From NCBI RefSeq assembly GCF_016065055.1, contig NZ_CP065856.1:3037836-3101835 (forward strand): a stretch of DNA of 64,000 nt, given 5' to 3'. The DNA comes from Halosimplex litoreum (GTDB lineage Archaea; Halobacteriota; Halobacteria; Halobacteriales; Haloarculaceae). How positions within the stretch are numbered: position 1 is the stretch's first letter; each line of letters begins with the position of its first letter. This document shows, in pieces, positions 1 to 64,000 of this stretch. The notes beneath the pieces are model-generated. The model had not been told where the DNA came from, made no database searches, and was given only the letters and a program-made list of their open reading frames with translations. The position numbers and the translations under genes are program-made.

Positions 1-259
1 TCAGTGCGAAGCGGTAGTCGCCGGCCCTCGCCGTCCCGGGCATCACCATCGCCTCGCGGAACGACTGGACGTAGACGCCGCCGGGTCCGTCCGGGGTCGA
101 CGTGACCGTCGAATCGTCGGCCGGGGACCGTGTCGGTTGGGGTGTCGATCCGGTGGCGGGGCCAGCGGTGTCGGTCGCGTCGCCGCCGTCGCCGAGACAG
201 CCGGCGAGGCCGACCGCCGCGGCGCCCGTCGCGGAGTGGAGGAATCTCCGTCGGTTCAT
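1..259 (-). CDS. Tat-exported lipoprotein, N-terminal part only (window edge)
   Basis: The gene starts at the ATG at 259 and runs off the left edge, so only 86 residues are visible. The N-terminus has a twin-arginine motif (NRRRFL), a short Ala/Gly-rich hydrophobic stretch and a lipobox ending GLAGC, followed by a Gly/Asp/Thr-rich spacer. This is the usual haloarchaeal Tat lipoprotein arrangement, so the mature protein should be anchored outside the cell membrane. The first folded residues (GGVYVQSF, then MVMPGTARAGDYRFAL) recall haloarchaeal iron-transport-associated P19-like proteins. That is only a resemblance, because the diagnostic part lies outside the window. Confidence 0.8.
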   Translation of the reverse strand, partial: MNRRRFLHSATGAAAVGLAGCLGDGGDATDTAGPATGSTPQPTRSPADDSTVTSTPDGPGGVYVQSFREAMVMPGTARAGDYRFAL

Positions 260-439
260 CGCCCGGACGTTGGGCTATCTCGCCGTTAACCGTTCTGGTC
301 GAACCGTCGACAGGTTTGGGACGAACCAGACGGCGACGCCGCGAGGTGCTCGCCGGCCGCTCGCCAGTCGCACCGACTCGGTCCGGTCTGTCAGCACGGC
401 TCAGTGTGCAGTTAAGTCGTCAGCGGTCGTAGGTATCCC

Positions 440-841
440 ATGGTATTCGAGAACGTCACCCTGTTCGAAGTACACCTCGACGACGCCCAGTTCAGCTCCG
501 ACGCCGGCCGATCCGACGGTCGGAGAGCCGACGCGGTCGACGACGAGGCGGTCGTTGACGCCGAGGCCGTCGCAGACGCGGAACCCGCGGACGGTCGCGC
601 GACCGACTCGCCGAGCGGTCGCGGTCGGTTCGTCAAGCTGGCGGCGGCGAGCGTCGTCCTCAGCGTGGTCGCGACGGTCGTCGCCCGGCGGGTCGCGGGC
701 CGCGGGGACGAGTCGGTCGAGGTCGATCTCGAAACCGACTCCGCGTTCGACGACTCGGAGGTCGCCGGGGAGTCCGAGCGGACCGACGGTCCGGTCACGA
801 CTCCGACGCCCGACGACGACGAACGAACTGCCGGCGAGTGA
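440..841 (+). CDS. Conserved haloarchaeal membrane-anchored small protein
   Basis: 133 residues. The start FENVTLFEVHLDDAQF is a recurring haloarchaeal N-terminus. It is followed by an Asp/Ala-rich linker, one predicted membrane helix at about residues 64-83 (KLAAASVVLSVVATVVA) flanked by arginines, and a strongly acidic C-terminus. The protein is probably a single-pass inner membrane protein with an acidic tail. No enzymatic motif is visible and no function is proposed. It is transcribed away from the lipoprotein gene at 1-259, so the two share the intergenic region 260-439. Confidence 0.75.
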   Translation: MVFENVTLFEVHLDDAQFSSDAGRSDGRRADAVDDEAVVDAEAVADAEPADGRATDSPSGRGRFVKLAAASVVLSVVATVVARRVAGRGDESVEVDLETDSAFDDSEVAGESERTDGPVTTPTPDDDERTAGE

Positions 842-902
842 GGCGGTGATCCGCCGTTTCGAAGCGCCCGTCCCCGGAACGGCCCCGACCGGGGCGCTCG
901 AG

Positions 903-930
903 CGAAACGTTAAATCGTTGTTTTAGTCTC
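903..930 (+). promoter_or_regulatory. AT-rich promoter-like patch with no ORF behind it
   Basis: An AT-rich block (AAACGTTAAATCGTTGTTTTAG) stands out in a GC-rich region and resembles a BRE/TATA pair on the plus strand. The MFS gene has its own nearer TATA-like TCTTATTC at about 1226-1233, suitable for its ATG at 1258. This upstream promoter may therefore drive a separate non-coding transcript or a long leader. Confidence 0.3.
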
Positions 931-1099
931 GCGAGGGGTTATTGTGGCGGGGGTCCACGGTTCGATTGCGGTCGGCGCGCCCTCCACCTGGCGAGCCAAC
1001 CGCGTACCCGAAAACCCCACCCGCGACCCGACACGGCCGGGCGGCTGCCCGCCGCCCGTGCCCGGCCGTCCCGTCGCCCGCGGGGCGGTCCGTTCGCCC

Positions 1100-1128
1100 G
1101 TTCGAACCCGTCGCCCGCGGGTTCGAAC
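1100..1128. repeat. Perfect 11-bp inverted repeat (hairpin)
   Basis: GTTCGAACCCG at 1100-1110 and CGGGTTCGAAC at 1118-1128 form a perfect stem around a 7-nt loop, upstream of the MFS gene. The arms look like a tRNA T-arm (GGTTCGAA), as in the tRNA-derived palindromes near 3.2 and 21.5 kb, but no tRNA is present here. Confidence 0.6.
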
Positions 1129-1257
1129 ACCCATTCCGCGCTCGCCGAATCGCCCCCGAGCGACTGCGTTCCCGAGCGACAGTGCGCCGAGGGCCACCCG
1201 GCGGGGCCGGCGGACTCGACTGACAGCTCTTATTCGCTCGGCGATCCCATCGCGATC

Positions 1258-2478
1258 ATGGAACGCCGTCGGACGGTCGTCGTGTCGGTCATCGTCAGCA
1301 CGTTCCTCGTCGGACTCGGCGGCGGCGTCGTCTTCCCGATCCTGCCGAACCTCGGCGCCGTGCTCGGTATCTCGCCGTTCCTCGTCGGGTTCATCCTCAG
1401 CGCCAACCGCTTCACCCGCATCCTCGCCAACGCGCCGGCGGGCTCGATCGTCGACCGCGTCGGAACGCGGACGCCCTTCGTCGTCGGGCTGTTCGTCGAG
1501 GGGCTGGCGACGGCGGGCTACGTCGTCGCACTCCGGGCGTCGCTGCCCGAAGCGTGGTTCCTGCTGGCCCGCATTCTGTGGGGGATCGGCAGCGCGCTGG
1601 TGTTCGCCACCGCCTACACCATCGCCGCCGACGTGAGCGACGGTGAGGACCGGGGGACGAACATGGGCGTCGTCCGCGGCGGCATCACCCTGGGGTTTCC
1701 CGCCGGCCTGGTCATGGGCGGCGTCGTCAGTGACACCTACTCCGTGTTGGCTGCCTTCGCCGTCGCCGCCGGCTTCGCACTGCTGGCCAGCGCGGTCGCC
1801 TACCGCACCATCCCCGAGACCCACGTCGACGAGGAGCGTCCCGCGGTCAAACCCTGGGAGATCGACACCGCACTGCCCACGCTGACCGTCGGGTCCGTCA
1901 ACTTCGGACTCTTCTTCGCCTACCTCGGCGCGCTGTTCGCCACGCTCGTCCTCTTCGTCGACGCGAAGGACATCGCGGTCTGGGGCTACGGCCCCCAGGG
2001 CATGTCCGGACTGCTCATGGCCGTGACAGTCCTCTCGGCGTCCGTGTTCACTCTCACCGGAGGGAAGATCAGCGACGAGCTGGGCGCCCGCGTGCCCACG
2101 CTGCTCGCGTTTCTCGTCGTCTCCTTTCTGGGCTTTCTCGCCCTCTCGACGGCCGCCAGCCTGGAGCGACTCGTCGTCGCCTGCGTCCTCATCGGCACCG
2201 GCCAGGGTGGCGCCAACGGCCCGCTGATGGCGCTGCTCGCCGACCTCACCCCCAGCGACCGTACGGGCCGCGCGATGGCAACCAACAACGTCCTCGGCGA
2301 CCTGGGCGGCGGCCTCGGCCCGATGGTCTCGCTCCCCGTCGTCGAAGCGATCGGCTTCGCCCCCGTCTACGCCGCCTGTGCCCTGATACTACTCCTCGCC
2401 GGCGGGCTCCTCGTGGTCGGCATCTACTCCCAGACCGGGACCCTCAATCCCCGGACTGCGACCCTTTCCAACGACTAG
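1258..2478 (+). CDS. MFS transporter
   Basis: 406 residues with about twelve hydrophobic segments. The loop between helices 2 and 3 carries the typical major facilitator signature (AGSIVDRVGTRTPFVVG), and a similar motif (GGKISDELGARVPT) sits at the start of the second half. It is probably a proton-coupled exporter of drugs or small metabolites; the substrate cannot be read from sequence. The ATG at 1258 lies about 25 bases after a TATA-like TCTTATTC, which fits a leaderless transcript. It stands alone, not in an operon. Confidence 0.9.
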   Translation: MERRRTVVVSVIVSTFLVGLGGGVVFPILPNLGAVLGISPFLVGFILSANRFTRILANAPAGSIVDRVGTRTPFVVGLFVEGLATAGYVVALRASLPEAWFLLARILWGIGSALVFATAYTIAADVSDGEDRGTNMGVVRGGITLGFPAGLVMGGVVSDTYSVLAAFAVAAGFALLASAVAYRTIPETHVDEERPAVKPWEIDTALPTLTVGSVNFGLFFAYLGALFATLVLFVDAKDIAVWGYGPQGMSGLLMAVTVLSASVFTLTGGKISDELGARVPTLLAFLVVSFLGFLALSTAASLERLVVACVLIGTGQGGANGPLMALLADLTPSDRTGRAMATNNVLGDLGGGLGPMVSLPVVEAIGFAPVYAACALILLLAGGLLVVGIYSQTGTLNPRTATLSND

Positions 2479-2726
2479 TGATTTCGAAACCGAATGTATT
2501 CGATTCCGCTCTGTCGGCCGAAACAATTCGAAAGTGATACTTTCGGGGTCGCTCCGAATCATTTCCCGAAACAGCCTCGAGAACGTCCGAAACCAGTAAT
2601 TACCGACATATTCGGTTCGATCGGTCTGGGTCGCACTGAGGACGGCTGACCACGACGTCGGGAGGTAGAACCGAAACGTCGGTAACGGGACTCCAGGGGT
2701 GTGCTCGTAGTTTCGAACGTCTGTCT

Positions 2727-2987
2727 ATGATACGGTTCGAACATGTTCTTCGATCTAGCTCGGAACGCGGAGATCGAGTCGGTTATCAGTGGTCATCGGT
2801 GAGAAGTGGTGTGACCTCCTCCGAAACCGAGGATCCGGCGACGCTGGATCCCCTGACGACTGCCGCCTACCACGTCACCGTCGACGGTGGCCGTGACTCG
2901 TTCTACGCGCTGAGCATCGAGCGCGAGGACAGCGACACCGCCTATCTGATGTCCGATACCGTCGTCGCGCTCGACGAGATGCGATAA
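2727..2987 (+). CDS. Small haloarchaeal hypothetical protein
   Basis: Up to 86 residues from the ATG at 2727. The first ~28 residues are basic and look non-coding. A GTG at 2811 (VTSSETEDPATLDPL) is a more likely start, giving about 58 residues. The body (AAYHVTVDGGRDSFYALSIEREDSDTAYLMSD in part) has the acidic bias of a real haloarchaeal protein and resembles small single-domain proteins in which the second half reads as a short beta-rich unit. No function is recognised. It is flanked by non-coding sequence on both sides. Confidence 0.55.
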   Translation: MIRFEHVLRSSSERGDRVGYQWSSVRSGVTSSETEDPATLDPLTTAAYHVTVDGGRDSFYALSIEREDSDTAYLMSDTVVALDEMR

Positions 2988-3177
2988 TCCGTCCTCGAGA
3001 CGTTGCTCGCAGTCGCTCTCCGGCGAGTCGGTCCGTTGCTCGGTGAAACCGGACGCAGACGCACTCGTTCGTTCTACGCGCTGCGCTCGACCGCCAGGGT
3101 TCGGCTCTACGAAACCAACGACAGACGGGACGAAGGCGAGCGACATGGAAGTCGCTTGTAGAGTCGTGCCGGCAGAA

Positions 3178-3202
3178 GATGGGTTGGGGCGGAGTTGAAC
3201 CG
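3178..3202 (-). repeat. Direct copy of the tRNA-Val 3' end
   Basis: These 25 bases are identical to 3291-3315, which covers the discriminator base, the acceptor 3' strand, the T-loop and part of the T-stem of the neighbouring tRNA-Val, plus two flanking bases. The copy is in the same orientation as the tRNA, 113 bp away on its 3' side. It also forms one arm of a palindrome with 3241-3254. Such copies are typical of tRNA-associated integration scars, but no integrase lies between them. Confidence 0.85.
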
Positions 3203-3254
3203 GAATCAGACGTGCTCGCTTCGCTGCGCGCGACTGATGGGGTTCAACTCCGCC
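3188..3254. repeat. Palindrome built from tRNA-Val T-arm sequence
   Basis: The 14 bases GGCGGAGTTGAACC (3188-3201) have a perfect inverted partner GGTTCAACTCCGCC (3241-3254). The stem continues with ATCAG (3205-3209) pairing with CTGAT (3234-3238). The loop contains AGACGTGCTCGCTTCGCT. The inverted copy continues to 3261 with near-identity to the remainder of the tRNA 3' end. The same architecture is found beside tRNA-Phe at 21.5 kb. Confidence 0.85.
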
Positions 3255-3261
3255 AGACCCA

Positions 3262-3291
3262 CCTGCCGCTCACGGGTTTGTTCGCGGCAGG
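3262..3291 (-). terminator. Hairpin directly 3' of tRNA-Val
   Basis: CCTGCCGC (3262-3269) pairs perfectly with GCGGCAGG (3284-3291) and begins one base after the tRNA 3' end on the minus strand. It may be a termination or processing signal for the tRNA transcript. No U-run follows, so the terminator role is inferred from position only. Confidence 0.45.
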
Positions 3292-3292
3292 A

Positions 3293-3367
3293 TGGGTTGG
3301 GGCGGAGTTGAACCGCCGACTTCCTCCGTGTGAAGGAGGTATCATAACCGGACTAGATCACCAACCC
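3293..3367 (-). tRNA. tRNA-Val(CAC)
   Basis: A complete 75-nt cloverleaf reads on the minus strand. The acceptor stem GGGTTGG pairs with CCAACCC and is followed by the discriminator A. The anticodon stem CCTCC/GGAGG encloses the loop TTCACAC, giving anticodon CAC. The T-arm is GGCGG-TTCAACT-CCGCC. No CCA is encoded. A TATA-like TTCTTAAGG on the minus strand lies about 30 bases upstream (plus strand ~3395-3403), inside the end of the preceding ORF. Confidence 0.95.
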
Positions 3368-3688
3368 GGACACTCGACGGTAAACCAGGCCCGCCCTTAA
3401 GAATTGCTTTCCGCGGTCGCTACTGCGACGGGGTTCGCCACTCCCGTAGTCGACGACCGACTCACGTGTCTCGGCGACGACCGCCACGGTTTCGTCTCGA
3501 ACCCGAGCCGATACCGTCTCAAACTTCGACCGAACGGTCTCGAACCGCCCCGGTTCGGGCTCACGCTCACGACCGACCAGCGATCGCACCCGCTTCCCCA
3601 CCGACGCTACCTCTTCGCGAACGCCCGTTCGAGCCGTCCGCACCGCTCGCTCCAGGTAGTACCGGCTGTGTTCGAAGTACCGATCCAT
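3353..3688 (-). CDS. DUF7553-type haloarchaeal protein
   Basis: About 111 residues starting MDRYFEHSRYYLERA at the ATG at 3688; a GTG at 3700 is possible but less likely. The N-terminal helix, then REEVASVGKRVRSLVG and EPEPGRFETV, match the pattern of short helical haloarchaeal DUF7553 proteins of unknown function. The stop codon (TAG, 3353-3355) lies 15 nt inside the downstream tRNA-Val, so the last residues GLVI are read from the tRNA 5' end. The promoter has a TATA box overlapped by a DtxR-like palindrome, suggesting metal control. Confidence 0.7.
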   Translation of the reverse strand: MDRYFEHSRYYLERAVRTARTGVREEVASVGKRVRSLVGREREPEPGRFETVRSKFETVSARVRDETVAVVAETRESVVDYGSGEPRRSSDRGKQFLRAGLVYRRVSGLVI

Positions 3689-3737
3689 ATTTGCCCGCAC
3701 GAGTCCGACGGAGAGTCACTCCCTCTCCATCGCAACG

Positions 3738-3763
3738 TTTATATTGGTTTAGGCTAACCTAAA
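3738..3763 (-). promoter_or_regulatory. TATA box with adjacent DtxR/IdeR-like palindrome
   Basis: On the minus strand AATATAAA (3745-3738) is preceded by TTTAGGTTAGCCTAAA (3763-3748). The outer half-sites TTTAGG/CCTAAA are exact and the whole resembles the iron boxes bound by DtxR/IdeR-family metalloregulators (TTAGGTTAG-type). The spacing to the ATG at 3688 fits a promoter for the DUF7553-like gene, with the box over the BRE position, as expected for a repressor. Confidence 0.6.
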
Positions 3764-3921
3764 ACACGTCGGCGTGGGGCCACTGCGGCCCGCGCCGCTG
3801 TCTGTCCCATACTGTCAGGCTTGCACGCGACGGTGGGCATCGCCGTGTGCGGCCGTTCCTCGGGGTCGGACGGAGACGTCCACCCGCCACACCCTTACGC
3901 TCGCACGCTGTAGCGGGGGCC

Positions 3922-4872
3922 ATGTTCGAGCAGGTCCCGGTGCCGACGCCGTTCCAGGTCGGGCCGGTCAACGCCTACCTGACCGACCGGACGCTCGTCG
4001 ACCCCGGTCCCGACAGCGACGAGGCCTGGACACGTCTCACGGACGCGCTGGCCCAGCGCGACCTGGCGCCCGAGGACGTCGAGCGATTGCTCATCACGCA
4101 TCCCCATCCGGACCACTTCGGCCTCGCCGAACGCTTCCGCGAGCGCGGCGCGACGGTCGTCGCTCACCCCGACGCGGCGTCGATCATGGCGGACTTCCCC
4201 GGCCGACTCGACGCCGAACAGGCCTTTTTCCGCGACTTTTTCGAGCGCTGCGGCATGGCGCCCTCGACGGCCGACACCGTCACCGAACTCCCCGGCGCGT
4301 TCGTCCACTACGCGCCCAGCGTGACCGTCGACCGCGAGGTCGCCGCGGGCGACCGGGTCACCGTCGACGGCACCGAGTTGCTGGTCGACGACCTGGTGGG
4401 TCACGCCACCGGTGAGGTACTCTTCGCCTTCGACGGCACGGCGGGACGGGAGGCGCTGGTCGGCGACAACGTCCTCGTGGAGATCACGCCCAACCCGTTC
4501 CTCCAGCCGCCGCCGGATCCCGAGTCCGACCGCCCGCGAGTGCTCCCGGCGTACAACGACTCTCTCGCCGACCTGCGGGAAGACGGATACGACCGCCTCC
4601 ATCCGGGCCACCGCGACCGTATCGACGACCCCAGCGGGCGGATCGACGACATCCTCGGCGAACACCACGACCGTACCGAGCGCGTCGCCGGCCTGCTGGA
4701 CGAGCCGACGACGCCGGTCGCGGTCATGAACGAGCTGTTCGGCGACCTGCCCGTCACCGAGCAGTTCCCCGGGATGAGCGAGGCGGTCGGCCACCTCGAC
4801 GTGCTCGAAGCGGCCGGTCGCGCGGCCGCTCGCGAGCGCGACGGCGAGCTCGTCTACGAGCGGACCGAGTGA
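3922..4872 (+). CDS. Metallo-beta-lactamase-fold hydrolase
   Basis: 316 residues from the ATG at 3922 (MFEQVPVPTPFQVGPVNAYL). The metal-binding signature HPHPDHFG lies at residues 60-67, with later metal-ligand candidates in GHATGE and GDNV and in LHPGHRD. The C-terminal part (about 230-316) is a helical winged-helix-like extension (VMNELFGDLPVTEQFPGM) seen in the MBL-fold LACTB2/RNase-like hydrolase group. It is likely a di-zinc hydrolase of thioesters or nucleic-acid-type esters in the cytoplasm. It converges with the adenosyltransferase gene that follows. Confidence 0.88.
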   Translation: MFEQVPVPTPFQVGPVNAYLTDRTLVDPGPDSDEAWTRLTDALAQRDLAPEDVERLLITHPHPDHFGLAERFRERGATVVAHPDAASIMADFPGRLDAEQAFFRDFFERCGMAPSTADTVTELPGAFVHYAPSVTVDREVAAGDRVTVDGTELLVDDLVGHATGEVLFAFDGTAGREALVGDNVLVEITPNPFLQPPPDPESDRPRVLPAYNDSLADLREDGYDRLHPGHRDRIDDPSGRIDDILGEHHDRTERVAGLLDEPTTPVAVMNELFGDLPVTEQFPGMSEAVGHLDVLEAAGRAAARERDGELVYERTE

Positions 4873-4912
4873 ACGGAGCGGGGTCGCACACTCGACCGGG
4901 GGCGGCGGCGAG

Positions 4913-5449
4913 TCAGTACGTCGGCTCCTCCTCCGGGACGCCCTCGCGGTGGTTGACGACGCGGGCGAGTGTGAACAGCAGGTCCGAGAGCCGGTTGAGG
5001 TAGACGAGGCCGGTTTCGTTGACGCCCGCTTCGGCCCCGGCGAACGCGACGGCGCGGCGCTCGGCGCGTCGGCAGACGGCCCGGGCCCGGTGGAGTCGCG
5101 CGCCGGCCTCGGAGCCGCCGGGGAGGACGAAGTGCTCCAGCGGGTCGAGTTCCGCGTCGAACTCGTCGATGCTGTCCTCGATCGCCTCGACGTGGGTCTC
5201 GCGGACCCGCGGGTCGTCCTCGTCGGGGTCGGGGTTGGCGAAGTCGGCCTGGGTGACGTGGAGGTGGTTCTGCACCTCGCGCAACAGCTCGTCCACGTCG
5301 TCGTGGCCGGTCGGGCGGACCGATCCGACCATCGCGTTGACCTCGTCGACGGTCCCGTAGGCCTCGATGCGCGGGCTGGCCTTCGAGACGCGGGACATGT
5401 CCCGCAGGTCGGTCTGTCCCTCGTCGCCGCGGCCGGTGTAGATCTTCAT
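4913..5449 (-). CDS. pduO: ATP:cob(I)alamin adenosyltransferase, PduO type
   Basis: 178 residues, full length for the family. It starts MKIYTGRGDEGQTDL, the ATP-binding motif of PduO/MMAB enzymes, and contains the family's conserved ARAVCRRAERRAVAF helix and a YLNRLSDLLFTLAR end. It transfers adenosyl from ATP to cob(I)alamin or its precursor to form coenzyme B12 (adenosylcobalamin). Haloarchaea use this cofactor for methylmalonyl-CoA mutase and ribonucleotide reductase. No other cobalamin gene is adjacent. Confidence 0.93.
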   Translation of the reverse strand: MKIYTGRGDEGQTDLRDMSRVSKASPRIEAYGTVDEVNAMVGSVRPTGHDDVDELLREVQNHLHVTQADFANPDPDEDDPRVRETHVEAIEDSIDEFDAELDPLEHFVLPGGSEAGARLHRARAVCRRAERRAVAFAGAEAGVNETGLVYLNRLSDLLFTLARVVNHREGVPEEEPTY

Positions 5450-5620
5450 ACCGACGCTCGGGCCGCCAACGTCTTAACTCCGTGTCCGAACGGGCGACGG
5501 GTCGGCGATCACCGCCCGCGACCGACCCGCCGCCAGCTGGGAGCCGGGCCGGCCGTCCTCGGTCGGGCCGCCCCGACCAGAGATCGGGACGTTAAATTAC
5601 CGCGACTCGGAACTGGGGGT

Positions 5621-5794
5621 ATGAGCGAAGTCCTCACCCACGAGTGTCCGGTCTGTGAGAGCGAGCAGGAGTTCTACCAGGCAGCCAGCACGAACGTCCA
5701 CATCGGCGAGAAGGTCAAGTGGCACTGCTGGGAGTGTGACTACGGTTTCGTCCGCATCGACCACACCGTCGACACGAGCGAGACGTCGGCGTAG
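5621..5794 (+). CDS. Small CPxCE/CxxC zinc-ribbon protein
   Basis: 57 residues from the ATG at 5621. Two cysteine pairs (HECPVCES and WHCWECDYGF) form a zinc ribbon, followed by a short acidic tail. Haloarchaea encode many such one-domain zinc proteins (DUF7838-like); their roles are mostly unknown. AT-rich TTAAATTA at about 5592-5599 lies ~25 bases before the ATG and fits a leaderless promoter. It is transcribed towards the end of the histidine kinase gene. Confidence 0.8.
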   Translation: MSEVLTHECPVCESEQEFYQAASTNVHIGEKVKWHCWECDYGFVRIDHTVDTSETSA

Positions 5795-5849
5795 CCGACT
5801 CGAACCGGTCGCTTTTCCTACCGAGACCGTCCGATAGCGGCGTCCGTGG

Positions 5850-8800
5850 TCAGCCGTCGGTCGCCTCCGTCTCGGCTGGCGTCAGCGAGAGGACGACGGC
5901 GGTGCCACCGAGGTCGCTCTCCTCGAAGCGCAGGCGGCCGCCACAGGAGTCGGCGACCCAGCGGACGATCCAGAGGCCGAGCCCGCTGCCGTGTTCGAGC
6001 TGGGTGATCTCCGTCGACTCGTCGACGACGGTCCGCTCGTAGTCGGGGATGCCGGGACCGTCGTCGTCGACGCGGAGTTCGACGCGCCCCTGCCGGCGCT
6101 CGGTCTCCACGCGGACGCGGACGCGTTCGCCGCCGTACTCGACGCTGTTTTCGAGCAGTTCCGTCAGCGCGAGCTCGATCCGGCCGTCGCCGACGACCCG
6201 CGCGTCGTCCACGTCGGTCTCGATCCGGGCGTCGGCGTGGTCACCGCGGTACTCCGAGACGACGGCGTCGACCACGGACTCGACGCCGATCTCGTGGTCG
6301 CGGAGCGACCCCTCGCGCATCGTGCGGTCGAGCGAGCGAGCGCGGTCGCCCAGCGAGGCCACGTCCGAAGCGGTGTCGATGAGCGTCTCGGCCCACTCGC
6401 CGACCGTCTCGTCGTCGACCCGTCCCGCGATCATCTCCGCGTAGCCCAGCACCACGTTGAGGTCGTTGCGGAGGTTGTGCCGGAGGACGCGGTTGAGCAC
6501 CTGTAGTCGCCGCTCGCGCTCTTTCTGGTCGGTGATGTCCGTGTAGATGCCGAAGCTGTTGATCTCCTCGTCGCCGGTGTCGTAGGGGATCCCCCGGAAG
6601 AGGAAGTCGCGGTACCCGTCGGCGGTCTGCCGGCGGACCTCGCTCTGGACGGTCTCGCCCTCGGCGGCCTGTCGGTCGAGGTTGCGGCCGCTCTCGTACT
6701 CGTCGTTCGGGAGGACGAACTGGTTGAGCGACTCGCCGGTGATCGTCGCCGCGTCGTAGCCGAACACGTCGGTGAAGGCGTCGTTGACCGCGGTCACGAC
6801 GGGCTCGCCGTCGGTGTGGGTGGCCTCGACGACGGCGTCCGGGAGGTTGTCGAAGAGGTATGTGAACCGGTCGCGCTGGGTCTCCAGTCGCTGGCGGGTC
6901 TCGTTCAGTTCCGTCCGGTCGCGGACCACGCCGACGGTGCCGGCGGTCTCCTCGCCGGGGAGCGGCGACACCTCTATCTCCGCCGGGAGCGACGCGCCGT
7001 CGACCCGTTCGAAGTTCGCCTCCAGCACGCGGCTCTCGGTTCCGTCGCTCACCTCGCCGACGGCCGCGTCGAGCGGGCCGGCGTCGGCGAGCACCGCGGC
7101 GACCGGTCGGCCGACCAGGTCCGAGCGCGCGACGCCGAGCCAGGTCGCGAGCGGCTCGGTCACCAGCGAGAAGCGCCCCTCGTCGTCTGCGACGTACACC
7201 ATGTCCTGGACGTTCTCGAGGACGGTCCGGTAGCGGACGAGTTCGTCCTCGTAGGCGACGCGTTCGAGCGCGACCGCCGCGTTCGACGCGAGGATCTCGG
7301 CCAGCTCCCGTGCGCGCTCGTCGAAGGCGCCCGGTTCGGTCACACCGATGCTCACGGCCCCCTGGTCGCCCAGCGGGACGTACAGCGTCTCGACGGCGTC
7401 GCCGGGCATCTCAGACGGCGCGATCGCGACGTTCGATGGTGCGTGGCGGATCTCGCCCGACTCGAAGGCGCGCCCGGGGCCACCCTCGCCGACCGCGTAG
7501 TCCGGCCGGTCGTCGACCGCGACCGCGTCGCTGTCGGAGGCCGCGAGCGGGACGAGCCGGTCGCGCTCGGCGTCGTACAGTCGGACGACGTTCATGTCGA
7601 ACCCCAGCGTGTGCGCGACGGCGTCGACGACGATCTCGCCGACCTGCTCGACGCTGTGGGCGCCTAGCAACGCTCGCGAGGTGTCGAGTAGCTCGGCGAA
7701 TCGCTCGCGGGCCGCGCGAAGCTGGCGCTCGCGTTCCTTCCGGTCGGTGATGTCGCGGATGACGCCCGCGGTCCCGGCGAACTCGCCCTCTTCGTCGGAC
7801 AGCATCACCATGTGGTCCTCGGCGTCGATCGGCTCCCCCGACTTCGGAAACAGGTCCACGTCGAAGGTCGTCTCGACGACGTTACCGTGGATGAGGTCCC
7901 GGAGCTTGTTCTCCGCGCGCTGGACCGTCTGTTCGTCCTTGACGATCGAGGTGTGTTCGCCGAGCAGTTCCTCGCGCTCGTAGCCGGTCAGCTCGACCAG
8001 CGCGTCGTTGACCACCTCGAAACAGCCCTCGTCGTCGAGCGCGTAGACGCCGTCGTCGACCGCTTCGATGATCGACTCGTAGCGCTCGAGCTCGCGGGTC
8101 CGCTCGCGCTTGTCGGTCACGTCCCGGAGCACGCCCGCGACGCCGACCACCTCGCCGTCCTCTTCGACGGCCGTCAGGTGGTCTTCCGCCGGGAACGGCT
8201 CGCCGTCGTCGGGGACGATCGTCGTCTCGACGGTCTCGGCCGCCGTCTCGCCACGGACCACGCGACGGACCGCCGGAAAGGCCCGGTCGGCGGCTGCCTC
8301 CGTCGTGATAGTCGAGACGTGCTCGCCGATCAGCGCATCGGCGTCGCGGCCGACCATCGCCGCCAGCGACTCGTTGACGATGGCGAAGTTCCCCTCCAGA
8401 TCGATGACGTACAGCCCGTCGTTGACGGCGTCGAGCGCCGCCGCCGTCTCTTCGAGGGCCGCTCGGGAGACGGCGGCGCCCTCCCCCGCGGGCTCCGGCT
8501 CGTCGTCGGTCGTATCGGGCCCCGCTTCCAGATGCGCCCGGACGCGCTCGCTCAGCGGCTCGTCGACCGTCGTCCGCGGGACGTACTCGGTGACGCCGAG
8601 CCGCGTCGCCGCGGCGGCCAGCTCGCCGTCGGGCTCCTCGGAGGTCAGCAGGACCGGGCGGTCGTAGCCGAACTCGCGGACGCCGGCGAGCGCGTCGAGC
8701 GGGTCGACCGTCGTCTCGCCGTCCCCGGTCCCGTCGCCCTGTTCGACGACGACACAGCGCACGTCCTCCCCACCGATGGTCAACAGGGCCGCCCGCGTCG

Positions 8801-8894
8801 ACGCGGTCGGGACTACCTCCCACCCGTCGGCTTCGAGGTCGTCGACCCAGGGCGAGTCGCGATTCGGACCGACCGCCAGCACCGTCGCTCCCAT
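5850..8894 (-). CDS. Multi-sensor PAS/GAF histidine kinase
   Basis: 1014 residues from the ATG at 8894 (MGATVLAVGPNRDSPW), chosen because a TATA box lies ~27 bases upstream. Domains in order: a degenerate receiver-like domain (~1-125), PAS (~150-265), PAS (~270-385), GAF (~395-545), PAS (~555-675), PAS (~685-800), HisKA with phospho-acceptor His806 (RVLRHNLRNDL), and HATPase with N-box (ELLENSVEYGG), G1 (DDDGPGIP) and G2 (GSGLGLWIV). No transmembrane segment is evident, so it senses cytoplasmic signals such as redox, light or ligand through PAS/GAF. No response regulator is adjacent, as is common for haloarchaeal orphan kinases. Confidence 0.93.
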   Translation of the reverse strand: MGATVLAVGPNRDSPWVDDLEADGWEVVPTASTRAALLTIGGEDVRCVVVEQGDGTGDGETTVDPLDALAGVREFGYDRPVLLTSEEPDGELAAAATRLGVTEYVPRTTVDEPLSERVRAHLEAGPDTTDDEPEPAGEGAAVSRAALEETAAALDAVNDGLYVIDLEGNFAIVNESLAAMVGRDADALIGEHVSTITTEAAADRAFPAVRRVVRGETAAETVETTIVPDDGEPFPAEDHLTAVEEDGEVVGVAGVLRDVTDKRERTRELERYESIIEAVDDGVYALDDEGCFEVVNDALVELTGYEREELLGEHTSIVKDEQTVQRAENKLRDLIHGNVVETTFDVDLFPKSGEPIDAEDHMVMLSDEEGEFAGTAGVIRDITDRKERERQLRAARERFAELLDTSRALLGAHSVEQVGEIVVDAVAHTLGFDMNVVRLYDAERDRLVPLAASDSDAVAVDDRPDYAVGEGGPGRAFESGEIRHAPSNVAIAPSEMPGDAVETLYVPLGDQGAVSIGVTEPGAFDERARELAEILASNAAVALERVAYEDELVRYRTVLENVQDMVYVADDEGRFSLVTEPLATWLGVARSDLVGRPVAAVLADAGPLDAAVGEVSDGTESRVLEANFERVDGASLPAEIEVSPLPGEETAGTVGVVRDRTELNETRQRLETQRDRFTYLFDNLPDAVVEATHTDGEPVVTAVNDAFTDVFGYDAATITGESLNQFVLPNDEYESGRNLDRQAAEGETVQSEVRRQTADGYRDFLFRGIPYDTGDEEINSFGIYTDITDQKERERRLQVLNRVLRHNLRNDLNVVLGYAEMIAGRVDDETVGEWAETLIDTASDVASLGDRARSLDRTMREGSLRDHEIGVESVVDAVVSEYRGDHADARIETDVDDARVVGDGRIELALTELLENSVEYGGERVRVRVETERRQGRVELRVDDDGPGIPDYERTVVDESTEITQLEHGSGLGLWIVRWVADSCGGRLRFEESDLGGTAVVLSLTPAETEATDG

Positions 8895-8919
8895 TCGTGA
8901 CCCAAAGCAACGAAAGCCG

Positions 8920-8930
8920 CCCATATATCC
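8920..8930 (-). promoter_or_regulatory. TATA box of the histidine kinase gene
   Basis: GGATATATGG on the minus strand, centred about 30 bases before the ATG at 8894. It supports that start over the longer open frame beginning at 8924. Confidence 0.6.
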
Positions 8931-9030
8931 GCTTCCCCCCGATTATCGAAACTGAGGCGCGAGTCGCGAGCGACGGAGCCGTCCGGCCGGCCGCGCCGCG
9001 TAGAACGCAGGCGTGGGGTGCGACCGCGAC

Positions 9031-10500
9031 TCACTCCTCCAGTGCGTGCCAGGAGAGGCGCGGTTCGCGGGCGGCGCTCACCTGGTCGATCCGTCGGGCC
9101 GCCGTCCGCTCGGGGGCGGCGTCGAGCGTCGCGTCGTCCTCGGCGGCGACCGCGTCGAACGCGGCGGCCAGGTCGTCCAGCGACCCCTTCCCCTCGGCCT
9201 CGGTCGGCTCGGTCATCAGCGCCTCGTCGACGATCTCCGGCCACTTCGTCGTCGGCGGGTGGACGCCGTAATCGAGCATCCGCTTGGCCGCGTCGGCCGC
9301 GTCCTGCTCGCCCGCGCTCGCGACGAACTCGTGGTGGAACGGCCCGTAGGGAACTTCGTAGTCGATCCGACTCGCGAGATAGTTGGCGTTCAGGACGGCG
9401 CGCGCGCTGGCGTCGGCCAGCCCCGCGTCGCCCAACCGTGCGATGTAGGCGAACGCGCGCACGAGCACGAGCCAGTTGCCCGAGAAGCCGTGGACCTTGC
9501 CGATCGACCGCTCGGGCTCGTAGCGCTCGTACCCGCTGCCGTCCGCTTGCTGGCGGACGTGTGGTGTCGGGAGGAACGCGGCGAGTTCCTCGGTGACGCC
9601 GACGGGGCCGGCGCCGGGACCGCCGCCGCCGTGGGGCGTCGCGAACGTCTTGTGGACGTTGTAGTGCATCACGTCGAAGCCCATGTCGCCCGGTCGGGCC
9701 CGGCCGAGCAGGGCGTTGAGGTTCGCGCCGTCGTAGTACAGCAGGCCGCCGGCGTCGTGGACGATCTCGGCGATCTCCTCGATGTCGCGCTCGAACAGCC
9801 CGAGCGTGTTGGGGTTGGTGAGCATCAGCGCCGCGGTGTCCTCGCCCACGGCGGCCTCCAGGGCCCCGATGTCGACGCGGCCGTCCTCGGCGCTGGGGAG
9901 TTCGACCACGTCGAACCCCGCCATCGCCGCCGTCGCGAAGTTCGTCCCGTGGGCGCTATCGGGGATGACGACCTCCGTCCGGTCGTCGCCGTTGGCTTCG
10001 TGGTAGGCGGCGGCGATCCGGATGCCGGTGAACTCCCCCGCGGCGCCCGCGGGCGGCTGGAGCGTCACCGCGTCCATCCCGCCGATCCGGCCGAGGTAGC
10101 CCTGGAGTTCGGCCTGTAGCTCCAGCGTGCCCTGGACGCTCGTCGCCGAGCGGTCGGGGTGGACCGCCGCCGCGGGCAGCGCCGCAACCCGCTCGGTGAA
10201 CTTGGGGTTGTACTTCATCGTACACGACCCCAGCGGGAACGGCCCGCTGTCGACCCCGTAGTTCATCCCCGAGAGTCTCGTGTAGTGGCGAGCGAGCTCG
10301 GGCTCGGACAGATCCGGCAGCTCCAGCGAGTCGCGCGTCAGGTCGTCGGGCAGCGGCGCGTCGTCGCCGACCGCGACCTCGGTCGAGTCCTTCTCGGCCA
10401 GCAGCGGTTCGTACTGGCCGTCGTCGGTCCAGCGGGCCTGGTCGTAGCGCGTCCCCGCCTCTGGGGCGTGGTCGTCGGTGGCGTCGCGGTCCTCGCTCAT
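9031..10500 (-). CDS. gcvPB: Glycine dehydrogenase (decarboxylating) subunit 2
   Basis: 489 residues from the ATG at 10500 (MSEDRDATDDHAPE). This is the PLP-bearing half of the P-protein of the glycine cleavage system. The cofactor lysine lies in NVHKTFATPHGGGGPG, preceded by the family's YYDGANLNALLG. With subunit 1 it decarboxylates glycine and passes the aminomethyl group to lipoylated GcvH. It follows gcvPA with a single base between stop and start, so the two are one operon and probably made in equal amounts. GcvT and GcvH are not in this window. Confidence 0.96.
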   Translation of the reverse strand: MSEDRDATDDHAPEAGTRYDQARWTDDGQYEPLLAEKDSTEVAVGDDAPLPDDLTRDSLELPDLSEPELARHYTRLSGMNYGVDSGPFPLGSCTMKYNPKFTERVAALPAAAVHPDRSATSVQGTLELQAELQGYLGRIGGMDAVTLQPPAGAAGEFTGIRIAAAYHEANGDDRTEVVIPDSAHGTNFATAAMAGFDVVELPSAEDGRVDIGALEAAVGEDTAALMLTNPNTLGLFERDIEEIAEIVHDAGGLLYYDGANLNALLGRARPGDMGFDVMHYNVHKTFATPHGGGGPGAGPVGVTEELAAFLPTPHVRQQADGSGYERYEPERSIGKVHGFSGNWLVLVRAFAYIARLGDAGLADASARAVLNANYLASRIDYEVPYGPFHHEFVASAGEQDAADAAKRMLDYGVHPPTTKWPEIVDEALMTEPTEAEGKGSLDDLAAAFDAVAAEDDATLDAAPERTAARRIDQVSAAREPRLSWHALEE

Positions 10501-10501
10501 C

Positions 10502-11833
10502 TCAGGCCACCTCCGCCATCGCGTCGACGAACCGGTCGATCGCCGGTTCGTTCGCATCGGTCACGCAGACCTGGATCCGGTGTTCGCCGACGACGTGGAC
10601 GGCGAACCCCTCCGATTCGAGGTCGCTCGCTACCGCCGCGGCCGGCTGGTCGGTGTGGGCCTGGAACTCGCGGAAGTGGTGGCGGTCGTTCACCGGCGCC
10701 TGCAGGCCCGATACTTCGTCCAGTCGGGTGGCCAGGTCCCGGGCGAGGCTCACGCAGTCCTCGGCGAGACCCACCAGGCCGTCGGGACCCAGCGTCGCGA
10801 CGTGGACCGCGGTCCGCAGCGCCATCAGCGCCTGGTTCGTGCAGATGTTGCTCGTCGCTCGTTCCTTCCTGATGTGCTGTTCGCGGGTCTGTAGCGTCAG
10901 CGTGAACGCTCGCCGGTCCGTGGCGTCCGAACCGATCCCCACGAGCCGGCCGGGGACCTGCCGGAGGTACTCCGCCCGGGTGGCGAAGAGTCCGGTGCCC
11001 ATGCCGTAGGCGGTGCCGGCACCCAGGGCGCTCGCCTCGCCGACGACTACGTCGGCACCCACGTCCGCGGGCCGCTCAAGCAGCGCGAGCGCGACCGGGT
11101 CCGACCCCAGAACGAACAGCGCGTCGTGGTCGTCTGCGAGCTCGCCCACCGCACCGAGGTCGGGCTCGATGGCGCCGCAGACCGTCGGGGTCTCGGCGTA
11201 CACCATCGCGGCGTCGTCGTCGAGCGCGTCGGCCAGCCCGTCGACGTCGACGGTCCCCTCGGCGGTCGGGTAGGTCTCGACCGAGAGGTCGGGGCCGTCG
11301 GCGTAGGCCGCGAGCACTTCGCGTTTGCCCTCGCGTAACTGGTCGGGCACCAGGATTCGCTCGCCCGACACCGACCGGACCCGCTGAGAGAGCGTCGCGG
11401 CCTCGCCCAGCGCCGTCGCGGCGTCGTACATCGAGCAGTTGGCCACCCCGAGGCCCGTCAGTTCCACGAGCATCGACTGGTACTCGAAGAGCGCTTGAAG
11501 GAAGCCCTGGGCGACCTCGGGCTGGTACTGCGTGTAGGAGGTGAGAAACTCCTGGCGGCTCGCCAGGTCGTCGACCAGCGCCGGGACGTAGTGGTCGTAG
11601 TGGCCCCGGCCCATGAACTCCGTTAGCTCGTCGTTGCGTCCCAGCGTTCGTTCGACCAGCCGCCGCGCGTCGCGCTCGCTGCGCGGTTCGACGCCGAGCT
11701 CGCCGTCGAAGCGGACCGAATCGGGGATGTCGAACAGGTCTTCGACACCCTCGACGCCGATCGCGTCGAGCATCGCCGCGGTGTCGTCGGTGTCGCCTGG
11801 CGCGTACGGGCTCCCGCGCCTCTGTCGTGTCAT
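10502..11833 (-). CDS. gcvPA: Glycine dehydrogenase (decarboxylating) subunit 1
   Basis: 443 residues. The N-terminal [21 protein letters not shown] and the [27 protein letters not shown] block are typical of GcvPA. Inside are [12 protein letters not shown] and the [34 protein letters not shown]-type region. It is the non-PLP half of the split archaeal P-protein and pairs with gcvPB directly downstream. The ATG at 11833 is preceded by a palindromic region (11847-11890) that may be regulatory. Confidence 0.96.
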
Positions 11834-11846
11834 GCGTGTCCCTCGC

Positions 11847-11890
11847 GTGTCATAGTAGACTCCCGTCGGGAGATAGCGATACTATCGGAC
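11847..11890. promoter_or_regulatory. Palindromic promoter region of gcvPA-gcvPB
   Basis: CTCCCGTCGGGAG (11860-11872) is an inverted repeat about 30 bases before the gcvPA start, flanked by ATAGTA on one side and TACTAT-like sequence (GATACTATCGG) on the other, which are themselves complementary. The nested symmetry could be an operator for glycine-responsive control, but no regulator is adjacent. Confidence 0.4.
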
Positions 11891-11966
11891 GCTCGCACAT
11901 GAGCCTCCCGTTTCGGCCGCTCGGTGGGTGGCGTCGACCCGCTGGAGACGGGCGCTGACCCGCCGC

Positions 11967-12923
11967 TCAGTACTCGCTCCGGTACCACGAGAGCGTTCGG
12001 TCCAGCGCCTCGGCGTGAGGCGTCGGCTCCGACGCGAAGGCGTCGGCGAACTTCTCGTGGCTGACGACGAAGGGCTCGGCGCGCTGGTAGCGGGTCTCCC
12101 GGAGTTCCCCGACCTCCGAGACGGCCAGCCCGAGCAGGCGCGCCAGCCACGCGGGCGTGGCCCGGACCGACGGGTCCGTCCCCGCGACCTCGCCGGCCAG
12201 CGCGACGAACTCCCGCGTGGTGAGCGTCTCGGCGTTCGGGACGTGCCACACCTCGCCGAGCGCCCGCTCGCTGGCACCCAGGGTCACGAGCGCTCGCGCG
12301 AAGTCGGGGACGTAGGTGTAGGTGTGTGGCTGGTCGGGGTCCCCGAGGTAGTTCACCGTCCCGCCGTCGAGGATCTCGGGACAGAACCGTTCACCGGCGA
12401 TCGAGGCGGTGACACCCGGGCCGTAGAAGTCGCTGGCGCGCCCGATCGTCGCCCGGACCCGCCCCGACTCGTGGGCGTCCAGTACTGTGTCGGCCATCTC
12501 GGCCCGCGTCCGGCCCTTCTCCCCCGTCGCGGCCGCGGGCAGGTCCTCGGTGAGCGGCCCCTCTGTCGGTCCGTACGCGTAGCAGTTGTCGGCCATCACG
12601 AACCGGGCGTCTGCGTCCGCCGCGCCGTCGAGTGCTCCCTCTAGCAGCGGCGGGAACTGGTTCGGCCACTCCGCGTAAGGAGGGTTGAGACAGAAATACA
12701 CGACTGTCGCCCCCTCGCAGACTTCGCGAGCGACTTCGGGATCGGACACGTCGCCAGCGACGGCGTCGACGTCCCCGGCGATCCCGTCGGGCGCGGTTCC
12801 CGACCGGTTGACTACCCGCACGTCGGCGCCCCGTTCGAGGAGCGTCCGCGCGACCGGCACCCCGACCTGCCCCGTCCCGAGGACGACGTGGGTCCCCGTC
12901 GCGAGGTCCCCGTCGGTTACCAT
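11967..12923 (-). CDS. NAD(P)-dependent epimerase/dehydratase (extended SDR-like)
   Basis: 318 residues. The Rossmann motif GTGQVGVPVARTLLERGADV lies near the N-terminus, with DVSDPEVAREVCEG following and a mid-protein YAYGPTEGPL that holds the tyrosine equivalent of the catalytic YxxxK region, although the lysine is not clearly in place. ADNCYAYGPTEGP and ATIGRASDFYGPG match the NAD-dependent epimerase family. It probably acts on a sugar nucleotide or related carbonyl compound; the substrate is unknown. It is transcribed in the same direction as the gcvPA/PB operon downstream (133 bp away). Confidence 0.85.
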   Translation of the reverse strand: MVTDGDLATGTHVVLGTGQVGVPVARTLLERGADVRVVNRSGTAPDGIAGDVDAVAGDVSDPEVAREVCEGATVVYFCLNPPYAEWPNQFPPLLEGALDGAADADARFVMADNCYAYGPTEGPLTEDLPAAATGEKGRTRAEMADTVLDAHESGRVRATIGRASDFYGPGVTASIAGERFCPEILDGGTVNYLGDPDQPHTYTYVPDFARALVTLGASERALGEVWHVPNAETLTTREFVALAGEVAGTDPSVRATPAWLARLLGLAVSEVGELRETRYQRAEPFVVSHEKFADAFASEPTPHAEALDRTLSWYRSEY

Positions 12924-13091
12924 CCGCCTCCCTCCCAGCCGCCGCTCGCTCCGGCCCGATACCCTTCCCTACCGCTCGCGGCCGGCACGACCATCGTCGC
13001 AGTGACAGTCTCGACGCGAACGTATCACTCTTCGTGCCGTTTCCACGGGAATTTGCGATCGGTCGGATCGGAATCGCCGGATTGGGGCGGG

Positions 13092-14363
13092 CTACGACTG
13101 CAGTCGCTCCAGCGCCTCGATGCACTCGATCAGCGCGCGGCCGTTGTGGTAGGCGCCCTTGTACATCGCGCCCTTGCGGCCCACGGGTTCCAGGTCCTCG
13201 GTCACGCCGGAGTGCCACTCGCCGACCTCGCGGTCGACGTGGTACTCGTCGACGAAGTCGTAGGTCTCGGCGAACACTTCGGCGTAGCGGTCGTCGCCGG
13301 TCAACTCGTACATCCGCAGGGCGCTGGTCAGCGCCTCGGCCTGGACCCACCAGGCCTTGATCCGGCTCGTGGCGGGCTCCTCGAAGGGACCGTAGAAGTA
13401 CAAGCCGCCGTCGTCGTCGTCGTAGCCGTATTCGAGCGAGTAGTCCCACAGCGTCTCGTAGAGGTCGCGGTAGTAGCCCAGCGGGTGGTCCAGCGCGGCG
13501 GCGGCGTCCATCGTCAGCCAGACGTTCTCGACGTCGTGGCCGTAGGAGACGATCCGGTAGTTCTCGTCGTCCAGCAGCGGCTGCCAGTCGGGCGCGTACT
13601 TGTCGGTACAGGCGCCGAGCTTCTTGCGGACGACGGTGTTGGTGTTGATCGTCAACAGCTCCGAGAGGCGTTTCCCGGCCAGATCGTGGCCGGTGGCCTC
13701 GTAGAAGGTCGTAAAGGCCTCCATCAGGTGGAGGTGGGTGTTCATCAGCTTCGTCGTGGGGTCGAGTTCGGCGTCGACGTCCTCCTTGGGTGACCAGTCC
13801 GGCTCGATGTTGTCGAGGTAGGTGCCCCCGTCGGTGACCGGCGTCCAGTCGGGTTCGAAGTACTCGACGTAGCCGCCGTGTTCGGCGTCGTAGGCGTGCT
13901 CTTCGAAGCGCTCGAACAGGTCGACTGCGGCCTCGCGGGCGGCCTCGTCGTCGCTGGCGCGATAGTACTCGGCGAGACCGTAGAGGACGAACGACTGGCC
14001 GTACATGTGCTTGTTCGGCTCGACGAGTTCGCCGTCGCGTTCGACCTGCCAGTAGTAGCCGCCGTGGTCGTCGTCGCGCATCTCGGAGACGAGGAAGTCG
14101 AACCCACGCTCGGCGGCGTCGAGCAGTTCGTCGCCGTAGCCGGCGCGGTAGAGCCGCGCGGAGAACCAGAGCATCCGGGCCTGGGTGACGACCATCTTGC
14201 GGTCGTCGCCGGCGAACTCGCCCTCGGCGTCGTAGCTGGTGAGAAAGCCGCCGTGTTCGGTGTCGACGGCGCGGGGATACCAGAAGTCGATCACCGTCTC
14301 GCGGAGGTTCTCCCGGAGTCGGGGCAGATACGCCTCGGCGAGGTCGGCGGGGTCGCGTGTCAT
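13092..14363 (-). CDS. AGE-family epimerase/isomerase (N-acylglucosamine 2-epimerase fold)
   Basis: 423 residues from the ATG at 14363 (MTRDPADLAEAYLPRLRENL). The (alpha/alpha)6 barrel pattern is clear: DTEHGGFLTSYD, QARMLWFSARLYRAG, FLVSEMRDDDHGGYYWQ, LMNTHLHLMEAFTTFYEAT, SYGHDVENVWL and AWWVQAEALTSALRMYELT are conserved positions in cellobiose 2-epimerase/AGE proteins, including the His of HDVE and the tryptophans that line the pocket. It should interconvert a sugar and its 2-epimer (for example glucose/mannose units). It is divergent from the hydroxyacid dehydrogenase gene at 14509. Confidence 0.88.
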   Translation of the reverse strand: MTRDPADLAEAYLPRLRENLRETVIDFWYPRAVDTEHGGFLTSYDAEGEFAGDDRKMVVTQARMLWFSARLYRAGYGDELLDAAERGFDFLVSEMRDDDHGGYYWQVERDGELVEPNKHMYGQSFVLYGLAEYYRASDDEAAREAAVDLFERFEEHAYDAEHGGYVEYFEPDWTPVTDGGTYLDNIEPDWSPKEDVDAELDPTTKLMNTHLHLMEAFTTFYEATGHDLAGKRLSELLTINTNTVVRKKLGACTDKYAPDWQPLLDDENYRIVSYGHDVENVWLTMDAAAALDHPLGYYRDLYETLWDYSLEYGYDDDDGGLYFYGPFEEPATSRIKAWWVQAEALTSALRMYELTGDDRYAEVFAETYDFVDEYHVDREVGEWHSGVTEDLEPVGRKGAMYKGAYHNGRALIECIEALERLQS

Positions 14364-14508
14364 GATCCCGGATTCACTCGGCCGGTACTTGAACGCTCTC
14401 AAGGCGGAAGCGAGCGCGGGTGCTACCGGGATCGACGACGACCACGGCCGGCCCCACCGAGCGGGAACGGGCGATGCCCTTTATTCCGTCCTGGTCCCGT
14501 GTTCCGGT

Positions 14509-15471
14509 ATGGACGTTGTCGCGAGTGACGACCCGATGATCGACGCCGAACTGCTGGTCGAGCGACTGGACGGGAGCGCGACCGTCACCGTCGCCGAGAC
14601 CGGAACCGAGGAGGCGGTTCGCGAGGCCGCGAGCGACGCCGACGCGCTGGTCACCGACGTGTCGACGCCGGTGACCGCCGACGTGCTCGAGGCGTGTGCA
14701 GACCTGCGGATCGTCGCGCGGGCAGGGGTCGGTATCGACACGATCGACGTGGCCGCCGCGGCCGAGCACGACGTGATCGTGACGAACGTTCCCGAGTACT
14801 GCACCGAGGAGGTGGCGACCCACACCGTAGCGCTGTTGCTCGCCTCGCTCCGCTCGCTGGGGCGCTACGACCGCGACGTGAAGGCCGGCGGCTGGGACTG
14901 GCGGGTCGGCGGCGAGATCCACCGCCTCTCGGGCCTCACCCTCGGGTTCGTCTCCTACGGCCCCATCGCCCGGCGGATCCGCCAGTTGGTCGAGGGGTTC
15001 GGCGTCGATCCCGTCGCCTACGACCCGTACGTCGACGCCGAGGAGATGGCCGTCGACGGGGTGGAGAAGGTCGACTTCGCGGAGCTGCTCGACCGGACGG
15101 ACCTCCTCTCGGTGAACGCGCCGCTGACCGACGAGACTCGTGACATGGTCGACGCCGCCGCGTTCGAACGGCTGGCCGACCACGCCGTCGTCGCCAACAC
15201 CGGCCGCGGCGGCGTCGTCGACGAGGTCGCGCTAGCCGACGCGCTCGAAGCGGGCGAGATTTCTGCCGCGGGACTGGACGTGTTCGACGAGGAGCCGCCC
15301 GAGGAGTCGCCGCTGTTCGAGCGCGACGACGCGATTTTGGCACCGCACGCCGCCTGGTACTCCGAAGAGGCCCGCGCGGACCTCCACGAGACGGTCGCGG
15401 CGAACGTCCGGGCGGCGCTGGCGGGCGAGCGGCCGCCCGACCAGATCGACCCCGACCTAGACTGGGTCTGA
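14509..15471 (+). CDS. D-2-hydroxyacid dehydrogenase, C-terminal-binding-protein subgroup
   Basis: 320 residues from the ATG at 14509, about 25 bases after TTTATTCC. The N-terminal half has VARAGVGIDTIDVAAAAEHDVIVTNVPEYC and TEEVATHTVALLLASLRSLGRYD. The NAD-binding motif is modified to LTLGFVSYGPIARRI, lacking the last glycine of GxGxxG. The catalytic residues are in NTGRGGVVDE (Arg), FDEEPPEESP (Glu) and APHAAWYSEEA (His). It is an NAD-dependent 2-hydroxyacid/2-oxoacid oxidoreductase in the phosphoglycerate dehydrogenase superfamily with unknown substrate. Confidence 0.92.
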   Translation: MDVVASDDPMIDAELLVERLDGSATVTVAETGTEEAVREAASDADALVTDVSTPVTADVLEACADLRIVARAGVGIDTIDVAAAAEHDVIVTNVPEYCTEEVATHTVALLLASLRSLGRYDRDVKAGGWDWRVGGEIHRLSGLTLGFVSYGPIARRIRQLVEGFGVDPVAYDPYVDAEEMAVDGVEKVDFAELLDRTDLLSVNAPLTDETRDMVDAAAFERLADHAVVANTGRGGVVDEVALADALEAGEISAAGLDVFDEEPPEESPLFERDDAILAPHAAWYSEEARADLHETVAANVRAALAGERPPDQIDPDLDWV

Positions 15472-15538
15472 GCGCCGGACCGTCGAAGGTCCGATCCCCG
15501 ACGGCGAGCGCCGAGGTGGCCGCTCGCCGGCGAGCGAC

Positions 15539-15883
15539 CTACCCGTCGACCTCGATCCGCGTGCCGGGCCTGTCGCCGTCGTCGGTGACCGGAAGCCGTA
15601 CCGTCAGCACGTCGTCGCGGTAGGTCGCCGAGATGTCGTCGCGGTCGACCCGCTGCGGGACCGAGACGTGGCGGTTGAACACGCGGGTCTCGCCCGCTTC
15701 GGCCCGGTGTTCAGCCGTGACGTGGAGCCGACCGTCGTGCCAGCGCAGGTCGACGTCGGCGCGGTCGTAGCCCGGCAGGTCGACGTACACCTCGTAGGCG
15801 CCCTCGTCTTTGAACAGTTCGACCTCGTGGTCCGGGTGGTGTGTCACGAGTTGCCTCCACTCGAACCGACGGGACCGAACCAT
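15539..15883 (-). CDS. Hsp20/alpha-crystallin family small heat shock protein
   Basis: 114 residues, short for the family. The alpha-crystallin domain spans about residues 20-108: YEVYVDLPGYDRADVDLRW, LHVTAEHRAE, FNRHVSVPQRVDRDDISATYRDDVLTVRLPV are characteristic, and RIEV at the C-terminus resembles the IxI/V tail motif. It should form oligomers that hold unfolded proteins in the cytoplasm. The start at 15883 diverges from the TetR gene at 15993, and the two TetR-type palindromes lie in the shared 109-bp region, so joint regulation is possible. Confidence 0.9.
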   Translation of the reverse strand: MVRSRRFEWRQLVTHHPDHEVELFKDEGAYEVYVDLPGYDRADVDLRWHDGRLHVTAEHRAEAGETRVFNRHVSVPQRVDRDDISATYRDDVLTVRLPVTDDGDRPGTRIEVDG

Positions 15884-15936
15884 TTCAACCGTCGCGACGA
15901 TTCCCGGCGCGCGGGAGTGACCGTGGGACGCGTTGA

Positions 15937-15982
15937 CTAATCGGTCAGTCAGTTCGGAACGCTTTTGACTGACCGGTCAGTT
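15937..15982. promoter_or_regulatory. Two TetR-type operators between hsp20 and tetR
   Basis: ACTGACCGGTCAGT at 15969-15982 is a perfect 14-bp palindrome. A second, imperfect copy, ACTAATCGGTCAGT, lies at 15937-15950; their centres are 32 bp apart, about three helical turns. The right site lies 10 bases before the tetR ATG, in the core promoter. This is a classical autoregulated TetR arrangement, so repression of tetR and the MATE gene is inferred. Confidence 0.8.
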
Positions 15983-15992
15983 AAGATCGCTC

Positions 15993-16802
15993 ATGACTGG
16001 AGCGACGGACAGCGCCGCGGCCGACGGCTCCACCCCGGAGGCTATCATGGGGGCCACCTACCGGGCGCTGTGCGAACACGGCTACGCGGATCTGACGATG
16101 CAGGACATCGCCGACGAATCGGACAAGAGCAAGGCGTCGCTGCACTACCACTACGATACGAAAGAGGAGCTGCTGCTGGCCTTTCTGGACCACCTCTACG
16201 ACGCGTTCACCGAGGACGTCGGGGAGACCGACGGCGACGACGCCGTCGACCGACTCGTCACGTTCGTCGACGAACTACTCTGCCCGGCCGAGCAGACGGA
16301 CGAGTCGCGCTCGGAGTCGGGCCGCGACGGGACGAGCGACCGGGAGACGGGTAGCGACGGTCCGAACGACGCCGACGGAGCGGACGAGTTCGAGGAGTTC
16401 CAGACGGCGCTGCTGGAGATCAAGGCCCAGGGACCCTACGTCGAGGCCTACCGCGAACAACTGGAGCGGGTCGACGCCTTCGTCCGCGGTCGCGTCCGTG
16501 AGATCGTCGCCGACGGGATAGACGAGGGGACGATCCACTCGGACGTGGACCCCGACGACACCGCCGCCTTCGTCGCGACGCTCGTCGACGGTGTGAACAC
16601 GCGGCGGGTGGCTCTCGGCGAGACCGACGGGAGCGTCCGCGACACCTTCCTCGGGTACGTCCGCGAGAACCTCGTGGCCCCCGACGCCGACGTGGCGGTC
16701 GACCTCGTCGGCGATACGGGGTGTGAGGCGGGCGGCGACACCGCCGACGCGGCCGGAGTCGACGGCGACGACGGTCGAGCGACGGCGGGAGGCGACGACT
16801 GA
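15993..16802 (+). CDS. TetR/AcrR family transcriptional regulator
   Basis: 269 residues. The helix-turn-helix lies at about residues 20-62: ALCEHGYADLTMQDIADESDKSKASLHYHYDTKEELL, the standard TetR DNA-binding signature. The ligand-binding half contains a long acidic Ser/Asp-rich insertion (~105-130) and a C-terminal acidic tail. It very likely represses itself and the MATE pump (its stop and the MATE start share one base), with the pump substrate as inducer. The palindromes at 15937-15982 are the expected operators. Confidence 0.93.
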   Translation: MTGATDSAAADGSTPEAIMGATYRALCEHGYADLTMQDIADESDKSKASLHYHYDTKEELLLAFLDHLYDAFTEDVGETDGDDAVDRLVTFVDELLCPAEQTDESRSESGRDGTSDRETGSDGPNDADGADEFEEFQTALLEIKAQGPYVEAYREQLERVDAFVRGRVREIVADGIDEGTIHSDVDPDDTAAFVATLVDGVNTRRVALGETDGSVRDTFLGYVRENLVAPDADVAVDLVGDTGCEAGGDTADAAGVDGDDGRATAGGDD

Positions 16803-18382
16803 TGGCCGGCTCGTCGCTCGACCGTCTGGTCGCGGGCGTCCGCAAGCGGGTGAACATGGTGTTCAAGGGCCGCGAGGAGTTCGACCTGACCTCCGGGGGC
16901 ATCGCGCGGCCGCTGTTTTACCTCTCGATCCCGATCGTCGTCACGAACCTCCTGCAGACGATGTACAACCTGGTCGACACGATCTGGCTCGGCCAGTACT
17001 CCACGGAGGCGTTGGCGGCCATCAGCTTCGCGTTCCCGCTGGTCTTTTTCCTCATCTCGCTGGGACTCGGGATCTCGATCGCGGGGTCGATCCTCGTCGC
17101 ACAGAACGTCGGCGCCGGCGACGAGCGCCAGGCGGAGTTCGCCGCCTCTCAGACCGTCACCTTCGCGATCATCGCGTCGCTCGTCCTCGGGAGCGTGGGC
17201 TACTTCGCCGTCGGCGACCTGCTGCAGTTGCTCGGGGCCTCCGACGACGTGTTGCCGGGCGCGACCGCGTACCTCCAGATAATCTCGCTCGGGATGGTGT
17301 TCATGTTCGCCTTCTTCGTGTTCATGTCGCTGATGCGCGGCTACGGCGACACCATCACCCCGATGCTCGTCATGTTCGTCACGGTCGTCGTCAACATGGT
17401 GCTGGATCCGTTCCTCATCTTCGGCTGGGGGCCGTTCCCCCGTCTGGGCGTCGAGGGCGCCGCCTACGCCACTATCTTCTCGCGAGCGCTCGCGACCGTC
17501 ATCGGCATGTACATCATGTTCGAGGGCAGTCGGGGCGTGCGGATCCGTCTCGCGGACATGGCGCCCGACCTCACGTACCTCCGCAAACTCCTCCGAGTCG
17601 GCATCCCCGCCTCCATCGAGGGGACCGGCAACTCCATCGCGGTCAACCTGATGCTCGTCATCGTCAGCACCTTCCCGACGGTCGTCGTCGCCGCCTACGG
17701 CGTCGGCGTCCGGATGTTCTCGGTCATCTTCCTCCCCGCCATCGCCGTCGGCCGCGGCGTCGAGACGATGTCCGGCCAGAACATCGGCGCCGGCGAACAG
17801 GAGCGCGCGGCCTCGGCCACTCACTTCGCCGCCCGCGCGATGTTCCTCGTCCTGCTCGTCGTCAGCGCGCTCACCTGGCTCGGCGCCGGCAACATCGTCG
17901 CCGTCTTCTCCGACGACCCCGAGGTCGTCGAGGTCGGGACCGTCTTCCTCCGCTACGTCGCCCCCACCTTCGGCTTCACCGGCATCTTCCACTCCTACAA
18001 GGGCGGGTTCCGCGGCGCCGGCAAGACGATGACCGCCGCCCTCATCTCCATCGGCATGCTCGGCGCCATCCGCTTGCCCGTGGCGCTCGTCGCCTCCCAG
18101 GAGTTGGCCTACCAGGGGTCCTGGCTCGCCGGACTCGTCGCCGCCATCCCCTTCGATCCCCTCGCGGCGCTCGTCGACGCTCCGCTCGCCACGCTGGCCG
18201 CCTTCGAGATGGGATACAGGGGGATCTGGGTCGCCTTCGCCGTCTCGAACGTCGCCGGCGCCGCCATCGCCTTCGGCTGGTACATACGGGGCACCTGGCG
18301 CGACGCCGACCTCACCGACGATACGACCGGAATGAGCGCCTCGACCGACCCGGAACCCGACCCCGAACCCACCGACGACTGA
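16802..18382 (+). CDS. MATE family efflux transporter
   Basis: 526 residues with twelve predicted membrane helices. The start of the transport domain, GGIARPLFYLSIPIVVTNLLQTMYNLVDTIWLGQYSTEALAA, is typical of NorM/DinF-type MATE exporters, as are GSILVAQNVGAGD and the repeat VSTFPTVVVAAYGVGVRMFS in the second half. It should export cationic or aromatic compounds using sodium or proton gradients. It overlaps the tetR stop codon by one base (TGATG), so it is translationally coupled to its regulator. Confidence 0.93.
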   Translation: MAGSSLDRLVAGVRKRVNMVFKGREEFDLTSGGIARPLFYLSIPIVVTNLLQTMYNLVDTIWLGQYSTEALAAISFAFPLVFFLISLGLGISIAGSILVAQNVGAGDERQAEFAASQTVTFAIIASLVLGSVGYFAVGDLLQLLGASDDVLPGATAYLQIISLGMVFMFAFFVFMSLMRGYGDTITPMLVMFVTVVVNMVLDPFLIFGWGPFPRLGVEGAAYATIFSRALATVIGMYIMFEGSRGVRIRLADMAPDLTYLRKLLRVGIPASIEGTGNSIAVNLMLVIVSTFPTVVVAAYGVGVRMFSVIFLPAIAVGRGVETMSGQNIGAGEQERAASATHFAARAMFLVLLVVSALTWLGAGNIVAVFSDDPEVVEVGTVFLRYVAPTFGFTGIFHSYKGGFRGAGKTMTAALISIGMLGAIRLPVALVASQELAYQGSWLAGLVAAIPFDPLAALVDAPLATLAAFEMGYRGIWVAFAVSNVAGAAIAFGWYIRGTWRDADLTDDTTGMSASTDPEPDPEPTDD

Positions 18383-18468
18383 ATCCGGGCGCCTCCCTCC
18401 TGCCGACGGTCCGCTCACGCGCGAGAGCTTAAAAGGTATGGCGCCGTACCACCGGGCGAGGCGACCAC

Positions 18469-18855
18469 ATGCCGGCGCGTGACCCCTCGTTCGCGATCCC
18501 CGGGCGACCGGAGCGCACCTATCCCCGCAGCGGCGGCGTCGAGTACGAGGGCGAGACGGTGTTCGTCCTCACCCCCGCGGCCGACCGCCCGGACTGCGAC
18601 CTCGAAGCGCTCGTCACGGACGTGCTCGACGCCGAGACGTATCGTTCGGGCGACTTCATGGAGTTGCCCATGCCGCTGTATCTCGTCCGCGACGAGGAGA
18701 CGGCCGACGTGTTCCGCGTGACGGTCCGCGACGGCGCCGTCCGGTTGCACGTCCTCCCGGAGACCGACTCCGAGGGGCTGCGACGGTTCTACGAGCGACT
18801 CCGGGAGCGGTCCGACTACGAGTGGTCGGTGGCCTGCCGGACCGACTTCGGGTGA
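18469..18855 (+). CDS. Conserved haloarchaeal hypothetical protein
   Basis: 128 residues. It starts MPARDPSFAIPGRPERTYPR and has alternating beta and helical character: VFVLTPAADRPDCDLEALVTDVLDAET, LPMPLYLVRDEETADVFRVTV, VRLHVLPETDSEGLRRFYERLRE. Codon use and acidity are like its neighbours, so it is a real gene. A TATA-like GCTTAAAAGG at about 18428-18437 lies ~35 bases upstream. No domain or function is recognised. Confidence 0.75.
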   Translation: MPARDPSFAIPGRPERTYPRSGGVEYEGETVFVLTPAADRPDCDLEALVTDVLDAETYRSGDFMELPMPLYLVRDEETADVFRVTVRDGAVRLHVLPETDSEGLRRFYERLRERSDYEWSVACRTDFG

Positions 18856-18907
18856 GCGCCGCCGGCGTGGAGGCCGTGACCGCGTCGCCGTCGCCGAACG
18901 ACGCCGC

Positions 18908-19606
18908 TCACCCCTCGAGGTAGTCGGGCCGCTCGTCGTAGTCGATGGGGTCTTCGACGCCGGCTCGCTGGAACGCCTGCAGTCGGAAGGCGCAGGCGTC
19001 GCAGGTGCCGCAGGCGGGCGCTTCCTCGCGGTAGCAGCTCCAGGTGATGTCGTAGGGCACGTCGAGTTCGAGCCCGCGCTCGGCGATGTCGGTCTTCGAC
19101 CACTCGACGAACGGGGCGACGAGTTCGATCTCCGTCTCCGGTTTCGTACCCACGCGCATCACCTGCTGGAAGGCGTCGAAGAATTCGGGACGACAGTCGG
19201 GATACCCCGAGAAGTCCTCGCTGTGGGCGCCGATGAACACGGCCGAACAGTCGGTGGCCTCGGCGTAGGAGGTCGCCATCGCGAGCAGGTTCGCGTTCCG
19301 GAACGGGACGTAGGAAGTCGGGATCTCCTCGCTGTCGAGGTCGGCGTCGGCGACGTCCATCTCGGCGTCGGTCAGGCTCGACGCCCCGATCGCCGCGAGG
19401 TGGCGCGTTTCCACGTGACAGAAGTCGGCGGCGTCGACGTCCCCGGCGAGTGCCTCGGCGCACTCCCGTTCTTTGGTCTCGGTCTCTTGGCCATAGGAGG
19501 TGTGGAAGAAGTACGGCTCGTAGCCCCTGTCCATCGCCTCGTAGACCGCGGTTGCGCTGTCCATCCCGCCCGATACCAGAATCACGGCTCGGTCGTTGTC
19601 GGTCAT
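18908..19606 (-). CDS. queC: 7-cyano-7-deazaguanine (preQ0) synthase
   Basis: 232 residues from the ATG at 19606. The PP-loop ATPase motif is VSGGMDSATA near the N-terminus, followed by FFHTSYGQETETKERECAEALA. Near the C-terminus the zinc site is CYREEAPACGTCDACAFR. QueC converts 7-carboxy-7-deazaguanine plus ammonia to preQ0. In archaea preQ0 is inserted at position 15 of tRNA by ArcTGT and matured to archaeosine. It is the last gene of the queD-queE-queC operon, 33 bp after queE. Confidence 0.96.
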   Translation of the reverse strand: MTDNDRAVILVSGGMDSATAVYEAMDRGYEPYFFHTSYGQETETKERECAEALAGDVDAADFCHVETRHLAAIGASSLTDAEMDVADADLDSEEIPTSYVPFRNANLLAMATSYAEATDCSAVFIGAHSEDFSGYPDCRPEFFDAFQQVMRVGTKPETEIELVAPFVEWSKTDIAERGLELDVPYDITWSCYREEAPACGTCDACAFRLQAFQRAGVEDPIDYDERPDYLEG

Positions 19607-19639
19607 GTTTGAATCGTCGTGCGGTCGCAATTATTCAGT

Positions 19640-20431
19640 TCAGGTCCCCGGCGCGTCGTTCCACAGGTCGACGTGTAGCCGCGGCGTGTACCGATAGCCG
19701 TACGCCGCCGCCAGTTCGGCCACCGTCTCGCGCGTCTCGTCGAGGCGCTCGCGGGTCTGTCCCTCCGGCATCAACAGCACGTCCGAGTCCGCGACGGTCG
19801 CGGTCGCCGCCGCGCGCACCCGCTCGACCAGGCGCTCGATCTCCGCCACGTCGTCGCGGTCGGTGACGACGAACTTCAACTGGGTCTCGTAGGCGTCGAC
19901 CAGTCGCGCGAGCGCCTCGATATCGACCCGCCGGTCCTCGTGGCGGTCGGCCCACTCGCCGTCGCCTTTCGGGTCGCGCTCTGCGGTCGGCGTGCTGCTC
20001 GCCAGTTTCGGACTGACGCTCGCCAGGTCGATCGGCGCGTCGCGGTAGACCGTCCCGTTCGTCTCGACGGTAGTGTGATACCCCGCCGCGTCGAGCCGTT
20101 CGAGCAGATCGACCACCTCGTCGTGGATCATCGGTTCGCCCCCGGTCACCACGACGTGGTCGGCGCGGCCGTGGTCGGTCCGGGCGCGCTCGGCGACCGC
20201 GTCGACGACCTCGTCGACCCCCATCCAGGCGTGGGTCGGCTCCCAGGAGGTGTGATAGGAGTCACAGAACCAACAGCGGAGGTTACAGCCGCTCGTTCGG
20301 ACGAACACGCTCGGGACGCCAGCGAGTTTTCCCTCTCCCTGCAGCGAGTGGAACAGCTCGTTGACCGGCAGCGCCTCCTCGGCGTCGGCGGGGCGGTCGG
20401 CTGCCCCCTCGACCGCGTCGTTCACCGGCAT
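19640..20431 (-). CDS. queE: 7-carboxy-7-deazaguanine synthase (radical SAM)
   Basis: 263 residues. The radical SAM cysteines C49, C53 and C56 (SGCNLRCWFCDS) have the CX3CX2C spacing. The substrate region LPVNELFHSLQGEGKLAG precedes them, and VVTGGEPMIH is the SAM-binding GGE motif. It converts 6-carboxytetrahydropterin to 7-carboxy-7-deazaguanine with a [4Fe-4S] cluster and SAM. Its ATG overlaps the queD stop by one base, so it is coupled to queD. Confidence 0.96.
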   Translation of the reverse strand: MPVNDAVEGAADRPADAEEALPVNELFHSLQGEGKLAGVPSVFVRTSGCNLRCWFCDSYHTSWEPTHAWMGVDEVVDAVAERARTDHGRADHVVVTGGEPMIHDEVVDLLERLDAAGYHTTVETNGTVYRDAPIDLASVSPKLASSTPTAERDPKGDGEWADRHEDRRVDIEALARLVDAYETQLKFVVTDRDDVAEIERLVERVRAAATATVADSDVLLMPEGQTRERLDETRETVAELAAAYGYRYTPRLHVDLWNDAPGT

Positions 20432-20880
20432 CAGTACGTTGCACAGAGTTCGCTCGTCTCGCTCACCGCGACGGCCACCTCGGAGACGGTGTCGGGGAAC
20501 GCCTCGCGCAGCTTCCGTTCGAGGACGACCGCCATCACCTCCGCCGTCGGCGGCCGTTCGAGCACGACCACCGCGTCGCCGTCACCGCTCGCCTCGAACG
20601 CCTCGACCAGCGGGTCGCCCCGTTCGAGCAGGAACATGTGGTCCCACTCGAAGATGACTGCAGTAATATCGCCTTTGTCGACGACCCATCCCTCCTCGCG
20701 GAGCCGTCCCGTCACCTCGACGCGGATCTCGTAGTTGTGCCCGTGCGGTCGCGAACACTTCCCGTCGTGGTGCCGGAGTCTGTGCCCCGCGCTGATCCGG
20801 ATCGGTCGGTCGCCGCCGACGACGAGCGTCCGCTCCTCGCTCCCGGCCGCGTCCGATCCGCTTCGCCCCCGTCCAGTCAT
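20431..20880 (-). CDS. queD: 6-carboxytetrahydropterin synthase
   Basis: 149 residues. The zinc and active-site motifs are ISAGHRLRHHDGKCSRPHGHNYEI, with His ligands and the catalytic cysteine, and a late DKGDITAVIFEWDHMFLLE region with the catalytic Asp/His. It makes 6-carboxytetrahydropterin from dihydroneopterin triphosphate, the first committed step to preQ0. It opens the archaeosine precursor operon. A TATA-like CTTTAGTAC lies ~30 bases upstream on the minus strand. Confidence 0.95.
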   Translation of the reverse strand: MTGRGRSGSDAAGSEERTLVVGGDRPIRISAGHRLRHHDGKCSRPHGHNYEIRVEVTGRLREEGWVVDKGDITAVIFEWDHMFLLERGDPLVEAFEASGDGDAVVVLERPPTAEVMAVVLERKLREAFPDTVSEVAVAVSETSELCATY

Positions 20881-20974
20881 ACTCGGGTATTATCGAAGGT
20901 GTACTAAAGTGTGCCCATCGACCCGATCCCGACTCGGGGAGCGTTCGAACGACCGGTGGGCTTCGGTGGCTCGA

Positions 20975-21394
20975 CTACTCCGACTTCGACGACTCGTCCG
21001 TGTACCACCACGCCCACGCGACGAGGACGGCCTGGAGCGGCAACCGTGCCCACAGCGCCGCGTCGCGCGGGTCGCGTAGCTGCTCCGGAACGTCTCGTAC
21101 GTCGAAGTCGTCGCCCGTCGCCATGTAGACGTTCGCCGGGAACACAGCGACGAGCAGCGCGATCAGACCCCACGCCGAGCGACGGCGGGTCCGTTCGAAC
21201 AGCACGCCGACGCCGAGCGCGACCTCCGCGACCCCGGACAGGTAGACGAGTGTTCGCGGCCGCGGGAACTGCGGCGGCACGACTCGTTCGTACGCGTCCG
21301 GAGCGACGAAGTGGAGCACTCCCGCGAGGACGTAGACGAGCCCCATGACGTACCGGAGCGGCCGTTTCGACCCGGCGAGGAAACTGGTGCGCAT
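20975..21394 (-). CDS. DoxX-family membrane protein
   Basis: 139 residues with four predicted helices: YVMGLVYVLAGVLHFVAP, TLVYLSGVAEVALGVGVLF, GLIALLVAVFPANVYMA and LQAVLVAWAWWYT. The pattern LAGVLHF...PRTLVYLSGVAEVALG is typical of short DoxX/DoxD-like proteins. These quinone- or redox-associated proteins are poorly characterised. It lies between queD and tRNA-Phe, all on the same strand, but with separate spacing and no sign of an operon. Confidence 0.85.
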   Translation of the reverse strand: MRTSFLAGSKRPLRYVMGLVYVLAGVLHFVAPDAYERVVPPQFPRPRTLVYLSGVAEVALGVGVLFERTRRRSAWGLIALLVAVFPANVYMATGDDFDVRDVPEQLRDPRDAALWARLPLQAVLVAWAWWYTDESSKSE

Positions 21395-21454
21395 AGGGGC
21401 ACCGTTCGAGCGCGACGGTCGAAAGCGTTGCTCCCGTCGGTCTGATTCGGAGAA

Positions 21455-21479
21455 ATGCCGCCTCCCGGATTTGAACCGG
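21455..21479 (-). repeat. Direct copy of the tRNA-Phe 3' end
   Basis: These 25 bases are identical to 21585-21609, the discriminator, acceptor 3' strand, T-loop and four T-stem bases of the adjacent tRNA-Phe plus one flanking base. The copy is in the same orientation as the tRNA and 130 bp away on its 3' side, the same design as at tRNA-Val (3178-3202). Confidence 0.85.
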
Positions 21480-21532
21480 AGGAAGACGTACTCACTCGCT
21501 CCGCTCGTTGCGCGTGACTTCCAGGGTTCAAA
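21468..21532. repeat. Palindrome built from tRNA-Phe T-arm sequence
   Basis: GGATTTGAACC (starting at 21468) is inverted as GGTTCAAATCC (ending near 21534). An inner GGAAG/CTTCC (about 21481-21485 and 21518-21522) extends the stem. The loop holds AGACGTACTCACTCGCTCCGC and then TGCGCGTGACT, closely similar to the loop of the tRNA-Val palindrome (AGACGTGCTCGCTTCGCT then GCGCGCGACT). Confidence 0.8.
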
Positions 21533-21550
21533 TCCACTCGACGTCGTTTT

Positions 21551-21580
21551 CTCGACCGTTCGCTGTCGCTCACGGTCTCG
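21551..21580 (-). terminator. Hairpin directly 3' of tRNA-Phe
   Basis: CTCGACCGT (21551-21559) pairs with ACGGTCTCG (21572-21580) with one unpaired base, starting five bases after the tRNA 3' end on the minus strand. Its position matches the hairpin behind tRNA-Val, and both contain CCGTGAGCG on the minus strand. Confidence 0.45.
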
Positions 21581-21585
21581 AAATA

Positions 21586-21659
21586 TGCCGCCTCCCGGAT
21601 TTGAACCGGGGACAGCTCGATCTTCAGTCGAGTGCTCTCCCAGTCTGAGCTAAGGCGGC
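21586..21659 (-). tRNA. tRNA-Phe(GAA)
   Basis: A 74-nt cloverleaf reads on the minus strand. The acceptor GCCGCCT pairs with AGGCGGC and is followed by discriminator A. D-arm: TAGCTCAGACTGGGAGAGCA. The anticodon stem CTCGA/TCGAG encloses the loop CTGAAGA, giving anticodon GAA. The T-arm is CCCGG-TTCAAAT-CCGGG. No CCA is encoded. Confidence 0.96.
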
Positions 21660-21749
21660 TCGCCGTCGGGCGTATCTCCGAGTGCGGGGAGGGGAGAAAA
21701 AAGGATTTCGAAAGCGGGCCCGACCGTTCGACTCGTTGACGCGCCCCGC

Positions 21750-21869
21750 TCAGGGGAGAAACAGGTCGGCGGAGTCGAACTCCGTGCCGCAGTCGTCGCA
21801 GACGTAGGTGGTGCCGTCGGTGGTGCTGACGTGTCCGCTACACTTCGGGCAGGTGGAACCGTCGATCAT
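21750..21869 (-). CDS. Small CPKC/CDDC zinc-ribbon protein
   Basis: 39 residues from the ATG at 21869 (MIDGSTCPKCSGHV). Two cysteine pairs, CPKC and CDDC, with TTYV between them make a one-domain zinc ribbon, and the end EFDSADLFLP is typical of this miniprotein group. A longer frame starting at 21962 has a basic N-terminus that looks non-coding. Such proteins are abundant in haloarchaea and may mediate protein or RNA contacts. It lies between tRNA-Phe and the transglutaminase operon and diverges from the latter. Confidence 0.75.
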   Translation of the reverse strand: MIDGSTCPKCSGHVSTTDGTTYVCDDCGTEFDSADLFLP

Positions 21870-22051
21870 GGCCACCCCTCTCTCGGCGGGACACATAGCC
21901 CTTGTGAGTCGCCGAGATCCGTGTCGAACCGGCGCGAGCGGCCGAATCTGACGCGTGACCACGAAGTATTTGTTTCTGGCACCCGACCGTTCGACGAATG
22001 CATCGCCCGGAGTGGACCGCTTTTACCCGCCCTTCCCACCGATACTGACCG

Positions 22052-24949
22052 ATGAGCGACGCCGACGAGCGTTTCGAACTCGGTGAGGCTGCGCCGACCC
22101 GCGAGTACGGGGTCGCGGCGCTGGCGGTCGCCTGCGTGGTCGCGGCGGTCCTGGCGACGGCGCTGATCCCCGCCGCCGCGTCGGTCGGGCTCGGCGACGC
22201 ACCCGCGGAGTCGCTGATCCCGCTGCCCGCCGGCGCGGAGAACCGATCGGGGGACGGTGCCGGCCCGCCGGGGGCCGGCGGTGGCGGGTTCGGCGCGCTG
22301 AACGTCGGCAACAGCACGACCGTGGGCGAGCCGGTCGGCGAGAGCGGGGGGAGTCCGTTTCGCTCGCAGGACACGGAAGTCCACTTTCGAGTGCGGAGTC
22401 AGGAGTCGAACTACTGGCGCACGGGGGCGTACGACACGTACACGGGGAGCGGATGGTCGCGCTCGCGGCCGAGCGACGCGACGACGCCGGTCCGGGGGTC
22501 GGAGACGCGGTACCGCGTCGAACTCGTCCAGTCGGCGAGCGCCGCGCCGACGGTGTGGCGACCGACGGGTCTCGAACGGGCGGAGGGTGTCTCGCTGACC
22601 GATGGGGGGCTGGCCCGCGCGGACGACCGACTCGCGACGGGGGCCAGCTACGTGGGGGTGAGTCGGACGCCGCCGCGGGACCCGGCGGTCCTCCGGGCGA
22701 GCGGGCGGGACTACCCGGACGAGATCGAGGACCGGTACACGCGGCTCCCGCCGCGTACGGCGGTTTCGTTGCGGCCGTTCGCCAACAACGTCACGGGGGG
22801 CGCCGAGAACCCCTACGAGGCGGCGACGCGGATCGAGCGGTGGCTGGAGCGCAACAAGGCGTATTCGCTGAACGTCTCGCGGCCGTCGGGGGGCAACGTC
22901 GCACGGGAGTTCGTCACGGAGATGGACGCGGGCTACTGCGAGCACTTCGCGACGGCGATGGTGACGATGCTGCGCAGTCAGGAGATCCCGGCCCGCTACG
23001 TCGTCGGCTACTCGCCGGGCCGGCAGGTCGGCGCGAACGCGTTCCAGGTGCGGGCGATGAACGCCCACGCGTGGGTCGAGGTGTACTTCGCCGACGTGGG
23101 GTGGGTCCGATTCGACCCGACGCCGGGCGCCGAGCGCCTGCGAGCCGAGCAGTCGGCCTACGAGGAGAGCGGCGCGCCGGGGCAGTACGCCCCCCAGGAG
23201 GAAGGGAGCCCGGGCGAGACGTTCTCGCCAGACCCCACGGAGAACGGGACGGAGTCGGGGGCGGGAACGGTCACCGACTCGGGGGCCCCGGAAGGTCCGG
23301 TCGCGACGCCACCGCCGTCGACGCCGGTGACGCCGGGCGGTCCGGTCGAGACGCCGGAGAGCGACCCGAACGAGCCGACCGGCGGGTACGACGTGTCGCT
23401 CAACCGCACGGCCGCGCCGGGGGCGACCGTCGAGGTGACGGTCGAGGCGGGCGCCCAGCCGGTCGCGGGCGCGACGGTCGCGTTCGACGGCGAACCGGTC
23501 GGCCAGACTGGGCGGGACGGGACCGTCACGGGCCGCGTTCCGTTCGTCGAGAACCTGACGATCACGGTCTCGGGCGGAACGACGGCGGGGTCGAGCGTGG
23601 GGACCAGCGGGGCGGTAGCGATCGACGCACCGGAACCGGAGCCCGCGTCCGCGAGCGGGTGGTTCGCAGACGGGACGGCCGCAGCCGTCTCCCGCACGCT
23701 GGCGGACGACGACTCGCGCCGGGGGCCGAGTAGCGCGTCGCGCCGGCAGGCGGCGAACGACACCTCGCGGTCGTTCGACGTGGCGACGAACGCGACGCTG
23801 TCGATTTCGGGAGACGTGCGGACCGGAGCCACGGTACTTCTCACGGCGACGGTCGACGGCGTGGCGGTCCCGAACGCGACCGTGACGGTCGACGGCGAGC
23901 CGGTCGCGCGGACGGACGACCGTGGCAGAGCGAACGTGACACTGCCGGGGTCGCCGGGGAACGTCACGCTGCGCGCCGTCCGCGAGCCGGTCGTCGGGGA
24001 GCGGACGGTCGAACTCGCCGGGTTGACCGTCGGGACCGATCCGCTCTGGCCGCTCCCCTTGGCGGGCACGGCCGTCGAAGTGACGGCGCGACTCGGAAAC
24101 GAGTCGGTCGCTGGGGCGCCGGTCCGCGTCGGCGGCGAACTCGTCGGCACGACCGGCGTCGACGGGACGCTGGCGGTGACGCTCCCGTTCTCGTCGTCGG
24201 CGTCGGTCGCCGCCGCCACGAGCGGGCAGACCGCGCGAACGACGGTCACCAACCCGCTCGTCAACGCGGCGGCGGTCGGGTTCGCGACGGTCGCGTTGGT
24301 CGCGCTCGCGGCGTTCGGAGCCGTGCGCCGGTCGTTCGACCCGCGAGCGGTCTCGCGGCGGGTCGCCGTCGGGATCCGGAGGGTCGCCCGCTGGGCGGTC
24401 CGCGGATTCGTGGCCGTCGCGGTCGCCGCAGCGGCGCGCCTCCGGGCGACGCTCGCACACCTCCGTAGGCTGGTCGCGGGCGAGCGCTCGCCGGCCGAAC
24501 TGCTGGCGGCACTGGCCGCGTGGCTGGCCGGGTGGTCCGGGCGGCTGCGTCCCGGTGCGTCCGCGGGCGGAGCGGCCGGACGGGGCGGCGACTCGATAGC
24601 CGGACGGGGTGGCGACGACACCGACGCTGCCCACCTGACGATCCGGGAGGCGTGGGGCCGGTTCCTCGGTCACGTCTCGGTCCGGCGCCCGTGGACGAAG
24701 ACGCCGGGGCAGCTGGCCGACCACGCGGTGACGGCCGACGGCCTCCCGGCCGAGGCGGTCGCGACGCTGCGCGACGAGTTCCGGGCCGTCGAGTACGGGC
24801 CCCGATCGCCCGACGAGTCCGTCTCGGCCGTGGAGGGCGCCATCGGGCGCATCGAGTCGTCGCTCGACGCGACCGACGCGACCGACGTCGACGGCGGGGA
24901 CGCCACCAGCGGTGACGAGACCGGAGACGAGGGGGCGGGAGGAAACTGA
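22052..24949 (+). CDS. Membrane-anchored transglutaminase-like protein with DUF4129 tail
   Basis: 965 residues. There is one membrane helix near residues 28-48. The extracellular transglutaminase domain has a complete triad: Cys296 (GYCEHFATAM), His339 (NAHAWVEVYF) and Asp355 (RFDPTPG). A Pro/Thr linker follows (~385-450), then three repeated Ig-like units with the pattern GATV...DGEPV..T...G...VTLP (~450-745), a second helix (~750-770) and a cytoplasmic DUF4129-like end (~850-965). Bacterial TgpA relatives have five to six N-terminal helices, missing here. It probably cross-links or cleaves surface proteins. It heads the DUF7269-DUF58-DUF7519 operon. Confidence 0.9.
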   Translation: MSDADERFELGEAAPTREYGVAALAVACVVAAVLATALIPAAASVGLGDAPAESLIPLPAGAENRSGDGAGPPGAGGGGFGALNVGNSTTVGEPVGESGGSPFRSQDTEVHFRVRSQESNYWRTGAYDTYTGSGWSRSRPSDATTPVRGSETRYRVELVQSASAAPTVWRPTGLERAEGVSLTDGGLARADDRLATGASYVGVSRTPPRDPAVLRASGRDYPDEIEDRYTRLPPRTAVSLRPFANNVTGGAENPYEAATRIERWLERNKAYSLNVSRPSGGNVAREFVTEMDAGYCEHFATAMVTMLRSQEIPARYVVGYSPGRQVGANAFQVRAMNAHAWVEVYFADVGWVRFDPTPGAERLRAEQSAYEESGAPGQYAPQEEGSPGETFSPDPTENGTESGAGTVTDSGAPEGPVATPPPSTPVTPGGPVETPESDPNEPTGGYDVSLNRTAAPGATVEVTVEAGAQPVAGATVAFDGEPVGQTGRDGTVTGRVPFVENLTITVSGGTTAGSSVGTSGAVAIDAPEPEPASASGWFADGTAAAVSRTLADDDSRRGPSSASRRQAANDTSRSFDVATNATLSISGDVRTGATVLLTATVDGVAVPNATVTVDGEPVARTDDRGRANVTLPGSPGNVTLRAVREPVVGERTVELAGLTVGTDPLWPLPLAGTAVEVTARLGNESVAGAPVRVGGELVGTTGVDGTLAVTLPFSSSASVAAATSGQTARTTVTNPLVNAAAVGFATVALVALAAFGAVRRSFDPRAVSRRVAVGIRRVARWAVRGFVAVAVAAAARLRATLAHLRRLVAGERSPAELLAALAAWLAGWSGRLRPGASAGGAAGRGGDSIAGRGGDDTDAAHLTIREAWGRFLGHVSVRRPWTKTPGQLADHAVTADGLPAEAVATLRDEFRAVEYGPRSPDESVSAVEGAIGRIESSLDATDATDVDGGDATSGDETGDEGAGGN

Positions 24950-25611
24950 TGGCGGGAACGGTCCGGGCGGCGTTGGGCGGTCTCGGCGTCCTCGCGACGC
25001 TGCTGGGCGCGCTGGCGGTCGCTGCGCCGGCGGCAGTCGCCGAGACCGCGCCGCTGTCGACGCTGGTGAGTGCGGCCGCGAGCGTCGGGCCGCGGGACCT
25101 GTTCGTCGCCGGCAGCGCCGCGCTCGGCCTCTCGCTACTGCGTGCGGCCGTCACCTCTCGGGAGTCGCGGCTGGTCTCCGGGTCGGCGGCGGAGAGCCGG
25201 CGGTTCGCGGCCGTCGTCGCCGACGAACCCGAGACCGCGACCGCACCCGACGGGACGCTGGCGGCGAACGAGTTCGCCGAGGCGATCGAGCGGGCCGTCG
25301 ACGGTGACGACCGAGCGCTCGAGACGGTCGACGAGCGGCTCCGTCGACTCGCCGTCGCACGACTCGTGCGCGAGGGGATGGACTGCGAGTCCGCCGACCG
25401 CGCCGTCGCCGCGGGGACGTGGACCGACGACCGCACCGCGGCGGCGTTTCTCTCGGAGGAAGACGGCCCCGTCGCGACGCTTCGGTCGCGACTCCGGCTC
25501 TGGCTCGACCCGGCGCGCGAGCGCGAGCGCCGTATCCGGCGGACGGTCGCGGCGCTGGACGAGGTCGCCGAGTCGGCGGCGGACGAGGAACCCGGAGGTG
25601 CGGCGTCGTGA
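24949..25611 (+). CDS. DUF7269-like membrane protein
   Basis: 220 residues. Two hydrophobic segments lie near the N-terminus (ALGGLGVLATLLGALAVAAPAAVA and DLFVAGSAALGLSLLRAAV). The cytoplasmic remainder is helical and acidic/basic (FAEAIERAVDGDDRALETVDERLRRLAVARLV). It matches the small protein always seen between transglutaminase and DUF58 genes in haloarchaea. The ATG shares one base with the preceding stop codon and its own stop overlaps the DUF58 GTG start, so it is translationally coupled on both sides. Function unknown. Confidence 0.8.
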   Translation: MAGTVRAALGGLGVLATLLGALAVAAPAAVAETAPLSTLVSAAASVGPRDLFVAGSAALGLSLLRAAVTSRESRLVSGSAAESRRFAAVVADEPETATAPDGTLAANEFAEAIERAVDGDDRALETVDERLRRLAVARLVREGMDCESADRAVAAGTWTDDRTAAAFLSEEDGPVATLRSRLRLWLDPARERERRIRRTVAALDEVAESAADEEPGGAAS

Positions 25612-27152
25612 GCCACGAGCGCGTCTTCCGCTGGCGGGCGGGTGCGGTCGCGGCGGGGACGCTCGTCGCGCTCGGGCTGCTGTACGCCTCGCCACTGCTG
25701 CTTGCGGCGACGACGATCCCACTTGGGTACGTCGTCTACGGTGCGCTCTCGTCGGTTCCGGCGGACGCCGCGGTCCGGATCGATCGGTCGTTCGACGAGG
25801 CGACGCCGCCGCCGGGCGAGGCGGTGACCGTCCGGCTCACCGTCGAGAACGTCTCCGAGGCGACCCTGCCGGACCTGCGGGTCGTCGACGGCGTGCCCGA
25901 CGACCTCGCTGTCGTCGACGGGTCGGCCCGAGGTTCGTTCGTCCTCCGTCCGGGCGAGTCGGCGACGGTCGCCTACGACGTGGTAGCCAAGCGCGGCGAC
26001 TTCGCCTTCGCCGATCCGGTCGTGCGCCTGCGGTCGCTGAGCGCGGGCCGCCTCGTCACGGAGACGGTACCGGCTGCGGGCGAGGCGGAGCTGTCCTCGC
26101 TCGACCCGGTGTCGGCGGCGCCGGTCGGGGCGACGACGCCGGTCGGCACGGGGACGCACCCGACCGACAGCGGCGGCGAAGGCCTGGAGTTCCACTCGAC
26201 GCGGGAGTACCGACCGGGCGACTCGATCGGCCGCATCGACTGGCGCCGGTTCGCCAAGAGCAAGGAGCTGTCGACGGTCTCCTACCGCGAGGAGCGGGCG
26301 GTCCGGGTCGTCCTCGCCGTCGACGCGCGACCGGTCGGGCGCGTCCGTCCGCACGCGGGCGCGCCGACCGCCGCCTCGCTGGGCGGCTACGCGGCCGAGC
26401 GGCTGTACGAGACGCTCGTCGACGGCGACGTGACGACGAGCGTCGCCGCGTTCGGCGTCGACGGGGGCGCTCCGTCCGTCCCGACCGGGGCGGGACCGAT
26501 CCCCTGGGTCGACGGTGAGCGCGCCGACGCGGCCGCGGTCGCGCGGACGCTGTTCGACGCCGTCCAGCGCGTCGCCGACGACCCCGATCCCGACTCGGGT
26601 GCCGGCGAAGCGGGGAGCGTAGCCCCTTCGGCTGACCGCGACCGCGCCGGCTCGGCGGCCGCAAACGGGGCACCGACCGCCGGTGAGAAGAGTGCGGCGG
26701 CGAACGGAGCGGTCGGCGACGACGGGCCGGTCGACGGCGATGGTGCGGTCGGCGACGACGGAGCGGTCGGAAGCGGGGCGGCTGGCGACCGGCAGCGACC
26801 GACCGAGCGACCCGACCAGGCCGCGCCGGACGGCGGTGCGGACGCCGTCGAGTTACTGCTCTCGCAGTTCCCGGCGACCGCGCAGGTCGTTCTCGTGACG
26901 CCGCTGGTGGACGAGTGGCCGGTCTCGTTCGCTCGGCGGCTCCGTCGGCGCGGGTATCCGGTCCTAGTTCTCAGTCCGGACGCGACGGACGGGGGGTCAC
27001 TGGGTGGCCGCGTCGCCGGCCACGAGCGTGACCTTCGGCTCGCGGACGTGTCGGCGACCGGCGCCACCGCCGTCGACTGGGACCCCGACGACTCCGTCGA
27101 GGGCGCGCTGGTGGCCGCGCTGTCGCGGCTGTCGGGAGGTCTCGGTGGCTGA
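25608..27152 (+). CDS. DUF58 domain protein
   Basis: 514 residues from the GTG at 25608, overlapping the previous stop as GTGA. Two helices near the N-terminus (VAAGTLVALGLLYASPLLLAATTIPLGYVVYG) are followed by a beta-rich domain (VTVRLTVENVSEATLPDLRVVD) and the DUF58 core GLEFHSTREYRPGDSIGRIDWRRFAKSKELSTVSYREER. A vWA-like domain follows (VVLAVDARPVG). A low-complexity Gly/Asp/Ala-rich insertion at about 325-405 interrupts the domain. DUF58 proteins partner with MoxR AAA+ ATPases; the moxR gene faces this operon at 28865-29824. Confidence 0.88.
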   Translation: MSHERVFRWRAGAVAAGTLVALGLLYASPLLLAATTIPLGYVVYGALSSVPADAAVRIDRSFDEATPPPGEAVTVRLTVENVSEATLPDLRVVDGVPDDLAVVDGSARGSFVLRPGESATVAYDVVAKRGDFAFADPVVRLRSLSAGRLVTETVPAAGEAELSSLDPVSAAPVGATTPVGTGTHPTDSGGEGLEFHSTREYRPGDSIGRIDWRRFAKSKELSTVSYREERAVRVVLAVDARPVGRVRPHAGAPTAASLGGYAAERLYETLVDGDVTTSVAAFGVDGGAPSVPTGAGPIPWVDGERADAAAVARTLFDAVQRVADDPDPDSGAGEAGSVAPSADRDRAGSAAANGAPTAGEKSAAANGAVGDDGPVDGDGAVGDDGAVGSGAAGDRQRPTERPDQAAPDGGADAVELLLSQFPATAQVVLVTPLVDEWPVSFARRLRRRGYPVLVLSPDATDGGSLGGRVAGHERDLRLADVSATGATAVDWDPDDSVEGALVAALSRLSGGLGG

Positions 27153-28821
27153 CGAACCCCCTCGTGCCGCGACGAGCGGGGCGACCCAACGGAGCAGCGG
27201 ATCCGATTCGAGTGGAGAGCGCGACCGGGGTGGCCCGCCGACGAGGGCCAGCGCCGCGGTCGTCCTCGTCGTGTCGCTGGCGGCCGCGACCGGACTGATC
27301 GCGGACGCCGGATCGACGCTCCCGGTCGTCGTGGCCCTCGCGCACGCGGCGGTGTTCGCGGTGAGCCTGTGGCTGGTCGACCGCGACCGATGGCGCGGCG
27401 CGGCGACGGCGGTCGCCGGCGTGCTCGCTCTCGGCGTCGGCGCGAGCTTCGCCGTCGCCGTCGGCTACACGTTCCTCGACCTGCTCGCGGCCGCGTACCC
27501 GGTCCCCGAGGTCTCGCAGATCCGTCCCCGCGGACTCCGGATCGTCAGCGCCACCGCCGTCGTCCTCTGCGGGACGGTCGCGCTGGTCGGTGGGTTCGCG
27601 ACCGTCGCCGGGCGGCTCCGGTCGGAGACCGTCTGGGCGTACGCGAAACTCGCCGTCGAGACGTTCGTCGTCCCACTGACGGTCGCCGCGCTCATGCTCC
27701 TGACCGCGCTGCTCGCCCGCCTCGGCGGCGCGAGCGAGGCGCCGCTGTACGCACCGCTCGCCGAGCGCGTCGCCGGGGCCGTCGGCGCCGTCGTCGCACC
27801 GGTGCCCGGACGGACGCATCTGCTGACGTTCGCGCTCCTCGTCGCGGCGGCGTCGCTGGCGGTCGGTCGCGGAGTCGACGCACTCCCGGTCGCCGAGCTG
27901 TCGACGCCGCGGACCGACGACCGCGTCGAGGCGACCGCCGACGCGGTCGTCCGCGGCGCTCGTCGGACGCTCGTCGTCACGGCGTTCGCGCTTCCGGTGA
28001 CGCTCGTCGAGGTGGTCCTCGCACCACCGGACCTCCGATCGCTCGCCTCACCGGGCGTCTACGGCGTCCTCGCGGCGGTGACCGCGAGCCACGCGCTCCG
28101 CGCGCTCCTCCTCGCGACCGCGCTCGCCGCCGGCGGGACCGCGGCGGCCGTCTCGCTGCTCGCCCGCCTGGCGCGGACCGACGCGTCGGACGCCGTCGTC
28201 GCGCTCACGCCGTTCCTCGGCGGCGGCGCGGTCGTCGCGCTCGCCGTCGCGCTCCACGGGGTCGTCCTCCCCCCGACGCTGTCGTTCGTCGCCGACGCGC
28301 TCCCGGGTGGATTCGAGACGGCCTTTACCCGTCGGTCCGGTGCGGTGGTCGAGTTCTACGGGTCGCTCCCGGTCGTCGCGACGCTCGCGGCAGTCCTCGT
28401 CGGCATGACCGCCGTGCTCTCGATCGTGCTCGCGCTGGTCACGAGCACCGGCGCACTCCCCGAGTCGGCGCCGGGGCCGGCGCTCGCCGCGGCCGGTCTC
28501 TTCGTCGCCGCCGTCTTCGCCACCGGCGCGGGCGTCGGCCCGCCGCTCGTCCTCGGCGGTATCGTCGCCAGTTTCGTCGTCTGGGACGCCGGTGCGTACG
28601 GCGCCGCGCTCGGTCGCGAGGTCGGCACCACCGCCGACACGCTCGCCCCCGAGTCGGTGCACGTCGGCGCCACGCTCGCCGTCGGCGTCGGCGGCGCCGC
28701 CCTCGCCGCGGCCGTCCACCGCGTCGCCGCGAACGCGACGATCGCCGACGTGACGACGGTCCCGTTCGCCCTCGCCGTCGTCGTCGCGGGGCTGTTGTTG
28801 CTCGTCGCCGCCTTGCGGTAG
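27145..28821 (+). CDS. Polytopic membrane protein (DUF7519-like) of the DUF58 operon
   Basis: About 558 residues from the GTG at 27145, which overlaps the DUF58 stop by eight bases. After a hydrophilic N-terminus there are about twelve to fourteen hydrophobic segments separated by short loops, with no charged catalytic motif. It occupies the last position of the four-gene operon, as DUF7519 proteins usually do in haloarchaea. It is probably the membrane component that works with the transglutaminase and MoxR/DUF58 parts in envelope protein handling; this is inferred from context. Confidence 0.75.
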   Translation: MADEPPRAATSGATQRSSGSDSSGERDRGGPPTRASAAVVLVVSLAAATGLIADAGSTLPVVVALAHAAVFAVSLWLVDRDRWRGAATAVAGVLALGVGASFAVAVGYTFLDLLAAAYPVPEVSQIRPRGLRIVSATAVVLCGTVALVGGFATVAGRLRSETVWAYAKLAVETFVVPLTVAALMLLTALLARLGGASEAPLYAPLAERVAGAVGAVVAPVPGRTHLLTFALLVAAASLAVGRGVDALPVAELSTPRTDDRVEATADAVVRGARRTLVVTAFALPVTLVEVVLAPPDLRSLASPGVYGVLAAVTASHALRALLLATALAAGGTAAAVSLLARLARTDASDAVVALTPFLGGGAVVALAVALHGVVLPPTLSFVADALPGGFETAFTRRSGAVVEFYGSLPVVATLAAVLVGMTAVLSIVLALVTSTGALPESAPGPALAAAGLFVAAVFATGAGVGPPLVLGGIVASFVVWDAGAYGAALGREVGTTADTLAPESVHVGATLAVGVGGAALAAAVHRVAANATIADVTTVPFALAVVVAGLLLLVAALR

Positions 28822-28864
28822 CTCGGAACCCGAGCCGACTCGACGCTGCACCGACGCGCCGACC

Positions 28865-29824
28865 CTACCGCGGCTCGTCGACGGCCGGGACGGCCACCCG
28901 TTCCAGTGCGTCGTCGACTACCTGGGCAGGGTCGGCGTCGCGCACGCTCGCCTCCGTCGTCAGCACGAGTCGGTGGGCGAACGTCGCGTGGACGGCCCGC
29001 CGCACGTCCTCCGGGACGACGTAGCTGCGTCCCTCGACGACCGCCGCCGCCCGCGCCGCCTCGAACAGCCGCTGGACGCCACGGGGCGAGACGCCCACGT
29101 CGACGCGGTCGTCCTCGCGGGTCGCCCGCCCGAGTTCGACGACGTAGTCCCGCAGTTTCCCGTCGACGGAGACCGTCTCCGTGACTGCCTGTAGCTCGGC
29201 GACCGTCTCGGGGTCGACGACGGGGTCGACGCTCGGCGACTGGCTGGTCCGGTCGGCCCGGCGGTCGATCAGCGTCCGCTCGTCGTCGAAGCCGGGGTAG
29301 CCCATCGCGAGCTTGAAGACGAAGCGGTCGCGCTGGGCCTCCGGCAGGCCGAACGTGCCCTCCTGCTCGATGGGATTCTGCGTCGCGATGACGAAGAAGG
29401 GATCCGGCAGCCCCGTCGTCTCGCCGTCGACGGTGACCTGGCCCTCGCCCATCGCCTCCAGCAGCGCGGCCTGGGTCTTGGGCGGCGCGCGGTTGATCTC
29501 GTCGGCGAGGACGACGTTCGCGAAGATAGGCCCGGGGACGAACTCGAAGTCGCCGGTGCCCTCGTCGTAGACGTTCGAGCCAGTGATGTCGGAGGGCAGG
29601 AGGTCCGGCGTGAACTGGATGCGCGAGAAGGAGAGGCCGAGCGCGCTGGCGAACGACCGGGCCGTCAGCGTCTTGCCGGTCCCGGGCACGTCCTCCAGCA
29701 GGACGTGTCCCTGCGCGAGGACCCCCGTCAGGACCTGTTCCAGAAAGCGGTCGTCGGCGATGACCGCCTCGCTCACCGCGTCGAGGATCCGCCGGCAGGT
29801 CCGCCCCGCCTCGTCGTAGTCCAT
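28865..29824 (-). CDS. moxR: MoxR-family AAA+ ATPase
   Basis: 319 residues from the ATG at 29824. Walker A: EDVPGTGKT. Walker B: VVLADEINRAPPKTQ. Sensor 1: FFVIATQNPIEQEGTFGLPEAQRDRF, the hallmark of MoxR. The C-terminal lid has SPRGVQRLFEAARAAAVVEGRSYVVPEDV. These ATPases act as chaperones that assemble or insert metal into partner proteins with vWA/DUF58 domains. Here it is convergent with the DUF58 operon instead of heading it, so it has its own promoter, 43 bp from the end of the operon. Confidence 0.95.
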   Translation of the reverse strand: MDYDEAGRTCRRILDAVSEAVIADDRFLEQVLTGVLAQGHVLLEDVPGTGKTLTARSFASALGLSFSRIQFTPDLLPSDITGSNVYDEGTGDFEFVPGPIFANVVLADEINRAPPKTQAALLEAMGEGQVTVDGETTGLPDPFFVIATQNPIEQEGTFGLPEAQRDRFVFKLAMGYPGFDDERTLIDRRADRTSQSPSVDPVVDPETVAELQAVTETVSVDGKLRDYVVELGRATREDDRVDVGVSPRGVQRLFEAARAAAVVEGRSYVVPEDVRRAVHATFAHRLVLTTEASVRDADPAQVVDDALERVAVPAVDEPR

Positions 29825-30007
29825 GTTCGCGTTGCGGGATGGCGCGACCAAATGCTTTCGGCCTCCGGAGTGTGTGAATCCGGGTCCAGTGGTGAGACCG
29901 CGACGGGCCGGACAACTGCGCCAACAGCGGTTAGCGACATCACCGCCACGAACAGCGTGAAAGCCGCTTAAACAACCGCTGGTACCGCGACTGCACTCGT
30001 GCTCGGA

Positions 30008-30280
30008 ACCGCAGACAGCGTGAAAGCCCCCGGCACCTGCGGTCCCGGGGCTCGCTGCGCTCCTCGTCGCTCGCTTTGCTCACTCCTGCGGTGCTTTCGT
30101 CGCCCGGGTTCCCGCAGGTGCCGGCCCCTTTCATTCCCGCCCGCGTCGGCTGGTCGGCCAGTCTGTGAGGGCGGGAATGGAAGGGCGACCGTCTCGGCGA
30201 CGGCTGGTGACGCAAGCACTGGACCGAGCGCAGCGAGCCACTCGAGTCGAGACGGCCGGGGCTTTCACGCTGTCTGCGGT
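30008..30280. repeat. 273-bp palindromic non-coding element with 23-bp inverted ends
   Basis: The first 23 bases (30008-30030, starting ACCGCAGACAGCGTGAAAGC) are exactly inverted at 30258-30280. Inside are GGCACCTGCGG (from 30032) with its inverse CCGCAGGTGCC (near 30124) and CATTCCCGCCC/GGGCGGGAATG (about 30131-30180). ACAGCGTGAAAGCC also occurs once more just outside, at 29952-29965. No coding frame with haloarchaeal composition is present; the short frames here are Arg/Ser/Cys-rich. It could be a MITE-like element or a structured RNA. No clear target-site duplication was seen. Confidence 0.75.
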
Positions 30281-30346
30281 GTCGAGCCGATCACGTTCGC
30301 GGTCGGACCCCCAGTCACACACCAGTTAGACGTGCTCCATCCCGGA

Positions 30347-30958
30347 TCACCACTCGGCGTCGACCAGGTCGTCGATCCGTTCGAAGGCAGTCCGCTCGCG
30401 CTCACCGCCCGCGGTCTCGACGACCGACTCGAAGTACGCGAGCCGATCGAGCAGCGTCTCCCGTTCGTAGCCGGGCACGTCCAGCCGCGAGGCCGCGACG
30501 GTGGCCTCGACGACGGCGTAGAAGCCGCGATTCGTCGTCGGGACGACTCGTCGCTCCACGCCGCCGTCGACCGGTCGGAGTGCCCAGGTGACGATCTCGG
30601 TGTCGCCTTCGTGGTCGGTTCCGACGCGCTCGGCGTCGATCTCGACCCAGGCGTCGGCGCTGTCGAGGACGGGGCCGTCGACCTCGTAGACCGACAGGGC
30701 GGCGTCGACGAAGTCGACGGGGTCGCGCGTGAACTGGACGACGCCGCCGCCCTGCTCGCTGAAGTTGCGCCAGGTGCGAGTGCGGCCGTAGGTCCGGGCG
30801 GTGACGGGGTCGCCGGCGTGCAGACCGAGCGCGGCGACGTTCCAGCGGTCGTTCGGGCCGAGCGTGGTGACGACCGACTCGACGACGCCCGCGAGTTCGA
30901 CGGGCCAGTCGGCGTCGGTTCCGCCGCCATCGGCGTCGCCGTCGCGCTCGCGACTCAC
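30347..30958 (-). CDS. DUF447 family protein
   Basis: 203 residues from the GTG at 30958, overlapping the stop of the CitG-like gene as GTGA. Motifs VAALGLHAGDPVTARTYGRTRTWRNFSEQGGGVVQFTRDP-type and YERETLLDRLAYFESVVETAGG fit DUF447, a flavin-reductase-like split-barrel family found in methanogens, methylotrophs and haloarchaea. In methylotrophs such genes cluster with tetrahydromethanopterin genes. It is the last gene of the cofD operon. A role in coenzyme or C1 metabolism is inferred from that context only. Confidence 0.85.
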   Translation of the reverse strand: MSRERDGDADGGGTDADWPVELAGVVESVVTTLGPNDRWNVAALGLHAGDPVTARTYGRTRTWRNFSEQGGGVVQFTRDPVDFVDAALSVYEVDGPVLDSADAWVEIDAERVGTDHEGDTEIVTWALRPVDGGVERRVVPTTNRGFYAVVEATVAASRLDVPGYERETLLDRLAYFESVVETAGGERERTAFERIDDLVDAEW

Positions 30959-31800
30959 ACCTCCAACCCCCGTTCGAGCGCGACGAACAGCGCGGCGGCG
31001 ACGATATCGGCTGTCGTCCCGGGGTTGACGTCCTCGGCGACGAACTCCTCCGCGAGGGCTTCCGTGTCCACATCCCCGTCCAGCGCGGCCTGCGCGCGCT
31101 CGGTCGCCCGCTCGGCTGTGGCGCGGTCGTGCTGGGTGACGACGAAGGTGTCGACCTCGGCGGCCAGCAGTTCGAGGAACGCGTCGGCGGCGCGGTCGGC
31201 GACCGGCCGTCCGGGGTCGCCCGACTCGATCGACTCGGCGGCGGCGAACGTGCGCTCGAATCCCCGGACCCACTCGCGGGCGACGCCGTCGCGGTCGGCC
31301 GACCGCGCCATCACGTCGGCGAGGGTCAGCCCGCGCTCCTCCAGGGCGGGGACGGCGTCGCTCCCGCGGCGCACGTCCAGTGCCGCCATGTCTTCGGGCG
31401 GGTCGTCGACGGCCACGTCGACGGCCTCGAAGGCGCGGTAGAACCCGGCGGCGTCTGCCACGGTCGTCGACTCGACTACGGCCGTGGCGGTCTCGGGCGA
31501 GAGCGGTCCGTCCTCGGCGCCCGCGGCGGCGACCAGGGGCAACTGGAGCAGGAGCGCGCCGAACTGGGTGTTGCCGCCGCGTTGCTCGGCCATCCCCTCG
31601 ATCGCTCGTCGAAACGACTCGCCGAGCGGTTCCCCTTCGGCGACCATCTCCAGCCCCGGCCGCGCCCCCACCGCGCCGGCGAGGAAGTGCTCGAACTGGA
31701 GATCATCGTACTCCCGGCGGCGGTCGACGTTGCCCGGCTTGGGCGTCCCGGCGACTTCGAGCAGGAGGGCTAGCTCGGCGTTCTGGGCGGTCGTCCTCAC
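30955..31800 (-). CDS. CitG/MdcB-like triphosphoribosyl-dephospho-CoA synthase homologue
   Basis: 281 residues from the GTG at 31800, overlapping the upstream stop as GTGA. The family signature TPKPGNVDRRREYDDLQFEHFLAG is at the N-terminus, and GGNTQFGALLLQLPL and EDVNPGTTADIVAAALF (the conserved NPGTTADL site) follow. CitG enzymes make the prosthetic group of citrate/malonate decarboxylase, but no such lyase is present. In archaea the homologue is linked to C1 coenzymes and its substrate is uncertain. It lies between a dihydrouridine-synthase-like gene and DUF447. Confidence 0.88.
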   Translation of the reverse strand: MRTTAQNAELALLLEVAGTPKPGNVDRRREYDDLQFEHFLAGAVGARPGLEMVAEGEPLGESFRRAIEGMAEQRGGNTQFGALLLQLPLVAAAGAEDGPLSPETATAVVESTTVADAAGFYRAFEAVDVAVDDPPEDMAALDVRRGSDAVPALEERGLTLADVMARSADRDGVAREWVRGFERTFAAAESIESGDPGRPVADRAADAFLELLAAEVDTFVVTQHDRATAERATERAQAALDGDVDTEALAEEFVAEDVNPGTTADIVAAALFVALERGLEV

Positions 31801-32627
31801 CGCTCGGTCCCTCCCGATCCGACTACGCCAGCCCGGCCGTGCGATCCGTCGCCGCTCGACTCGCCGCCGGCACCCTCGTCGAACCACTCGTCGACGGCGG
31901 CGCGGACCCGGCGGAGGACGCGCGGGTCGTCGCTCGGGCGGCCGACGCTCACCGCGTCGGCGCCGTAAGTCAGGTACGCGCGGACCGTCTCGCGGTCGCG
32001 GACGCCGTTGTTCGCGACGACGAACGCGTCGGTGGCCTCGACCACGTCGGCGACGACGCTCTCGGAGTCCATCGCGTCGACGTGGACGACGTCGGCGCCC
32101 GCGCCGGCCGCCCGCGCGACGACGGCGGGCAGGTCGACGCCCGCCAGTTCGGTTCGGACCTTGACGCTCACCGTCACGCCCGTTTCGGCGGCGGCCACGA
32201 CGTAGTCGGCGAGTCGGTCGGGTTCGCGCAACAGCGACTCCCCGGCGCCGGCGGCGCACATCTCGTCCTGGCGGCAGTGGGCGTTGATCTCGAGGAGCGC
32301 GTCCCGGTCGGCACAGATCGCGGCGGCAGCGCGGATCGGTTCGGGGCCGCTCGCGCGGACGTTGAACGCCGGTCGGAGCGGCGCGTCCGCGAGCGCGGCC
32401 AGCTGCTCGTCGACGAACGAAAGCGGGTCCGCCGGGAGGAACTCCTCGCGGTCGCGGTCGACCATCTCGCGGGCGGCCTCGCGGGTCGGTTCGTCGAGCG
32501 CGATCCCGCCCAGGAAGGCCGCGCCGGCGAACTCGCTGGCGGCGCCGGCCCACTCGGCGTCGGCGCGTCCGCTCAGGCTCGCCAGGGCGAGTCGGGGTTC
32601 GAACGCCCGGGCGGGCGCTTCGGTCAC
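31797..32627 (-). CDS. tRNA-dihydrouridine-synthase-like flavoprotein
   Basis: 276 residues from the GTG at 32627, overlapping the cofD stop as GTGA. The TIM-barrel FMN pattern is present: [38 protein letters not shown] with the Dus-like active-site cysteine region, [25 protein letters not shown] and [27 protein letters not shown]. It is shorter than true Dus enzymes (over 300) and lacks the C-terminal tRNA-binding helical domain. It may act on a small molecule instead of tRNA; the operon context (cofD, CitG-like, DUF447) favours a coenzyme role. Confidence 0.82.
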
Positions 32628-33616
32628 GATATCGCCTCCAGCGCCTCGCGTGCGGCGCGGGCGACCCGCTCTGCGTCGCCCTCGTCGTCCATCCGGGTGT
32701 CGGTGCGGACGACCGGCCGACTCAGATCCGTGCCGTCTGCGTCGTCGAGGACGAACGCGTCGGCGAAGGGGTACGCCTCGGCGACCCCGGCGGTGCTGGC
32801 CTCGTAGCCCGCCGCTTCCATCAGGTCGTCGGCGGGACCGGAGAAGACGGTGTCCTCGACGAACGGCGAGACGGCGACGACAGGCGTCTCGGCGAGCGCG
32901 TCGGCGATCCCGTCGAGCGCGAGCATCGGCCCGAGGCTCGTGATCGGGTTCGAGGGCCCCACTACGACCGCGTCGGCCAGCGCGTCGAGCACGGCGTCGG
33001 TCGCGGTCGCCTCGTCGCTCCCCCGGAACTCCACCGATTCGATCGCGGGCTCGCCGCCGCGAGCGACCCAGAACTCCTGGAAGTGCATCGGTCCCGACTC
33101 CGTGTGGACGATGGTCGCGACGGGGTCGTCGCTCATCGGCAACAGGTCGAGAGTCAGGTCGAACGCGTCGGCGAGGGTCCGGGTCGCCTCGGTCAACGTC
33201 GCGCCCTCGTCGAGCAGGCTCGTCCGCGTCACGTGGACGGCGCGGTCGGCGTCGCCGATCAACATGAACTCGCCGACGCCGGAGAAGCGACGCCAGCGGG
33301 CGATCTCGCGGCCCGAAATCTGGCGCTCGTCGTCGAGATAGCGAGGCTCGGTTCCCAGCCCGGCCGATTCGGCGATGTCGACGAGTTCCCCGTGGGTGGT
33401 CGCCGAGTCGTCGGCGATGCCCCACCAGGTGTCACGGTCGAGGCGGCCGCCACGGAGGTAGAGGACGGTGTCGACGTCTGGGCAGACGAGGTGGCCGCCC
33501 AGTTCCACGTCGTCGCCGGTGTTGCCGACGACGGTCGTCTCCGTCGGCTCGAAGACGGCGTCGGCGCCCGACAGGAGCTTCGGCGTGCCCGTCCCGCCGG
33601 ACAGAAGCGTCACCAT
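32624..33616 (-). CDS. cofD: 2-phospho-L-lactate transferase (coenzyme F420 biosynthesis)
   Basis: 330 residues from the ATG at 33616. The start [17 protein letters not shown] and [26 protein letters not shown] are hallmark CofD motifs. [18 protein letters not shown] follows further on. CofD joins the phospholactate-type moiety from its guanylyl donor to 7,8-didemethyl-8-hydroxy-5-deazariboflavin (Fo) to make F420-0. It leads a four-gene operon in which each later gene starts at a GTG overlapping the previous stop. A TATA-like GCTTTAGCC lies ~28 bases before the ATG. Confidence 0.95.
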
Positions 33617-33764
33617 ACCCCGGCGTAGGGGTGAGCCCGGGCTAAAGCTTTGCGTACGGCGAGGGCGGGGACGGGGGCGACGGCCGCACCGAACCAGTTC
33701 TATCGACTCCGGAACCGTCCGCCGATGCCACAAGCTAGTTGCCGGGGCTGGGCGACCTGTGGAT

Positions 33765-36158
33765 ATGTCAACGGCCGACGGTCCCGACGAGGAGCACCGA
33801 CGGACACGCCGCCTGGAGACGGGCTGGCGGTTCACGCGCGGCGACGTCGACGACGGCGCCGACCCCGCGCTCGACGACGGCGACTGGGAGCGCGTCGAAG
33901 TCCCCCACGACTGGAGCATCGAAGGTCCCTTCGACCCCGACAACCCCAGCGAGGCGGCGGGCGGGTTCGCCCCCGAGGGCGTCGGCTGGTACCGCCGCGA
34001 GCTGCCCGCGGACATCGACGGCGAACCCACCATCCGATTCGACGGCGTCTACCGAAACTTCGACGTGTACGTCGACGGCGAGCACGTCGGCACCCGCCCG
34101 TACGGCTACTCCACCGTGAACTACGACCTGAGCGAGTACGGCGTCACCGGCGGCGAGACGCTGGCGGTCCGCGTCGCCAACGACGAACACCCCCACACCC
34201 GCTGGTACACGGGCTCGGGCATCTACCGCGACGTCCACCTCACCGAGACCGACGCCGTCTCGGTCGCGCCCTTCGGCACCGACGTGCGGACTAACGCCGT
34301 CAACCGCCAGCGCGCCGAGGTCCAGGTGCTGACCGAGGTGACTAACGGCGACGAGGAAGCGGTCACCGTCGCGCTGGAGACCGACATCGTAGACGCCGAC
34401 GGCGAGGTCGTCGCCACCGCCGGCGACGAGGCGACCGTCGAGCGCGGCGCCGCCCACGAGTTCGAGCAGCGCCTCTCCGTCGCCGACCCCGACCGCTGGA
34501 CGCTCGACGAGCCGGCCCGGTACTTCGCTCGCAGCGTCGTGTACCGCGAGGACGGCGGGGGCGCGACGGCTTCACAGTCGCGTAACGATGGCGGCGATGG
34601 CGCCATCGCAGTCGACGACTACGTCACCCCCTTCGGGATCCGCACCTTCGAGTGGACCGCCGACGAGGGCTTCTTCCTCAACGGCGAGTCGATGGACCTG
34701 AAGGGCGTCAACCTCCACCACGACGCGGGCTGTCTCGGCGCGGCGGTCACCGAACGGGCGCTGGAGCGCCGCCTGGAGACCTTGCAGGAGCTGGGCTGTA
34801 ACGCCATCCGCACCGCGCACAACCCACCCCAGCCAGAACTGCTCGACCTCGCCGACCGGATGGGCTTTCTCGTGATCGACGAGGTGTACGACAAGTGGCG
34901 CCACGTCGGTGCCGACGAGTGGTTCGACGAGTGGTGGGCCGAGGACCTCGCGGCGATGATCGACCGCGACCGCAACCACCCCTCGATCGTCCTCTGGAGC
35001 GTCGGCAACGAGAACTTCGACCAGGGCGAAGACGAGATGATCGAAGACCTGGCGATGCTCACCGAGGCCGCGAGCGAGATGGACCCCACCCGTCCCGTCA
35101 CGTACGGGAATCCGCCGTGGGGCGACGGCACCGAGGGCGTCGTCGACAACATCGAGCGCGTCGCCGAGCACGTCGACGTGCTCGTCGGCAACTACCAGGA
35201 ACACTGGTACGACGACTATCGCGAGGCGGGCATCGACCTGCCCATCCTCGGCTCGGAGAACCGCCGCTTCTTCCGCGGGTCGGGCGACGACCCGCTCGCC
35301 TTTGTCCCGCGCAACCCCTGGTACGACGTGGCGGAGCGGTCGGACGTCTGCGGGCAGTTCCTCTGGCCGGGCATCGACTACCTCGGCGAGGCCCGCGACT
35401 GGCCGAGCAAGGGATGGCCCACCGGCCTGATCGACACGACCGGTGCGATCAAGCCCTCCGGACGGTTCCACCAGGCCGCCTGGTCCGACGAGCCCGTCGT
35501 CTTCGCCGCCGCCGTCGACCACGACCGCGAGCGCCCGGCCTGTCGCCCGGCGTGGAGCGGCCCGCCCCTCTCGGAGCACTGGAACTTCCCCGACCGCGAG
35601 GACTCGCAGGGATTCGTGAACGTCTACACCTACACGAACGCCGAGACGGTCGAACTCTACCAGAACGACGAGTTCCTCGGGACCCAGCACGCCGCCGACT
35701 ACGGCCCCCGTCCCATCGAGTGGTACGTCCCCTACGAGTCGGGCACCCTGCGCGCCGTGGCGAAGGAAGACGGAGAGGTCGTCGCCGAACACGAGCTGGC
35801 GACGGCGGGCGAGCCCGCGGCGGTCGAGCTGTCGGCCGACCGCGAGACGCTGGCCGCCGACGGCCGCGACCTCGTGTACGCCGAGGCGACCGTCGTCGAC
35901 GACGACGGAGTGCGCGTCCCCCGCGCCGACCACGAGGTCGACGTCTCGGTCTCCGGCGCGGGCGAGATCGCCGGCGTCGACAACGGCGACCTCGACAGCG
36001 ACGAGCCCTGGGTCGGCGAAACTCGCTCGGCCTACCACGGCACCTGTATCGCCGTCGTCCGCGCCGACCGCGACGGCGGCCGAGTCGAGATCGAAGCTGC
36101 GGCCGACGGACTCGACGGCGACGGCGTCACGCTCCCGGTCGGCGCCGACGGCGACTGA
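33765..36158 (+). CDS. Glycoside hydrolase family 2 (beta-galactosidase/glucuronidase type)
   Basis: 797 residues from the ATG at 33765. Order: sugar-binding jelly roll (~15-175, [24 protein letters not shown]), Ig-like domain (~180-290), TIM barrel (~295-590) with acid/base Glu416 (WSVGNENF) and nucleophile Glu498 (LGSENRRFF), then DUF4982/Ig-like domains (~620-790). No signal peptide is present, so it works in the cytoplasm on imported oligosaccharides or glycosides. A stretch around residues 267-280 ([12 protein letters not shown]) is a low-complexity insertion. The galactonate/gluconate dehydratase at 45107 would fit the same sugar route, but the genes are 9 kb apart. Confidence 0.93.
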
Positions 36159-36228
36159 CCGGGCGGATTCGGCCGCCGAACGGTCTGTTCAGCAATACTT
36201 TTTTGGCAGGCGTGGGCGCATCCGGAGT

Positions 36229-36600
36229 ATGCGCGCCCGCTTCTACTGGCCGCTGAGTATCGCTTTCGGGCTCGGTGTCGCCGCCGTCCTACGGGCGGTC
36301 GTCGGGCTGCACCTCGGCGCCGTCGGGTTCGGATTCGTCTACGCCGTCGGTCTGGGCCTGTTCTGGAGGGCGCACTTCGACCTGAAGTCGCGCGTCGGCT
36401 CGTGGAAGCGCCCGTCGCTGTGGTCGGGCGCGTTCGCCGGCCTGTTCACGTTCACGATGCTGCTCGTCGGCGAGACCGCCGGTTCCGACACCGACCCCCT
36501 CGTGGTCGCCTTCGGGCTGGCGGGAGCGGCGATCCTCGGGACGGCCGCCGGGATCGGGATCACGCTGGAGAACCTCGACGCCGCCGACGCGGCGGAGTGA
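36229..36600 (+). CDS. Small four-helix membrane protein
   Basis: 123 residues. Four hydrophobic segments are visible: FYWPLSIAFGLGVAAVLRAVVG, AVGFGFVYAVGLGLFW, LWSGAFAGLFTFTMLLVG and VVAFGLAGAAILGTAAGIGIT, with a short acidic C-terminus. AT-rich CAATACTTTTTTGG at about 36192-36205 lies ~28 bases before the ATG at 36229, a leaderless promoter. Function unknown; no conserved catalytic residues. Confidence 0.75.
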   Translation: MRARFYWPLSIAFGLGVAAVLRAVVGLHLGAVGFGFVYAVGLGLFWRAHFDLKSRVGSWKRPSLWSGAFAGLFTFTMLLVGETAGSDTDPLVVAFGLAGAAILGTAAGIGITLENLDAADAAE

Positions 36601-37097
36601 GCGACCGATAGGTCGAACGCCGCCGGAGTTCCCAGCCGGCGGTAGACACACCGAACCGGACCCGTGTCGTTCAGTGCAGGTGATAGAGTGAGCGGTCGCA
36701 GTGGCGCGCGCTGTCGCGGCCGCGAGTCCGGAGCGGACGAGCGGCCGCGACGGAACTGCGCGAGGGACGAGTGAGCGACCGGAGGGAGCGAGCGAATCGG
36801 CTGGGGAGGTGTGTGGCGTGGTGCGGTTGCTGTGGTATCCCTGGTGGACTGAACGGGCGAGGTGCGGTCGGGCGGTCTGGGCGGCCCCTATCCGAACGGA
36901 GCGAGGATATGTCGCACAGATCGCGCGAGCGTGCCGAGGGCGTTCGGCGCCTCCCGTCGACCGCGGTCGCCGTCGCTCGAATGCAGTTCAGAACACGACC
37001 GCCCGACACGACCGGTCCACTCGGACGCGATACCGAACGTCGCCGTCGGAGTCCGACAACTGATAAACCGTTGGCCGTCGAAGAGCGACCAATCGCG
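36601..37097. other. 497-bp intergenic region with structured, non-coding sequence
   Basis: No open frame here has haloarchaeal coding character. The region around 36865-36930 can fold: GCGGTCTG pairs with CAGATCGC, and CTATCC with GGATA, around a loop GAACGGAGCGA. This loop is of the same GAGCG-AGCGAG type as in the tRNA palindromes. The last ~40 bases hold the panB promoter. No known RNA family is recognised. Confidence 0.5.
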
Positions 37098-37928
37098 ATG
37101 TCTCGCACGACGATTCCGGACCTCTACGAGAAGTACGAGGGCGGCGAGCCGCTGACGATGCTGACGGCCTACGACGCGCCGATCGCCGCGCAGGTGGACG
37201 CGGCGGGCGTCGACATGATCCTCGTCGGCGACAGCGCCGGCGACAACCACCTCGGCTACGACGACACGCTGCCGGTCACACTCGACGAGGCGCTGTCGAA
37301 CGCCGCGGCGGTCGTCCGGGGCACCGAGGAGGCGTTCGTGGTCGCCGACCTGCCCTTCCTCACCTACGGTACGTCGACGGCCGAATCAGTGGAGAACGCC
37401 GGTCGCTTCCTCAAGGAGGCGGGCGCCGACGCAGTCAAGCTGGAGACGGCGCCCTACGGCGAGACGACGATCGAGATCGTCGACCGGCTCACCGAACTCG
37501 GGATCCCCGTCCAGGGCCACGTCGGGTTCACGCCCCAGCGGAAACAGGAGATCGGCGGCGCCTACGTCCAGGGCCGCGACACCGACACCTCCTCGTCGGG
37601 CGAAGCGATCGTCGAGACCGCTCGGCGGCTGGCGGAAGCGGGCGCGTTCTCCATCGTCCTCGAAACGGTCAGCGAGGGGGTCGCTCGCGAGGTCACCGAA
37701 GCCGTGGACGTGCCGACCATCGGCATCGGCTCCGGCCGCTACGTCGACGGCCAAGTGCTGGTGATCAACGACGTACTCGGGCTCGGCGCCGAACCGTACA
37801 GCCTCTCGAAGCAGTACGCGGACCTCGATGCCGAGATCCGCGACGCGGTCGAACGGTACGTCGAAGAGGTCGAATCCGGCGCGTTCCCGACGCGGGACAA
37901 CGCCTTCGACCCGATCGACGAGGAGTGA
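37098..37928 (+). CDS. panB: 3-methyl-2-oxobutanoate hydroxymethyltransferase
   Basis: 276 residues from the ATG at 37098. Family motifs: MLTAYDAPIAAQVDAAGVDMILVGDSAG, where the Asp/Ser bind Mg, then VVADLPFLTYG, DAVKLE, GIPVQGHVGFTPQ and IGIGSGRYVDGQVLVINDVLGL. It transfers a formaldehyde unit from methylene-tetrahydrofolate (or an archaeal analogue) to ketoisovalerate, the first step to pantoate and coenzyme A. It stands alone, with the structured gap upstream and a convergent peptidase gene downstream. Confidence 0.96.
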   Translation: MSRTTIPDLYEKYEGGEPLTMLTAYDAPIAAQVDAAGVDMILVGDSAGDNHLGYDDTLPVTLDEALSNAAAVVRGTEEAFVVADLPFLTYGTSTAESVENAGRFLKEAGADAVKLETAPYGETTIEIVDRLTELGIPVQGHVGFTPQRKQEIGGAYVQGRDTDTSSSGEAIVETARRLAEAGAFSIVLETVSEGVAREVTEAVDVPTIGIGSGRYVDGQVLVINDVLGLGAEPYSLSKQYADLDAEIRDAVERYVEEVESGAFPTRDNAFDPIDEE

Positions 37929-37956
37929 CGCCGGTCGCCGGTGCGACTCGGCGGAC

Positions 37957-39039
37957 TCACCGGAACTCGATCCGCCGTTCGCCGGTCTCGACCTCGACCC
38001 GACCGCCCATCGGTACGGGTGCCGTCGGGTTCGTGTGGCCGAAGTCGAGGTCGAAGACGATCGGGACCCCGGGGTTGTACGCTCGAACCCACTCGCGGAC
38101 GGCCGCTCGCTGGTCCGCGCGGTATTCGGCTCGTTCCTCGTCGGTCCGCTCGACCTCGCGGCTACGCGTCTGCGGACGGCCCACGAGGACGGCAGCGAAC
38201 CGTTCGAGCAGGCCGCGCTCGCCGAGCGTGGTGAGCTTCCGCCGTACCGCCTCGGCCGTGGGGAGTTCCTCGGATGTCTCCAGCGCCAGAACGGCCCCGT
38301 CGAGCGCCTGCGGGGCGGGAACCGCCCGGTCGGCGGCCAGCAGCCACGGGAGGACGGTGAGACAGCCGCCCCAGAGCCGCCCCGAGATCACCTCGCCCTC
38401 GCGCTCGTCGGGCACGTCCCAGCGCGGGCCGTCGTTGGGCTCGTACTCGGGCTCGACCTCACGGAAGTCCTCGCGAGCCCACTCGACGGTGTCGTCGGTC
38501 CATCTCTCGGCGGGAGCGAGTTCGCCCAGCGACGGCTCGAACAGCGCTCGCCGAAGGTACCGCTCGGTGTACTCGGGGAGGTGGCCGGCGGTCGCCACGT
38601 CGTTGAGCAACTGTCCGCCGTAGAACGAGACGACCCCCTGGGTCCAGAGGAAGCTGGCGAGGCAGGTGTTGTCGCTCATCCCGAAGAAGCGAGTGGGGTT
38701 GGCCCGGAGAATCTCGGGGTCGAGGTGTCGCAGCACGCGGACCTGGTCGTCGCCGCCGATGGTCGCGAAGACGGCCGAGATATCGGGGTCGCGGAACGCC
38801 TCGTGTACGTCGGCGGCGCGCAGTTCCGGATTCGCGCGGAGTTCGTCGGGGTCGGTCTCGGCGGTGTCGTAGACCACCGGGTCGAGGTCGAAGCGGTCGC
38901 GCAGGCGTTCGAGCGCGAGGTCGAGCACGTCCGGAAACACCGTCGCCGCGCCGCTGGAGGGCGCGATCACGGCTACGCTGTCGCCCGGTTCGGCGGGCCG
39001 TGGCGTGGTGAACTCGTCGGGAGCACCGCTGTCGTTCAT
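37957..39039 (-). CDS. S66-family LD-carboxypeptidase / MccF-like peptidase
   Basis: 360 residues from the ATG at 39039. Motifs: GDSVAVIAPSSGAA, AVFATIGGDDQVRVL, GMSDNTCLASFLWTQGVVSFYGGQ with the nucleophile elbow in GMSDNT, SGRLWGGCLTVLPWLL, LALETSEE and LDFGHTNPTAPVPMGG carrying the catalytic Glu and His positions. Haloarchaea lack murein, so the likely role is cleavage of peptide-nucleotide or other carboxyamide compounds, as in MccF. It overlaps no neighbour and converges with panB. Confidence 0.9.
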   Translation of the reverse strand: MNDSGAPDEFTTPRPAEPGDSVAVIAPSSGAATVFPDVLDLALERLRDRFDLDPVVYDTAETDPDELRANPELRAADVHEAFRDPDISAVFATIGGDDQVRVLRHLDPEILRANPTRFFGMSDNTCLASFLWTQGVVSFYGGQLLNDVATAGHLPEYTERYLRRALFEPSLGELAPAERWTDDTVEWAREDFREVEPEYEPNDGPRWDVPDEREGEVISGRLWGGCLTVLPWLLAADRAVPAPQALDGAVLALETSEELPTAEAVRRKLTTLGERGLLERFAAVLVGRPQTRSREVERTDEERAEYRADQRAAVREWVRAYNPGVPIVFDLDFGHTNPTAPVPMGGRVEVETGERRIEFR

Positions 39040-39101
39040 GTCCGGGTCGTCACGTCCCGGAGGAAAAGCGGTTGCGTCGCCGTGCGGTGTAGTGCCACGG
39101 G

Positions 39102-39398
39102 CTACCGACCGCGCCGGTCGCGACCGGCGAACCAGGGTCGGTGCCACCACTGCCAGAGCCGCTTGGTGAGTCTGGTCACCGGGAACGGCCCGTGGCCGAG
39201 CATGGTCGTCGCGAACCCGACCACGAGCGTGCCGAGGAAGACGGCGACGCCCGCGCCGGCCGACAGGACCCAGGGGTTCGCGGCGTCGACCCACGGGTCC
39301 ACGGCGAAAAAGAGGACGGTGAGCGCGGCGACGACGGCGGGAACGAGGGCGTCGACGACGCTGAGGACGGCGACGCCGACGACGCGGAGGACGTTCAT
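39102..39398 (-). CDS. Small two-helix membrane protein
   Basis: 98 residues from the ATG at 39398. Helices at about 5-30 (VVGVAVLSVVDALVPAVVAALTVLFF) and 42-66 (VLSAGAGVAVFLGTLVVGFATTML), then a basic C-terminus (RLTKRLWQWWHRPWFAGRD). It is downstream of the ferredoxin gene on the same strand with a 29-bp gap, so it may be co-transcribed. No function is recognised. Confidence 0.7.
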   Translation of the reverse strand: MNVLRVVGVAVLSVVDALVPAVVAALTVLFFAVDPWVDAANPWVLSAGAGVAVFLGTLVVGFATTMLGHGPFPVTRLTKRLWQWWHRPWFAGRDRRGR

Positions 39399-39427
39399 GG
39401 GACTGGGGGCTCCGTTTCGAGGGGCGG

Positions 39428-39769
39428 TCAGTCGTCCGCGGAGACCGCGTCGGGGTCGGCGCCCGCGGCCCGTGCGGCGTCGTCCTCGATGCTCGGCGGG
39501 TACTTGCCGCGGTCGAGGACCAGATCCGACTGCGGGCGGGCCATACAGGTCAGCGCGTAGTGCTCCGCTTCCTCGTCGGTGAACCCGCGGGCGGCGGGCT
39601 GGGTGACCTCCCCGGATTCGATCTTCGCCGAGCAGGCGAGACACATCCCCACGCGACAGGAGTACTCCTGGGCGATGCCCTCCTCGATGCACCGACTGAG
39701 GATCGTCTCTTTGTCCGAGACCGTGATCGTCTCACCGGTCCCAGCGAACTCGACGGTGTAGTCGGTCAT
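39428..39769 (-). CDS. Plant-type [2Fe-2S] ferredoxin
   Basis: 113 residues. The cluster cysteines are in YSCRVGMCLACSAKI (CX4CX2C), with the fourth in LTCMARP about 30 residues later, the standard plant-type spacing. The N-terminal strand (YTVEFAGTGETITVSDKETIL) and a C-terminal acidic tail complete the fold. It is shorter than the main haloarchaeal ferredoxin, which carries an acidic N-terminal insertion, so it is a paralogue for a dedicated electron-transfer partner. The ORF precedes a small membrane protein that may be its membrane link. Confidence 0.93.
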   Translation of the reverse strand: MTDYTVEFAGTGETITVSDKETILSRCIEEGIAQEYSCRVGMCLACSAKIESGEVTQPAARGFTDEEAEHYALTCMARPQSDLVLDRGKYPPSIEDDAARAAGADPDAVSADD

Positions 39770-39868
39770 GGCCCTCGATTCGACACTCTCCGCCTAAACT
39801 CTTTATGCCCGGCGCGGACAGCGCTCGATTCTCGCGCGGGCGACGGCGACCCCGCTCGACGGGACCTT

Positions 39869-40882
39869 TCACCGGAGTCGCCACCCGCGGAGGAAGGCGA
39901 CGGCGACGCCGCCGACGACGACGCTGAACAGCAGCGTCGCGGTCCGGACGACCAGCACGCCCGCGGCGGCCGTGGCGGGCGAGACGGCGGTGACGAGGCC
40001 GATCGCACCGCCGAGCAGCACGTCGTAGGCGCCGAGGCTCCCGGGGATCGGGACCGCGCTCGCGACCTGCGGGAGCGGGACGACGACGACCAGCGGGACG
40101 AGGGCGAGGACGCCCACCTCCGCGCCGACGCCGACGAGCGCGACCCACAGCGCGGCCGCGGTCAACACCTGTTCGGCCACGCCGCCGACGACGATCAGCG
40201 CGAGCAGCCCCGGTCGGTCCCGGAACCGGACGATCCGGGTCCAGAACCGGTCGAGCGCCCGCTCGACGACGGAACGATCGTGGGGGGTCTCGCGGTACAG
40301 CGAGGAGGTCCACCGGACCACCGGCGCGAGGACGACCGCGAGGCCGTCGCCGATCGGGTCGCGGAACCGGACGACGACGGTGCCGAGGACGGCGAGTCCG
40401 ACGACGGCGCCGCCGAGGGTCGTGAGGAAGTACCGGGGCGCGGGACCACCGAGGACGACCACGAGCGCGGCGGCCGTCGAGACGACCAGCTGGGCGCCGG
40501 ACTTGACGTACTTGGCGACCGAGCGGACCGCGAGCGCCTCGCTGTAGGTCGTGTCCGTCGCGGTCCCGACGAACGTCGCCATGATGGGTTCGGAGCTGAC
40601 CGGCCCGGCGGGGCTCAGCGTGTCGAAGAAGTCACCCGCGACGGCGAACTGGACGCTCCGGCTGCCAGTGAGTCCGTCGCCGAGCGGGCGGACCGAGGCC
40701 CAGAAGCCCAGGCCGTCGACGACGCCCTCGGCGACGACGAGGACCGCGACCGCCGCGAGCAGTCCGGGGGCGACCGCCGAGAGGCGAGCGGCGACGCTGT
40801 CGACGCCGACGAACGCGAGGTAGCCGGCGAGCGCGCCGCCGCCGACGAGGACGCCCGCCAGGAACCGGAGACTCCGGCGCAC
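39869..40882 (-). CDS. UPF0104/AglD-type integral membrane protein (flippase-like fold)
   Basis: 337 residues with about eight helices. Family motifs: GFWASVRPLGDGLTGSRSVQFAVAGDFFDTLSPAGPVSSEPIMA, SVAKYVKSGAQLVVS and VPIPGSLGAYDVLLGGAIG (the conserved PGSLGxxE-like segment). Proteins of this group (LPG synthase TM, AglD C-terminal domain) move or modify lipid-linked molecules in the membrane. It has no glycosyltransferase domain, so it is a stand-alone version. It lies alone between a GNAT gene and the ferredoxin gene. Confidence 0.88.
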   Translation of the reverse strand: MRRSLRFLAGVLVGGGALAGYLAFVGVDSVAARLSAVAPGLLAAVAVLVVAEGVVDGLGFWASVRPLGDGLTGSRSVQFAVAGDFFDTLSPAGPVSSEPIMATFVGTATDTTYSEALAVRSVAKYVKSGAQLVVSTAAALVVVLGGPAPRYFLTTLGGAVVGLAVLGTVVVRFRDPIGDGLAVVLAPVVRWTSSLYRETPHDRSVVERALDRFWTRIVRFRDRPGLLALIVVGGVAEQVLTAAALWVALVGVGAEVGVLALVPLVVVVPLPQVASAVPIPGSLGAYDVLLGGAIGLVTAVSPATAAAGVLVVRTATLLFSVVVGGVAVAFLRGWRLR

Positions 40883-40963
40883 GCCCGTGGGTCGGGCGGG
40901 TCGGGAGAAAAGCCCTCCGGGAGCGTCGACAGTTCGACTCGCGGGAGATGACCGGACCCGCGG

Positions 40964-41539
40964 TCACCCCTCGACGCGGCGCCAGTACAGCGCGAGGTCG
41001 AGGGTCACGTCGTCGAACTCGACGGTCTCCTCGCGGACGCAGGCGTAGCCGAGTGACTCGTAGAACCCGCGGGCCTGCTCGTTGTCCGCGCCGGTGTTCA
41101 AGACCAGCGCGCGGTAGCCCCGGCGACGCGCCCGGCGGGCGAGTTCCTCGACGATCCGGGTACCGAACCCACGGCCCTGCATCGCCGGATCGACGCGGAC
41201 GCGGGAGAGTTCGCCGGTCCCCGCCGCGGCGTCGAAGCGGTCGGCCATCCAGCCGTCGAGCGGTTCGACGGCGCCGGTGGCGACGATCTCACAGTCCGGT
41301 TCGCGGATCGTCCCTCCCCGCTCACCGTTCGAGGTCTCCCTGCGGTCGACCTCGCCCACGAGGAACTCGCCGCCGGCCTCGAGGTAGTGGTCGCGCACGT
41401 CGTCGAGGTCCGTATCGGGTGCGTCGACGACCCACTCGGGCGTCTCGGCCATCGCCTCGCGGTTCAGTTCGCGGACGCGCTCGCCGTCGCCGGCGCGGTA
41501 TCGGCGGATCGTCAGGTCGGTCGACTCGGGCATACTCAT
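40964..41539 (-). CDS. GNAT family N-acetyltransferase
   Basis: 191 residues from the ATG at 41539 (MSMPESTDLTIRRY); an ATG two codons later is equally possible. The acetyl-CoA motif is VDPAMQGRGFGTRIVEELARRARRRGYRALVLNT, followed by NEQARGFYESLGY, both standard GNAT signatures. The acceptor is unknown. Its start overlaps the stop of a 43-codon ORF (41536-41667) as ATGA, suggesting translational coupling. Confidence 0.9.
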   Translation of the reverse strand: MSMPESTDLTIRRYRAGDGERVRELNREAMAETPEWVVDAPDTDLDDVRDHYLEAGGEFLVGEVDRRETSNGERGGTIREPDCEIVATGAVEPLDGWMADRFDAAAGTGELSRVRVDPAMQGRGFGTRIVEELARRARRRGYRALVLNTGADNEQARGFYESLGYACVREETVEFDDVTLDLALYWRRVEG

Positions 41540-41667
41540 ACCGACGCGACGGGCGCGTCGTCGTCGACGGGGACCCGCTCGCACAGGTCCGAGGCGGTCT
41601 CGGCGTCGTCCTCGGCGCCCGCGTCGTCGGCCGGCGCGTCACAGCCGGGTGAGAGATCCGTGGTCAT
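41536..41667 (-). CDS. Tiny acidic ORF coupled to the GNAT gene
   Basis: 43 residues: MTTDLSPGCDAPADD... ending VPVDDDAPVASV. It contains two cysteines, is very acidic as haloarchaeal proteins are, and its TGA overlaps the ATG of the GNAT gene. The overlap and composition suggest a real leader or small partner protein. It is too short to identify, and the evidence is only its coupling and composition. Confidence 0.45.
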   Translation of the reverse strand: MTTDLSPGCDAPADDAGAEDDAETASDLCERVPVDDDAPVASV

Positions 41668-41749
41668 AGTTGAGAGGGGCGACGGTCGCGGCTTAGCTAC
41701 TGTGCTGACACGGGTCTCTCCGACGTGAACGAAGACACAGTCGACACAG

Positions 41750-42259
41750 TCACGCCAGGAAGTACTCGATGTCGTCGACGGCGTCGCCGTGGGCGTGGTA
41801 GGCGTCGTCGGGCACCTCGTCGAACCACGCCAGGTCCAGATCCGACCACTCGCCGAACGTGGGGTCGTCGGCGACGGGTTCGCCGGCCACCGGTTCGGTC
41901 CCGACGACGGCGTCGTAGCTGGTTGCGGTCCGGTCGGGGTCGCTCCGCAGTTCGTGGGTGACCGCGCTGACCCGGAGGACCTCGGCGGCCGCGGCGTCGA
42001 CGCCGGTCAGGGTCGTGGCGATCTCCCCGGCGCGGTCGAGCCAGTCGGCACCACCCGGAACGTGCCCGTAGGGCAACCGCCGGCCGTGGGGGCTGTCCAT
42101 CAGCAGGACCGCACCGTCGTCGTTCGTGACGCCGACGGCGACGAGTCCCTCGATCTCGGCGTAGTACTCGAAGGCGTCCGCGCTGTCGGTCGTCCTGGCC
42201 TCGGTGTACTCGACACCGGGCTCCTCGCGCAGCGTCGACGGGTCGCGGAGTTCGTCCAT
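41750..42259 (-). CDS. Degenerate Nudix-fold protein
   Basis: 169 residues from the ATG at 42259. The fold is Nudix-like: EIEGLVAVGVTNDDGAVLLMDSP, then GHVPGGADWLDRAGEIATTLTG at the Nudix-box position, and VLRVSAVTHELRSDPDRTATSYDAVVGTEP. The box lacks the REUXEEXGU metal-binding glutamates, so hydrolase activity is doubtful; it may bind a nucleotide without cutting it. A genuine Nudix enzyme lies 0.5 kb away at 42728-43351. Confidence 0.75.
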   Translation of the reverse strand: MDELRDPSTLREEPGVEYTEARTTDSADAFEYYAEIEGLVAVGVTNDDGAVLLMDSPHGRRLPYGHVPGGADWLDRAGEIATTLTGVDAAAAEVLRVSAVTHELRSDPDRTATSYDAVVGTEPVAGEPVADDPTFGEWSDLDLAWFDEVPDDAYHAHGDAVDDIEYFLA

Positions 42260-42448
42260 ACCCCGTGCGTTGTCGGGCGCGGTATTTGGACGTTGGTACC
42301 TCGGTCGCGGTACGCCCTCGCGGCACACCGGACGCGCGGGACGGCGGCCCGACCGCCCGAATCGGTGAGTATGGCGAGAGAAACCCCGATTTAACCGGTA
42401 ACAACTGGCATATCTCTGGCGTCCCGACCTCCGAGCGGGTCGGGACCT

Positions 42449-42652
42449 ATGCCAATCCACTGGAACGCACGGCGCCCGAATCGATCGCCGGACGGCGGCG
42501 AGCAGCGACACCCCGCGACACCGGGCGTCGGTCCGACGCCTGGACGGACGTACGTCTGTCTGACGTGCGAGGTCGAGTTCGTCATCCCGCGGAGCGAGAC
42601 CGCGGTCTGCTGTCCCATCTGCCGCATGAACCGCATCCGGGCGATCGACTGA
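42449..42652 (+). CDS. Small zinc-finger protein (CLTC/CCPIC)
   Basis: 67 residues. A disordered N-terminus (~1-33) is followed by TYVCLTCEVEFVIPRSETAVCCPICRMNRIRAID, a zinc ribbon with two cysteine pairs. Similar haloarchaeal miniproteins are common and uncharacterised. A TATA-like CGATTTAACC at about 42388-42397 lies ~50 bases upstream. It is flanked by two Nudix genes on the opposite strand. Confidence 0.7.
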   Translation: MPIHWNARRPNRSPDGGEQRHPATPGVGPTPGRTYVCLTCEVEFVIPRSETAVCCPICRMNRIRAID

Positions 42653-42727
42653 GCGGCGCCGGCGCCCGACGGAGCAGGGCCGACGCCGGACCGACGATGA
42701 CCCGCGGTCTCGAAGCGGCGCACTCTC

Positions 42728-43351
42728 TCAGTCCGAGCGGTCGCCCAGCGGGTCGTCGGCCTCGAAGTCCGGCCAGAAATCGTCGGCGCGGACGGCGTTG
42801 GCGGGCTGGAGGCGCTCGGGCGGCTCGGCGAACCACGCCGCCCCGTTGAGTTCACCGGGCTGGACGGCGATGTGACCGTCGACGTAGGCGGCGTCGAAGA
42901 AGACGTACAGCGCGTGCAGGCGCTCGTCGCGGTCGCCGGTCGATTCCGCGGTCACGCGCCGCAGGTGGAAGGTATCGGTCACCTCACAGTCGACCCCGGT
43001 CTCCTCTCGCACCTCCCGGACCGCGGCCGCTTCGAAGGTCTCGTCGCCCTCCTGTCCGCCCCCCGGGAGGCCCCATCGCTCGTCGGCGCGATTGAGGATC
43101 ATCAGGACGCGCCGGTCGGCTTCGAGGTCGTCTGGCATCGACTCCGTGAGCGGCGCCGTCTGGTCCGGCTCGCGGACCACCCAGCAGTACGCACCGCCGA
43201 TGTAGCCCTCCCGGGACTCGGCACAGAGCGTCGCGAATCGCTCCGGGGGGACCTCGTCGCGGATCCGCTCGACCGGGACCTCGCCGTACTCCGCCTGGAG
43301 GCGGTCCCGCCGTCGCTCCACGGCCTCGCGGTTGACGTGTTCGGGCGCCAT
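42728..43351 (-). CDS. Nudix hydrolase
   Basis: 207 residues. A helical N-terminal extension (~1-50) precedes the Nudix domain. The Nudix box is complete: GGGQEGDETFEAAAVREVREETGV (GX5EX7REUXEEXGU), preceded by VLMILNRADERWGLPGGG. It should hydrolyse a nucleoside diphosphate linked to another moiety with Mg. The substrate is not predictable. It is encoded convergently with the 43697 gene's promoter region and near a small acidic ORF. Confidence 0.92.
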   Translation of the reverse strand: MAPEHVNREAVERRRDRLQAEYGEVPVERIRDEVPPERFATLCAESREGYIGGAYCWVVREPDQTAPLTESMPDDLEADRRVLMILNRADERWGLPGGGQEGDETFEAAAVREVREETGVDCEVTDTFHLRRVTAESTGDRDERLHALYVFFDAAYVDGHIAVQPGELNGAAWFAEPPERLQPANAVRADDFWPDFEADDPLGDRSD

Positions 43352-43417
43352 GGGTCCGGTTCGAGACGGGGCGCTGAGATAAAGGCGCCGGGACCCGGCG
43401 CCGACACCGTCGCGGGC

Positions 43418-43579
43418 TCACTCGACCTCGGCCAGCGAGTCGAAGCCGCTCCAGCACTCGCAGTCCAGGTCGTCGATAGCGGTCACCTCGTCGGGCAGGT
43501 TCGATATCGGCATCCCGTCGTCGAATCGGTCGCAGTCGTCCGTGTGGACCGAGAAGTCGTCGCTCGCCATGACCGGCAT
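43418..43579 (-). CDS. Small acidic cysteine-containing protein
   Basis: 53 residues: MPVMASDDFSVHTDDC...DDLDCECWSGFDSLAEVE. Three to four cysteines, including CEC, and strong acidity suggest a real haloarchaeal miniprotein that may bind a metal. An internal ATG at 43570 is an alternative start. It lies upstream of the Nudix gene on the same strand (66 bp gap) and diverges from the CARF-like gene. No family is recognised. Confidence 0.55.
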   Translation of the reverse strand: MPVMASDDFSVHTDDCDRFDDGMPISNLPDEVTAIDDLDCECWSGFDSLAEVE

Positions 43580-43696
43580 ACGTCGGACGAAAGTGAGACT
43601 CCCTCAAAAATCCCGCGGGGCGTTCTCGGCGAGCGTCGCTATCTGTGTCGGCTGTGTCTGGACAATCGTTTTGAGGGCGGGCCGAGACGGAGTGAT

Positions 43697-44428
43697 ATGG
43701 AAGTCGCCGAGCGGGTCCACCTGATCCCGGTGGGCTACGAGAACGACCGGATCGTCCTGCCGGCGGTCGAGTTACGCGCCGACCGGGTCGTCCTCCTGCG
43801 CTACGAGGACGAGACCGACCACCCTTCCTACGTCGAGACGGTCCGCGGCCGGTTCGAGGAGGCGGGCATCGACCACGAGACGGTGCCGTGCGACGTCTTC
43901 GATTTCTACGACTCCATCGGGACCGTCGCCGAACTCGCCACGCGCTTCGCCGACCACGAGGTGTACGTCAACCTCGCCTCTGGGTCGAAGGTCACCGCCA
44001 TCGGCGGCATGATCGCCTGCATGGCGACGGGTGCGACCCCCTACTACGTCCGCGCCCAGCGCTACGCCGCCGAGACCGACGGCGACGTGGCCGAGGGCAT
44101 CCGCGAGATCACCGAACTCCCCACCTACCCGATGCAGAGCCCCGAACCCCAGCACGTCGCGGTCATGGACCACCTCGACCGCCAGGACGGCGCCCGGAAA
44201 CGGGACCTCATCGACTTCGGCAAGAGCGAGGGCCTGCCCTTCATCGCCGACCGGGACGCCGCCAACCGCAAGAGCGAGTACCGCCTGCTTGACAGCCACG
44301 TCCTCGGCCCGCTCGCCGACACCGGCTACGTCGCCCTCGAAACCGTCGGCCGCTCGACCCGCGTCTCGCTGACCGAGAGCGGTCGCAACACGCTCCGGGC
44401 GTTCCGCTATCTCGTCGAGGACGACTGA
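43697..44428 (+). CDS. CARF-like Rossmann plus winged-HTH regulator (DUF6293/HFX_2341 type)
   Basis: 243 residues from the ATG at 43697. The N-terminal Rossmann-like half begins VHLIPVGYENDRIVLPAVELRADRVVLLRY and contains VYVNLASGSKVTAIGGMIACMATGATPYYV, the ligand-binding turn expected of CARF domains. The C-terminal half (~150-243) is a winged helix (HVAVMDHLDRQDGARKRDLIDFGKSEGL ... YVALETVGRSTRVSLTESGR). CARF regulators bind cyclic oligoadenylate or other nucleotides and control transcription. No CRISPR array or cas gene is in the window, so it may be a CRISPR-independent sensor. Confidence 0.82.
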   Translation: MEVAERVHLIPVGYENDRIVLPAVELRADRVVLLRYEDETDHPSYVETVRGRFEEAGIDHETVPCDVFDFYDSIGTVAELATRFADHEVYVNLASGSKVTAIGGMIACMATGATPYYVRAQRYAAETDGDVAEGIREITELPTYPMQSPEPQHVAVMDHLDRQDGARKRDLIDFGKSEGLPFIADRDAANRKSEYRLLDSHVLGPLADTGYVALETVGRSTRVSLTESGRNTLRAFRYLVEDD

Positions 44429-44475
44429 CCGCCGAAGCCGGCGCTCGCGACCGCGACCCTGCCACGCCGGCGCAC

Positions 44476-44499
44476 GCAATTGTCAACGGTGAGAATTGC
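44476..44499. promoter_or_regulatory. 24-bp imperfect palindrome before the Cys-phosphatase gene
   Basis: GCAATTGTCA-ACGG-TGAGAATTGC, nine of ten arm positions complementary, centred about 58 bases before the phosphatase ATG at 44546. It also lies just after the CARF-like regulator gene, whose winged helix could bind it. That pairing is a guess from position. Confidence 0.45.
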
Positions 44500-44545
44500 A
44501 CCGCGTGACTCAAGAGGGGGCGTCGAGTGGTACGACCACCCCCAG

Positions 44546-45097
44546 ATGCCAGACGTTCACGACCGCGAGTCGGGGTCGGACGCCCACCGGCTCGCCCCCG
44601 CCGCACCGGACGAGGAGTACGTCTACGGTGCCTGCAGCCCCGGCTGGCACAGCGCGGCCGACCGGAGCGACGCCCTCGCAGACTGGATCGCCGTCGCCCG
44701 CGCCAACGACGTCGAGCGGGTCTGTTCGCTCCTCCCCGGCGACCAGTCGCCCGCCGACCCCGCAGTCGACGGGTACACGGACGTCTTCGGCGAGGAAGAC
44801 GTCCTCCACGCCCCGATCCCCGACGGTCGCCTGGCCCGTCCGGCCATCCTGAAACAGGAGGTGTTGCCCTTCCTCGACGACGCCGTCCACGCGGACGAGC
44901 GGGTCGTCGTCCACTGCCTCGACGGGATGGGCCGCACCGGCCAGGTGCTCGCCGCCTGGCTCGCCCACGACCGCGACTACGCGCCCGAAGCAGCCATCGA
45001 GGCCGCCGAGGAGATGGGCCGACAGCCCCGCGAGCCCGTCCGCGAGGGCAACGCCTCCGAACAGGAGTTGCACGACCTGCTCGCGGTCGTCGGCTGA
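44546..45097 (+). CDS. Dual-specificity-type protein phosphatase
   Basis: 183 residues from the ATG at 44546 (MPDVHDRESGSDAHR). The catalytic P-loop is VVHCLDGMGRTGQ with Cys124 and Arg130 (CX5R), preceded by LPFLDDAVHADERVV; the general acid is probably an aspartate in HAPIPDGRLA. This is the Cys-based phosphatase fold of PTP/DSP enzymes, which act on phosphoproteins or phospholipid-type compounds. It is 117 bp downstream of the CARF-like regulator on the same strand. Confidence 0.88.
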   Translation: MPDVHDRESGSDAHRLAPAAPDEEYVYGACSPGWHSAADRSDALADWIAVARANDVERVCSLLPGDQSPADPAVDGYTDVFGEEDVLHAPIPDGRLARPAILKQEVLPFLDDAVHADERVVVHCLDGMGRTGQVLAAWLAHDRDYAPEAAIEAAEEMGRQPREPVREGNASEQELHDLLAVVG

Positions 45098-45106
45098 GCG
45101 GTCGGG

Positions 45107-46234
45107 TTACCACTCGGAGATACTCCCGTCCGTCCGGCGCACGACCGGCGCGTCCCAGGCGTCCTCGGTCGCCATCTCGCGGACGAAGTCCTCGTCGACC
45201 TCGATGCCGAGTCCGGGGCCGCTGGGGAGGTCGACGTACCCCTCGTCGTCGTGCTCGAAGACGCTCATGTCCGTGAGGTAGTTCGGGACGTCCTCGTTCA
45301 ACACGATCTGTTCCTGGATGATCGCGTTCTGCGTGCAGGCGTCCACCTGGAGACTCGCCGCGAGCGCGACCGAACTCAGCGGCGAGTGCGGTGCCAGCGC
45401 CACGTCGTACGTCTCGGCCATGCTCGCTATCTTCCGGAGTTCCGTGATGCCACCGGCGTGGGAGACGTCCGGCTGGACGACGTCGACGGCGCCGCTCTCG
45501 AGGAGGGGTTTGAACTCCCAGCGTCCGTACAGCCGTTCGCCGGTCGCGATGGGGACGGCCGTCCGCTCGGCGAGATCCGGGAGCAGGTCGTTTTTCTCCG
45601 GGCCGAGGAGCTCCTCGTAGAACATCGGGTCGAACTCCGCCAGCTCGCCGACGAGTCGCTTCGCCATCGGTTTCGACGGCTTGCCGTGGAAGTCCAACAT
45701 CAGGTCCACGTCGTCGCCGACGGCCTCGCGCATCGCCCGCACGTTCTCGCGAGCCGCCTCGACGGCCGGGGTCCGGTCGATGTGTTCGAGGTCGACGCCG
45801 GGGCCGCTCTTGATCGCACTGAACCCCTCCTCGACGCGGCTGCGTGCGGCGTCTCCCGGGTCCGCTCCGTTGGCGTGGGCGTACAGCTTGATCCGCTCGC
45901 GGGCCTTCCCGCCCAGCAGCTCGTAGACGGGTGCCCCGAGTGCCTTCCCCTTGATGTCCCAGAGCGCCTGATCGATGCCCGAGAGCGCGCTCATCAGGAC
46001 CGCCCCGCCGCGGTAGAACCCGCTGCGGTACATCTGCTGCCAGAGCAGCTCGATGTCGTAGGGGTCCGCACCGAGGACGTAGCTGTCCATCAGCTCCCGA
46101 ACGGCCTCCGCGGCCGTCTGCGCTCGCCCTTCCAGAACCGGTTCGCCCCAGCCGACGAGGCCGTCGCTCGTCTCGACTTTCAACAGCAGCGAGCGCGGCG
46201 GGACCTCGAACAGCTCGTAGTCGGTCACGTCCAT
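45107..46234 (-). CDS. Mandelate racemase/enolase-superfamily sugar-acid dehydratase
   Basis: 375 residues from the ATG at 46234. The capping domain starts VTDYELFEVPPRSLLLKVETSDGLVGWGEP. The barrel has LMLDFHGKPSKPMA with the metal ligand Asp, FYEELLGPE with the Glu ligand, and ALAPHSPLSSVALAASLQVDACTQNAIIQEQ with the catalytic His, a block very close to D-galactonate dehydratases. It likely dehydrates D-gluconate or D-galactonate to the 2-keto-3-deoxy acid in the semi-phosphorylative Entner-Doudoroff route of haloarchaea. The exact epimer specificity cannot be told. Confidence 0.9.
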   Translation of the reverse strand: MDVTDYELFEVPPRSLLLKVETSDGLVGWGEPVLEGRAQTAAEAVRELMDSYVLGADPYDIELLWQQMYRSGFYRGGAVLMSALSGIDQALWDIKGKALGAPVYELLGGKARERIKLYAHANGADPGDAARSRVEEGFSAIKSGPGVDLEHIDRTPAVEAARENVRAMREAVGDDVDLMLDFHGKPSKPMAKRLVGELAEFDPMFYEELLGPEKNDLLPDLAERTAVPIATGERLYGRWEFKPLLESGAVDVVQPDVSHAGGITELRKIASMAETYDVALAPHSPLSSVALAASLQVDACTQNAIIQEQIVLNEDVPNYLTDMSVFEHDDEGYVDLPSGPGLGIEVDEDFVREMATEDAWDAPVVRRTDGSISEW

Positions 46235-46366
46235 ACGTCGGCCCCGGCGTGAGTCCACAAATAGCTACGCCCGTCGGCCCCGTGTGCTCGATTTTGCGCA
46301 CCGTCGGGACCGGACTGCAGTCGACGAGGCGGAGCCTTATGTCCGGTGGCGCACAACTCTCGGGTG

Positions 46367-47590
46367 ATGACGACGATCAAGGACAGCGTCCACGACCACA
46401 TCGCGGTCGAGGGCGTCGCGGCGGCGCTGCTGGACACGCCGCCCGTCCAGCGGCTCCGACGGGTCAAGCAACTCGGCACGGTCACCTTCGTCTACCCCTC
46501 CGCCAACCACACCCGCTTCGAGCACTCGCTGGGCGTCTACCACCTCGCCAACGAGGCGCTCGCCCACCTCGGTATCGAGGGGCGTCAGGCCGAACGGGTG
46601 CGCGCGGCGGCGATGCTCCACGACGTGGGTCACGCCCCCTACAGTCACAACGTCGAGGACATCGTCCACCGCCGGACCGGCAAGTACCACGACGACGTCC
46701 ACGACATCCTCGACGACGGTCCCGTCGCTCGCGCGCTGGCCGACCACGACCTCGACCCCGCGGCCGTGGCCGACCTCGTGGCCGGCGACGGCGAACTCGG
46801 CCAGATCGTCTCGGGCGAACTCGACGTCGACCGGATGGACTACCTCGTCCGGGACGCACACCACACGGGGGTCCCCTACGGCACCATCGACGCCGAGCGG
46901 CTGGTGCGCGCGCTGCGGTTCGTCGACGGCGACCTCGTGCTGGACGAGGGCAACGTCCAGACCGCCGAGAGTCTGTTGCTCGCCCGGGCGCTGATGAACC
47001 CGACCGTCTACAGCCACCACGTCGCCCGCATCGCCAAGGCGATGCTCCGGCGGGCGACCCAGCGGCTGCTCGACCGCACCGACACCGACGCCGGGCAACT
47101 CCGGCGGATGGACGACTGTGGGTTGCGCGTGGCGCTCCGGGAGTGCGACGCGACCGCCGCGCTCGCCCACCGGCTCGACCGCCGGGACCTGTACAAGCGT
47201 GGCGTCTGGGCCGAGATGGAAGCCGTTCCCGAGAACTTACTCGACACCGATCAGGCGGCGATCGCCGACCACGAGCGGGCCGTGGCCGAGGCGGCCAACG
47301 TCGACCCCGACGCGGTGATCCTCGACGTGCCCGGTCGCCCCTCGATGAAGGAGTCCAGTAGCAGGGTGCTGGTCAACGGCGAGGTGCGCCGGCTAAGCGA
47401 GCAGTCGACGCTCGTCAACGCCCTGCGGGCCGCCCAGCGCGACCAGTGGCGGCTGGGCGTCTACGCGCCCGCCGAGAGCGCCGAGCGAGTCGGCAACGCG
47501 GCCGTCCGGACGCTCGGGCTCGACATCGACGACACCAGAGTCCGGGACGTGCGGCCGGGCGTCCACGCGACGTTGGACGAGTTCAACTGA
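46367..47590 (+). CDS. HD-domain (SAMHD1/dGTPase-like) phosphohydrolase
   Basis: 407 residues from the ATG at 46367 (MTTIKDSVHDHIAVEG). The HD metal site is complete: FEHSLGVYHLANEAL, AAMLHDVGHAPYSHNVEDIV and a later Asp in GELDVDRMDYLVRDAHHTGVPYG. The C-terminal third is an SAMHD1-type helical extension. These enzymes hydrolyse dNTPs or related nucleotides. In some systems they are antiviral, but nothing here demonstrates that. An IS1341-type element is inserted right after its stop codon. Confidence 0.9.
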   Translation: MTTIKDSVHDHIAVEGVAAALLDTPPVQRLRRVKQLGTVTFVYPSANHTRFEHSLGVYHLANEALAHLGIEGRQAERVRAAAMLHDVGHAPYSHNVEDIVHRRTGKYHDDVHDILDDGPVARALADHDLDPAAVADLVAGDGELGQIVSGELDVDRMDYLVRDAHHTGVPYGTIDAERLVRALRFVDGDLVLDEGNVQTAESLLLARALMNPTVYSHHVARIAKAMLRRATQRLLDRTDTDAGQLRRMDDCGLRVALRECDATAALAHRLDRRDLYKRGVWAEMEAVPENLLDTDQAAIADHERAVAEAANVDPDAVILDVPGRPSMKESSSRVLVNGEVRRLSEQSTLVNALRAAQRDQWRLGVYAPAESAERVGNAAVRTLGLDIDDTRVRDVRPGVHATLDEFN

Positions 47591-47620
47591 TCGGGTAGAG
47601 CGGGGTCCCCTTCCTCAAGG

Positions 47621-47641
47621 AACGAGCGAAGCGAGTGAGTA
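47621..47641 (+). repeat. 21-nt left-end sequence shared with the tRNA-Phe palindrome
   Basis: These 21 bases match the minus strand of 21489-21509 (the loop of the tRNA-Phe palindrome) at 20 positions; only one A/G differs. The arms around the two loops are unrelated. Confidence 0.8.
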
Positions 47642-47713
47642 GGGAGGGGAGGAGCGCGTTCGTATCCGTCACAAACTCCCATCTATAAGTGGCAACTCAT
47701 CTACATTGAATAT

Positions 47714-48970
47714 GTGGCAGATGAGTACGTGCGTCGGACGGCAATCACTCGCCTCTCGGTAGATGACGAGCAACGCGAGTTGCTTGAGGAAACCATCTCC
47801 GAGTGGAAGCGTGGCTGCCAGCTCGCCACCGACATGGCGTGGGGCAAGTGCAACGCCAAGAGCGACGTCCAACCCCTCGCCTACGACGACGTGCGCGAAC
47901 ACACCGGCCTCGGAAGTCAGCACGCGATCCTCGCCACCCACCAAGCTGCCCAAGCCATCACCGGCTGTCTCGAACGCCGCTCGAACGGCCAGAAGGTCAG
48001 CAAGCCCACCTTCACCGCACCAACGATTACATACGACACGCGGAGTATGACACTGTTCGATGACGACACGGTGTCACTCGCCACGACGAGGAGTCGAATC
48101 CGATGTCCGCTCGCCCTCCCCAACGCCGAGGATGGCTATCAGCGCCAGTACCTCGATTCAGACGAATGGAGCGTCACCGAAAGTACGCTCACCGCCCGCG
48201 ACGGCGAGTACTTCTTACACATCGGCTTCCGCCGACACAAAACCAATACTGAACGGAACACCGCCGAGGACGGAACGGTTCTCGGGGTTGACCTCGGTAT
48301 CGAAAACCTCGCCGTCACCAGTACTGCCCGCTTTGTCAGCGGGCGGGAGCTAACCCACGACCTCCGCGAGTTCGAGAAAGTACGCGCCGGGCTCCAGCAG
48401 ACCGGAACGCGAAGTGCCCACAGAACGCTCGAACAATCGAGTGGCCGTGAGCTTCGGTACGTTCGGGACGTGCTTCACCGAGCGTCGAACGCCATCGTAG
48501 ACGAAGCACTCCGGTACGAGTGCGACGTGATAGTATTCGAGGACTTGACGCATATCCGGGACCGAACCGGTGCGTCGTGGGGGCACAAGTGGGCGTTCCG
48601 AACGCTGTACGAGCAAGTGGTATACAAAGCCGAAGCAGAAGGCATCTCGGTGATGCAAGTGGGTTCGGCCTACACGTCGAAGCGATGTGCTGAGTGCGGG
48701 TTCACCGCAGACGAGAATCGCCCGACTCGCAGCGGCTTCCAGTGCGTGAAGTGCGAGTCGGAAGCGAATGCGGACTACAACGCGGCGAAGAACATCGGTA
48801 TGCGGTACGTCCGTCGAGGCCGACAGTCGTCTCGGCGGACGGGCAACAGTCAGCTTGCCCTGAAGTCTGGAACGGTGACGCCGAGCGGTGGATTTACCGC
48901 CCACCCGGATGGGTTCGAGGCCGAGTTCATGGACAAACCCCACTCTCCACGAGCGAACCCCTCAGGGTGA
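47714..48970 (+). CDS. tnpB: TnpB RNA-guided endonuclease-like protein
   Basis: 418 residues from a GTG start (VADEYVRRTAITRLSVDD). The RuvC residues are all present: Asp193 (LGVDLGIENLAV), Glu276 (IVFEDL) and Asp354 (NADYNAAKNIG). The zinc finger CAECG...CVKC (Cys325-Cys347) is intact, and the N-terminal WED-like part has no frameshift. TnpB proteins cut DNA guided by an omega RNA transcribed from the element's right end. It therefore looks functional. It is encoded alone, without tnpA, in an IS1341-type element. Confidence 0.93.
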   Translation: MADEYVRRTAITRLSVDDEQRELLEETISEWKRGCQLATDMAWGKCNAKSDVQPLAYDDVREHTGLGSQHAILATHQAAQAITGCLERRSNGQKVSKPTFTAPTITYDTRSMTLFDDDTVSLATTRSRIRCPLALPNAEDGYQRQYLDSDEWSVTESTLTARDGEYFLHIGFRRHKTNTERNTAEDGTVLGVDLGIENLAVTSTARFVSGRELTHDLREFEKVRAGLQQTGTRSAHRTLEQSSGRELRYVRDVLHRASNAIVDEALRYECDVIVFEDLTHIRDRTGASWGHKWAFRTLYEQVVYKAEAEGISVMQVGSAYTSKRCAECGFTADENRPTRSGFQCVKCESEANADYNAAKNIGMRYVRRGRQSSRRTGNSQLALKSGTVTPSGGFTAHPDGFEAEFMDKPHSPRANPSG

Positions 48971-48990
48971 GCGAAGTAGGGTGGGGTCGT
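48850..48990 (+). ncRNA. Candidate omega RNA at the 3' end of tnpB
   Basis: In TnpB elements the guide RNA scaffold overlaps the 3' end of tnpB and extends to the right end. Here the last ~120 bases of the ORF and the following 20 bases are rich in pairing potential, ending in the CCCCAC.../...GTGGGG hairpin at 48939-48987. The guide would be read from sequence after the right end (TCGTTGACC...). The boundaries are inferred from family knowledge only. Confidence 0.35.
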
Positions 48991-49004
48991 TGACCTGACC
49001 GGAA

Positions 49005-49036
49005 CCCGCCACCGACCGCACCCGCCACCGACCGCA
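49005..49036 (+). repeat. 16-bp tandem repeat, two copies
   Basis: CCCGCCACCGACCGCA occurs twice head to tail, between the right end of the IS element and the amidohydrolase promoter (TATA-like GTTTAATTG at about 49075-49083). Confidence 0.85.
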
Positions 49037-49106
49037 CCCACGGCGGCTGCGACCGACGCCGGGGCTCCCCGACGAGTTTAATTGAGGGCTCCCGAGTCTT
49101 TCAGTA

Positions 49107-50138
49107 ATGAGTTCCACCACGTTCGAGGGGCGGATCCTCCGCGGGCGCGAGTTCGAGCCCGTCGAGGGCCGCGTCGTCGTCGAAGACGGCGAGATCACCG
49201 CCATCGAGGAAGATCCGACCCACAGCGACGACGTCGTCCTCCCGGCGTTCGTCAACGCCCACACCCACGTCGGCGACTCTATCGCCAAGGAGGCCGGCGG
49301 CGGTCTCTCGCTGGAGGAACTGGTCGCGCCACCGGACGGCCTGAAACACCGACTGCTGCGCGCGGCGAGCCAGGAGGAGAAAGTCGAGGCGATGCGGCGG
49401 TCGCTGCAGTTCATGGTCGATTCCGGCACTGCGGCTTGCATCGAGTTCCGCGAGGGCGGCGTCGAGGGCGTCGAGGCCTTCGAGGAGGCGGCCCACGGGC
49501 TGCCCATCGACCCGATGGTCATGGGTCGCGAGACGGTCGCGGCGATGGCGGCCGCCGACGGGTTCGGCGCCAGCGGCGCCAACGACGCCGATTTCTCGCG
49601 GGAGCGGACGGCGACCGCCCGCGCCGGCAAGCCCTTCGGCATCCACGCCGGCGAGGTCGACGCCTCCGACATCAACCCCGCGCTCGATCTGGACCCCGAC
49701 TTCCTCGTCCACATGGTCCACGTCGAGGGGCTCCATCTGGACCGCGTGGCCGACAGCGAGATCCCGGTCGCCGTCTGCCCGCGTTCCAATCTCGTCACCG
49801 ACGTGGGTCTCCCGCCGATCGCCGAGCTGTTGGAGCGGACGACCGTCGCGCTCGGGACGGACAACGTCTTCCTCAACAGCCCGTCGATGTTCCGCGAGAT
49901 GGAGTTCACCGCGAAGCTCGCCGACGTGAGCGCCCGCGAGGTGTTGCGCATGGCGACGGTCAACGGCGCCGCGATCGCCGACCGCAACTGCGGGCTAATC
50001 GAGCCCGGTCGCGACGCCGAACTGCTCGTCCTCGACGGTGACTCGGACAACCTCGCCGGCGCGAAAGACCTCGTCCGTGCCGTCGTCCGGCGGGCAGGCG
50101 TCGCGGACGTGTCCGACGTGTATCTCGCCGGCGACTGA
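49107..50138 (+). CDS. Amidohydrolase-family deaminase
   Basis: 343 residues. The metal motifs of the superfamily are intact: NAHTHVGDS (HxH), GIHAGE, VHMVHVEGL and LGTDNV with the catalytic Asp. The pattern VCPRSNLVTDVGLPPI and SPSMFREMEF is close to cytosine/adenosine- and SAH-deaminase-type enzymes (TrzA/ATZ group). It probably deaminates a purine, pyrimidine or S-adenosyl-type compound. Its start lies about 27 bases after a TATA-like GTTTAATTG. The upstream IS element does not interrupt it. Confidence 0.9.
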   Translation: MSSTTFEGRILRGREFEPVEGRVVVEDGEITAIEEDPTHSDDVVLPAFVNAHTHVGDSIAKEAGGGLSLEELVAPPDGLKHRLLRAASQEEKVEAMRRSLQFMVDSGTAACIEFREGGVEGVEAFEEAAHGLPIDPMVMGRETVAAMAAADGFGASGANDADFSRERTATARAGKPFGIHAGEVDASDINPALDLDPDFLVHMVHVEGLHLDRVADSEIPVAVCPRSNLVTDVGLPPIAELLERTTVALGTDNVFLNSPSMFREMEFTAKLADVSAREVLRMATVNGAAIADRNCGLIEPGRDAELLVLDGDSDNLAGAKDLVRAVVRRAGVADVSDVYLAGD

Positions 50139-50212
50139 CGGACTCGCCCGGGCTTCCCGCTCGATGTCGCCCCTGCCGAAGGGTTATACTTCCGTGTGTG
50201 GTACTCACATGC

Positions 50213-50716
50213 ATGGGGATGTACGACACGATCCTGCTGCCGACGGACGGCTCGGCGGGTATCGAACTGGTGGTCGAGCACGCGGGGGAACTGGCCCGGG
50301 TCCACGACGCGACGGTCCGGGCGCTGTACGTCGTCGACGCGACGACGTTCACCGGGCTCCCGATGGAGACCACCTGGGAGGGTGTCCGTCAGGTACTCGA
50401 GTCGGAGGGGGAGACTGCGCTCGAGGTGGTCGAGCGGCTCGCACCGGACGACGTGACCGTCGGGACCGAGACGGTCGAGGGGACGCCCAGCACCGAGATC
50501 GTCCGCTACACGCGCGAGCAACCCGTCGACGTGGTCGTGATGGGTACGCACGGCCGCGGCGGTATCGACCGGCTGCTGCTGGGGAGCGTCGCAGAGCGCG
50601 TCGTCCGGAAGTCGGCGGTCCCCGTCGTGACGGTGCCGGTCAGCGAGCGCGCGACCGACTCCGAGGCGGTCGTCGAAGCGGACGCCGACCCGGCGGCGGG
50701 CGTCGAGCGTTCCTGA
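50213..50716 (+). CDS. Universal stress protein (UspA family)
   Basis: 167 residues from the ATG at 50213 (an ATG two codons later would equally fit). The start MYDTILLPTDGSAG and the ATP-binding signature MGTHGRGGIDRLLLGSVAERVVRKSAVPVVTVPV are diagnostic, with the GxxGxxxxxxGS pattern intact. It is a small cytoplasmic ATP-binding stress protein. A 20-residue acidic tail follows the domain. It is encoded alone; the next gene birA is convergent. Confidence 0.93.
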   Translation: MGMYDTILLPTDGSAGIELVVEHAGELARVHDATVRALYVVDATTFTGLPMETTWEGVRQVLESEGETALEVVERLAPDDVTVGTETVEGTPSTEIVRYTREQPVDVVVMGTHGRGGIDRLLLGSVAERVVRKSAVPVVTVPVSERATDSEAVVEADADPAAGVERS

Positions 50717-50769
50717 CCCGGTCGGCGGCCGCTCCGCCGCTCCGCCGCTCGCCCGAGCCGCCGGTCTCG

Positions 50770-51729
50770 TCAGTCGACGATCGGGCGCAGATGCTCGCAG
50801 TCACCCGCGGTGACCTGCACTCGCTCCTCGCCGGTGTCGACGACCAGCGTCCCCGGGAACTCGATGTCGACGGCGTCGCCCACGACCTCTCCGGCCGGCG
50901 TGTCCACGCGCACCCGCTTGCCGAGCGTCGTGGCGTGCTTCTTCCAGGCCTGGATCACCGACTCCGGGTCCGCGCGCAGTTCGTCGAACGCCTCGACGAC
51001 CCGCTGAGTGAACAGCCGGCGGTCGACGGCGCCCACCTCGTCGAGTAGCGTCGCGGGCCGGGCCTCGCTCGGCAGCGCCGCCGGCTCGAGGTTGGCGTTG
51101 ATCCCCGTCCCGACGACGACCCACGAGACGCGGTCGGCCTCCCCCTCCATCTCCGTGAGGATCCCCGCGAGTTTCCGTTCGCCGTCGTCGCTCTCCGCGT
51201 CTTCCCCGGCGACGACCACGTCGTTGGGCCACTTGATCCGTGCGTCGACGCCGGCTTCGCGGGCGGCTCGCGTCACGGCGACGGCGGCCGCGAGGGTGAA
51301 CGCCGGTGCGTGGGCGGGCGGCACGTCCGGGCGGACCAGCAGACTCAGCCAGATCCCGCCGCTGGGCGAGGACCACGCGCGGTCGAGTCGCCCCCGCCCG
51401 CCGGTCTGCTCGTCGGCGAGGACGGCCACGTCAGCGGCGCCCTCTCCCGCGAGGTCGCGAGCGCGGGCGTTCGTGGACGGGATCGAGTCGTGAAACTCCA
51501 CGTCGAAGGGCGCTTCCAGCCCGTACTCGACGGCGGCACCGCCGAACTCTGGAACCTCGACGAGTTCGTAGCCCTCGTCCCGGCTGGCGATCCCGAACCC
51601 CTCTTCGCGCAGCGCCTCGACGTGTTTCCAGACGGCCGCCCGCGACACGTCCAGGCGTTCTGCCAGCTCCGGCCCGGTGACGGGTCCGTCGGTCAGCCCA
51701 TCGAGGACCCGCTCGCGCGTCTCCTGCAT
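50770..51729 (-). CDS. birA: Biotin-protein ligase with HTH regulatory domain
   Basis: 319 residues from the ATG at 51729. The N-terminal winged helix (LTDGPVTGPELAERLDVSRAAVWKHVEALREEGFGI, ~10-65) is the biotin-operon repressor domain. The ligase core has STNARARDLA, the biotinyl-AMP motif GGRGRLDRAWSSP, RIKWPNDVVV and VVGTGINANL, and the C-terminal SH3-like cap is present. It attaches biotin to carrier proteins and may repress biotin genes. The probable substrate is the biotin carboxylase/BCCP encoded at 56487-58331, 5 kb away. Confidence 0.95.
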   Translation of the reverse strand: MQETRERVLDGLTDGPVTGPELAERLDVSRAAVWKHVEALREEGFGIASRDEGYELVEVPEFGGAAVEYGLEAPFDVEFHDSIPSTNARARDLAGEGAADVAVLADEQTGGRGRLDRAWSSPSGGIWLSLLVRPDVPPAHAPAFTLAAAVAVTRAAREAGVDARIKWPNDVVVAGEDAESDDGERKLAGILTEMEGEADRVSWVVVGTGINANLEPAALPSEARPATLLDEVGAVDRRLFTQRVVEAFDELRADPESVIQAWKKHATTLGKRVRVDTPAGEVVGDAVDIEFPGTLVVDTGEERVQVTAGDCEHLRPIVD

Positions 51730-51982
51730 GGGGACGCGTTGTCCGGGCAACGTTGTAAGTCGTCCGGAGCGATCCGGCCCGCGACCGCGAGAGACGGTAT
51801 TAGTATCGAGAGGGAGACTGTCCCGGTCGACCCCAGTTACGTCGTCGCGGGTGGCTCCCGCCCGCGACACAGTCGACCGACGCGGTGCCCTCGGGCCCAG
51901 GCGGCGATCCGACCGGGATGGTGTGGTTCTGACCGACGTTAGACGTTCAATTATCCAGTTTCGTTGTCGTGAACGAACTGCA

Positions 51983-51989
51983 TATTTTA
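51983..51989 (+). promoter_or_regulatory. TATA box of the FilR1-type regulator gene
   Basis: ATATTTTA, about 27-33 bases before the ATG at 52016, which supports a leaderless transcript. Confidence 0.6.
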
Positions 51990-52015
51990 CCGTCTGAAAC
52001 GAGTTGGTGTGATCG

Positions 52016-52783
52016 ATGGTCCGACAAACAGTCTCCGAAATTTTCGATATCTATAACAGACGAACGGAGCTGCTCGGTCTGGTCTGTGGCGGGACCCTCG
52101 ACAAGCGGGCGGCTCAGGAACGTGTCGATTGCTCCCGGCCGACGATCGACCGATCCTTTCGGGAACTGGAGGAACTCGGCGCGGTCACGTCGGTCGGGAC
52201 CACGTACGAACTGACGAAGTTCGGCCAGTTGCTCTGCGAAGAGTTCACACGAACGCGCGCGACGGTCTCGACGCTCGCCGATCTGAGTGATGTCCTCTCG
52301 CATCTCCCGGACGACTGTGAGATCGACATGCAGTTACTGGACGGGGCCAGCGTCCGCCGAGCCGCCGAACACGCGCCTCAGGAGCCGTTTTTGGACATCG
52401 TCGAGGTGGCCGACGGAGCGTCGGCGATCAGGGGCTATTCGAGTACGGTCATGCCGTCGTACGTGGACGCGTTCGCGTCGCTCGTGGTCGAGGACGAGGT
52501 GCCGGCGACGTTCGCGTTCACGACCGACGTCGTCGAGACGCTGGCGCGCAACTACCCTGAACGCTTCGAGCAGGTGCGCCGGGCCGAGCACGTCGAGATC
52601 CACGAGATCGCGACGACCAGCGGCTACGGATTGCTCGTCGTCGACGACACGGTCGCCGTCCCCGTCGGCGGTGACGGGGGCGGACTCGCGGCCGTCATCG
52701 TCAACGACTCCGACGGCGCACGAGCGTGGGCCGACGACCGGTTCGAGGCGTTGCTCTCCGACGCGGAGACGGCGACGGCCTGA
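52016..52783 (+). CDS. Winged-HTH regulator with FilR1-like (DUF1724) domain
   Basis: 255 residues. The winged helix is at ~10-75 (LLGLVCGGTLDKRAAQERVDCSRPTIDRSFRELEELGAVTS). The second domain (~95-245) has the FilR1/DUF1724 layout first described in methanogen regulators: PSYVDAFASLVVEDEVPATFAFTTDVVETLARNY and LLVVDDTVAVPVGGDGGGLAAVIVNDSDGARAWADDRFEAL. It is probably a ligand-responsive transcription factor. It converges with the marker-12-like ASKHA gene 67 bp away; the pairing may be functional. Confidence 0.85.
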   Translation: MVRQTVSEIFDIYNRRTELLGLVCGGTLDKRAAQERVDCSRPTIDRSFRELEELGAVTSVGTTYELTKFGQLLCEEFTRTRATVSTLADLSDVLSHLPDDCEIDMQLLDGASVRRAAEHAPQEPFLDIVEVADGASAIRGYSSTVMPSYVDAFASLVVEDEVPATFAFTTDVVETLARNYPERFEQVRRAEHVEIHEIATTSGYGLLVVDDTVAVPVGGDGGGLAAVIVNDSDGARAWADDRFEALLSDAETATA

Positions 52784-52850
52784 TACGGACTATCGCAAGC
52801 GTTTCTCGGGTCGACCACGGAACGACTCGCGATAATCCGTATGAGTCGTC

Positions 52851-53837
52851 CTACTCGCCGTCGTCGGCCGGGACGCTCCCGACCGGGATGCCGAGGACGT
52901 GGTCGGCGCCGTGGGCCACGTCCTTCGCGACGAGCGCCGCGCCGTGGGCCGACGCGTACGGTTCGACGAACCGGACCGGAGCGAGATCGACGCACCGTTC
53001 GTAGACCCGCCGTCCGACCGGAAACGGCTGCTCGCGCCGCATCAGGCGGCCGCTCAAAGCGACCGCGTCGAGCCCCTCGTCGAGTGTCAGGGCGAACGGG
53101 TAGAGTGCGTAGACGTTCTGAATCGCCGCCAGGGAGACGAGTTCGAGCAGTTCCGGGTCGGTGATATCGTGAACCTCGGTGAGGTCGTCCTCGCGGCGCG
53201 CCACGAGCCCGCACTGCATGAACACGTCGTCGAAGCCGGAGTCGGCGGCCCGACGAACTGCCTGGGGGTCCGGCCAGCCGTGGACCGGCCCGATCCAGTG
53301 GAAGAAGCCGGCGAGCCGTCCGTTACAGACGAGCCCGGCCATACAGGACGAGCTGGCGCACGCCCAGATGAACGTCCCCGAGGCACCGAAGTCGGCCCGC
53401 ACGCGTTCGAGCGCGTACCGCATGGAGGCGACCTTGTCGGCGCCGGCCAGCACGGAGTAGTGTCTGAAGTAGTCGTGGAGCGTGTCGAGTCCGCGATGGA
53501 CACCCGGGAGGACCACCGCCGGAACGTCGGCCTCACGCAGCCTGTCGAAGACCGCCGCTCCCGCTCCCGTGCCGTAGTCGAGCCCCACGAGATCGGTGAC
53601 GCCTCTGTTCGGGACGCGTTCGATCGCTTCGATCTCGTCGATCGCGTTGCCGAACGCGTACGTGATCGTTGCGAGCGTGATCCGGGAGAGGCCGACCCGG
53701 TCGTCGAGGATCGCCAACGTCTCCTCGACCGTCTCCAGGTCTCGGCGGTCTATCAGGAAAGCCGTCCGTAACTCGCCGTCCTCACCGGTACACGCGACTT
53801 TGATCCCCGTCGTCGAATGGTCGATACCGACGTACAT
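52851..53837 (-). CDS. DUF1464 / methanogenesis-marker-12-like ASKHA protein
   Basis: 328 residues from the ATG at 53837 (MYVGIDHSTTGIKVACTG). It has the sugar kinase/Hsp70 fold: a phosphate-1-like GIDHSTTGIK, an ACASSSCMAGLVCNGRL phosphate-2-like region and an adenosine-type SGRLMRREQPF segment. It matches DUF1464 proteins, called methanogenesis marker 12 in methanogens but also present in haloarchaea. These are ATP-binding proteins of unknown role. A longer start at 53960 adds 41 residues with a hydrophilic, low-conservation look and is rejected. Confidence 0.85.
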   Translation of the reverse strand: MYVGIDHSTTGIKVACTGEDGELRTAFLIDRRDLETVEETLAILDDRVGLSRITLATITYAFGNAIDEIEAIERVPNRGVTDLVGLDYGTGAGAAVFDRLREADVPAVVLPGVHRGLDTLHDYFRHYSVLAGADKVASMRYALERVRADFGASGTFIWACASSSCMAGLVCNGRLAGFFHWIGPVHGWPDPQAVRRAADSGFDDVFMQCGLVARREDDLTEVHDITDPELLELVSLAAIQNVYALYPFALTLDEGLDAVALSGRLMRREQPFPVGRRVYERCVDLAPVRFVEPYASAHGAALVAKDVAHGADHVLGIPVGSVPADDGE

Positions 53838-54264
53838 CGTGTCCTCCTGCCGTCCGACACCCCGCTCGAATCGACACCCACCACCCACCTCGCTCGAATC
53901 GACAGCTACGATCGCGTCACCGGACGGATCGATCCCATCGACCGCTTCGGTGACCCTCACGAGTGGTGACTCACGCGAGACGGGCGCATTGTTAATCGTA
54001 CACTAGCAGCCGCCGGGTTCCGATCGGCCACCGGCCTCTCACGTCGGGTTGCCGACCACCGCTCGGATCGATGCCGACGCAGTGGCGTCGACGTCTCCTC
54101 CCGCGGTAGGGAGCCGTTCCGCCGAGTAGGGTTCACGTCGAGTCCGATAATCACGGCTTGAACAGCGTTCAGTGTGTAATACTTTGCTACTGGGGAGTCA
54201 CTGTGTTACTAGGGAACGTGTATTTCACCGGTTCCGGTGACGTGGCGCGTTCCCGGGCAAAACG
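53838..54264. other. 427-bp intergenic region
   Basis: Nothing coding is convincing here. Visible features are an AT-rich patch GTTAATCGTACACTAG at about 53991-54006 and a perfect CACCGGTTCCGGTG palindrome at about 54226-54239, next to GTGTATTTC. They may belong to the promoter of the gene downstream. Confidence 0.4.
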
Positions 54265-54741
54265 ATGCCTGTACGAGACAACGGATGCGACACGAAATCG
54301 ACCGCCCGCCAGCGCCCGTCCGGCGAGATGGGTGCCGAGCAGCTGAGTATCGTCCTCTTGCGGACAATTTCGGGCGGCCAGCGGTGGCAACAGATACTGG
54401 TCGCTATCTCGGTCTTCGGTGCGTATCGGGGCCGACGGTGGCTGGTGTTCGCCACACTTTCGGCACTCGTCCTCCTGGCGTGCTCGCGGTTCGTCGCGAG
54501 TGCCGTACCGTCGCTCCTGGCGCTGTACGACGACTACGTCACGGTCCGTGACGGTGCGAGCGACTGTCCCTGTCGCGAGTCCGACGCGCCGACCGACGGG
54601 GGGCCGGTCCCGTGTCCCGGCACTGCCGAGTCCGCCCGGTCGACGTCCGATGACTGCGTGGTCCTCCGGGTCGACGGGGCCGAACTGCTTCGGGCGGACG
54701 GTCCGGGCGGTCGGATCGCGCTGGACGTCGAGGAGGACTGA
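54265..54741 (+). CDS. Possible single-helix membrane protein, uncertain
   Basis: Up to 158 residues; an internal ATG at 54328 (MGAEQLSIVLLRTISGG) would give 137. One hydrophobic segment (WLVFATLSALVLLACSRFVASAVPSLLAL) is followed by an acidic, cysteine-containing tail (DCPCRESDAPTDGG). The tail has haloarchaeal composition but the N-terminal ~25 residues do not. It could be a small membrane protein upstream of the 54822 gene. No family is recognised and a spurious frame cannot be excluded. Confidence 0.35.
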   Translation: MPVRDNGCDTKSTARQRPSGEMGAEQLSIVLLRTISGGQRWQQILVAISVFGAYRGRRWLVFATLSALVLLACSRFVASAVPSLLALYDDYVTVRDGASDCPCRESDAPTDGGPVPCPGTAESARSTSDDCVVLRVDGAELLRADGPGGRIALDVEED

Positions 54742-54821
54742 CCGACGAACGAGTTGCGACCGCTCGTCGGGGGCGAGCTCACCGTCGATTTCAAGCCGAC
54801 TCCGGTCGTCGGTTCCGGTAG

Positions 54822-55313
54822 ATGACGACGGTCCTCGCGTTCGACCGCGACGAGACGGTCGACGTGAACCCGCCCCCGGACCGCGAGGCGGTCCCGCTCG
54901 CGTGGCTGCGGTCGTTCGACGAACGCGCGGCGGTCGAGGTCTGGGCGATCGGCAACCAGCGACTGCGCTACGAGGCGTCGGTCCCCGGCGTCCCGGAACT
55001 CCTCTCGGGAGTCGGTGCCGGCCGCGCCCGTCCGCGACTGCTCGCCGGGGCACTGTGGATCGAGTGGCACCTCCACGACTACCCCGTCCTCCGGAGGCTG
55101 TTCGCCGCGGCCGCCCCACACGTCGACGCGGGCGCGATGCCCACGCGCGAACGACGCCTCCGACTGATCGCGGACCTGCACGACGACGCGTCGGCGTGCG
55201 TCGTCGTCGACGACGTCGACCGCTCGCACGTCGACGGGTGGGATCATTACTACCCCTGGGAGTTCGTCCGCGCGGTGCGCGACGGGGCGTTCGCGTTCGG
55301 TCCGCCGGACTGA
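54822..55313 (+). CDS. Haloarchaeal HAD-like conserved hypothetical protein
   Basis: 163 residues. It starts TTVLAFDRDETVDVNPPPDREAVPLAWLRSF, which resembles the first Asp motif of HAD enzymes (DxDxT, here FDRDETVD), and ends LIADLHDDASACVVVDDVDRSHVDGWDHYYPWEFV, where a second acidic motif sits. Full HAD catalytic sets are not evident. This short family occurs widely in haloarchaea, often as a predicted phosphatase-like protein. Function unknown; codon use is typical. Confidence 0.75.
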   Translation: MTTVLAFDRDETVDVNPPPDREAVPLAWLRSFDERAAVEVWAIGNQRLRYEASVPGVPELLSGVGAGRARPRLLAGALWIEWHLHDYPVLRRLFAAAAPHVDAGAMPTRERRLRLIADLHDDASACVVVDDVDRSHVDGWDHYYPWEFVRAVRDGAFAFGPPD

Positions 55314-55643
55314 CCCGACCTGCAGGGCCGCGACCCACGGAATCGGGACTTGCTCGACGAGACGAGCGCCGCCAGCGCGTCCCGAAATCGGCGGTGCGAC
55401 CCGCTGGGTGCGCTCGGATCCGACCCGACGACGCTCTCAGCCGAGATTACTCGCGAGTTCGCTCGCCTTTCCCATCGCCACCGATCCGACCGGTCCACCG
55501 ACACACCCGCACCGTTTCCAGGTTTTCGTGCGGTCGCCGACCGGTAGCCGCTGGATCGAACCACGTCGCGGTAACTGCCGGCACACGAGGGCGAAAAGGT
55601 GACACTAGCCGATCGGGCGGTGACCGTTCCCGCCATGCGTCAG
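55314..55643. other. 330-bp intergenic region
   Basis: Open frames are Ser/Arg-rich with no acidic bias and are judged non-coding. No repeat or hairpin of note was seen. The region ends in the clear promoter of the DUF4397 gene. Confidence 0.5.
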
Positions 55644-55650
55644 TATATAA
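55644..55650 (+). promoter_or_regulatory. TATA box of the DUF4397 gene
   Basis: TATATAA, 33 bases before the ATG at 55683. Transcription would begin about 10 bases before the start codon. Confidence 0.7.
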
Positions 55651-55682
55651 CAAAGATTGGCAACCGACGAGTTCGAAGCGTG

Positions 55683-56456
55683 ATGTCACGGACACCCAAC
55701 AGAAGACTGATAGCGGTACTGCTCGCGGCCGTGCTGGTCGGAAGCGTCGCGACGGTCGGCGTCGTCGCAGCGATGAACGCGGCGGGGAACTCACAGGACA
55801 CGACATACCTCAGAGTGGCTCACGCCTCGCCGGACGCGCCGTCGGTCGACGTGACGGTCGACGACGAAACGGTCCTCTCGGACGTCTCGTTCGGAACCGT
55901 CAGCGACTACCTGACTCTCGAAGCCGGGACCTACAACGTCACCATCGCGGCGGCGGACGACCCCGATACGGTGGTGTTCGACGACGAGGTCACCCTCGAG
56001 GCGCGGTCGGTGACCACGCTGGCGGCCAGCGGGGAGATCAGTGAGGGCGCCGAAACGTCCTTCGAGCCGGTGGCGTTCGAAGACGACGCGTTCACGCCCG
56101 CCGAGAACGAGAGCGCCGTCCGCGTCGCTCACCTCTCGCCCGACGCGCCCACCGTCGACGTGACGGCCGAGAACGGGAGCGTCGTGCTCGCCGAAAACGT
56201 GAGCTTCGGCAACGCCTCGGACTACGTCACCGTCCCCGAGGGCGACTACACGGTCGAGATCCGCGAGGCGACCGAGGGCAACGACGGGTCGGTCGTCACC
56301 ACTGTCGACGTCTCTCTGGAGGGAGAGACGGCGTACTCGGCGCTGGCGGTCGGCTACCTCGACGCCGAAGCGGCGCCTGCCGACACCCCCTTCGAGGTCG
56401 TCCTGACGGAGGACGCCACGAGTAGCGTCGAGTTGCCGTCCGAGCAAGAGGAGTAG
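55683..56456 (+). CDS. DUF4397 surface protein (two repeats)
   Basis: 257 residues from the ATG at 55683. An N-terminal signal-like helix (RRLIAVLLAAVLVGSVATVGVVAAMNAAG) is followed by two tandem DUF4397 domains (~38-130 and ~145-245). Each begins LRVAHASPDAPSVDVTVD or VRVAHLSPDAPTVDVTAE and continues with (T)VSDYLTLEAGTYNVTI-type beta strands. It is a secreted or surface-anchored beta-rich protein. The C-terminus has no clear lipid or sorting motif. The DUF4397 family has no defined biochemical role. Confidence 0.88.
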   Translation: MSRTPNRRLIAVLLAAVLVGSVATVGVVAAMNAAGNSQDTTYLRVAHASPDAPSVDVTVDDETVLSDVSFGTVSDYLTLEAGTYNVTIAAADDPDTVVFDDEVTLEARSVTTLAASGEISEGAETSFEPVAFEDDAFTPAENESAVRVAHLSPDAPTVDVTAENGSVVLAENVSFGNASDYVTVPEGDYTVEIREATEGNDGSVVTTVDVSLEGETAYSALAVGYLDAEAAPADTPFEVVLTEDATSSVELPSEQEE

Positions 56457-56486
56457 CCGAGCGAAGCGACCGATCGAGGACAGCGA

Positions 56487-58331
56487 CTAGTCGAGGACGA
56501 ACATCGCGTCGCCCATGTCGACGGAGTCGCCCTCGCTGACGGCGACGGCGGTGACGGTGCCGCCGTTCTCGGCGACGATGTCGTTTTCCATCTTCATCGC
56601 TTCGAGGACGCAGAGCACGTCCCCGGCCGCCACCTCGTCGCCCTCGGCGACGTTGACCTCCAGGATGGTGCCCTGCATCTCGGCGGTCACTTCCTGGCCC
56701 TCGGCGGAGACGCCGCCGGAGTCGCCGCCGCTCGACCCGCCGCCACCGCCCGGTTGCGGGCGCTGGGCCTGTCCACCGCCCGAACCGCCGTCGACCTCGG
56801 TCGGGATGGCCGGCGCGCCGCGCTCCTCGAGTTCGACCTCGAAGCGCTTGCCGTTGACCTCGACGGTGAACTCCCGCTCGACGACGTCTTCGTCGTCGCC
56901 GCCGCTCGCCGACTCGGTGCCCCACCGCTCCTGTGCGGCCTCGATGCGCTCGGGGTCCACGTCGTCGTCGAGGTACTTCGTGGTGTGACGGCCGTCGAGG
57001 AACGGCTCGTCGGTGAGCATCATGCGGTGGAAGGGGATGATCGTCGGGAAGCCCTCGATGGTGTAGTCGGCCAGGGCGCGCTTGCCCCGGGCGATACACT
57101 CGGCGCGGTCCTCGCCGTGGGTGATGAGCTTCGCGACCATCGAGTCGTAGTCGGTGACCAGATCGTCGCCCTGGCGGTGAGCGTCGTCGACGCGAACGCC
57201 GATACCGCCCGGCGGGTCGTACACCTCGTACTCCCCGCCCGTGGCGGGCGCGAAGTCGTCGGCGGCGTTCTCGGCGTTGATACGGAACTCCATGGCGTGG
57301 CCCTCCAGTTCCACCTCGTCCTGCTCGAAGGTCAGCTCCTCGCCGGCGGCGACGCGGATCTGCCACTTCACCAGATCGATGTCCGTCAACTCCTCGGTGA
57401 CGGTGTGTTCGACCTGGATCCGCGTGTTGACTTCGAGGAAGAAGAAGTCGGTGTCGGCGTCGAGCAGGCCCTCGTCGTTGCGGTCCTCGTCCTCGACGAG
57501 GAACTCGAAGGTGCCGGCGTTGTAGTAGTCGCCGGCGTCGGCGCCCCTGCGGGCGGCCTCCCTGATGTCCTCGCGCAGCTCGTCGGTCAGTGCAGGGCTC
57601 GGTCCCTCCTCGATGACCTTCTGCTGGCGGCGCTGGAGCGAGCAGTCACGCTCGCCGACGTGGCGGACGGTGCCGTGTTTGTCGGCGATGATCTGCACCT
57701 CGACGTGGCGGGCGTTGTCGAGGAACCGTTCGAGGTAGACCGAGGCGTTCGAGAAGTACGCCTCGCCCTCGCGCTGGGCGGTCTCCAGCGCCTCTTCGGC
57801 GTCCTCGGCGCTCTCGACGACCTCCTGTCCCATCCCGCCGCCGCCCCCTTCGGCCTTGATCAGGACGGGGAAGCCGTGTTCCTCGCCGAACTCCCGGACC
57901 TCCTCGGGGTCCTCGACCGACTCGGTGGTCCCGGGGACGATGGGCACGTCGGCCTCCCGCATCACCTGGCGGGCGTGAGTCTTCTCGCCCAGCCGTTCCA
58001 TCGCCTCGCTGGCGGGACCGATCCAGGTGATCCCGTCGGCCGCCTCGACGCGGGCGGCGAAGTCGGCGTTCTCGGCCATGAACCCGTAGCCCGGGTGGAT
58101 CGCGTCGGCGTCGGCCTTCCTCGCGGCCTCGATGACGGCTTCCCCGTCGTTGTAGGAGTCGGCGGCGCGGGCGGGGCCGACGTTGTACGCCTCGTCGGCG
58201 TAGCGGACGAAACCGGCGTGTTTGTCGGCCTCGCTGTAGACGGCGACCGTCGCGACGCCGAGCTCCTCGCAGGCGCGCATCACGCGGACGGCGATCTCGC
58301 CGCGGTTCGCGACGAGGACCTTCTCGAACAT
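56487..58331 (-). CDS. Acyl-CoA carboxylase, fused biotin carboxylase and BCCP subunit
   Basis: 614 residues from the ATG at 58331 ([23 protein letters not shown]). Biotin carboxylase part (~1-450): [14 protein letters not shown], the ATP-grasp loop [86 protein letters not shown]. After an acidic/Gly-rich linker comes the BCCP domain with biotinyl lysine in [11 protein letters not shown]. In haloarchaea it carboxylates acetyl- or propionyl-CoA with a separate carboxyltransferase. The carboxyltransferase gene is not in the window. BirA (50770) is the matching ligase. Confidence 0.96.
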
Positions 58332-58524
58332 ATCACCCTGTACCGAGCGTCGCCCTTTAAATCTAATCGGAGTTCGCGGCGCTGGTCGACCGGTCACCCA
58401 CCCGCCCTGTCGTTCGTGTCTAGCCCGATCGTTGATGGGGAATTTCGTCCGTCTGTGGCCTCTTCCGTTCGATTTCGGCCGATCGGTTTGTTGGTGTTAA
58501 GTCGATCCGATACCAACTTCCTCC

Positions 58525-60360
58525 ATGGAACGTCCCCACTGGACGGCGGCCGGCGCGTCGCCCGAATCGAGCACCCGCGAGACGGTCGAACGCGGCGACT
58601 ACGAGACGGTCGAGCGACGAGTGCTGGTGATCGGTGCCGGCGCCGCCGGCGCCCGGACGGCGATCGAGCTCGTCGAGCAGGGGGTCGACCCCGAGGACCT
58701 GCTGGTGGTCGGCAAGCGGGGCCACGGCGACGCTCACACCACGTGGGCGCGCGGCGGCATCAACGGCGCGCTCGGGACCCACGACCCCGAGGACGACTGG
58801 ACGGTCCACGCCGCCGATACCCTGAACGAAGGCCACCACGTCAACGACCCCGGGAAGGTCGAGACGGTCACGAAGCGGATGCCGGGTCTGCTGCGGGAAC
58901 TCGACGACTGGGGGATGGCCTTCAGTCGGACCGACGACGGCGAGATCGACCAGCGCTACTTCGGCGCCCAGTCGTTCCGGCGGACGGCCTTCGCCGGCGA
59001 CCACACCGGCGAGTCGCTGCTCGACACGCTGGTCGAGCGCGCGCAGGCTCTCGAGATCCCCTACCGCGAGAACCTGTTCGTCTCCGATCTGGTCACCGAC
59101 GGCGGCCGGGTGCTCGGTGCGGCGGCCGTCGACACGGACACCGGGGAGTTCGTCGCCCTCGACGCCGAGGTCGTGGTGCTCGCCGCGGGCGGCTACACCA
59201 GCCTCTACCGTCGCCACTCCTCGCGGGACGACGAGAACACCGGCGACGGCCCCGCGCTGGCCTACCGCGCCGGTGCCGATCTCCTCGATATGGAGTTCGT
59301 CCAGTTCCACCCGACTGGGATGGTCGGGAACCGCTACGGCGAGGAGTGGGACGGCCGCCTCGTCACCGAGGCCGTCCGCGGCGAGGGCGGCCGGCTGTTC
59401 AACGCCGACGGGGAGCGGTTCATGGAGCGGTACTCGCCCGACCAGATGGAACTGGACGCCCGCGACGTGGTCGCCCGCGCTATCGCCCAGGAGATCGAGG
59501 AGGGAAGGGGAACTGAAAACGGAGGCGTCTACCTCGACATCTCCCACCGTGAGCGCGAGTTCATCGAGGAGCGGCTCCCGCGGATGTACGAGCGGTTCGC
59601 GGATCTGGGCGTCGACATGGCCGAGGAACCGGTCGAGGTCGCGCCGACGGCCCACTACGGCATGGGCGGCGTCGTCGTCGACGACGTGGGCGAGACGGCC
59701 GTCGACGGCCTCTACGCCATCGGCGAGACGATGGCCGGCGTCCACGGCGCCAACCGCCTCGGCGGCAACTCGTTGGCCGAGACTATCGCGTTCGGCGAGG
59801 CGACGGGCCAGGCCGTGGCCGAGCGGCTCGCGGCCGGCGGCGTCGATTCCGGCGCCGAAGACCGCGCGGTCGACTTCCGCGAGCGCACCGAGACGCGCTT
59901 CGCCGATCTCGCGGCGCTGTCGGGACGCGACGGCACGCACGACCCCGAAGCGCTGCTCGACGAGGTGCGCGAGGTGCTGTGGGACCACGCCGGCATCCTC
60001 CGGGACGGCGAAGGGCTGGCCACCGCGCTTGACGAACTGGCGGACCTCCGCGAGCGCGCTGCCGACCTCGCTGTCGGCGACCGGACCGATCGCTCCTTCG
60101 AGTTCGCGCTCGACCTCGGATTCGCGCTGACCGTCGCCGAGGCGACCGTGCGCGGCGCGCTCGAACGCGAGGAGTCCCGCGGCGCCCACGTCCGCACCGA
60201 CCACCCCGACACCGACCCCGAGTGGCGCCGCTCGGTCGTGATCGGCCGCGACAGCGTCGGCGCGATGCGCGTCGACACGGCCCCCGTCGGCACGCCGAGC
60301 GAGGCGGTGCAGGCGGCCCTCGACGAGGGGTACGAACTGGATTACCACCAGCTGGAGTAG
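58525..60360 (+). CDS. SdhA/FrdA/NadB-like FAD flavoprotein, orphan
   Basis: 611 residues. The FAD motif is VLVIGAGAAGARTAIEL (~31-47), followed by HTTWARGGINGALGTHD, the covalent-type histidine region of fumarate reductase/succinate dehydrogenase flavoproteins. The substrate motifs are EFVQFHPTGM, VRGEGGRLFN and PTAHYGMGGVVVD, and the C-terminal helical domain is complete. No SdhB, SdhC or SdhD follow, and nadA/nadC are absent, so it may be a stand-alone fumarate reductase, aspartate oxidase or other flavin oxidoreductase. Its start is 193 bp from the divergent biotin carboxylase gene. Confidence 0.85.
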   Translation: MERPHWTAAGASPESSTRETVERGDYETVERRVLVIGAGAAGARTAIELVEQGVDPEDLLVVGKRGHGDAHTTWARGGINGALGTHDPEDDWTVHAADTLNEGHHVNDPGKVETVTKRMPGLLRELDDWGMAFSRTDDGEIDQRYFGAQSFRRTAFAGDHTGESLLDTLVERAQALEIPYRENLFVSDLVTDGGRVLGAAAVDTDTGEFVALDAEVVVLAAGGYTSLYRRHSSRDDENTGDGPALAYRAGADLLDMEFVQFHPTGMVGNRYGEEWDGRLVTEAVRGEGGRLFNADGERFMERYSPDQMELDARDVVARAIAQEIEEGRGTENGGVYLDISHREREFIEERLPRMYERFADLGVDMAEEPVEVAPTAHYGMGGVVVDDVGETAVDGLYAIGETMAGVHGANRLGGNSLAETIAFGEATGQAVAERLAAGGVDSGAEDRAVDFRERTETRFADLAALSGRDGTHDPEALLDEVREVLWDHAGILRDGEGLATALDELADLRERAADLAVGDRTDRSFEFALDLGFALTVAEATVRGALEREESRGAHVRTDHPDTDPEWRRSVVIGRDSVGAMRVDTAPVGTPSEAVQAALDEGYELDYHQLE

Positions 60361-60454
60361 TCGGCCGAGGGCCGACGGTTCCCGGCGAGTGGCCCCACCG
60401 CCGAACCCTCTCGTCGGGAAAACGGTTATGCGCTTGCTGGCCGTCGCTTCGGGG

Positions 60455-61570
60455 GTGAGCGACAGCGAACGCGTCGCGCGGACCGAGGACGGACTGGCAC
60501 AGGTGCTCGACGCCGATGGCCGGGTCCGTGAGGGCGCGACCGTCCCCGACATCTCCGACGAGCGGCTCGTCCGGATCTACCGCGAGATGAAACTCGCCCG
60601 GCACCTCGACGAGCGCGCGGTCTCGCTGCAACGGCAGGGCCGGATGGGCACCTACCCGCCGCTTGCGGGCCAGGAGGCCGCGCAGGTCGCCTCGGCGCAC
60701 GCGTTGCGCGACGACGACTGGATCGTCGACCAGTACCGCGAACACGGCGCGATCGCGGTCCGCGGGCTCGAACCAGAGTACCTGCTGTACTGGATGGGCC
60801 ACGAGGTCGGCAACGAGTGGCTCGCTTCCAAGCACGTCTTCCCCCTCAACATCTCCATCGCGAGCCACCTCCCCCACGCGACGGGGATGGCCTGGGCCGC
60901 TCGCCTCCAGGGCGACGATCGGGTCGTCTGCTGTCACTTCGGCGACGGCGCCACGAGCGAGGGGGACTTCCACGAGGCGCTCAACTTTGCGGGCGTCTTC
61001 GACGCCCCAGCCGTCTTCTTCTGCAACAACAACCAGTACGCAATCTCCGTCCCACGGGATCGCCAGACGGCGAGCGCGACTATCGCCGAGAAGGCCGACG
61101 CCTACGGTTTCGCCGGAATTCGGGTCGACGGCATGGACCCGCTGGCCGTCTACCAGGTGACCAGGGGGGCCGTCGAGAAGGCCCGCGACCCCGGCGCCGA
61201 GCAACTGCGCCCGACGCTGATCGAGGCGGAGATGTACCGCTTCGGCGCCCACACCACCGCCGACGACCCCTCGCGGTACCGGACCGACGAGGAGGTCGAG
61301 GCCTGGCGCGAGCGGGACCCGATCCCGCGGATGGAGACCTTTCTCCGCGAGCGCGGTCTGCTCGACGACGAGCGCGTCGGCGAGATCGAGAGCCACAACC
61401 GCGAGCGGGTGGCCGAGTTGGTCGACGCCGCCGAGGCGTACGAGCCCGAAGTCGCGGCGTGGTTCGAACACGCCTACGAGGAGCCGACCGACCGCGTGCG
61501 GGAAAGTCAGGCGTACCTCCGCGAGTTGCGCGAGCGCCACGGCGACGACGCGCTCCTGCGCGAGGAGTGA
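60455..61570 (+). CDS. 2-oxoacid dehydrogenase E1 alpha subunit, orphan
   Basis: 371 residues from the GTG at 60455, chosen because GTTATG at about 60425-60430 looks like its TATA region; an ATG at 60428 is the alternative. The thiamine-diphosphate motif GDGATSEGDFHEALNFAGVFDAPAVFFCNNN (GDG...NN) is intact, and RYREMKLARHLDERAVSLQRQGRMGTYPP and AHTTADDPSRYR are E1-alpha hallmarks. It should decarboxylate pyruvate or branched-chain oxoacids. No E1-beta, E2 or E3 gene is adjacent, unlike most E1-alpha genes, so it needs a partner encoded elsewhere. Confidence 0.9.
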   Translation: MSDSERVARTEDGLAQVLDADGRVREGATVPDISDERLVRIYREMKLARHLDERAVSLQRQGRMGTYPPLAGQEAAQVASAHALRDDDWIVDQYREHGAIAVRGLEPEYLLYWMGHEVGNEWLASKHVFPLNISIASHLPHATGMAWAARLQGDDRVVCCHFGDGATSEGDFHEALNFAGVFDAPAVFFCNNNQYAISVPRDRQTASATIAEKADAYGFAGIRVDGMDPLAVYQVTRGAVEKARDPGAEQLRPTLIEAEMYRFGAHTTADDPSRYRTDEEVEAWRERDPIPRMETFLRERGLLDDERVGEIESHNRERVAELVDAAEAYEPEVAAWFEHAYEEPTDRVRESQAYLRELRERHGDDALLREE

Positions 61571-61682
61571 GTCGGAAGGGCCGAGGACACCCGCTACTGT
61601 GTCGTGTTACCGCCCGACGTGTGACCGCCTACCGTTCGGAAGTCGCCGTATAGCAATACCGGTCCCGTCCGTCCGCACTCGT

Positions 61683-61841
61683 ATGGCCTACCAGGTCGAA
61701 TGCAGCCAGGACGACGAGTTCATGATCAAATCCGAGGACGAGCACGAGGTCATCGAACACGTCAAGGAACACGCCCACGAGAAACACGACATGGACCTGA
61801 GCGACGACGACGCACGCGACATGGTTCAGGAAGCGTCCTGA
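61683..61841 (+). CDS. DUF1059 small protein
   Basis: 52 residues from the ATG at 61683 (MAYQVECSQDDEFMIKSEDEHEVIEHVKEH). The motif YQVECSQDDEFMIKSEDEHEVIEHVKEHAHEKHDMDLSDDDARDMVQ matches DUF1059, an acidic helical domain of unknown function common in haloarchaea and actinobacteria. A TATA-like GTATAGCAAT lies ~30 bases upstream. It is a stand-alone monocistronic gene. Confidence 0.85.
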   Translation: MAYQVECSQDDEFMIKSEDEHEVIEHVKEHAHEKHDMDLSDDDARDMVQEAS

Positions 61842-61963
61842 ACGACGACGAGGCGGCGGGCGGTTTTCCGGCACGCTCGATCGGCGAGCGGCGCCACCAA
61901 CCGTTTTGTGGGCGGCGACCGCAGTTCGCGTATGGAGACGGTGACTGGGGCGGCGGTGGTGGC

Positions 61964-62635
61964 GTGACGGGCGTCTACGAGTACGCGCTGGCGGAGACGG
62001 CCGCGGACCTGCACCCCGAGGTGCGCGAGCGCTACGCGCTCGGGCCCGACGACGCGTTCGCGACCGTGGGACGGGGCCGGATGGACATCACCCGCGGTGC
62101 CGTCGCACTCCCGGTTCTGTACGCGATGCCCACGCGGAACCTCCTGTTCCCCGAATCGGGCGAGGACGTGCCGTTCTCGGTCACCACGGTCGGCTGGCGC
62201 GACCCCGCGGGGTACGAGGCGCTGACGACCCGTCGCTCGTTCGAGTTCGACGGGACGGTTCGACGGTTCGACTCGACGACGGTGTGGGACCGCGACCGCG
62301 AGCGGTTGTTCGACTTTCTCGGCACCGGCGGGACGGTCGTCTCGGAACTCCACCCCCGTGTCGAGGACGGCGCGCTCGTCGTCGAGGGCGGCAAGCAGTG
62401 GACCCGCGTCGGTGGGCGCTACCTGCCGACGCCCGGCCCGCTCGGGGTCGACGTGACGGTGCGGGACCGCTACGACGAGTCCGACGAGCGGTTCTACGTG
62501 ACCGCGACCGTCGAGAGCGGGCTGGTGGGCCACATTCTCGGCTATCGCGGGTCGTTCACGCAGGAGCGCCGGGAGATGGAACGGGTGCCCGACGACCTCA
62601 AGCCCGTCACCGGGATCGACCCGCTGCCGCCATGA
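61964..62635 (+). CDS. DUF4166 domain protein
   Basis: 223 residues from the GTG at 61964 (VTGVYEYALAETAADLHPEV). LHPEVRERYALGPDDAFATVGRGRMDITRG, the RRFDSTTVWDRDRERLFDFLGTGG core and LPTPGPLGVDVTVRDRYDESDERFYVTATVESGLVGHILGYRGSF fit DUF4166, usually the C-terminal part of bacterial saccharopine-dehydrogenase-like proteins. Here it is a free-standing single domain. Its stop codon overlaps the YndJ start, so the two proteins are likely made together. Function unknown. Confidence 0.82.
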   Translation: MTGVYEYALAETAADLHPEVRERYALGPDDAFATVGRGRMDITRGAVALPVLYAMPTRNLLFPESGEDVPFSVTTVGWRDPAGYEALTTRRSFEFDGTVRRFDSTTVWDRDRERLFDFLGTGGTVVSELHPRVEDGALVVEGGKQWTRVGGRYLPTPGPLGVDVTVRDRYDESDERFYVTATVESGLVGHILGYRGSFTQERREMERVPDDLKPVTGIDPLPP

Positions 62636-63621
62636 GCGGCGGAAAGGTGGACGGGAACGGCACGGCCGAGACGGATCCGGACCCGTTCGCTCGCCTCGTC
62701 GCCGGCGGCTCGCTGGCCGATCTGAGTGCGGTCGCCGGTGGGGGGCTGTGGGTCGTCCTCGCCCTCGCCGGCGGGCTCTCGCAGGTCGAACGGGCGCTCG
62801 CGCTGGCGCCGTTAGTGGTCGTTCCGCTGGGCGTCGGCCTGGCAGCGCGCGGGGAGTTCACCGGCCTGTCGGGTCGACTGCTCGGTGCCGCCGTCGCGTC
62901 GCTCCCGGTCGGCGCGTCGCTGATGGCCCTCTCGCTCGTGGTCGACGCGGGACCGGTCGCCGCGGGGCTGGCCGCGCCGTGGGTGTTCGTGACGAGTCTG
63001 CTCGCGCTCGCCGGGGTGTCGCGAGCGGTCGAACGGGGCAGCATCCGGCCGCTGACGCTCGGCCTCGTCGACGCCGGCCTCGCCTACGTTCCGGTCGCCG
63101 CCGTCGCGCTCGTGCTCTCGCATCTCGGGATCACCTTCTGGTTCGACCCGACCATCGTCCTCCTGACCGCGGTCCACTTCCACTTCGCCGGGTTCGCGCT
63201 GCCGGTGCTGGCGGGCGTGACGGGCCGTCACCTCGGCGGCTTCGACGGCGCCGTTCGCGCCGTGGCGGGCGTGATCCTGGTCGGGCCGGCGATAATCGCC
63301 GTCGGCATCTCGTTCTCGCCGCTCGTCGAAGTCGTCGCCGTCGGCGCGTTCACGCTCGCCGTGGCGGCGTTCGGCCTGCTGGTCCTGGTTCGGGTCGTTC
63401 CGTCGCTGGACGTGCTTCCGGCCGCGCTCGTGGGCCTCTCGGCGCTGGCGCTCCCGGTGTCGATGGTGCTGGCGCTGGGCTACGGCGTGGCGGCGTTCGG
63501 CGGGCCGAACCCGCTGGGCCTGGGCATCGGGCGGATGGCGACGCTGCACGGGTCGCTCAACGCCTACGGGTTCGCGCTGTGTGGCGTCCTCGGGTGGCGA
63601 GCCCACGGGCGCGGGGCGTGA
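62632..63621 (+). CDS. YndJ-like membrane protein
   Basis: 329 residues with about nine predicted helices after a soluble N-terminus. HFHFAGFALPVLAGVTGRHLGG and LHGSLNAYGFALCGVLGWR are the conserved YndJ motifs with paired histidines, possibly metal- or heme-binding. Its ATG overlaps the DUF4166 stop as ATGA. The YndJ/DUF4166 pairing recalls Bacillus YndJ proteins, where such parts occur together, but a defined function is lacking. Confidence 0.85.
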   Translation: MSGGKVDGNGTAETDPDPFARLVAGGSLADLSAVAGGGLWVVLALAGGLSQVERALALAPLVVVPLGVGLAARGEFTGLSGRLLGAAVASLPVGASLMALSLVVDAGPVAAGLAAPWVFVTSLLALAGVSRAVERGSIRPLTLGLVDAGLAYVPVAAVALVLSHLGITFWFDPTIVLLTAVHFHFAGFALPVLAGVTGRHLGGFDGAVRAVAGVILVGPAIIAVGISFSPLVEVVAVGAFTLAVAAFGLLVLVRVVPSLDVLPAALVGLSALALPVSMVLALGYGVAAFGGPNPLGLGIGRMATLHGSLNAYGFALCGVLGWRAHGRGA

Positions 63622-63639
63622 CCGGGAACGAACCCCCGC

Positions 63640-64000
63640 TCAGGCGGTGGCGGGGCCGGAGACGGTATCGGGCCGCCCCTCGAACAGCTCCCGGAACAGC
63701 TTCCGCTCGGCCGAGCGGAGGTGTTCGGTGAACGTCGACTGGGAGATGCCCATCATCGACGCGACCGCCTCCCCGCTGGTCTCGCGGGGCCACTCGAAGA
63801 ACCCGGCGAAGTAGGCGGTCTGGGCGGCTTCGAGCTGTCGCTCGGTCAGCGCCTCCTCGAGCCCCGAGCGGAACTCCGGCGTGGACTCGCCGTCGCGCTC
63901 GCGTTCCAGCTGGGAGACGAGTTCGAGCCCCGGGTGAGCCGAGCGCACGGCCTCGACGACCGACCGGACGTCGTTCGACCGCGACACGTCGACGACGAGC
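63640..64000 (-). CDS. Bat-like HTH-10 regulator, C-terminal part (window edge)
   Basis: The frame continues beyond the right edge (the codons at 64000-63985 read LVVDV), so only the last ~119 residues are present. The HTH_10 domain is clear: LTERQLEAAQTAYFAGFFEWPRETSGEAVASMMGISQSTFTEHLRSAERKLFRELF, the DNA-binding signature of bacterio-opsin activator-like proteins. Full-length members have PAS/GAF sensor domains N-terminal to this, outside the window. A start GTG at 63987 is possible but unlikely, because coding continues upstream. Confidence 0.9.
   Translation of the reverse strand, partial: LVVDVSRSNDVRSVVEAVRSAHPGLELVSQLERERDGESTPEFRSGLEEALTERQLEAAQTAYFAGFFEWPRETSGEAVASMMGISQSTFTEHLRSAERKLFRELFEGRPDTVSGPATA

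Follow-up and report, generated by a model that had tools for sequence, protein, structure and literature searches.

At the tyrT locus of Escherichia coli, the rtT repeats form tandem units behind a tRNA gene, and the 3′ end of the tRNA recurs in every one of them. These repeats occupy a single locus, the repeated unit is longer than the haloarchaeal units described here, and no host-matched inverted arm is known for them.

In haloarchaea, the small mobile repeats (SMRs) and palindrome-associated elements (PATEs) of Haloquadratum resemble these units in being gene-less, palindromic, about 80-200 bp in length and present in many copies; the mobilisation of SMRs is unexplained (PMC3119063). PATEs and SMRs produce no target duplication and are not bound to tRNA genes, the SMRs preferring PATE palindromes (PMC3119063), whereas the units analysed here lie behind tRNA genes and contain a direct copy duplicating 21-22 nt. 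Integrative elements with SNJ2-type integrases share with the units the tRNA 3′ end as a target, a direct repeat of the tRNA tail and an intact tRNA gene, but they carry an integrase and kilobases of genes (PMC8371274), and the units carry none. Compared with tyrosine-integrase elements in general, the units show the tRNA-tail direct repeat and an exact empty site, but lack an integrase gene of their own.

Integron attC cassettes, also known from archaeal integrons (PMC9668308), are likewise folded palindromes with a variable tip that are added beside a docking site; in contrast to integrons, the units have no IntI, attI or cassette genes, and their box sequences are different. Casposons and CRISPR adaptation offer a further parallel, i.e. 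target duplication at a tRNA 3′ end and leader-proximal addition (PMC6977970), but casposons generate duplications of 14-15 bp, have terminal inverted repeats and need Cas1, whose family (PF01867) is absent from the genome analysed here. No description of the units was found in the literature searched, which included haloarchaeal SMRs, PATEs, tRNA-integrated proviruses, archaeal integrons and casposons and covered the subscription literature in part, so an earlier description is possible.

Palindromic units behind tRNA-Phe and tRNA-Val

The window, i.e. the whole analysed stretch of 64,000 nt of the Halosimplex litoreum genome (G000; genomes G001-G007 include the congeners compared), contains units behind tRNA-Phe(GAA) and tRNA-Val(CAC), all on the minus strand. 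Their features are as follows.

21586..21659 (-), tRNA-Phe(GAA), intact (ARAGORN; Rfam tRNA, 65.5 bits)
21606-21586 (-), donor segment D, the last 21 nt of tRNA-Phe (G53-N73)
21551..21580 (-), h1 hairpin directly 3′ of tRNA-Phe (folded as DNA, z -3.2)
21525..21535 (-), inverted T-arm copy I of the Phe unit, GGATTTGAACC (sequence; profile over 148 units)
21465..21537 (-), core palindrome of the Phe unit, the I-core-D′ arm (model R1, 85.9 bits; covariation; DNA fold z -2.8)
21456..21476 (-), D′, direct copy of tRNA-Phe G53-N73 (sequence; 148-unit profile)
21456..21585 (-), complete Phe unit, 130 nt
3293..3367 (-), tRNA-Val(CAC) (ARAGORN)
3180..3292 (-), proximal Val unit, 113 nt, with h1, inverted T-arm at 3254-3241, core and D′ at 3200-3180 (DNA fold z -7.0)
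3047..3179 (-), older, decayed Val unit that has lost D′ (R1 match at 3047-3101; D′ identity 0.19)

The first-pass annotation had described the order tRNA, hairpin, inverted T-arm, loop and direct copy at tRNA-Phe. This order was confirmed, and it is identical at tRNA-Val(CAC), where the arms are of the Val type. The 25 identical bases that had been taken as the length of the direct copy result from coincidental matches at its edges: the exact 25-nt match to the tRNA-Phe 3′ end (CCGGTTCAAATCCGGGAGGCGGCAT, 21479-21455, minus strand) encloses D′, and the copy proper, as defined over 148 units, extends from G52 or G53 to N73 (21-22 nt).

Comparison of congener flanks revealed that G006 keeps the core of the Phe unit and its downstream flank, and no unit was seen at tRNA-Phe of G002-G005. 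Downstream of tRNA-Phe (18908-20880, minus strand), consecutive genes for QueC, a radical-SAM QueE-like and a PTPS/QueD-like protein were distinguished by Pfam; this row is likely a preQ0/archaeosine operon.

Structure and pairing of the units

Each unit is about 100-150 nt long, has no gene of its own and consists of four parts: a variable h1 hairpin, the inverted copy I, a conserved core hairpin and the direct copy D′. In the mean profile of the 148 units, identity to the tRNA is 0.84-1.0 throughout D′ and at background on both sides. The inverted copy is confined to the T-loop and the 3′ T-stem (about 12 nt) and does not include the acceptor part. A candidate arrangement in which I spans the whole tRNA tail, as in a dumbbell circle, was rejected, since the acceptor part stays at background (0.27) in the 148-unit profile.

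The arms follow the host tRNA, as had been proposed. D, D′ and I agree in 86% of 1798 T-arm cells across tRNA types; D differs from D′ in about 2% of the cells and I from D in about 13%. At Lys-ttt and Val-gac, D′ and I carry the same change and the tRNA is unchanged. The proposal that the elements copy their host tRNA describes the arrangement in part: D′ is an insertion-associated duplication of the tail, I is its short palindromic partner, and the core is a module common to different tRNAs. The sequence of h1 varies both between tRNAs and between species.

The copy I pairs with D′, and the inner stem covaries (GGAAG/CTTCC, ATCAG/CTGAT, GGCAG/CTGCC). In the covariation analysis suggested by the first-pass annotation the signal was strong, at 0.301 compared with 0.127 +/- 0.015 in shuffled alignments and at most 0.08 when the alignment was slid, with 14 pairs changed on both sides. 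I, core and D′ thus form a covarying imperfect palindrome with an unpaired spacer and a tip. Many cores end in a GNA triloop within tandem G-A motifs, an arrangement that makes a stable DNA mini-hairpin. At the mismatch position T-T is the commonest combination (63 of 164, by a rough regular expression); it was rejected as an obligatory feature, since A-T and T-A pairs occur at the same position.

Departures from Watson-Crick pairing comprised 24 G-U and 27 A-C in the inner stem, 99 G-U and 30 A-C in the outer arms, and 51 G-U and no A-C in the control, the tRNA stems of the same loci and genomes, all counts being taken over cells that are not independent and from an alignment that leans to the model. 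Given the 24:27 ratio against 51:0 in tRNA stems, conservation of the inner stem at the RNA level seems doubtful.

Distribution in the genome and among haloarchaea

Covariance model R1, describing the inverted-arm/core/direct-arm hairpin, was built from 15 units. At E<0.02 it yielded 29 matches in the H. litoreum genome, of which 25 lie 32-294 nt 3′ of a tRNA gene on the same strand, covering 17 of the 45 tRNAs. With a chance of about 0.003 for each match to fall within 300 nt 3′ of a same-strand tRNA, the binomial probability is ~1e-58, in agreement with the earlier judgement that the arrangement is not fortuitous. One further match has been shifted about 9 kb from tRNA-Ile by an integrated element. 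The remaining three, weak generic hairpins without the AGTC/GTCT motif, were rejected as units.

A survey of all 45 tRNAs identified the arrangement at many of them, with arms that track each host (e.g. AATT at Gly-ccc, AACTCC at Val-cac, GTAGATTTG at Met, and TTCGAA at Leu and Arg). As regards the generality suggested by the first-pass annotation, the units recur at many tRNAs and across haloarchaea, but they are not universal: 28 of the 45 tRNAs have no unit by the model, a few decayed units and the displaced one coming on top of the 17.

Matches to R1 were found in 34 of 40 relatives. In a sample of the phylum, the family was present in 43 of 45 haloarchaea, with up to 32 matches per genome, and in none of about 200 non-haloarchaeal members. 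Units away from tRNAs, which according to the first-pass annotation would speak against its reading, were not found. Among 164 non-redundant R1 matches, 156 are preceded by a tRNA at a distance of up to 547 nt (154 on the tRNA strand, two flipped), and those matches without an upstream tRNA that were inspected lie at contig ends or behind integrated elements. An independent DNA pattern, applied to named genomes of Halorubrum, Halobellus, Halosimplex, Natronomonas, Haloarchaeobius, Halovivax and others, gave 37 matches; 32 are behind a same-strand tRNA, and the remaining five lie either at the end of a contig or behind a copy of a tRNA tail.

At the Rfam gathering score only the tRNA passed, and the units match no known Rfam family. 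Two exact-pattern scans of viral contigs gave chance or tRNA-antisense matches only, and no unit. In a blastn comparison of the Phe region with phages and plasmids, no part of the query other than the tRNA was matched.

Single tRNAs followed by a tandem array of two to four units were observed in G243 (L273), G234 (L258), G271 (L252) and G008 (L232). Some of these units have the same or almost the same score and spacing (the period is 152 nt in G243), which points to recent amplification. In the tRNA-Phe flank of G026 (L166), partial copies of tRNA-Phe stand in tandem and extend as far back as the anticodon arm; a hairpin is inserted precisely where T-stem and T-loop meet. Two loci, G006:C1:2778898-2783297 and G013:C1:2635202-2637763, each hold a compact group of about ten tRNA-like genes, possibly within integrated viruses. 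Hairpins with the tip CGCAGCGAnCGnAGnGAGCGAG, without tRNA arms or the AGTC/GTCT motif, are located behind other genes of H. litoreum (G000:C1:1560479, 2674884 and 2084627); the CGCAGCGAnCGnAGnGAGCGAG cap appears to be a generic hairpin module of haloarchaea that spreads on its own.

Empty sites, order of growth and core exchange

Congeners differ at several tRNAs by whole units. The proximal Val(cac) unit (113 nt) is missing to the base in G007, and the sequence beyond it in G000 equals that directly behind tRNA-Val of G007. The h1 region of the decayed Val unit aligns with the first unit behind tRNA-Val of G007 and partly with that of G002. At Arg(tct), four genomes (G000, G003, G004 and G005) are empty, with a T-run flank directly behind the tRNA; G006 has one 120-nt unit followed by the same flank (G006 position 121 corresponds to G003 position 1), and G001 has 217 nt, i.e. 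two units, before it. At this locus, the clearest of those compared, the unit thus comes to stand between the tRNA and a T-run flank resembling its terminator. G000 and G006 are exactly one proximal unit apart both at Leu(taa), where G000 position 120 equals G006 position 1, and at Arg(gcg), where 151 equals 1. Each addition thus puts one unit directly behind an intact tRNA, leaving the tail G52/53-N73 in duplicate; since this tail is present twice, the tRNA stays intact.

Within arrays, the proximal D′ is more intact than the distal one in 13 cases and less so in one (p 0.002). Together with the exact proximal-unit differences, this would be explained most simply if new units join next to the tRNA and older ones become distal and decay, where the polarity of the insertions is a matter of parsimony over few genomes without a species tree, and units may equally be lost when D recombines with D′.

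Cores that show two differences or fewer in 41-67 nt are shared by different tRNAs, both within one genome (e.g. at Ser-gga and Gly-ccc of G000) and between genera, with arms that remain host-specific. The similarity of h1 stays flat at about 0.49 whatever the similarity of the cores. As cores are nearly identical at different tRNAs and h1 does not travel with them, sequence comparison indicates that the core is an exchangeable module, and h1 and the arms are local. Two flipped cores were identified in G013. Template switching is known to make the arms of inverted repeats uniform and to turn round the spacer between them (PMC8604942), and such a step may account for both the host-matched arms and the flipped cores.

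Integrative elements at the same tRNA genes

A 9.1-kb element is inserted in tRNA-Ile(GAT) of H. litoreum (L191 1-10301; G000:C1:907900-918200). It carries a gene for a 336-aa tyrosine integrase beside attR, itself a stretch of 25+ nt from the tRNA tail; past attR there is an older palindromic unit. In G006, three elements of 12.5, 9.1 and 2.8 kb (L187, L188 and L189) are located between a tRNA and its palindromic unit; their att copies are about 13-15 nt long, and in two of them the integrase C-terminus (KHYDRR) ends just before attR. Besides the tRNA-Ile element, integrative elements were found in Tyr, Trp and one further tRNA. These elements share tRNA tails with the units, but they differ in having terminal att sites of 13-27 nt without the inverted T-arm or the core, and are positioned between the tRNA and a separate unit.

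Origin of the units

We tentatively favour, at a probability of roughly 0.4, the view that these are gene-less, tRNA-specific insertion units whose arms are kept matched by template switching and which depend on a putative recombinase acting at the T-loop. The T-loop is a classic att site of tyrosine recombinases, and an enzyme of this type is favoured by the invariable position of the boundary at the T-loop and by an orientation that is nearly always that of the tRNA. A site-specific recombinase would insert or exchange units there, replication template switching between the inverted arms would preserve the match of I with the host-derived D′ and now and then flip the core, and recombination between D and D′ would duplicate or delete units. 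Weighing against this view, neither a recombinase nor a transposase could be associated with the units, and the analysis revealed no autonomous relative. If a tyrosine recombinase integrated a circle, the acceptor strand of the donor would come with it and should inactivate any isoacceptor other than its own; such integration therefore fits moves within an isoacceptor, and the spread of cores between isoacceptors needs exchange by another route. Moreover, h1 and core do not travel together, so that the “element” may not be mobile as one piece.

The layout could also have arisen without a dedicated enzyme, by template switching at the transcribed tRNA tail that makes D-I-D′ triplications with hairpin junctions, ectopic recombination between the T-arms, whose sequences are near-universal, then copying cores from tRNA to tRNA and expanding or deleting units. 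The D-I-D′ order, the arm matching, the flipped cores and the identical tandem arrays (G243, G271, G234) fit such an origin, as do the exchange of cores without h1, the homogenised arms and inverted spacers expected of template switching (PMC8604942) and the quasi-palindrome mutations known in highly transcribed DNA (PMC3820800). We nevertheless regard it as rather unlikely, for it leaves unexplained the constant G52/53-N73 boundary at all tRNA types, the confinement to tRNAs, the single orientation and a core family common to several genera, and the T-arm homology available is only about 12 bp. A function at the RNA level, in which the unit is co-transcribed as a tRNA 3′ trailer and its hairpin guides 3′ processing, termination or stability, would suit the tRNA-strand orientation of 154 of 156 units, the excess of G-U over A-C in the outer arms (99 vs 30) and the position of the G006 Arg(tct) unit upstream of the T-run flank. 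It is distinctly unlikely in view of the inner stem (24 G-U vs 27 A-C, against 51 vs 0 in tRNA), the absence of units at more than half of the genome's tRNAs and at the same tRNA in related species, and the fact that cores can be flipped.

As the same tRNA tails serve genuine integrative elements (the tRNA-Ile element of 9.1 kb with its tyrosine integrase, and those at Tyr, Trp and one more tRNA), the units might be remnants of proviruses or other integrated elements of which the att ends alone are left. This is quite improbable: the element ends have no inverted T-arm or core, the elements have the tRNA on one side and a separate unit on the other, the units are uniform in length and structured, and the scans of viral contigs found none. 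An integron-like origin, with I-core-D′ as a folded single-stranded attC-like site and the tRNA T-arm as the docking site for gene-less cassettes, appears very improbable as well. The geometry is similar (an outer paired box, a 2-3 nt unpaired spacer, an inner covarying box, a frequent T-T mismatch and a variable tip), as are the GG|TTC boundary, the addition beside the docking site and the common DNA-type GNA triloops, but there are no cassette genes or attI, and the best match to the integron integrase model TIGR02249 in the genome reaches 35.4 bits against a cut-off of 265, on which ground membership of the integron/attC class was rejected. The boxes GATTTGAAC / GTTCAAATC have C at position 4, in disagreement with RYYYAAC / GTTRRRY (GTTCRAA in place of GTTRRRY). 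Staggered-cut insertion by a Cas1- or casposase-like integrase, with the tRNA tail as target-site duplication, would account for the host-specific D and D′ and for addition beside the tRNA, and casposases do insert at tRNA 3′ ends (PMC6977970). It is the least probable alternative: Cas1 (PF01867) is absent from six of 12 unit-bearing genomes, including G000 and G243 with its near-identical tandem units, and the duplication of 21-22 nt contrasts with the 14-15 bp and terminal inverted repeats of casposons (PMC6977970). A dependence of the units on Cas1 is thus disfavoured.

Beyond the insertion units favoured above, one may speculate, with little expectation of being right, that a haloarchaea-wide recombination system docks tiny gene-less cassettes at the tRNA T-arm, where a folded single strand would re-create the T-arm duplex and cassettes would be added one by one beside the tRNA, like integron or CRISPR arrays.

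Biological significance

The units stand behind essential tRNA genes in nearly every haloarchaeal genome sampled, and they duplicate the tRNA tails that serve as attachment sites of proviruses and genomic islands. Through this duplication they could shape the landing sites of mobile DNA and confuse the annotation of tRNAs and att sites. Their arms offer a clean natural example of palindromes matched to their host, in which template switching could be measured, and the exact empty sites render the mechanism of insertion directly testable in culturable species.
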